Positions 1 through 21,573 of a DNA stretch of 21,573 bases are shown here, piece by piece; position 1 is the first letter of the stretch; the number at the start of each line of letters is the position of its first letter. Source of the DNA: a virus. Made by a program: the position numbers and the translations under genes. The notes below the pieces were generated by a model. The model was not told the origin of the DNA. It saw nothing but the letters and a program-made list of their open reading frames with translations, and did no database searches. The stretch spans positions 1 through 21,573 of IMG/VR virus record IMGVR_UViG_3300034105_000690, one strand, 5' to 3'.

Positions 1-289
1 CTGGCATAGCCTCTATAGCTGATTCTATCTGAGTCTCTAGTTGCATCAACTTTAATACAGTTCTAATTCTCCAAAGCTGTACTTCAAAAGGTACTATTGC
101 CTTGTTTGCTTCATTGATTTCTTCTTGGGTTGCTCCCTCGTAAAATGTTCTAGTTTCAGAATTGAAATAAGGCTTTACATAATTTTCAGTAAGCACTTCA
201 TCAATTGAAACTTGATTGTCTTGTAAGTCTATTTCCATTACTGTACTAAATAAGACTTTACCAGTTGTTGCGTTTAGTATTGTTTTCAT
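1..289 (-). CDS. Hypothetical protein after tail fibre gene (partial)
   Basis: The ATG at 289-287 opens a frame that stays open to the window edge, so 96 codons of the N-terminus are visible and the C-terminus is missing. The start overlaps the stop of the upstream tail gene in an ATGA arrangement (286-289), which argues for translational coupling. The visible part begins MKTILNATTGKVLF and is acidic, with several tryptophan- and glutamate-containing helices predicted by eye (for example around EEINEANKA). Its place directly after a large tail fibre gene suggests a tail accessory or fibre-assembly protein, but I see no diagnostic motif. Base composition is AT-rich like the 3' part of the upstream gene. 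Confidence 0.75.
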   Translation of the reverse strand, partial: MKTILNATTGKVLFSTVMEIDLQDNQVSIDEVLTENYVKPYFNSETRTFYEGATQEEINEANKAIVPFEVQLWRIRTVLKLMQLETQIESAIEAMP

Positions 290-2937
290 AAAATTCTTAA
301 ATTAATTGCTCTTAACCTTGCCTCTTCTGAAGGAGAGCCGAGTTGAAAGGCGACGATTATGTAATTTCCTGCAAGTATATTAATTGGATTATAAGCAAAA
401 GCTAAATAATCATGAAAAACGGATGATGCTGGATTATAAAATAAATAAAATGGCGCTCCAATATTTCCCATTGTTCTTGTGGTATTGGAAACTTGTTGTG
501 CAGTTGTAAATGCACTAGTTGCCAATAGAGTTGCTCCTGTAAGTGAATTTGTTGAATTTATATACAATCTAACCGTACAAGTACTAACACTGTTTACTTT
601 TAAAACAGTATAATTAATTTGAAGAGATTTGTTTGCAAATAATGGTAATGCTGGAATTAAAAACGAAGCCGCAATAGTATTAGTGCTAGTTCCTGTAACC
701 TGGCCTAAACTTCCGCTTTCAGAAATTAGAAAAGATGATTTACTATCTAGTTGTGTTTGAATTGAACTTGTTGCGTCATTGTATAGTTCCTGATTATCAG
801 TTTGGTATCTCTTGTCTGTGCTATCTGCTATGTCAGCTGTTGTTGCATCTACTCCAGCAGTTACTAAACCTTTTGAATCATACGTTATCTTTGTTTTAGT
901 TGCTCCTGTAATTGCGGTATTTGGAACAACTCCCACATTAGCTCCTATTGCTATACCATCTAATTTAGTTTCGTCTGCTATTGTAAACGAAGCAGTTGTA
1001 TTTGTTAATACTGTACTTAATGGTTGTTTGCCACTAAACTGCGTTTGAATCCCACTTGTAACTCCTTTTACATAAGATAATTCACCAAAAGATGGATAAG
1101 CAACTGTATTTAATCCTGTTATCGTTCCATCTGCTGCTATTGAAGCTATTGTTTCAGGTGATGTGAAATTAGTTTTTAACTGTCCAAAAGTTTTAGCGCC
1201 AGTAAATGTTTGCGTACCCGTTGTAACAACACCCCTTGCAGTTGCACTAGCACTTGGTAAGTTAAATGTGTGTGTGCTTCCACTTGAAACAATAGCGAAG
1301 TCTGTGCCTGTTGTTCCTGTTGCAAAATTTTGAACTTGTGCTTGTAATCCATTTAAAGCAGTTAATCCAGCAGTAAAAGTTGTTATTACTTCGCAAAGGT
1401 GTCCGTTTTGAGTATGTAATGTAATTGTTTTGCTTGAAGCATTTACAAAAACTCTAATAGCTAATCTATCATTAACCGTTAATACCGTTTCAGGAACTGC
1501 TAATGCTGTAAAATAAGCATCAATAGACGTACCACCTGTTATTCCTTCAGGAGTAGCAGAACTACTTGCAATTAGAGTAAATGTAGTTCCATCGTATTTA
1601 TATAATTCAACATAAAATGAAGGTGAACCACCTGCAGAACTTGAAGAAAAGAAAAATTCTAAATTCCAATTGCCACCAGGAATAAGTAATAGTGATGGGT
1701 CTGCTACATCAGTTATAAATGAAGCTATATATCCATTAGAACTTATATTAAAGTCTGCTCCTGTTCCTATTACTGCAGTCTTACTAAACTCATAATAAGT
1801 TGTACCTTCAAACGTACCTTGACTTGTACCACCGTTTAAATAATAATTAACACTTGAACCTCCACCACCTGTTCCACCAATAGAAGATATTTGACCTCCT
1901 GTAATTGTAATGTTTGTTCCAGCTGTTATTACAGAACCATCTGCTGCTAATATTTGTGATGATGTGCCTCCACTTTTAACAAATGAATCAGCAGTTATTG
2001 AGTTAGTAGTAGTTGCTCCTAAATTAGTTACTTGTTGAAGAGTTTGGTCTCCTGTGTTTGTGCCACTTGTGTTCTCTAGCACTGTGAATTTTGCTGGCTT
2101 TAATAATCCTGAATTTGTAGCATCGGCCAATGTTATAGTCGCTCCAGTTCCAGTGCTGCTATTTACAATTCCATTTGTTGGTGATGCAGTGTAGCTTAGG
2201 TTGGTTGCGCCGCTATATTGTGGAATATTTAATGTTGAACCAACTAGTGTAGAAGCTCCACTTGTTCCAGTTGTAGTTAGTGTTATGTTGTCTTGTTTTG
2301 ATGCTGCTAATCCACTATATTGACTATTTGTGGCATTATCCCCAGTGTTTGTTCCACTAGTATTATTTATTACGGTTAGGTTAGCATCTGTAACGTACCT
2401 CTTGTTTGTTGAGTCAGCTATGTCTGCCGTAGTTGCGTCTTCTCCTACTGTTACAAGGCCCTTAGAGTCGTATGTTATCTTTGTCTTTGTGGCACCAGTT
2501 ATTGGTGCGTTTGGCACAACACCTACGTTTGCTCCAGCTGCAATTCCAGCTAGCTTTGTCTTCTCTGCTGCTGAGAATAGACCAGCGTTAGTTACACCAG
2601 CTAGTGGTATTGTCGCGTCTGTCCCAGTGTCCGAGTTCACAGTCCCGTCAGATACTCCAGGTGTGTACGACAGGTTTGTAGATCCTGACGCTATCTCAAC
2701 GTATACACTGCCAGTCCACCTGTAGACCTTGTTTGTGTCCAGTGTTATGTATATGACCCCAGTCGCTCCAGGTATTGGAAGTGCTGCGTAGTTCGCAACC
2801 TCTATCACGTCATCCACGAATGACGGAAGTTGACTCGCTGGCACCTTTCCATCTACAAGGTCCGCCTTTAGGTCTAGCGCGTCCTGTGTAGCGTCTGATA
2901 TGTAGTCCTCAATCTGGTATTTTTTTATTTTTATCAT
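286..2937 (-). CDS. Large tail fibre / receptor-binding protein
   Basis: An 883-aa protein rich in Gly, Thr, Ser and Asn. The N-terminus (MIKIKKYQIEDYISDATQ, then KVPASQLPSFVDDVIEV) has the look of virion-attachment segments in phage fibres, and similar KYQIxxY starts occur in the neighbouring 5672-7909 protein. The body carries fibre-type repeats: NTSGTNTGD occurs twice, and a GANVGVVPN...ATKTKITYDSKGLVT...ADIADSTxKRY unit occurs once near the N-terminus (about 2394-2570) and again near the C-terminus (about 806-965). I chose the ATG at 2937, which overlaps the preceding stop as ATGA, over an in-frame TTG at 2961. The first ~500 nt are GC-richer (line 2581-2640 is about 52% GC) than the rest (line 1741-1800 is about 35%), which suggests exchange of the receptor-binding part. 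Confidence 0.85.
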   Translation of the reverse strand: MIKIKKYQIEDYISDATQDALDLKADLVDGKVPASQLPSFVDDVIEVANYAALPIPGATGVIYITLDTNKVYRWTGSVYVEIASGSTNLSYTPGVSDGTVNSDTGTDATIPLAGVTNAGLFSAAEKTKLAGIAAGANVGVVPNAPITGATKTKITYDSKGLVTVGEDATTADIADSTNKRYVTDANLTVINNTSGTNTGDNATNSQYSGLAASKQDNITLTTTGTSGASTLVGSTLNIPQYSGATNLSYTASPTNGIVNSSTGTGATITLADATNSGLLKPAKFTVLENTSGTNTGDQTLQQVTNLGATTTNSITADSFVKSGGTSSQILAADGSVITAGTNITITGGQISSIGGTGGGGSSVNYYLNGGTSQGTFEGTTYYEFSKTAVIGTGADFNISSNGYIASFITDVADPSLLLIPGGNWNLEFFFSSSSAGGSPSFYVELYKYDGTTFTLIASSSATPEGITGGTSIDAYFTALAVPETVLTVNDRLAIRVFVNASSKTITLHTQNGHLCEVITTFTAGLTALNGLQAQVQNFATGTTGTDFAIVSSGSTHTFNLPSASATARGVVTTGTQTFTGAKTFGQLKTNFTSPETIASIAADGTITGLNTVAYPSFGELSYVKGVTSGIQTQFSGKQPLSTVLTNTTASFTIADETKLDGIAIGANVGVVPNTAITGATKTKITYDSKGLVTAGVDATTADIADSTDKRYQTDNQELYNDATSSIQTQLDSKSSFLISESGSLGQVTGTSTNTIAASFLIPALPLFANKSLQINYTVLKVNSVSTCTVRLYINSTNSLTGATLLATSAFTTAQQVSNTTRTMGNIGAPFYLFYNPASSVFHDYLAFAYNPINILAGNYIIVAFQLGSPSEEARLRAINLRIL

Positions 2938-5675
2938 AGTCCTCCGTCTGTTATTATCCAATTATTTGGTGCTGATGTTAGTGTTAATCTTCCCGCTACT
3001 CCTGCAGCTGTGTACTTAGCTGTTCCAAAACTTATGTTTATGTTTGGTTTAACTCCGTTTACTATCCATCCGTTATATATTGCATCTAGGTATGTAGAAG
3101 GAAAATTAGTTACCCCTTTTTGCCCCATGAATAAGAAAAAATTAACTACTCCAGATACATTCCAGTTACCTATATATTGTTGAAATGATGGAGCTTGATT
3201 AAACATATTTCTCATGTTTGTTACTTTTGATAAAGAAGAACCTGCCCTTTCCCAGTTAGCTAGTGGTTGATTAAATGCTGTAGTTATATTAAACATATAA
3301 GACATATCAGTAACATTGGTTACATTCCAGTTATCAATTGGCTGATTAAATGCTGCAGCACCTTCAAACATCCCTAGCATAGTTATAACACTACTTGTAT
3401 CCCATGAATTTATAGGTTGATTAAATACTACTGTTGCATTAAACACTTGCTGCATATTAGTTACTTTGCTAACATTCCAATCATTTATGTTCCTATTAAA
3501 GTCTCTTGTTGAAGAAAACATACCTTGCATACTAACATCTGCTGCAGTATTTATATTCCATCCATTTAGTCCTGTTCTTGAGGTTACTGGATTTGTGTTT
3601 GAATTACTTCCATTATTAAATGCTATTGCCACATTAAACATAAGTCCAAAATCAGTTACTTTATTTACATTCCAATTACTAATATCTTGATTAAAAAAAT
3701 TAGTAAATCTGAATGTTTGTCGCATATTAGTTACATTGCCTAATGTAGATCCAGTTCTCTCCCAATTACCTAGTGGCTGATTAAATGCAGTAGCTGTATC
3801 GAACATAAATCCAATGTGATTCACTTTAGTCATGTTCCAGTTACTTATATCCCTATTGAATATAGAAGCTCCCATAAACATAGAATTCATGCTAACATTA
3901 GATACAGTGTTTATATTCCAGTTATTAATAGGAGCTGAGTCATCCCCATTATTAAATTTAGATGCTCCAAAAAACATTGCCCCAAACTCATTTACTTTAG
4001 TTACATTCCAAGCACCAATATTTTGGTTGAATGCTGATGCACCTTGAAACATGCTTGTCATAGTTGTGGCTTCAATAGTATTCCATGCCATATTTCCAGC
4101 TACTCCAGAAGCTAAACCATTATTGAATTTAGATGCTAAGTAAAATGTTTGAGAAAATGATGTTACTTTAGACACATCCCATGGCGTTGTTCCTGTTCCT
4201 AGGTTGGAGTTAAAGGCAGCGGCACCAGCAAACATTCTAAACATATTAGTAGCAGAAGATGTGTTAAATTCTAAATTGTTCTCCACTCCAGACACGTACC
4301 CATTATTAAATGTAGTTGCTCCATAAAATGTTTGAGAAAATGATGTTACTTTAGACACATCCCATGGTATAGATCCTGTTCCTAGGTTGGAGTTGAATGT
4401 AGGAACATTATTAAACATATTGCTCATATTCGTAACACTTGACGTATTCCATTGCATTTGATTTCCTGTTCCAATACCAGAAGCAAATCCATTATTAAAT
4501 ACCAGACATCCATTGAATAAATCAGCCATTATATTTACTTTTGATGTATTCCAACCTCCTATATACCTATTAAATTTTTTACAAAAAATAAATGTATAGT
4601 TTAATGATACTGATGCAGCAGTGGTATTTAGTGTCCAGTTGTTTAATGGAACACTGTCATCTCCATTGTTAAATTCCCAACAATTATAAAACATTCCTTC
4701 AAAAGTAGTGACTTTAGTTACATTCCAACCACCTATACATTGATTAAAATTAATTGAGCCATTAAACATACCAGACATAATAGTCACATTACTCACATTC
4801 CAAGACCCAATAGGTTGATTAAATAAAGTACAACCATTAAACACAGAACTCATATTCGTAATACTTGACGTGTCCCATTCATTCATTTTACCAACAGTAG
4901 TTATTTTTGAGCAATTAGCAAATGCAGAACCTAAACTAGTTATTCCAGTTAAATCAGGAATATCAGTTATTCCAGACATAGTTACATTAGAACATCCATT
5001 AAAAGAATTTGCACCTATTTTTAGTTTACCCCAGCTAGATACTGTCTTTATTTTTAGTCTATCACTGTTATTTGTCCAACTAAATCTATCTCCAGTAATT
5101 CTAACTGTATATGTCCCAGGTGTAGGATATGTATGTAATGTATTTGCTTGATTCCAGGATGTAATATTATTATATGTTCCATCACCCCAGTCAACCCATA
5201 TATTATATGTTCCACTATTAGGTAGTGGTAGTTTAATCTGATTAGTTGCTGATGAACTAGTCTTAACGCTTATAGATATAACGCCATCAAAATCAGATGT
5301 AGGAGTTATTGAAAATACTGTTGTTGCTGTTGCTAGTATAGTTGCAACAGATGATGCAGTTATTCCACTAGTCGTAGAACCTCCATAGTTTATTGTAACT
5401 GAACCTGCTGTTCTTCCAGATACAGTGTATGTAATCTGATACGTCTGCATTATAGTAGCACCGAGTGTAGTTGTGAGATTAGTGGTTGAGCCTGCAGTGT
5501 GTTTATACCCTCCAACATTTAAGTTTGTAGCTCCAGTATTTAATGCCCAGTTTGTTCCAGATGCTAATATAGCAGCCTGCTCACCACCTAAGGCGCTAAC
5601 CAAAGTTGTATCCCAAGTAGACTGGAATATCCCAGTCTTTTTCGAACCATATATCTGAAAGGCTACATTATTCAT
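2934..5675 (-). CDS. BspA-type (DUF285) repeat tail or adhesin protein
   Basis: A 913-aa protein. An N-terminal beta-rich region of about 140 residues is followed by a PKD-like segment (WVDWGDGTYNN, then HTYPTPGTYTVRITGD, typical of PKD folds) and then about 20 tandem repeats of the form TNMxxMFxxxxxFNQxIxNWNVSxV. These repeats define the BspA-like leucine-rich surface proteins (DUF285), known from Bacteroidota and mycoplasma adhesins. No signal peptide is visible, and the gene lies between two tail fibre genes with ATGA overlaps at both ends, so a virion-borne host-binding role is the best inference. The whole gene is AT-rich and contains long DNA repeats (see 4142-4367), so the number of repeats may vary by recombination. 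Confidence 0.88.
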   Translation of the reverse strand: MNNVAFQIYGSKKTGIFQSTWDTTLVSALGGEQAAILASGTNWALNTGATNLNVGGYKHTAGSTTNLTTTLGATIMQTYQITYTVSGRTAGSVTINYGGSTTSGITASSVATILATATTVFSITPTSDFDGVISISVKTSSSATNQIKLPLPNSGTYNIWVDWGDGTYNNITSWNQANTLHTYPTPGTYTVRITGDRFSWTNNSDRLKIKTVSSWGKLKIGANSFNGCSNVTMSGITDIPDLTGITSLGSAFANCSKITTVGKMNEWDTSSITNMSSVFNGCTLFNQPIGSWNVSNVTIMSGMFNGSINFNQCIGGWNVTKVTTFEGMFYNCWEFNNGDDSVPLNNWTLNTTAASVSLNYTFIFCKKFNRYIGGWNTSKVNIMADLFNGCLVFNNGFASGIGTGNQMQWNTSSVTNMSNMFNNVPTFNSNLGTGSIPWDVSKVTSFSQTFYGATTFNNGYVSGVENNLEFNTSSATNMFRMFAGAAAFNSNLGTGTTPWDVSKVTSFSQTFYLASKFNNGLASGVAGNMAWNTIEATTMTSMFQGASAFNQNIGAWNVTKVNEFGAMFFGASKFNNGDDSAPINNWNINTVSNVSMNSMFMGASIFNRDISNWNMTKVNHIGFMFDTATAFNQPLGNWERTGSTLGNVTNMRQTFRFTNFFNQDISNWNVNKVTDFGLMFNVAIAFNNGSNSNTNPVTSRTGLNGWNINTAADVSMQGMFSSTRDFNRNINDWNVSKVTNMQQVFNATVVFNQPINSWDTSSVITMLGMFEGAAAFNQPIDNWNVTNVTDMSYMFNITTAFNQPLANWERAGSSLSKVTNMRNMFNQAPSFQQYIGNWNVSGVVNFFLFMGQKGVTNFPSTYLDAIYNGWIVNGVKPNINISFGTAKYTAAGVAGRLTLTSAPNNWIITDGGL
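4142..4367 (-). repeat. 43-nt exact direct repeat inside the BspA-type gene
   Basis: Positions 4142-4184 and 4325-4367 are identical over 43 nt and lie 183 bp (61 codons) apart. This corresponds to two BspA units, both encoding the TPWDVSKVTSFSQTFY / SIPWDVSKVTSFSQTFY segment. Similarity continues further, through the CCTAGGTTGGAGTT stretch. This near-identity, against the diverged flanking repeats, points to a recent in-frame duplication or gene conversion of a two-unit block. Confidence 0.85.
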
Positions 5676-7909
5676 AGGTTTCCTGTTGCTATATACTGGT
5701 CAGTTGCTATTCTTCTCTTAAGTGTGAAACTTAGTTGTGGAAGCAGTGTTGTGCTTGTGTTATTATATAATGTATTCGCTCCAGCAGATACTGTCAGTGT
5801 AGCCCCCGCAAGTGTGACGAACGAACACTCAAACCCAGATGGTAACCCAGTTGGTATTGTCAGTGTTGCAGATGCTGTGAATATGATAATTAATCCATTA
5901 TCAGCTGTAGATAATGTGTAGTTTGTTGCAGTTTCTATTACTGGGTATATGAATTGTGGTGTTGGTATATTAAGCGTGTTACTAACTAATGTAGCAGCAC
6001 CAGTTCCAGTTGTTGTGAGGGTTATCTTCTCCTGTGTCTCTGCTGGATTAATAGATATTACATTAGGAGTTAGTTCTTGTAAACCATAACCTGCTGTTAT
6101 AGCCTGAGCAGCATTAAACTGAACATAGTTAATTGGTGTTGTTCCAATTTCTATTGTTCCTGGTGTGTTACATATAAATCCAAATCCTCCGTTAGTATCT
6201 CCTGATAATACAAGAACGTAATCTCCATACTGTATTTCACCTACAGGAGAATTGTCAGCGTCCGTTGACCTTGTTAACTGGTATATTGTCGTCCCATCCC
6301 CTACTGTGGTTAGATCATATATACCATTCTCAATAGCATCTGCTTGTTGCCAAACTAGTATTCTTTGTAAGTACGTAGGAGTTTCTCCATCTACTGTTAA
6401 TACACCAACAGATGTTCCTGTCAGTGTTGCCCCTAGTCCATCAACTCCGTTGTCATATGTGGCAACTAATGATATATCTGTGGCCACTGTTACAGGAGAA
6501 TGGAAGTTAATCCCTGCTGCTATATTATCCACGTACTGCTTTGTTGCAGCTCCTAGTGCAGTGGACGGATCCTCGTTCAGTATTAAATCTCCAAGCATTG
6601 TGTCACCAGCCTTGTTAACTGGTATGTATCCTAGAACTGGTATGTCTGATATCTTAGCGAACGGATCTACGTTGGCATTGGTGAACTCATCCAGGTCATA
6701 CTCGGCTGGGTTGAATGGAATAACATCCGCTGTAGTTGCTATAGTGTATGTACCCTCTGGTTTATCTGGGAACTGTAGCGTAATATTCTCTGTTAGGTCG
6801 TCGATCTTTATCTGACCATTTATGTCGTTTTTCTCTATATAAAGTGAAGGTCCATTTGTACTATTTCCAGATTGTAATCTAGCGGCATTGTAGTCACTAC
6901 CGTTTGAGTATGATGTTTGCATTATTCCTTGACCAATGAACATCTCAAAGTTTACTGTTGGAGAGTATATCTCATTAATAGACATCTCATATGCAGTATA
7001 TACTGACTGATAGTCTACATTTGTAGGACTTGTATATGATTGGAACGTGCCTAGGTCGTTTAATGTATTATTAACAGTGTAGTCACCATACTCACCAGGT
7101 ACATTGTCTATTACAATATCATTTGTTGTGTGGTTACCAACATTAGTAACCCTCTGAAGGTCTGGAACATCTAAGAACTCCTCTATGTAGTTGTACACAA
7201 CCGTAATAACATCTCCAGCCTCTAGCTCGTTTATAATGGTTATCGTGCTTGGCAGTGTGTATGAGTACGCCTCTGGGTGAAGTGATGTCGTGTTGACAAT
7301 CACCTGTAGTATATTGTTTATCTCGTTAGCAACAACAAAAGAGTTGCTAGATGTGTACTCGAACGTCTCCTTTACCAGCTGTGGAACCTCTAATGTCCTG
7401 TCAAGGTCTACTATGGATATCATGTAGTCCTCGTCCTCCTCTATAAACCCGTTACCCTCTAGAAAGTCTACGTTAACCACAAAGAAGTTAGGGTCTAGGA
7501 AGTACGGCTCAACTGAGACTATCTTGTAGCTACCGAACAGGTTTATATTCTTGGCCTTGTATATCAGGCTGGTTGAGTTAACTAAGAAGTTAAGGAACTC
7601 ACTCACGTCGTTACCCTTCTGGGTGGTCTTACTCAGCAAGAACGTGCTTATTGCAGAGAAGTTAACCGTTGGACCTATCTCTGTCTCAAACGACAGTGTC
7701 CCAGCAGGTCTATCCTCTGGAGGAGTTATTGTGAAGTACTTGTACAGTAGATCTACACCAGTGTTTATTACCTGGTTTCCATTAAAGTATACAGCTAACT
7801 TCCTTGGTGTGAAGTTCTTTGTCTTGTTGTACGTGTTTACGTCTGTTCCTATCCACTTGTCGTCTGCCGTTACATACTCGTCTATCTGATAAACACTTAT
7901 TTTTGTCAT
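5672..7909 (-). CDS. Tail fibre / baseplate-proximal protein
   Basis: A 745-aa protein beginning MTKISVYQIDEYVTADDKWIGT, a start seen in appendage proteins of Bacteroidota phages, followed by KNFTPRKLAVYFN. The middle contains the fibre-like DLTENITLQFPDKPEGTYTIATTAD and GYIPVNKAGDTMLGDLILNEDPS segments, then KQYVDNIAAGINFHSPV, a common collar-like motif of phage tail fibres. The C-terminal ~110 residues form a small beta domain (NYTLSTADNGLIIIFTASAT) typical of fibre tips. It is the first of three co-oriented tail genes. Its start overlaps the stop of the small ORF at 7906 (ATGA). The N-terminal half uses GC-ending codons and the C-terminal half is AT-richer. Exact position in the tail cannot be told from sequence alone. 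Confidence 0.85.
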   Translation of the reverse strand: MTKISVYQIDEYVTADDKWIGTDVNTYNKTKNFTPRKLAVYFNGNQVINTGVDLLYKYFTITPPEDRPAGTLSFETEIGPTVNFSAISTFLLSKTTQKGNDVSEFLNFLVNSTSLIYKAKNINLFGSYKIVSVEPYFLDPNFFVVNVDFLEGNGFIEEDEDYMISIVDLDRTLEVPQLVKETFEYTSSNSFVVANEINNILQVIVNTTSLHPEAYSYTLPSTITIINELEAGDVITVVYNYIEEFLDVPDLQRVTNVGNHTTNDIVIDNVPGEYGDYTVNNTLNDLGTFQSYTSPTNVDYQSVYTAYEMSINEIYSPTVNFEMFIGQGIMQTSYSNGSDYNAARLQSGNSTNGPSLYIEKNDINGQIKIDDLTENITLQFPDKPEGTYTIATTADVIPFNPAEYDLDEFTNANVDPFAKISDIPVLGYIPVNKAGDTMLGDLILNEDPSTALGAATKQYVDNIAAGINFHSPVTVATDISLVATYDNGVDGLGATLTGTSVGVLTVDGETPTYLQRILVWQQADAIENGIYDLTTVGDGTTIYQLTRSTDADNSPVGEIQYGDYVLVLSGDTNGGFGFICNTPGTIEIGTTPINYVQFNAAQAITAGYGLQELTPNVISINPAETQEKITLTTTGTGAATLVSNTLNIPTPQFIYPVIETATNYTLSTADNGLIIIFTASATLTIPTGLPSGFECSFVTLAGATLTVSAGANTLYNNTSTTLLPQLSFTLKRRIATDQYIATGNL

Positions 7910-8040
7910 CTTCCTTGTCCCTTATAGGATTTTTTATAGTTCTTGCTCTGCTTTAAAGACGAAGTCTTGGCCTTAGCGTGAATTCCAGGCCTGTTTATAT
8001 CCTTCTTAACAGACTTAATAGATACTGTTTGTTTAGCCAT
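7906..8040 (-). CDS. Small basic phage protein (44 aa)
   Basis: ATG at 8040-8038, stop TGA at 7908-7906. The protein starts MAKQTVSIKSVKKDINRPGI and ends with the Lys/Ser/Tyr-rich KNYKKSYKGQGR. Similar tiny lysine-rich proteins ending in KNYKKSY-like tails recur in crAss-like and related phages (from memory, unverified). It overlaps the end of the upstream spanin-like gene by 46 nt in another frame and its stop overlaps the start of the tail gene (ATGA). Function unknown; a virion-associated or nucleic-acid-binding role is possible given the charge. Confidence 0.7.
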   Translation of the reverse strand: MAKQTVSIKSVKKDINRPGIHAKAKTSSLKQSKNYKKSYKGQGR

Positions 8041-8483
8041 ACTACTATTATAAGTGATATTATTATTATCCAGAGAATGTTAATAGACTTTCTCTCAACC
8101 TCTTTTTTCTTCTCTACAGTCTTTTCTTTTGTTATTTGCTGTTTGTCCTCTATCTTAGACTCTATCTTTTTCTCGGTATATGTAGACTTATCTTTTGTCT
8201 TTTTGTACGTTAAAACTACGTTCTTATAGACCTTACCGTCTATCACTATGTCTTTGCAGGTGTCTAGTGGGGTTATAACAAGCTCTTCGGTTATGATATC
8301 ATTTTTAGTCTCTACATTAGAGACTATATCTGTCGCAATTTTAGTAACAATTTGCGACACAGAGTCCTTCCTAACCTCGTCTATCACTACCTTCCTGGAC
8401 GAACACGATGCTAGTAGTACTACACAAGTTGATGCCAGTACGTACACCCAGAATAGTATCCAGTTTCTGTTATGACTTGTCAT
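7995..8483 (-). CDS. Putative unimolecular spanin (lipobox plus C-terminal TM)
   Basis: A 162-aa protein. Residues 9-26 are a hydrophobic signal segment ending in a lipobox LASC (Leu24-Ala-Ser-Cys27), followed by SSRK, so the mature protein should be a lipoprotein. A Lys/Glu-rich middle (about 30-130, partly coiled-coil-like) leads to a C-terminal transmembrane helix (about 133-152, ILWIIIISLIIVVWL) and a short KQYLLSLLRRI tail. Lipid anchor at one end and inner-membrane helix at the other is the design of u-spanins such as phage T1 gp11, which fuse the outer and inner membranes at the last step of lysis. It follows the putative lytic enzyme and holin genes directly (TAATG overlap at 8483). 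The call rests on topology and context, since spanins are poorly conserved. Confidence 0.72.
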   Translation of the reverse strand: MTSHNRNWILFWVYVLASTCVVLLASCSSRKVVIDEVRKDSVSQIVTKIATDIVSNVETKNDIITEELVITPLDTCKDIVIDGKVYKNVVLTYKKTKDKSTYTEKKIESKIEDKQQITKEKTVEKKKEVERKSINILWIIIISLIIVVWLNKQYLLSLLRRI

Positions 8484-8866
8484 TAAGATATTGTTATGGT
8501 TATACTCTTGGCTCCCTGCATCTTCTTAAATAAGGAGTCGAATGCCTTCCTTGACTTTGTTATGTAGTCCACTGACCTGTTCATTCCAACAAGTATGCAG
8601 CCCTCTGTGTCATGGTTTGAGTTTCCAGGGTGTATACGAACGCCCTCAAAGTTAGGTACACCTATTAGTAAAGGAAGCAGCTTCTTGAACCTGTTAGACT
8701 GGTTGATTATAACCTTGTACGTGCCCTTAGGTATTGCGGTCTCTCCCTTTATCTTCACATCTCTCTCCTTGTCCTCTAGCGTGTAGCACTCAAACTTCCC
8801 GTCAATTGTGAGCTCCCCTATGGTGGAGTTGTCTGTCCTGTGTAGCCTCTTTACTTCTAATTTCAT
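8483..8866 (-). CDS. DUF5675 protein, putative cell-wall lytic enzyme
   Basis: A 127-aa protein matching the DUF5675 family by its hallmarks: CYTLED at residues 27-32, an IPKGTYKV block around 45-52, and the RIHPGN...GCILVG motif at 78-94. His79, His85 and Cys90 recall the His/Cys catalytic arrangement of L,D-transpeptidase-like (YkuD) folds, so a murein-modifying or lytic activity is plausible but unproven. It is encoded between holin-like and spanin-like genes, with its start overlapping the stop of the TM protein at 8863 and its stop overlapping the next start (TAATG). That lysis-cassette setting favours the endolysin reading. I see no signal peptide, so release through a holin would be needed. 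Confidence 0.75.
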   Translation of the reverse strand: MKLEVKRLHRTDNSTIGELTIDGKFECYTLEDKERDVKIKGETAIPKGTYKVIINQSNRFKKLLPLLIGVPNFEGVRIHPGNSNHDTEGCILVGMNRSVDYITKSRKAFDSLFKKMQGAKSITITIS

Positions 8867-9156
8867 TTTGATAAGATTTTTACAATTGTTCCGATAAGTC
8901 CTGCCGTAAGTAGTCCTGCAACAAACTTCAACTGTCCGATGTACACTGACTTCTTTGCCATGTCCAACTCTATAGACTCTAGCTTCTCCTTGAGTAGCTC
9001 TATGTCGTGTTTTATGCTGTCGATGTCTGATATTACCCCCTTGTTTCCGTTAACCTTTGAGCCAACAAGTGCAGAAGATATGTGCTGTAGGTCCTCTTTA
9101 ATTAGACGAAGGTGTTGCTCCATTCTATCCAGTCTTTCTTTTTCTTGAAACTCCAT
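8863..9156 (-). CDS. Coiled-coil protein with C-terminal TM (XhlA-like)
   Basis: A 97-aa protein. Residues 1-70 are charged and heptad-like (MEFQEKERLDRMEQHLRLI, then IKHDIELLKEKLESIELD), followed by a single hydrophobic helix at about 77-95 (VAGLLTAGLIGTIVKIL). This is the layout of XhlA-type holin-associated proteins. It lies between the two-TM holin candidate and the DUF5675 gene, joined by overlapping start and stop codons on both sides, so a role as holin partner or antiholin is a reasonable inference. No enzymatic motif is seen. Confidence 0.65.
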   Translation of the reverse strand: MEFQEKERLDRMEQHLRLIKEDLQHISSALVGSKVNGNKGVISDIDSIKHDIELLKEKLESIELDMAKKSVYIGQLKFVAGLLTAGLIGTIVKILSK

Positions 9157-9338
9157 CAGCCCTTCAATCCTTTAACTATGTCAGTAAATCCTTGAATGCT
9201 TATGTAGGCCGTTGCTATAACAACCCAGTCCTGAGACGTCAAGTCTCCAGCGAATAGCGCCATACAAGCTATAAAGAAAACTAGTAGCTTTCTACTTATA
9301 AACTTGTTAAGTATCGAGTCTATCTGCTCCCTGCTCAT
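9156..9338 (-). CDS. Putative holin (two TM helices)
   Basis: A 60-aa protein. A short polar N-terminus (MSREQIDSILNKFISRK) is followed by two hydrophobic segments, about residues 18-31 (LLVFFIACMALFAG) and 37-53 (DWVVIATAYISIQGF), separated by a short acidic turn (DLTSQD). The C-terminus ends VKGLKG. Size, two helices and position as first gene of the lysis cassette fit a class II holin that permeabilises the inner membrane to release the lytic enzyme. Its stop overlaps the start of the next gene. Holins cannot be confirmed by sequence alone. Confidence 0.7.
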   Translation of the reverse strand: MSREQIDSILNKFISRKLLVFFIACMALFAGDLTSQDWVVIATAYISIQGFTDIVKGLKG

Positions 9339-9339
9339 C

Positions 9340-9606
9340 TTACCAAAGTGCTACCATACCAGTAGCGTTTGTTGTTGATGAGAATACTCTTACTATCTGT
9401 ATAGGTAGGACAACCCCTGCTGGCACCGATGCCAGTGTAACGTCGTCTCCTCCTGCTGTTAGCACGCGAATAGTACCACCCGATCCTGTGTACAGAACGC
9501 AAGGTTCTACTGATAGTCCCCCTTCTGCGCTTGGAGTTGTTATGTCTACTGTGTCAGACTTTACTACCGCCTTTGCTCTGGTCTGCTGTAATTTTTGATA
9601 TGCCAT
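9340..9606 (-). CDS. Spike base-like virion protein (RCAP_Rcc01079 type)
   Basis: An 88-aa protein. The order of motifs is SDTVDITTPS (residues 17-26), an LYTGSGGTIRVLTAGGDDVTL beta segment broken here into LYTGSGGTIRV and LTAGGDDVTL, then VPAGVVLPIQIVRV and a terminal TNATGMVALW. The closing PAGxxLPIxxxRV...TxATxxVALW signature is the one I associate with the spike base protein family named RCAP_Rcc01079, small all-beta proteins of virion appendages. It lies just upstream of the lysis cassette and downstream of small ORFs. The TAATG-type contact with the previous gene at 9606 suggests coupled translation. Confidence 0.65.
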   Translation of the reverse strand: MAYQKLQQTRAKAVVKSDTVDITTPSAEGGLSVEPCVLYTGSGGTIRVLTAGGDDVTLASVPAGVVLPIQIVRVFSSTTNATGMVALW

Positions 9607-9764
9607 TACTTTAATATTTTGTTTATTAATAAATCTGGGTTATTTAGTGCCGCCTTTCTCTTGGCGCATCCACAGTCCTTGTTAGCTGCCTTGGCAACCT
9701 TATCCACAACCTTCTTAACTCCAGTTGCAGTTGTTATCTGTTCTATTCTGTCTCCTAGTAGCAT
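9606..9764 (-). CDS. Small protein with CGCAKRK motif (52 aa)
   Basis: I place the start at the ATG 9764-9762, four bases after the TAA of the upstream gene; a GTG at 9824 in the same frame would add 20 residues that overlap the upstream gene. The protein begins MLLGDRIEQITTATGVKK and contains the motif KDCGCAKRKAALN near residue 30-42, with two closely spaced cysteines, which recurs in small proteins of Bacteroidota phages (memory, unverified). The Cys pair could bind metal, but two cysteines alone do not show it. Function unknown. Confidence 0.65.
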   Translation of the reverse strand: MLLGDRIEQITTATGVKKVVDKVAKAANKDCGCAKRKAALNNPDLLINKILK

Positions 9765-9768
9765 GACT

Positions 9769-10041
9769 TTATTTTTTAGTTCCTCTTGCTCTCTTGTCTC
9801 CAGGCATCGCGCACTTTGATCCACGGTTCGATGACGCCTTCTTCATTACTATGCCACCCTTAGTGTGACTAGCATCTAGTCCGTCTCCGTTACCATAGGT
9901 CCCACGCTTCCTGTTCACAGCGTTAAGTTCGACACGCTTTCTTACCTGATCTGGAGACTTGTTGTACTCCTTCTGGTAGTCGTTGTGCCTCTTCTTAGCC
10001 TCTGGATTAGCTGCGTAGTATTTGGCGGTTCTTCCTGGCAT
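9769..10041 (-). CDS. Small basic phage protein (90 aa)
   Basis: MPGRTAKYYAANPEAKKRH opens a strongly basic protein. Other notable parts are YQKEYNKSPDQVRKRVELN, NRKRGTYGNGDGLDASH and a C-terminal RGSKCAMPGDKRARGTKK. The combination KYYAxNPEAxxxxxxYQKxY...RxxLNxxNRxxGTYGNGDGxDxSH is one I recall from many marine phage ORFs, always without known function; it may be a virion or DNA-associated protein. The start ATG shares one base with the previous stop (TAATG at 10041). Confidence 0.72.
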   Translation of the reverse strand: MPGRTAKYYAANPEAKKRHNDYQKEYNKSPDQVRKRVELNAVNRKRGTYGNGDGLDASHTKGGIVMKKASSNRGSKCAMPGDKRARGTKK

Positions 10042-10151
10042 TACTTCTTTTTGGCAATCATCTTCATGAAGTCAAACTTCTCCTTCTTCTGAGCTGGTTT
10101 TACTTCTTTTTTAGTCATCTTAGACGAACACTTTGCTGCTACTTTTTTCAT
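10041..10151 (-). CDS. Small lysine-rich protein (36 aa)
   Basis: ATG 10151-10149, stop TAA 10043-10041. The product starts MKKVAAKCSSKMTKKEVKP and ends FMKMIAKKK. It overlaps both neighbours by start/stop sharing (ATGA upstream, TAATG downstream), which is the main evidence that it is translated. No known domain. Confidence 0.6.
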   Translation of the reverse strand: MKKVAAKCSSKMTKKEVKPAQKKEKFDFMKMIAKKK

Positions 10152-10276
10152 TTTTTCTTTGTTTTACCTGCCTTAGACAGACTGATTGCTACTGCTTGCT
10201 TCTGTGGTTTTCCACTCTTCATCTCTGTTCTTATGTTAGAAGATATTATCTTCTGGCTACTTCCCTTTTTTAACAT
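10148..10276 (-). CDS. Small basic protein with KPQKQAVAI motif (42 aa)
   Basis: ATG 10276-10274, stop TGA 10150-10148. The sequence runs MLKKGSSQKIISSNIRTEM, then KSGKPQKQAVAISLSKAGK. The GKPQKQAVAIxLSKAGK block is a recurrent signature of small phage proteins in many phage groups (recalled, not searched). It overlaps the end of the upstream gene by 20 nt in another frame and its stop overlaps the next start as ATGA. Function unknown. Confidence 0.7.
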   Translation of the reverse strand: MLKKGSSQKIISSNIRTEMKSGKPQKQAVAISLSKAGKTKKK

Positions 10277-10466
10277 TTCCTTTTAAATATGACATTTTTC
10301 CGTTCAACGACTTCGCTGACTCGTACTGACTTGCTTTCTTCTTGATCTTCTTCTCTTGTTCAAGCATCTGCTTTGTTGGTTTCTTTCCAGATCCTTCGTT
10401 TGCTCTGATGTTGTCCCATAGCCCTCTCTTGGAGGTGCTCCCGTCTTTTCTCTTTAACAGTTCCAT
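10257..10466 (-). CDS. Small basic protein with KRGLWDNIRAN motif (69 aa)
   Basis: The product begins MELLKRKDGSTSKRGLWDN and has KKPTKQMLEQEKKIKKK in the middle and a Lys-rich end. The RGLWDNIRANxGSGKKPTxxML block is a familiar feature of small conserved phage ORFs, with no function I know of. Its start overlaps the end of the DUF6321-like gene by 13 nt and its own end overlaps the next start by 20 nt, so the whole set probably forms one coupled operon. Confidence 0.72.
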   Translation of the reverse strand: MELLKRKDGSTSKRGLWDNIRANEGSGKKPTKQMLEQEKKIKKKASQYESAKSLNGKMSYLKGNVKKGK

Positions 10467-10729
10467 TTGTCTAGTGCTAGTTTCTTTCTTGTTGGCTCCC
10501 CGTTTGGTTTCTTCATCGGTCCTGGCATGCCAGACATCCGTGCGCAGAATGACTTTCGTCTCATCGCGTCCTTGCTACCTGGCTTCAACTCTGATGGCTT
10601 CTTTGTGACTGCCATCTTTAACTTAGACCCTGGGTTCTCCTTCCTATATGAGGCCACGCCCTTCTCGTTAAGCCCACCCGATGCTGACTTTCCTTCCTTG
10701 CGTGTCCATGCAGCTGTTTTTGCCATCAT
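10454..10729 (-). CDS. DUF6321-like small phage protein
   Basis: I place the start at one of two adjacent ATGs, 10729 or 10726 (MMAKTAAW or MAKTAAW); the frame is open further upstream but would run through the promoter. The protein (about 91 aa) holds the conserved order TRKEGKSASGGLNEKG, SYRKENPGSKLK, PSELKPGSKDAMRRKSFC, RMSGMPGPMKKPNGEPTRK and a final ALDKWNC-like end, which I associate with DUF6321, a phage family of unknown role with Gly/Pro/Lys-rich sequence. It is first in a leftward operon driven from the TATCTTTG box at 10753-10746, about 16 nt upstream of the ATG. Confidence 0.75.
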   Translation of the reverse strand: MMAKTAAWTRKEGKSASGGLNEKGVASYRKENPGSKLKMAVTKKPSELKPGSKDAMRRKSFCARMSGMPGPMKKPNGEPTRKKLALDKWNC

Positions 10730-10737
10730 AAATGTTT

Positions 10738-10753
10738 TATCTTTGCAAAGATA
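10738..10753. promoter_or_regulatory. Palindromic divergent -7 promoter element
   Basis: TATCTTTGCAAAGATA is a perfect 16-bp palindrome between two divergent genes. Each half is a TAnnTTTG box, the -7 element of Bacteroidota primary sigma factor promoters, one reading right toward the ATG at 10769 and one reading left toward 10729. Because the boxes abut, RNA polymerase should only occupy one direction at a time. No upstream -33 TTTG at the textbook distance is obvious; a TTTG at 10719-10722 lies 15 bp upstream of the rightward box. Confidence 0.65.
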
Positions 10754-10768
10754 ATAATAATAAATCAA

Positions 10769-11233
10769 ATGAAATACAAGCCATACGCAGACTACCTCAA
10801 GTACTGGAGGGCAATAAAGACGCTAATTCGTCACAAGTACAACCTGAGCAGCTCCGACATCGACATACTCCTTTTCATCTACAGCGAGGGGTACTTCCGT
10901 CACAAGCAGTTCTGGGAGTTCGAGTCTGGACTCACCTGGGAGAAGGACCGATTCAAGAGGATGATAGCCGACGGGTGGATAACCCTATGGAGACCAAACA
11001 GGAACGGTGAGGCCGCACTGTACGAGGCATCTTACAAGACTCGCAGGGTTATAACAGACATATACGAGAAGATAGAGCTCAAGGTTCACGTCTCAGAGAA
11101 CCCAGTCTCTAACCCACTGTTCAGGACCGATGCGTCGTATACCGAGAGAGCCACCAGGCCCATTATTCGTAAGATGAATCGTACGCGTAAGGAGCTCAAG
11201 AGGCTCAGGGATATTGAGGATCAGAAGGTCTAG
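10769..11233 (+). CDS. Winged-helix-like (MarR-type?) protein
   Basis: A 154-aa protein and the only plus-strand gene in the left arm. Residues 1-30 are basic and aromatic (MKYKPYADYLKYWRAIKTL). Residues 27-75 (LSSSDIDILLFIYSEGYFRH, FESGLTWEKDRFKRMIADGW) read as helix, helix-turn-helix and the GWI...EAALYEAS hairpin of a winged helix as in MarR proteins. The C-terminal part is basic and helical (RKMNRTRKELKRLRD). Its position on a shared divergent promoter suggests it may regulate that promoter. Its stop TAG overlaps the stop of the convergent groES gene. It uses GC-rich codons like the early genes. The fold assignment is by eye only. Confidence 0.6.
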   Translation: MKYKPYADYLKYWRAIKTLIRHKYNLSSSDIDILLFIYSEGYFRHKQFWEFESGLTWEKDRFKRMIADGWITLWRPNRNGEAALYEASYKTRRVITDIYEKIELKVHVSENPVSNPLFRTDASYTERATRPIIRKMNRTRKELKRLRDIEDQKV

Positions 11234-11487
11234 AGGACAACCACGATGTCCCTCTCCAAGATAACGGTGTACTTGATGTCGTTTACGAGCATCGTGTACC
11301 CAGCGTTCTTGTCGTAGTATATTATGTCTCCCTCCTTCACGCAGTCCACGTTGGTTCCAGGCTTCACAACCTCTCCCTTCTTGTACCTGAACTGTTCTGT
11401 CTCGTTTCCAGTGAGCAGAAGACCCGATTGGGTCCTCATCTGCTCCTCTATTGTGTTGATTACTAGGTATTTATTTATTGGCTGCAT
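11230..11487 (-). CDS. groES: GroES-like co-chaperonin
   Basis: An 85-aa protein of GroES size (family about 95 aa). It shows the GroES layout: a first beta strand (NKYLVINTIEEQ), the mobile loop with TQSGLLLTGN (residues about 18-27; the GIVLTG-like tripeptide contacts GroEL), KKGEVVKPGT, VKEGDIIYYDKNAG, and a final VILERDIVVVL matching the ExDILAVV end of GroES. It would cap the phage GroEL ring to fold phage proteins. It sits at the end of a groEL-UVR protein-groES operon, an order reversed from the usual bacterial groES-groEL. The stop overlaps that of the convergent gene. Confidence 0.88.
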   Translation of the reverse strand: MQPINKYLVINTIEEQMRTQSGLLLTGNETEQFRYKKGEVVKPGTNVDCVKEGDIIYYDKNAGYTMLVNDIKYTVILERDIVVVL

Positions 11488-11489
11488 GA

Positions 11490-11849
11490 TTATTGTTTTT
11501 GTATTAAATCCCCAATTCTATGCTGAAGAATATGTAAATATGAAATCATAGCGTTTCTTTGAGCATCTAATAATACCCATTGAACATCTCCTACAAATTC
11601 ATACGCAGGATTGTTTTCAATAAAGTCGTCTATCTTACTTAATTTTTCAGATAATTCGTCTTCTTCTTGTTGTAATCTTTCAATAAATGTTTTCCCTGTT
11701 ATTGATTTAATCACTTCTCTTACTTTAGCAGCTCTCTCGTAATCTTTCATGACTACATATTTTGTTTTTAGTTTTTCTAAAGACTCTAATGCCTCTTTTT
11801 CTTCTATTTGTATATAGTTAATAAGTGGCGATCCTGTTGTTGTTGTCAT
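11490..11849 (-). CDS. UVR-motif protein between groEL and groES
   Basis: A 119-aa protein. Residues about 12-50 (EEKEALESLEKLKTKYVVM, DYERAAKVREVIKSI) fit the UVR/UvrB-C helical hairpin, a short interaction domain found in UvrB, UvrC, Clp ATPases and McsA. The rest (residues 55-119) is helical with EEDELSEKLSKIDDF and a C-terminal ILQHRIGDLIQKQ and has no recognised domain. It starts one base into the groEL stop (TAATG at 11849), and groES begins 3 bp after its stop, so it is translated with the chaperonins. The gene is clearly AT-rich compared with the bulk of groEL. An adaptor role in the chaperone system is possible but is inference. Confidence 0.75.
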   Translation of the reverse strand: MTTTTGSPLINYIQIEEKEALESLEKLKTKYVVMKDYERAAKVREVIKSITGKTFIERLQQEEDELSEKLSKIDDFIENNPAYEFVGDVQWVLLDAQRNAMISYLHILQHRIGDLIQKQ

Positions 11850-13456
11850 TATGCTCGTGTCATTGTTATTATTGCGTTAGTACTAAGTATTGTTGTGGCC
11901 ACACTGACAGCGTTCTTCAGAGCGTTCTTCGTAACCTTCAGAGGGTCGATGATCCCCATCTCGTACATGTTACCGTACTGGTCATTCTTAACGTCGTAAC
12001 CCGTGTTGGTGTCTGACGCGCACTGCTCCATTATGTCATACCCGTCGTTGCCTGCGTTCTCATGGATCTGTAGCAGCGGCGCCTGTATAGCCCTGGCCAT
12101 GATCTGCATGGCGACGTACTGCTCAGCACTGATGTCCTCTATCAGTTCATCCGCATCAGCGATGATCCTGTAAGACTCGTTGAACAGTGCTAATCCTCCT
12201 CCTGGAAGGATCCCCTCCTCAAGTGCAGACCTAACAGCGCATACCGCGTCGTCTACCCTGTCCTTTCTCTCCTTCTGCTCCAGGTCCGAGTTACCTCCAA
12301 CGTATATAACAGCTATACCACCTGTCAAGCTAGCAATCCTGTTCTTGATGAACTCCTTGTCCTGCTTCTTCTGCGAAGCCTCGTGTGCCACCCATAGCTG
12401 CTTGACCCTGTCGTCTACGTCCTGCTGCTTGCTCTCTGGCTTGATTATGGATGATGAGTCTCTTCCTATGATGATCCTCTCTGCCCTACCCAAGTCCTCG
12501 ATTGATATCAGGCTAAGGTCGTCTCCTGTGCTCTCCGAGAAGTACTTCGCACCCAAAGACAGCGCGATGTCACTCATCAGTTCGTTCATCTTGTAACCGA
12601 ACTCTGGAGGTGATATGTTACAGAACTTCAGCTTGTTCTTCACCACGTTGACTGCCAGTGTGTTGATCACGTTCTGGTTGCAAGGCCCTATTATGAGTAG
12701 CTTCTTGTTCTCCTGTATAACCGTCTTAAGCACGTTCTCTATCGACAGGATGTTGGAGATCTCCTGGTCTGTAACAAGCACCAGCACATCGTCCATGATG
12801 CACTCGTCGTTCTTGAAGTCGTTTACGAACATGTTCGAGGTGTAACCCCTAGCGATCTTGATCCCATTCGTGAACTCTGAGTAGGTCTCAGCCGTCTGTG
12901 AATTCTCAATCGTTACGATCCCGTTCTTACCAACCTTCGTGTAAGCGTTTGATATTATCTTACCGATCTCGTTATCGTTGTTAGCAGAGATAGATGCCAC
13001 GTTGTGAAGAGTCTTTCCGCTAACCTTCTTGGAGGATCGCTCTAGGCTGTGGATGATACCGTTTGAGACACTGTTTATGTTCTTGATAACCTCCGTCACG
13101 TTGTGCTTCTCGTTCAACAGATCCTGTCCCTGTCTCACGATTGCCTCAGTAAGCACGATTGCCGTTGTGGTTCCGTCTCCAGCACTGGTGGCTGTACGGT
13201 CTGCTGCCTCCTTTAAAATTTTTACAGCAAGATTTTCTACTGGATCTAATAGAAATATAGATTTAGCTACTGTTATCCCATCTTTCGTCACTGTGATTCC
13301 ATGAGTATGATTAGGACTCTCTATAAGTACTGTTCGTCCTCTTGGACCAAGAGTACTCTTTACTGCCTTTGACAAAATGGTAATACCATTAATTAACTTG
13401 TCTCTTCCTTCCTTATCAAATAATATGTCCTTAGGACTATACCCGAATTCTTCCAT
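11849..13456 (-). CDS. groEL: GroEL-type chaperonin (phage-encoded)
   Basis: A 535-aa group I chaperonin, close to the usual ~545 aa. ATP-binding motifs are intact: TLGPRGR (35-41), VTKDGITVAKSI (56-67), AGDGTTTA (92-99), and the RVDDAVCAVRSALEEG block with the ATPase aspartate, followed by LPGGGLAL. The apical part has NGIKIARGYTSNMFVND at the substrate/GroES-binding position. The C-terminus ends TNAIITMTRA with no GGM-repeat tail. It should form a folding cage with the phage GroES encoded downstream. The first ~80 codons (13,216-13,456) are AT-rich (28-42% GC in the lines there), the rest GC-rich (50-57% in the next lines), indicating a mosaic gene. Transcription probably starts from the TATATTTG box 30 nt upstream. 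Confidence 0.97.
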   Translation of the reverse strand: MEEFGYSPKDILFDKEGRDKLINGITILSKAVKSTLGPRGRTVLIESPNHTHGITVTKDGITVAKSIFLLDPVENLAVKILKEAADRTATSAGDGTTTAIVLTEAIVRQGQDLLNEKHNVTEVIKNINSVSNGIIHSLERSSKKVSGKTLHNVASISANNDNEIGKIISNAYTKVGKNGIVTIENSQTAETYSEFTNGIKIARGYTSNMFVNDFKNDECIMDDVLVLVTDQEISNILSIENVLKTVIQENKKLLIIGPCNQNVINTLAVNVVKNKLKFCNISPPEFGYKMNELMSDIALSLGAKYFSESTGDDLSLISIEDLGRAERIIIGRDSSSIIKPESKQQDVDDRVKQLWVAHEASQKKQDKEFIKNRIASLTGGIAVIYVGGNSDLEQKERKDRVDDAVCAVRSALEEGILPGGGLALFNESYRIIADADELIEDISAEQYVAMQIMARAIQAPLLQIHENAGNDGYDIMEQCASDTNTGYDVKNDQYGNMYEMGIIDPLKVTKNALKNAVSVATTILSTNAIITMTRA

Positions 13457-13485
13457 TTTATTAAATTTTATTAAATTATATGCGA

Positions 13486-13493
13486 CAAATATA
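13486..13493 (-). promoter_or_regulatory. groEL operon promoter (-7 box)
   Basis: On the minus strand this reads TATATTTG, matching TAnnTTTG. It is embedded in TGTTGTATATTTGTCGC, nearly the same as TGTTGTATATTTGTTGC at 20,589-20,605 in front of the structured RNA. A TTTG lies 15 bp upstream. The box ends 30 nt before the groEL ATG and lies just after an intrinsic terminator that closes the preceding unit. Confidence 0.7.
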
Positions 13494-13512
13494 CAACATT
13501 TTTATATACAAA

Positions 13513-13540
13513 AAACGCATAACATTTAAGCTATGCGTTT
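13513..13540 (-). terminator. Intrinsic terminator before the groEL promoter
   Basis: AAACGCATA (13513-13521) pairs perfectly with TATGCGTTT (13532-13540), a 9-bp stem with a 10-nt loop. On the minus strand the stem runs into a T tract (TATGCGTTTTTTG), so it acts on leftward transcripts from the small-gene cluster at 13,572-14,013. The plus-strand side has no T run. Confidence 0.8.
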
Positions 13541-13571
13541 CTCGATTTCCTCCACTCGAATGAGCAGTGAA

Positions 13572-13706
13572 CTACTTCTTCTTCTTATAAGCAATAAGTT
13601 TTGCTTTATCTGCTTTTGCTTTTAATACTCCTGGATTAGTTTTTGCAGGACCCGTGTATATATTTCCAAGGGATCCTCCTGTCTGAGGTTTTTTCTTTTC
13701 TATCAT
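13572..13706 (-). CDS. Small basic protein (44 aa)
   Basis: ATG 13706-13704, stop TAG 13574-13572. The product starts MIEKKKPQTGGSLGNIYTGP and ends AYKKKK. Its start overlaps the upstream stop as ATGA, and the intrinsic terminator lies 32 bp downstream, so it is the last gene of a three-gene unit. No known domain; lysine-rich termini resemble the other small basic ORFs in the left arm. Confidence 0.62.
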   Translation of the reverse strand: MIEKKKPQTGGSLGNIYTGPAKTNPGVLKAKADKAKLIAYKKKK

Positions 13707-13885
13707 TTCTTCTTCTTAATAATTATGTTGTGCATAGGAGCTTTCATCTCCTTACTCATTGCCATGGCGCTAGCCATCATCATGGACTCTTCGACCATCT
13801 CTTTTTTCTCGTGTAAGGCTTTGGCTTCCTTGGCCATCCTATACAAACCAATCTCTTGGACTGGCATCTTCTTGTTTATTCCCAT
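13703..13885 (-). CDS. Small Met/Lys-rich protein (60 aa)
   Basis: I place the start at ATG 13885-13883 (MGINKKMPVQEIGLYRM), which overlaps the stop of the upstream ORF by 10 nt; the longer frame up to 14,020 would need a TTG start lying in the promoter. The middle is rich in Met and Glu (VEESMMMASAMAMSKEM) and the end is IIIKKKK. It is probably helical. Coupled by an ATGA overlap to the next gene. Function unknown. Confidence 0.62.
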   Translation of the reverse strand: MGINKKMPVQEIGLYRMAKEAKALHEKKEMVEESMMMASAMAMSKEMKAPMHNIIIKKKK

Positions 13886-14013
13886 ATGAAGTGTATACTT
13901 ATAAATGTTAGATAAATGATTAACTCGTTGTCTTGATACTCCTCGTCTATAGGGTAAAATCCCCATCCTATAGCTGGACCAATGTTGAATCGATTTCTTA
14001 TTTCTATTTCCAT
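13876..14013 (-). CDS. Small hydrophobic-ended protein (45 aa)
   Basis: ATG 14013-14011, stop TAA 13878-13876. The product begins MEIEIRNRFNIGPAIGWGFY and ends with a hydrophobic aromatic stretch (LIIYLTFISIHFIWE). I prefer this frame to the overlapping TTG frame because its ATG sits immediately behind the TATCTTTG box and its stop couples to the next start. It is the first leftward gene after the central non-coding region. No known domain. Confidence 0.62.
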   Translation of the reverse strand: MEIEIRNRFNIGPAIGWGFYPIDEEYQDNELIIYLTFISIHFIWE

Positions 14014-14017
14014 GGTA

Positions 14018-14025
14018 CAAAGATA
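14018..14025 (-). promoter_or_regulatory. Leftward promoter (-7 box), possibly leaderless
   Basis: CAAAGATA here reads TATCTTTG on the minus strand, the same octamer used in both directions at 10,738-10,753. Only four bases (TACC) separate it from the ATG at 14,013, so transcription should start at or next to the start codon. Confidence 0.55.
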
Positions 14026-14253
14026 TAAAAAAATATTTTATATTTTTAGGTATCAGGTTATATATTCAGATCACGTGGTCAGTCCAAAATGGAAAACGAC
14101 TTTTTTTCGAGGGGTGGGGTACAAAAAGTAGGATTTCCCTTCGGATTTTTAGGCTTTTTCTGGGGTGCCATGTGGGTACCTATCCAGACCACACGTGAAC
14201 TAGGTGGGTATTCCGCCACGTTGCCCCATGTTGGCGGGCGACGACGCGCTCCG

Positions 14254-14311
14254 ATGTAAAGAAAATGTAAGCGAATGTAACACAAATGTAAAGAAAATGC
14301 AAGGCTTACAT
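14254..14311 (+). repeat. Phased ATGTAA iterons
   Basis: ATGTAA occurs at 14254, 14265, 14275 and 14286 and as ATGCAA at 14297, i.e. spacings of 11, 10, 11 and 11 bp, one helical turn each. An inverted TTACAT follows at 14306. A protein reading these copies would line up on one face of the helix, as with replication initiators or clustered regulators. Confidence 0.75.
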
Positions 14312-14440
14312 CGTGTGAGCCGTTGATATCACTACGATTGTTAAACAAAATGTAGAAATGCGCGCTCAACCCCTATATACAGCCTATAGATAAATATATA
14401 TATTATACTTTTTTTTTCGCTACGAAGAAGGGAGTAAAGT

Positions 14441-14548
14441 TTACATTCTTACATTTTTTAGGCTTAGACCAATGATACCAAGGGCTAGCGCGATGTAAAG
14501 AAAAAAAAAACTTTACATTTCGTTACATTTTTTAGGGTACCTTTACAT
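14441..14548. repeat. Second ATGTAA/TTACAT cluster with inverted repeat
   Basis: TTACAT at 14441, 14449, 14513, 14523 and 14543 and ATGTAA at 14493. ATGTAAAG (14493-14500) and CTTTACAT (14511-14518) form a perfect inverted repeat around ten A residues. The CGATGTAAAGAAAA string also starts the first cluster at 14252, tying the two clusters together. Confidence 0.72.
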
Positions 14549-14718
14549 TCTAGGGGCTTCCCGAGGTATTTGTACTAAATCGATGCCTTTCCAGTATCGT
14601 ATGTTTATTTTGTGTTCAGAGATCCTCACACGAGCAATAAACCAAGTCCCCTCGCGCGCACGTACTTATATATAAAAAATAGAGAAATCTCGTAACTCAC
14701 ACGTTGTCAACGACTTAG

Positions 14719-14726
14719 TATATTTG
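14719..14726 (+). promoter_or_regulatory. Rightward promoter candidate (-7 box)
   Basis: TATATTTG matches TAnnTTTG and would drive the whole right arm, starting at about 14,733. The 11-bp palindrome CGTTGTCAACG at 14,702-14,712 lies in the -20 to -30 zone, where a repressor could block it. The following GTTAAA is repeated after a related ATATTTGTTAAA at about 14,773. Confidence 0.55.
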
Positions 14727-14939
14727 TTAAAATTCCATACCTTCTGAGCCCAATAAAACCGAGCCAAATGTTAAATATTTGTTAAAGATTTGGATTGTAT
14801 TGTAAAGTCGCCGTATGTTTGCAGTGTTCAAATGAACGAGTCGACATGACTATAACTGCGGGTAAGTCTACTCTGGAATAAGCGATATAGATTTCGTGAA
14901 GTCCGAAGACCATGAGCTCCTCGAATAGAGACAGACATG

Positions 14940-14994
14940 AAACGTATATGGATGTGTTATCCATACTGATGAGCCACAGAATGGCGAAACGTTT
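14940..14994 (+). ncRNA. Hammerhead ribozyme 1 (type III)
   Basis: All core bases are present. Stem III: AAACGT (14940-14945) pairs with ACGTTT (14989-14994). Cleavage triplet GTA with the scissile bond after A14946. Stem I: TATGGAT (14947-14953), loop GTGTT, ATCCATA (14959-14965). Then CTGATGA (14966-14972), stem II GCC/GGC (14973-14975 and 14983-14985) with a 7-nt loop, and GAA (14986-14988). Stem III is the open one, so this is type III: after cleavage the folded core stays at the 5' end of the downstream mRNA, 14 nt before the ATG at 15008, and could protect it. It would remove about 210 nt of leader if transcription starts near 14,733. Confidence 0.9.
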
Positions 14995-15007
14995 AATACT
15001 ATTTATC

Positions 15008-15277
15008 ATGAACAAATTAAAAAGCAGAAATTATAGATGGGTAACTCTTTATGGAAAGCCATGTATTTGGAATTTAAAAACAGACGAATGGGTAATTCAA
15101 ATAAATGATGGTAGGATATATTTTACAGGTGAATTCAGTTCTTATAAGACATCGGATGAAATATATACGGATTTATATGTAGCGAAAAGTGTTTGCACAC
15201 ATTTTTTAAATTCATATTTAGAACGTGAGAATGATGATTTAATAAAGCATATACAAAGGTTAACTGATGAGATCTAA
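15008..15277 (+). CDS. Early hypothetical protein (89 aa)
   Basis: I place the start at ATG 15008-15010, preceded by the A/T-rich ACTATTTATC, like the leaders of the next genes. The frame is open back to 14,912 but that part is the hammerhead 1 sequence. The product begins MNKLKSRNYRWVTLYGKP and looks like a small beta-strand protein (WVIQINDGRIYFTG) with a C-terminal helix (DDLIKHIQRLTDEI). The gene is strongly AT-rich compared with its surroundings. Its TAA stop (15275-15277) lies inside loop II of hammerhead 2, so a terminating ribosome would cover the ribozyme. Function unknown. Confidence 0.72.
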   Translation: MNKLKSRNYRWVTLYGKPCIWNLKTDEWVIQINDGRIYFTGEFSSYKTSDEIYTDLYVAKSVCTHFLNSYLERENDDLIKHIQRLTDEI

Positions 15278-15307
15278 ATGATCGAAACGTCGTGAGACGT
15301 CTTAACC
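15258..15307 (+). ncRNA. Hammerhead ribozyme 2 (type I)
   Basis: Stem I GGTTAA (15258-15263) pairs with TTAACC (15302-15307). CTGATGA at 15264-15270; stem II GATC/GATC (15271-15274 and 15280-15283) with a 5-nt loop; GAA at 15284-15286; stem III ACGTC (15287-15291), GNRA tetraloop GTGA, GACGT (15296-15300). The triplet is GTC with cleavage after C15301. Stem I is open (type I), so the core stays on the 3' end of the upstream mRNA and the downstream RNA starts with a clean 5'-OH TTAACC leader, 22 nt before the ATG at 15324. Confidence 0.94.
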
Positions 15308-15323
15308 ATAAAACATATTTAAC

Positions 15324-15404
15324 ATGAGAGACATCCTATTTTGGGTATTGGTAGCGGTGCTATCAATCACAGTACATTTATTAACCCCTACATACTACAG
15401 ATAA
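15324..15404 (+). CDS. Micropeptide with one TM helix (26 aa)
   Basis: MRDILFWVLVAVLSITVHLL is almost wholly hydrophobic and ends PTYYR. The start lies 22 nt after the hammerhead 2 cleavage site behind the leader end ATATTTAAC. Its TAA overlaps the next ATG (TAATG), supporting translation. A single-helix membrane peptide; function unknown. Confidence 0.6.
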   Translation: MRDILFWVLVAVLSITVHLLTPTYYR

Positions 15405-15481
15405 TGGGACAGAACTTAAAAGACATCGGACTTGCCCTAGTACTATGGGCAGTATTTATAATAGTAGTATCAATAATCTAG
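15404..15481 (+). CDS. Micropeptide with one TM helix (25 aa)
   Basis: MGQNLKDIGLALVLWAVFII continues VVSII and ends at a TAG whose last G is the first base of hammerhead 3. It is coupled to the previous micropeptide by TAATG. Both peptides lie on the fragment that hammerheads 2 and 3 would excise. Small single-helix peptides of phages can act on host membrane proteins, but nothing specific shows that here. Confidence 0.6.
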   Translation: MGQNLKDIGLALVLWAVFIIVVSII

Positions 15482-15535
15482 GTTAACTGACGAGTCCTGA
15501 TTGGACGAAACACCCCACTACGGGGTGTCTTAACC
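15481..15535 (+). ncRNA. Hammerhead ribozyme 3 (type I)
   Basis: Stem I GGTTAA (15481-15486) and TTAACC (15530-15535) are identical to hammerhead 2. Core CTGACGA (15487-15493; the variable seventh core position is C), stem II GTCC/GGAC (15494-15497 and 15503-15506) with loop TGATT, GAA (15507-15509), stem III ACACCCC (15510-15516), loop ACTAC, GGGGTGT (15522-15528). Triplet GTC, cleavage after C15529. The downstream RNA again has a 22-nt leader before ATG 15552. Stems II and III differ in sequence from hammerhead 2 but keep pairing, which is covariation in favour of function. Confidence 0.94.
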
Positions 15536-15551
15536 ATTAAATATATTTACG

Positions 15552-15737
15552 ATGAAGAAATCAATCTATCAGCACATCGCTGACACGTACAAGGACGAGG
15601 TTCCAACATTGGAACAAGTGACCGCAGTAATAACAAGAGAAATACCAAACATCTACTCACCTAACCACACGTTTGAGGAGTTATCTTTGGACATTTACAA
15701 TAACTATAAAAACTTTATCGCATCATGGAAACAGTAA
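15552..15737 (+). CDS. Early hypothetical protein (61 aa)
   Basis: Starts MKKSIYQHIADTYKDEVPTL, 22 nt after the hammerhead 3 cleavage site. It looks helical, with ITREIPNIYSPNHTFEELS in the middle. The stop TAA overlaps the next gene by 13 nt. GC-richer codon use than its two AT-rich neighbours. No known domain. Confidence 0.7.
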   Translation: MKKSIYQHIADTYKDEVPTLEQVTAVITREIPNIYSPNHTFEELSLDIYNNYKNFIASWKQ

Positions 15738-15913
15738 TTTTTGAAATAGAGTTTAACGACGGCAGAATATTTAGAGTTTTCTGCGCTAACAGAACTCAAA
15801 AAAATAGGGTCCTAAGGACCACAAGAAAAAATGTAAAATCAATAACCGAAATAGCGTGTGGAATACACACTACTTCAGAATACGAATATTTCTATGATAC
15901 TACAAAAATATAG
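15725..15913 (+). CDS. Early hypothetical protein (62 aa)
   Basis: The product begins METVIFEIEFNDGRIFRVFC, a beta hairpin-like N-terminus, followed by a basic stretch (RTQKNRVLRTTRKN) and an aromatic, acidic C-terminus (TSEYEYFYDTTKI). AT-rich. Overlaps both neighbours in different frames. Function unknown; the basic middle could contact nucleic acid. Confidence 0.65.
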   Translation: METVIFEIEFNDGRIFRVFCANRTQKNRVLRTTRKNVKSITEIACGIHTTSEYEYFYDTTKI

Positions 15914-16118
15914 AAGGCAGTTTAGCGACAAGGCAATAGCGGTTGACCACGGAGGTCAGCCGTTCTTCATACCGAACACGTTCGAGCACTACATACTAGA
16001 GAATGACCTAGTAGAGATAGACATACCGAATTGGTTCCTAGACAAACACAGAGACACGCTCCTACAGATAGAGCGAAATACTAACTTATTAATAAAAAGA
16101 CTATGCGACCAAGGATAA
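15894..16118 (+). CDS. Early hypothetical protein (74 aa)
   Basis: I prefer ATG 15894 (MILQKYRRQFSDKAIAVDHG) to an in-frame ATG at 15858 because it leaves a 20-nt overlap, similar to the other junctions, and the first 12 codons of the long form are AT-rich antisense-like filler within the previous gene. The product has VDHGGQPFFIPNTFEHYI and a helical C-terminus (KHRDTLLQIERNTNLLIKRL). No known domain. Confidence 0.65.
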   Translation: MILQKYRRQFSDKAIAVDHGGQPFFIPNTFEHYILENDLVEIDIPNWFLDKHRDTLLQIERNTNLLIKRLCDQG

Positions 16119-16282
16119 CAGTAATTAATCAGACCATCAGGTCAATCAGGGAGCGTGAGCAGAAGTTTACGGCGCTTGTAAAGTACGAGTGCAAGGACAA
16201 CCCACAACTGAAGTGGCACGAAGCCAAGCGAGAGGTAAAGTACAGAATTTTTAATAAGACAATAGGATGGATACAGCAATAG
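16103..16282 (+). CDS. Early basic hypothetical protein (59 aa)
   Basis: ATG 16103, stop TAG 16280-16282. The product begins MRPRITVINQTIRSIREREQ and is basic and helical (KWHEAKREVKYRIF). It overlaps the previous gene by 16 nt and the next by 16 nt in different frames, the same tiling as the rest of the operon, which supports it. Confidence 0.65.
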   Translation: MRPRITVINQTIRSIREREQKFTALVKYECKDNPQLKWHEAKREVKYRIFNKTIGWIQQ

Positions 16283-16431
16283 TAGTTGAGACGGGAGAGA
16301 GTGTAGAGATACTGCACAGAGGGTTTGATATTGTAATAATACAATTCAGTGACGGGACACAGAAACTTGTGAGACCCGATGAGGTTGGACTAACTAAAAG
16401 AAAGAGACCAAAGTTATGGAGCAAATTGTAG
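16267..16431 (+). CDS. Early hypothetical protein (54 aa)
   Basis: ATG 16267, stop TAG 16429-16431. The product begins MDTAIVVETGESVEILHRGF and looks like a small beta barrel or SH3-like strand set (DIVIIQFSDGTQKLVRPDEV) with a basic tail (TKRKRPKLWSKL). It overlaps both neighbours by about 16 nt. Function unknown. Confidence 0.65.
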   Translation: MDTAIVVETGESVEILHRGFDIVIIQFSDGTQKLVRPDEVGLTKRKRPKLWSKL

Positions 16432-16607
16432 AGAGAGCCTTCGTGAAGGCAATGGTCAAGGTCATGAGCCTAGAGGACGAGTTACAACAAATCGACAGAC
16501 AAATGTACGATGAGGGTCACCTTGAAATCATCAGGACAAGTATAGAGCGCGACCTAGAGGCGTGGAAATTAATCTTAAAACTAATTCAGAATGAAAGCAA
16601 AAGATAA
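16416..16607 (+). CDS. Early helical hypothetical protein (63 aa)
   Basis: MEQIVERAFVKAMVKVMSLE leads into EDELQQIDRQMYDEGHLEI and EAWKLILKLIQNESKR. It is wholly helical and amphipathic, possibly a coiled-coil dimer. Overlaps the next gene by 17 nt. No known domain. Confidence 0.68.
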   Translation: MEQIVERAFVKAMVKVMSLEDELQQIDRQMYDEGHLEIIRTSIERDLEAWKLILKLIQNESKR

Positions 16608-16779
16608 AGCAAAAGAGTTGGTTGATAAGTTTATAAACGCAACCGATTATAATGGCTATGGTCAGCAATGCGCATTGATAGCAGTTGATGAGATATTAAA
16701 AAATAATAAAATTTTATTTGAAGATTCTTTAAATGATATTTATTGGCAACAAGTTAAACAAGAAATAGAAAAATTATGA
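16591..16779 (+). CDS. Early hypothetical protein, AT-rich (62 aa)
   Basis: Begins MKAKDKAKELVDKFINATDY and has the block GQQCALIAVDEILKNN, a pattern (KAKELVxKF...CALIAVDEI) common in small proteins of Bacteroidota phages and prophages, function unknown. The gene is strongly AT-rich while both neighbours are not, so it may be a recent import. The stop overlaps the next ATG (TGA/ATGA at 16776-16779). Confidence 0.72.
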   Translation: MKAKDKAKELVDKFINATDYNGYGQQCALIAVDEILKNNKILFEDSLNDIYWQQVKQEIEKL

Positions 16780-17066
16780 AAGCAAAGGTAATAGTAAGTA
16801 GGGGAGAATACGGATTCGGACACACGTGGTGTCTAGTCCTAGAGACAAAGAAGCACCACCAACGATTCTACCTAGGTAGTGATGGAAAGTTCTGCACAAG
16901 GGTACTAGGCATGACACCATCAGAGGTGGTGTTCAGGATAGGCACCCGTGAGATAGACAACGACACGAAGGGCAACCGCATATTGGCTAAGTTCATATGC
17001 AAACAACTAAACATTAACGGACACAACTTCAAGCGCATCGAGGCGTGGGGGTTGTGTGCACAATAG
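16776..17066 (+). CDS. Early hypothetical protein (96 aa)
   Basis: MKAKVIVSRGEYGFGHTWCL starts a likely alpha/beta protein with VLETKKHHQRFYLGSDGKF and a C-terminal LAKFICKQLNINGHNFKRIE. The His/Cys residues do not form a clear metal-binding pattern. Coupled to the AT-rich gene before it by ATGA. No known domain. Confidence 0.7.
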   Translation: MKAKVIVSRGEYGFGHTWCLVLETKKHHQRFYLGSDGKFCTRVLGMTPSEVVFRIGTREIDNDTKGNRILAKFICKQLNINGHNFKRIEAWGLCAQ

Positions 17067-17074
17067 CACTACAA

Positions 17075-17296
17075 ATGAAAGAGGAGTATATCAGGATGCG
17101 CAATAGTGGGCAGTATAACATAGAGTGGTTCCATAAGTACTACAGAAGCAAGGGTGGCAACGATGTGCCCTTGCAGACGTTCCACATGGTGTTTCAGACG
17201 GCCAACCTAGATCAGGTTCTAGAGAGAATAGATAAGGAGTATGAATTGACATCATTGTATGATGTAAATAATAAACTAATAAAGACATGGCAATAA
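17075..17296 (+). CDS. Early hypothetical protein (73 aa)
   Basis: I choose ATG 17075 (MKEEYIRMRNSGQYNIEWFH), 8 bp after the previous stop and preceded by CTACAA; a start at 17045 would add ten residues that overlap the previous gene. The product is helical with many Tyr/Arg residues (KYYRSKGGNDVPLQTFHMVF). It overlaps the ferredoxin start by 10 nt. Confidence 0.66.
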   Translation: MKEEYIRMRNSGQYNIEWFHKYYRSKGGNDVPLQTFHMVFQTANLDQVLERIDKEYELTSLYDVNNKLIKTWQ

Positions 17297-17589
17297 AGAT
17301 AACAGACGACTGCATCAACTGCGGACTGTGTGAGCCAGTGTGTCCGAACAACGCGATATACGAGCCTGACACGGATTGGAGATGGAGCGACGGCACGATC
17401 CTAAAGGATGATACACCACAGGCACCACGTTCAAGCGACGTGTTCTACATCGTGGAGGAGAAGTGCACAGAGTGTGTAGGCTTCTACGGTGCGCCACAGT
17501 GCGCGGAGGTATGTCCTTCGAACTGTTGTGTGCCTAGCACGTACGAGACAGATTTACTAACTAAAAAACATAGACTACATGGAAATTAA
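17287..17589 (+). CDS. 2[4Fe-4S] ferredoxin
   Basis: A 100-aa protein with two cluster motifs: C9-x2-C12-x2-C15-x3-C19-P and C60-x2-C63-x8-C72-x3-C76-P. The order TDDCINCGLCEPVCPNNAIY, a spacer with SSDVFYIVEEKC, then TECVGFYGAPQCAEVCP matches small bacterial ferredoxins of about 100-117 aa, the type common in Bacteroidota. Such proteins carry electrons at low potential in the cytoplasm. All eight ligand cysteines are present, so it should be functional. It is an unusual cargo for an early phage operon, where it overlaps both neighbours by about 10 nt; redirecting host metabolism or supplying a radical enzyme are possible roles (inference). Confidence 0.93.
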   Translation: MAIKITDDCINCGLCEPVCPNNAIYEPDTDWRWSDGTILKDDTPQAPRSSDVFYIVEEKCTECVGFYGAPQCAEVCPSNCCVPSTYETDLLTKKHRLHGN

Positions 17590-17809
17590 AAACGGGAGGT
17601 GGACGCGCAATGGAGACGCGCTCACGGTAGCGGACAACCAAGACTTCACAGACAGACTTGTGAGAGTGAAAGAGTTTGCACGTGGACGCGAACTAACACA
17701 TAGCAAGGTTCAGGTCTTGTTCAGGATATTGGACACAGACGAGTTGGTTGACGACGCGCTTAACTGCGTGTTGGGGATGAGTAACAGACAGATAGCACAG
17801 TTGTTCTAG
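17579..17809 (+). CDS. Early hypothetical protein (76 aa)
   Basis: MEIKNGRWTRNGDALTVADN starts a small protein with a helical C-terminal half (LTHSKVQVLFRILDTDELVD, then MSNRQIAQLF). The final MSNRQIAQLF resembles the recognition part of a helix-turn-helix, but this is weak. Its TAG overlaps the GTG start of the next gene. Confidence 0.66.
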   Translation: MEIKNGRWTRNGDALTVADNQDFTDRLVRVKEFARGRELTHSKVQVLFRILDTDELVDDALNCVLGMSNRQIAQLF

Positions 17810-18099
17810 TGGAGGTCGGAGAGAGGGTTGTGTGCGTTGATTCTAGTAAGTTGCCGCACACGTGCGACGAGTTGTCGTCAGACGTTCCCAATTGGGTGGT
17901 CGACGGCAGTCAGTACACGATAAGAGAGATACGGGAGCACGACTTCGGAGCAGTCGGCGTGTTGTTGGAGGAGATAAGGAACGAGCCTAGGTACTTCAGG
18001 CTCATAGATAAGGTTATAGAGCCGATGTTCAAGATATCGAGGTTCAGAAGACTGAAGCCGAGAGAGGTTCAGGTCTTGGAAGAAATAAACGCCATCTGA
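17809..18099 (+). CDS. Early hypothetical protein with GTG start (96 aa)
   Basis: The frame starts with GTG at 17809, overlapping the previous stop (TAGTG). The product begins MEVGERVVCVDSSKLPHTCD, followed by VVDGSQYTIREI, GAVGVLLEEIRNEP and a C-terminal SRFRRLKPREVQVLEEINAI. The sequence of strands suggests a small SH3-like barrel (GERVVCVD...GQxYTIREI) as in several phage and KOW-like domains, but I cannot name a family. No ATG is available at a suitable place. Confidence 0.66.
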   Translation: MEVGERVVCVDSSKLPHTCDELSSDVPNWVVDGSQYTIREIREHDFGAVGVLLEEIRNEPRYFRLIDKVIEPMFKISRFRRLKPREVQVLEEINAI

Positions 18100-18112
18100 T
18101 GAAATAGGATCC

Positions 18113-18227
18113 TTGTAAAAGATACAATGTAGGCCGTCTGTGTGCGTGAGTCAAAGTAGGAATCAGGTGGCAATGAATTCATAGTCCTACAAACACAGAC
18201 ATTCTTTGACGGCTCGGAAAGACGAGC
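18113..18227 (+). ncRNA. Structured RNA with pseudoknot, upstream of tRNA-like
   Basis: Between two genes, this segment folds densely. Hairpin TTGTA/TACAA (18113-18127). GTCTGTGT (18136-18143) pairs with ACACAGAC (18193-18200). Inside, TAGGA (18157-18161) pairs with TCCTA (18185-18189). GTCAAAG (18150-18156) pairs with CTTTGAC (18204-18210), crossing the first stem, so a pseudoknot. After one base comes hairpin GCTCG/CGAGC (18212-18227) with loop GAAAGA, then five bases to the tRNA-like element. An alternative GCCGTC/GACGGC pairing (18133-18138 with 18207-18212) is mutually exclusive with parts of this, which would allow a switch. No known family recognised. Confidence 0.65.
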
Positions 18228-18232
18228 AAAAC

Positions 18233-18304
18233 AGTCAGGTGGCAGTAATTGGTAACTGCGAAGCATTATGCATAGAAATACAGGTTCGAATCCTGTCCTG
18301 ACTA
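18233..18304 (+). tRNA. tRNA-like element with abnormal anticodon arm
   Basis: Acceptor AGTCAGG/CCTGACT (18233-18239 and 18297-18303), D arm GCAG/CTGC with GG in the loop, T arm ACAGG-TTCGAAT-CCTGT (18280-18296), discriminator A18304, no encoded CCA. Between D and T arms are only 20 nt (18260-18279), two or three too few, containing GCATTATGC, which cannot form a 5-bp stem with a 7-nt loop. I therefore assign no anticodon. Confidence 0.65.
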
Positions 18305-18323
18305 CTAACTTTAAACAACAACT

Positions 18324-18566
18324 ATGAAGTACAGAAGTATAAGTGGAGAGTATCTGTACCTATTCAATTGGATAGGTGGTGGTTTTAACGATGTGTGGGC
18401 AAGAAGCAAGCGCGAGGCCTACGCAAAGGTTATCAGAGAGAGTAAGAAACACGAGAAGGAGTACCCGACGCACGTGAAGTTAAGGCCTGACTACGGGTCT
18501 ATGAGACGTTGCACGTATGAGGAGTATCAACAACAAAACAGAATGGGATGGTTACTAACAAATTAA
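18324..18566 (+). CDS. Early hypothetical protein (80 aa)
   Basis: First gene after the 18.1-18.3 kb RNA, 19 bp downstream of the tRNA-like element. It begins MKYRSISGEYLYLFNWIGGG and is rich in aromatic and basic residues (DVWARSKREAYAKVIRESKK), ending MGWLLTN. The WARSKREAYAKV segment resembles the Trp/Arg-rich helix of small phage single-domain proteins. No known domain. Confidence 0.7.
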   Translation: MKYRSISGEYLYLFNWIGGGFNDVWARSKREAYAKVIRESKKHEKEYPTHVKLRPDYGSMRRCTYEEYQQQNRMGWLLTN

Positions 18567-18571
18567 ACAAG

Positions 18572-18709
18572 ATGAAAGAAGAAGCACAAAGAATTTTAGA
18601 GTTATTCAACGGGGACTACGCGAGTGGATTGAAATGTATTAACGAGTTGATACGTGAGACGGGAGCAAAGTATTGGTACGACGTAAGGAGAGAGTATGAA
18701 CAAGCGTAA
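18572..18709 (+). CDS. Early hypothetical protein (45 aa)
   Basis: ATG 18572, stop TAA 18707-18709, five bp after the previous gene. Starts MKEEAQRILELFNGDYASGL and is entirely helical and amphipathic (KCINELIRETGAKYWYDV). It overlaps the next gene by 14 nt. Function unknown. Confidence 0.65.
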   Translation: MKEEAQRILELFNGDYASGLKCINELIRETGAKYWYDVRREYEQA

Positions 18710-18938
18710 GAAGGTAAAGGCGCAGTTGATGTACTGCCTGTGCAGTCTACTGCTAGAGTGTTTGGACGAGTTGAAGCCAACCACGCCAAGGATGATGAAG
18801 TTCAGGGACGACCTGATAGGCTTCTGCGAGGAGTTGAACAACGAGGTGGCAGACACCAACGTGATACAGAGGGGTACGTACTTCCAAGAGTTAAGTAAGA
18901 AGGTTGACACACTAATAAGAAAGAACTATGAAGAATGA
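18696..18938 (+). CDS. Early helical hypothetical protein (80 aa)
   Basis: MNKRKKVKAQLMYCLCSLLL opens with a basic patch and a hydrophobic, Cys-containing helix, followed by ECLDELKPTTPRMMKFRDDL and a final KKVDTLIRKNYEE. Helical throughout. Overlaps both neighbours by 11-14 nt in other frames. No known domain. Confidence 0.68.
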   Translation: MNKRKKVKAQLMYCLCSLLLECLDELKPTTPRMMKFRDDLIGFCEELNNEVADTNVIQRGTYFQELSKKVDTLIRKNYEE

Positions 18939-19320
18939 AATTTGGAGGGACGCGACATGGTTCCACAAGTCGACAAGGCTTGACACACCGTACTCGAAGT
19001 CAAGGATATTCAAGGGTATCAAGATCGAGAACACGGACGGGGAGATAAAGATCCTGAACACAAAGTTAAACGGGGACTTCTACCAGGAGGTATCGAAGGA
19101 GGAGTACAGGATGTTCTATAGGCTAGGGTTCGAGCAGGGGTGCTACGAGATGTGCCTAGCCAACTATAGGATGTCGCTGAATACAATCATCCGTAGCATA
19201 CGTGATGAGATAGGGAACCGAAACAATCAGAAGCACTATCAGTATCTGAAGACAATGAGAGTGAACCTAATGGAGAAGTACACTAATGTTTTAAAAATCA
19301 AGTATAATGGAAGTATTTAA
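18928..19320 (+). CDS. Early hypothetical protein (130 aa)
   Basis: MKNEIWRDATWFHKSTRLDT begins an N-terminal beta-rich half (RIFKGIKIENTDGEIKIL, LNGDFYQEVSKEEYRMFYRL) followed by a long helical half (ANYRMSLNTIIRSIRDEIG, NNQKHYQYLKTMRVNLMEKY). It lies directly upstream of the annealing protein and overlaps its start by 14 nt, so it may belong to the recombination module, but I recognise no domain. Confidence 0.7.
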   Translation: MKNEIWRDATWFHKSTRLDTPYSKSRIFKGIKIENTDGEIKILNTKLNGDFYQEVSKEEYRMFYRLGFEQGCYEMCLANYRMSLNTIIRSIRDEIGNRNNQKHYQYLKTMRVNLMEKYTNVLKIKYNGSI

Positions 19321-19879
19321 GAAGTTGTCGGCCATCAACGTGAAGGCAAAGATTGAGAAGAAGGGTAACGTGGAGTACCTATCGTGGAGTAACGCGTGGG
19401 GTCTAGCCAAGCAAGAGTTCCCAACCACACAGAGGAGAGTATACGAGGACTTAGTCACGGGTCTGAACTACTTCAACGATGGCAAGACGGGTTATGTCAA
19501 GGTGGGTATAGAGATTGATGGCCTAGAGCACATCGACTACCTACCAATTATGGATTTCCGTAACAAGTCTATAGGTATTGACGCCATCACATCGATGGAC
19601 GTGAATAAGACCATACAGAGGAGCACGGTTAAGGCAATCGCAATGCACGGTCTGGGTCTGTCGCTATGGAGCGGAGAGGACTTGGTTACAACCACGGCAG
19701 TTGCTAAGAAACCTACAGGCCCGATAGAGTTGACCATAGGGGACGAGAATTGGGACAAGGTCATCAAGTACATCAAGGACAACAAGCACCTTGGATTGGC
19801 TAACATAGTCAAGAACCTTGAGACGAAGTATAAAATCAGTACTAACATTAAAAAAGAATTAGCAAAACATGTTGGATAG
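19307..19879 (+). CDS. DUF1071/Sak3-type single-strand annealing protein
   Basis: A 190-aa protein whose N-terminal ~130 residues match the DUF1071 (Sak3 type) pattern: LSAINVKAKIEKKGNVEYLS at 7-26, SWSNAWGLAKQEFP (26-39), then LPIMDFRNKSI, VNKTIQRSTVKAIAMHGLGL and SLWSGEDL (about 105-130). These phage proteins bind single-stranded DNA and anneal complementary strands, working with an exonuclease in Red-like recombination. The C-terminal part (GPIELTIGDENWDKVIKYIK) resembles the helical tail seen in several family members. The exonuclease gene overlaps its end by 11 nt, the classical two-component arrangement. Confidence 0.85.
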   Translation: MEVFKKLSAINVKAKIEKKGNVEYLSWSNAWGLAKQEFPTTQRRVYEDLVTGLNYFNDGKTGYVKVGIEIDGLEHIDYLPIMDFRNKSIGIDAITSMDVNKTIQRSTVKAIAMHGLGLSLWSGEDLVTTTAVAKKPTGPIELTIGDENWDKVIKYIKDNKHLGLANIVKNLETKYKISTNIKKELAKHVG

Positions 19880-20582
19880 ACTAAGGAACGACAAAGACTA
19901 CTACGGGGACTACGGATCGCAGTTCCTAAGTAATAGCGCAGTGGGTGTACTGTTAAGTAACCCTAAGATGTTTAAGGTGAAGCAGGAGCCGACGGTTCCT
20001 ATGCTTCAGGGTAGCTACTTCCACACGGCCATACTAGAGCCTGAGAAGTTGGTTAACTTTGAGATAGTGGAGGCGAGTACCCGTAACACAAACATATACA
20101 AGGACGCGTCCAAGGGGAACCTGCTCCTGCTAAGGAATGAGTGTGACAACCTAGACGAGATGGTTCGCGTGATCAAGTCGAACTTCTTCTTCTACGAGAA
20201 CATCTACAAGGACGGTAACGTGTACGAGGAGCCTGCCATCATGGAGTTGTTCGGACACAAGTTCAAGGGTAAGGCAGACATTGTGACAGACGAGATCGTG
20301 ATCGACATCAAGACCACTTCAAAGATCTCTGACTTCAGGTGGTCTGCAAAGAAGTACAACTACGACTCGCAGGCTTATCTCTATCAGCAATTTTTTGATA
20401 AACCCTTGATTTTCTACGTTATAGACAAGGCGACCCATGAGTTGGGTGTGTTCGAGCCTAGTGCAGAGTTCCTACTAGGAGGTAGAGAGAAGGTGCTACG
20501 TGCGGTAGAGGTTTACGAAAAGTTCTTTGGAGACAGTCCTAAGGAGGACATAAATAATTTCTTCATAAGGGAAGATTTGTAA
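19869..20582 (+). CDS. PD-(D/E)XK exonuclease (RecE/Cas4-like)
   Basis: A 237-aa nuclease with a full set of motifs: G48-SYF-H52 (the GxxxH element), Glu120/121 (EEPAI), the catalytic pair in GKADIVTDEIVIDIKTT with Asp137, Asp146 and Lys148, and Q168-AYL-Y172 (QxxxY). This order is that of RecE/DUF3799 and Cas4-type nucleases, metal-dependent enzymes that resect double-stranded DNA ends. With the annealing protein encoded just upstream (11-nt overlap) it would drive phage recombination and concatemer formation. It is the last protein gene before the 0.8-kb RNA region; its stop at 20580-20582 overlaps the promoter zone of that region. Confidence 0.9.
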   Translation: MLDRLRNDKDYYGDYGSQFLSNSAVGVLLSNPKMFKVKQEPTVPMLQGSYFHTAILEPEKLVNFEIVEASTRNTNIYKDASKGNLLLLRNECDNLDEMVRVIKSNFFFYENIYKDGNVYEEPAIMELFGHKFKGKADIVTDEIVIDIKTTSKISDFRWSAKKYNYDSQAYLYQQFFDKPLIFYVIDKATHELGVFEPSAEFLLGGREKVLRAVEVYEKFFGDSPKEDINNFFIREDL

Positions 20583-20593
20583 CAAATTTGTTG

Positions 20594-20601
20594 TATATTT
20601 G
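20594..20601 (+). promoter_or_regulatory. Promoter candidate for the 0.8-kb RNA (-7 box)
   Basis: TATATTTG within TGTTGTATATTTGTTGC, almost identical to the groEL promoter on the other strand. A TTTG at 20576-20579 lies 14 bp upstream, at the end of the exonuclease gene. Transcription would begin about 20,607. Confidence 0.68.
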
Positions 20602-20629
20602 TTGCGGATTAGGGTGTCCCTGGTCGGTT

Positions 20630-20699
20630 TGTTGTGTAGTTTAATGGTAGAATAGGCCTTTGCTTAGGCTAGACGAGGGTTCGAATCCCTCTGCAACAT
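20630..20699 (+). tRNA. tRNA-like element with 6-nt (or 8-nt) anticodon loop
   Basis: Acceptor TGTTGTG/TGCAACA (20630-20636 and 20692-20698, one G-T pair at the base), D arm GTTT/GAAT, T arm GAGGG-TTCGAAT-CCCTC (20675-20691), discriminator T20699. The anticodon arm is GGCCT/AGGCT (20655-20659 and 20666-20670) around only six bases, TTGCTT; with a 4-bp stem the loop is eight bases. A normal 7-nt loop cannot be drawn. GCT or TGC could be read as anticodon, so no amino acid is assigned. Confidence 0.72.
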
Positions 20700-20771
20700 C
20701 AACGTTTCGGGTAATGCTGGATGTCAAAGGACCAACGGAAAGACGTTTGACTATTAGGAAAGACTAATATT

Positions 20772-20843
20772 TGTTGTGTAGCTCAATTGGCAGAGCCTGG
20801 TCCGAAAGTTCCAGAGATGCAGGATCATACCCCGCCACAACAT
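20772..20843 (+). tRNA. Degenerate tRNA-like element
   Basis: Acceptor TGTTGTG/CACAACA is a perfect 7-bp stem (20772-20778 and 20836-20842) and has the same 5' strand as the element at 20630. The D arm is textbook (GCTC-AATTGGCA-GAGC). The T arm is damaged: GCAGG/CCCGC has an A-C mismatch, and the loop is ATCATAC in place of TTCGAAT. The anticodon arm pairs only as CTGG/CCAG (20797-20800 and 20811-20814), leaving a 10-nt loop. A GAA is present but without U33. Length between arms is normal, so this is sequence decay or a changed function rather than deletion. Confidence 0.6.
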
Positions 20844-20920
20844 CGAGGTCAAGTAGCGCTTGAATGAACTTAGTGGTAATAACGGAAGAACCTAAGAGAG
20901 ATTGACAAAAACTCCGTACA

Positions 20921-21016
20921 GATTGAGTGTACCAAATGGCAAAAGGTTATTCCAGCCCTGGATAGAGGCACAAGAAAATAAGTCCTACATTACAGGTTCG
21001 AATCCTGTCTCAATCA
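20921..21016 (+). tRNA. tRNA-like element with extended middle
   Basis: Acceptor GATTGAG/CTCAATC (20921-20927 and 21009-21015), D arm ACC/GGT with GG in the loop, T arm ACAGG-TTCGAAT-CCTGT (20992-21008), discriminator A21016. Between D and T arms are about 43 nt instead of 22. They start with TCCA-GCCC-TGGA (20951-20962), a 4-bp stem with a 4-nt loop, then a bulged stem TAGAGG/TCCTA. It might be read as a class II tRNA with a long variable arm, but the anticodon hairpin is too tight to present three bases in the normal way. Confidence 0.6.
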
Positions 21017-21430
21017 CAGCAGTTACTTGACGCAAATAGTACAGTAACAGACATTGGGTAGTTTGCATACCACGAATGTTAAGTCCTTTCTGCGCAAAGA
21101 AGGTGTTGAGTACTTAAGAGAAGGAAGTTCCAACCTCAACAAATCGGTTAAACATTGAATGCCTTTGTAAATTAACCCCGTATCGGAAGATTAAATAATA
21201 GTAGTGAAAATCTACAACGGGGTCAATGTTTACATAAAGATACTATCAGTAATGATAGAACGTGAGTTGCCTTGAGAAAGCAATGAGCCATAGCTAAGAG
21301 AGTAAAAACTAAATCCGACTTCTCTACTCACGTAATGAGTTCTCAGCTAGACCCTACTTTTATAGAGGGTGCTAATAAACTGAAAAGCCGACAACAGTAC
21401 AAAAAGGTAGGCAAAATTAAATTTAATAAA

Positions 21431-21573
21431 ATGGCGAAAATTCAAGTGACGTTAGACGCGTCAAAGTTAAGAAACCTGATCTCTACAAGAAGTTACGAGA
21501 GCAAGGACGGTACAAATGTAAATGTACAAGAGGTTAAGTTCGAGTTGGTTGAGGTTAAGGAGCCTAAGCAGAT
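21431..21573 (+). CDS. Hypothetical protein (partial, N-terminus)
   Basis: ATG 21431 opens a frame running off the window (47 codons visible). It begins MAKIQVTLDASKLRNLISTR and continues with a charged, beta-like stretch (VQEVKFELVEVKEPKQ). The 16 bases AAATTTAATAAAATGG around the start are identical to those at the groEL start, which supports the start and suggests a strong A/T-rich translation leader. It follows the recombination genes and the RNA region, so it is probably a replication/recombination-arm gene. No family assigned. Confidence 0.72.
   Translation, partial: MAKIQVTLDASKLRNLISTRSYESKDGTNVNVQEVKFELVEVKEPKQ

Follow-up and report, generated by a model that had tools for sequence, protein, structure and literature searches.

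The closest described counterparts of the locus studied here are the hammerhead clusters of prophages. According to the available text of Perreault et al. 2011 (PMC3088659), these clusters flank single genes or short blocks, and the proposal made for them is that they divide long phage transcripts into mRNAs the length of an operon or a gene; three of the arrays cleave in vitro and one in E. coli. In the halovirus HF1/HF2 variant HHphage, one hammerhead lies 13 nt before a phage gene start; as far as that text goes (PMC3088659), it differs from our locus in being single, a core variant and from an archaeal virus. RiboJ is an engineered type III hammerhead of sTRSV that serves as an insulator (PMC6206723). 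The theta (HDV-like) ribozymes, a different class, are self-cleaving RNAs of gut phage genomes, which the accessible part of their description links to suppressor tRNAs rather than, as here, to gene junctions (PMC10879173).

We examined a 21,573-nt (21.6-kb) viral stretch from IMG/VR (record IMGVR_UViG_3300034105_000690), referred to in its entirety as the window. Like the prophage clusters, it has several hammerheads on the coding strand that flank individual phage genes. It departs from those clusters, as the available text presents them (PMC3088659), in a shared GGUUAA stem I, a stop codon in the ribozyme, a 22-nt spacing and a hairpin before the type III cut, and our material comes mostly from uncultivated phages rather than prophages. 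The first-pass annotation saw in the array a dedicated RNA-processing system. As a novelty this did not survive, and the window system is not of a novel kind, because the mRNA-processing idea was proposed for prophage hammerhead clusters in 2011, as the available text already makes clear (PMC3088659). What we consider new, set against the searchable papers, in which we did not find it described, is the regular form of the cassette and how widely uncultivated phages carry it; full-text searches, with subscription journals mostly outside their reach, returned no paper on this cassette.

Three hammerheads at the head of an operon

Tail-fibre-like and GroEL genes are among those of the left half of the window, which is coded on the − strand. 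A + strand operon of small ORFs occupies the right half and ends with a Sak-type annealing protein and a DUF3799/exonuclease-like protein, and this order of genes makes an early operon plausible. The nearest named relative is MW202828.1 (57.6% identity for the GroEL protein and 54.3% for the Sak protein), and in Flavobacterium Elemovirus phages a type III motif likewise heads a comparable operon. From the relatives and from promoter-like letters, we infer that the host belongs to the Bacteroidota. The Bacteroidota promoter −7 consensus is TAnnTTTG; the candidate −7 element of the operon, TATGTTTG, is predicted at 14814–14821 (+ strand) with TTTG at 14789–14792, and Elemovirus has TATATTTG at the matching place. 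Farther along the operon, a small ORF at 17287–17589 has a 4Fe-4S ferredoxin-like domain (Pfam Fer4 matches). About 750 bases at 20590–21330 are without a large ORF and contain tRNA-like sequences with odd anticodon loops (ARAGORN anticodons "gc" at 20630 and "gaaa" at 20772), with a third tRNA-like stretch, its ends paired, at about 20920–21018.

Three hammerheads, all on the + strand, stand at the first junctions of this operon and at no later ones. A type III motif lies at 14940–14994 with its predicted cut after A14946, and two type I motifs lie at 15258–15307 and 15481–15535 with predicted cuts after C15301 and C15529; the cleavage triplets read GTA (14944–14946), GTC (15299–15301) and GTC (15527–15529). 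An Rfam cmscan matched Hammerhead_3 (RF00008) at 14939–14995 (43.6 bits, E 1.1e-6; gathering score 48.5), and Hammerhead_1 (RF00163) at 15481–15535 (27.3 bits, E 0.006) and at 15258–15307 (25.5 bits, E 0.024; gathering score 34 for both). All three scores fall below the gathering score, which is a database cut-off and no structural criterion. Four more type III loci score 42.0–45.1 bits, near the value of the window, and the type I copies of a related locus (L092) score 27.3 and 31.9 bits. The type III motif has the RF00008 structure, with CUGAUGA, GAAA and GUA, an open stem III and, according to our detector, stems of 8, 4 and 6 pairs. Both type I copies have the RF00163 structure, with the core, a cut after GUC, three stems and an open stem I. 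The minimum-energy fold of each of the three pieces is the hammerhead fold, with a z-score of −3.1 for 15481–15535.

Sequence reading and Rfam matches thus put the motifs and triplets where the first-pass annotation had placed them; the conserved core bases that it listed as complete are all there, as are the three stems, and the search with Rfam models agreed on types and coordinates, though never above the gathering score. The detector accepts a sequence that has the core, three stems and a UH dinucleotide at the cleavage site, with G disallowed at position 17; it found 364 motifs in 294 loci. It found none in shuffled DNA (one round over 2.57 Mb of loci and five rounds over 0.97 Mb), the shuffle unit being two-base blocks, which keeps composition but not full dinucleotide counts. 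Across the whole window, neither the detector nor Rfam reported a hammerhead beyond the three. The first-pass annotation had counted a lack of model hits above threshold, together with a lack of cleavage, as grounds for refutation, and the score half of this pair did turn out as it described. Because core bases and three stems are present, the pieces fold as hammerheads and shuffling yields no hits, we do not read the subthreshold scores as a refutation; judged by sequence, the three motifs are close to certain to be genuine hammerhead ribozymes.

The untranslated leader of the operon (14822–14946, + strand; alignments of four and nine leaders) is predicted to be released by type III cleavage. 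The type III motif, which is shared with Elemovirus phages, L234 and L235, is followed by ORF1 (15008–15277, + strand, 89 aa by translation), with 61 nt between the cut site (14946) and the start. ORF1 has no family match (hmmscan of 15011–15277, minus the first Met), and its stop TAA (15275–15277) lies within loop II of the first type I ribozyme. The cut of that ribozyme is predicted to free a 22-nt leader (15302–15323, + strand) ahead of a hydrophobic micro-ORF of 26 aa (15324–15404, + strand), which overlaps the next ORF through TAATG. This next ORF is a second hydrophobic micro-ORF, of 25 aa (15404–15481, + strand), and the G of its TAG stop (15481) is the first stem I base of the second type I ribozyme. 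From there, a further 22-nt leader (15530–15551, + strand) is predicted to be freed before the first ORF of the remaining operon (15552–15737, + strand, 61 aa), after which the next listed ORFs overlap or abut. The distance from cut to next start is exactly 22 nt at both type I sites (15301 to 15324 and 15529 to 15552). The first of these leaders is predicted to be unstructured, with a fold of 0 kcal/mol for 15302–15340, and the fold of 15530–15570 is weak. The two type I copies differ in stems II and III but have an identical stem I (GGTTAA/TTAACC), a likeness that the first-pass annotation had not pointed out. They separate the first genes, as the array had been annotated to do, whereas the type III motif precedes the first gene and separates none.

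Segments of the leader at 14822–14946, such as GACTATAAA..GGGT..TACTCTGG and AAGCGG..CCGTGAAG..CGAA, are common to L003, L234, L235, L092, L082, L074 and L015. The leaders of the window and of six loci with similar leaders match no Rfam family, and this region upstream of the type III motif may be a structured RNA of a kind not yet described. Like RiboJ, the type III motif of the window sits in a 5′ leader, and its predicted action is to remove upstream RNA and to leave the start codon preceded by hairpins; its position and the hairpin expected at the 5′ end fit the RiboJ layout, the promoter being a candidate only. Unlike RiboJ, it is natural and combined with type I motifs at the following junctions. 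Its loop I (GGATGTGTTATCC) resembles what we take to be the sTRSV loop.

Spread and form of the ribozyme-filled junction

The GGUUAA/UUAACC form of the type I motif was found in at least 120 viral stretches of IMG/VR (pattern GGTTAACTGAYGAG...CGAAAC...GTCTTAACC). The same pattern occurred in two stretches among 84,980 bacterial and archaeal genomes, both from metagenome-assembled genomes. A generic type I pattern yielded, among the matches listed, at least 111 unique three-stem motifs in at least 77 loci, with many stem I sequences. Because such searches select for the motif, they speak to its abundance and form, not to its frequency. Named phages held no close match to a 50-nt consensus of the GGUUAA/UUAACC form; four Agrobacterium phage records (two entries for OLIVR1, one each for OLIVR2 and OLIVR3) match it at 82%, and OLIVR1 has one type I motif, with a stem I different from that of the window. 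Elemovirus, which was isolated on Flavobacterium sp. BAL314 and is represented by 68 similar records, has both hammerhead types. As in the window, the matching operon of vB_FspP_elemoA_7-9A (MT497017.1) is headed by a type III motif, and this phage also has a type I/RAGATH-1-like motif in which the initial G of stem I belongs to the TAG stop of an upstream micro-ORF; unlike the window, its type I stem I is GGCAAA/TTTGTC and its other junctions are without a motif. Elemovirus and OLIVR1 therefore show that isolated phages with such motifs exist.

Two annotations in these isolates touch on the ribozymes. In MT497017.1, a hypothetical protein on the opposite strand, elemo79Aphanotate_43 (9757–9864), covers a hammerhead-like motif at 9768–9848 and is probably not a gene. 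In OLIVR1, 33780–34148 is annotated as a 3′-phosphatase 5′-polynucleotide kinase, which, going by this annotation, could heal ribozyme-cut ends.

An unselected sample was provided by 80 relatives fetched by their Sak protein alone, without regard to ribozymes. They contained 26 type I and 24 type III hammerheads, a total of 50 that are not fully independent because some loci are closely related to each other. Without exception, these hammerheads lie upstream of Sak, the recombination gene, and on the operon strand; the detector found none in 546 kb downstream of Sak and none on the other strand. Among the 44 loci having at least 6 kb upstream of Sak, 25 have one hammerhead or more; the detector found none in the other 19, nor in the scanned part of MW202828.1, the closest named relative, and the device is therefore dispensable. 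Single examples were known previously, and among uncultivated phages the hammerhead-punctuated operon head now turns out to be a widespread and standard layout; the initial reading of hammerheads at the head of a phage operon was borne out, and the arrangement is common in relatives. Type III precedes type I in the window and in 14 of the 19 locus strands holding both types. We dropped the rule that type III always comes first and type I follows, as type I precedes type III in L336, L338, L369 and L377.

The early region of MW202828.1 contains, and it alone, 14 copies of a palindrome, GTGTCGTTAACGACAC (43747–55156), nine between genes and five within coding sequence, with no exact match in IMG/VR. 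It looks like a repeated DNA site. The idea that it replaces the ribozyme in this phage was dropped, 5 of the 14 copies being inside coding sequence.

Among 159 unique GGTTAA-form ribozymes, all four Watson–Crick pair types occur at stem II positions 2–4 and stem III positions 2–5, and broken pairs are almost absent at these positions. Since the detector accepts no stem II with fewer than three pairs and no stem III with fewer than four, the paired fraction leans towards structure; the variety of pair types is independent of that requirement. The early remark that stems II and III differ yet pair is confirmed in that the two window type I copies differ and the wider family keeps its pairing. 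That GGTTAA is invariant in this set follows from the search pattern and is no evidence in itself. Not imposed by the search are an A before stem I (159/159) and an A after it (156/159), and among 90 other type I motifs that have a six-pair stem I, 72 have an A on both sides of it. These flanking A's suggest a structural contact at the end of stem I, its partner perhaps being the conserved loop II. Identity of stem I within contigs is 0.78 (21 loci). The proposal that stem I is a phage-wide tag was reduced to a lead, since the copies of one contig also resemble each other in stems II and III and in the leader more than copies shuffled among loci do. In L127, L146 and L178, a second copy of the first strand of stem I follows the type I cut (TTAGAC aatcaa GTCTAA), so that the freed 5′ end could form a hairpin; a postcleavage 5′ hairpin of this kind is absent in the window.

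We then defined a cassette set of 126 GGTTAA-type motifs preceded by 60 or more codons of open frame; the longest open run was taken as the upstream ORF, which is thus a candidate gene. Stop codon and ribozyme overlap in 93 of the 126 (74%), and in 29 more the stop lies no more than 15 nt before the ribozyme. Of the overlapping stops, 47 are the stem I TAA, 24 are the core UGA and 14 are a TAG that shares its G with the start of stem I; the other eight lie at +11. The upstream frame that would meet no stop in GGTTAACTGA is under-used (20/126; chi-square p 4e-5, with related loci treated as independent). The distance from cut to start has a median of 22 nt (quartiles 20–24) in the GGTTAA form and a median of 26 nt in the other type I motifs.

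The two forms are predicted to divide the transcript differently: at type I sites the ribozyme body stays on the upstream RNA, and at type III sites it departs with the downstream RNA. Type III junctions commonly have a separate hairpin between stop codon and cut. Over the last 40 nt before the cut, the median folding energy is −13.9 kcal/mol for type I and −13.8 kcal/mol for type III, compared with −4.7 kcal/mol in controls (random windows, and also the 40 nt upstream of type I motifs), and half of the type III cases have a z-score below −2. Because type III junctions carry this separate hairpin, both forms would give the upstream RNA an equally strong 3′ hairpin. This is our best argument for regarding a protected upstream 3′ end as part of the design.

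Proposed transcript processing and alternative readings

We think it likely, with some room for doubt, that self-cleavage at the hammerheads would divide the transcript, while it is being made, into individual messages that are all protected at the 3′ end. A processing role is favored because of position and structure (folds, strand bias, stop and start spacing, 3′ hairpins). The same features give good support to the proposal of intergenic mRNA processing in the first-pass annotation, with cleavage in the cell standing as a prediction. Each ribozyme would fold during transcription and cut the transcript once. The type III motif would remove the untranslated leader, and the first message (14947–15301, ∼355 nt) would begin with the hairpins that remain of the motif. 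Type I would cut between its own body and the next leader, and the body, including or touching the upstream stop, would form the structured 3′ end of the upstream message. Hammerhead cleavage leaves 2′,3′-cyclic phosphate and 5′-OH ends; from this chemistry, the downstream messages (15302–15529, ∼228 nt, and a long remainder from 15530 onward) would begin with 5′-OH-UUAACC and a 22-nt open leader. With separate messages, the first small genes would presumably be translated and decay independently. Points against this reading are the subthreshold Rfam scores, the relatives in which the detector found no hammerhead, the restriction of the motifs to the first junctions of the window operon, and the possibility that a leader freed by cleavage makes the RNA less stable.

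The stop codons allow a different reading, in which the ribozyme acts as a switch instead of cutting constitutively. A ribosome that terminates at the upstream stop, which falls in stem I, the core or loop II, would cover the ribozyme, and cleavage would report upstream translation. The 74% overlap among the 126 cassettes and the depletion of upstream genes in the frame without a stop in GGTTAACTGA (20/126, p 4e-5) point this way, but tight packing together with stops inherent in the conserved letters would also produce the overlap, the frame test counts related loci as independent, and at type III junctions the stops lie ∼31–65 nt before the cut. We regard such a switch as unlikely. Equally doubtful in our estimation is a cassette that acts as a translation-timed processing device, with the common 5′-OH-UUAACC end marking every downstream message of a phage for preferential handling; here the ribosome would time the folding of the ribozyme, and the upstream message would be cut only after, or only if not, translated.

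Other readings concern the nature of the motifs themselves. The main product of type III cleavage might be the released leader, a small structured RNA with a function of its own, with mRNA trimming secondary. Leader segments common to the window, Elemovirus, L234, L235, L092 and others speak for this, but it accounts for the first ribozyme only, in many cases a gene and a short hairpin, not such a leader, come before the type III site, and the leader structure is without covariation support, which makes it improbable as the main role. Hammerheads serve mobile elements in eukaryotic repeats and satellites, and copies within one contig tend towards the same stem I, as might be expected if the motifs were copies of a mobile or satellite-like RNA element (retrozymes, viroid-like RNAs) resident in phages. 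Against this, the hammerheads of retrozymes and satellites bound a repeated, circularising unit, whereas those of the window bound different genes with no common body between copies; each motif stands alone at a gene junction and invariably on the operon strand, and stems II and III have changed in sequence without loss of pairing. We give this origin very little credence, and the same holds for inactive relics or chance folds, which the scores under the Rfam cut-offs would suit but which intact cores, covariation in 159 relatives, the absence of shuffle hits and strict position and strand all contradict.

Processing of the nascent transcript into separate messages thus remains our preferred reading. 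The role of bacterial and phage hammerheads has been open since their discovery, with contexts that are suggestive but variable. A large and regular set, in which the ribozyme fills the junction and carries the stop and is accompanied by a 3′ hairpin and a fixed leader, makes the mRNA-processing idea directly testable, and the cassette would supply natural, ready-made insulators for Bacteroidota gene expression.
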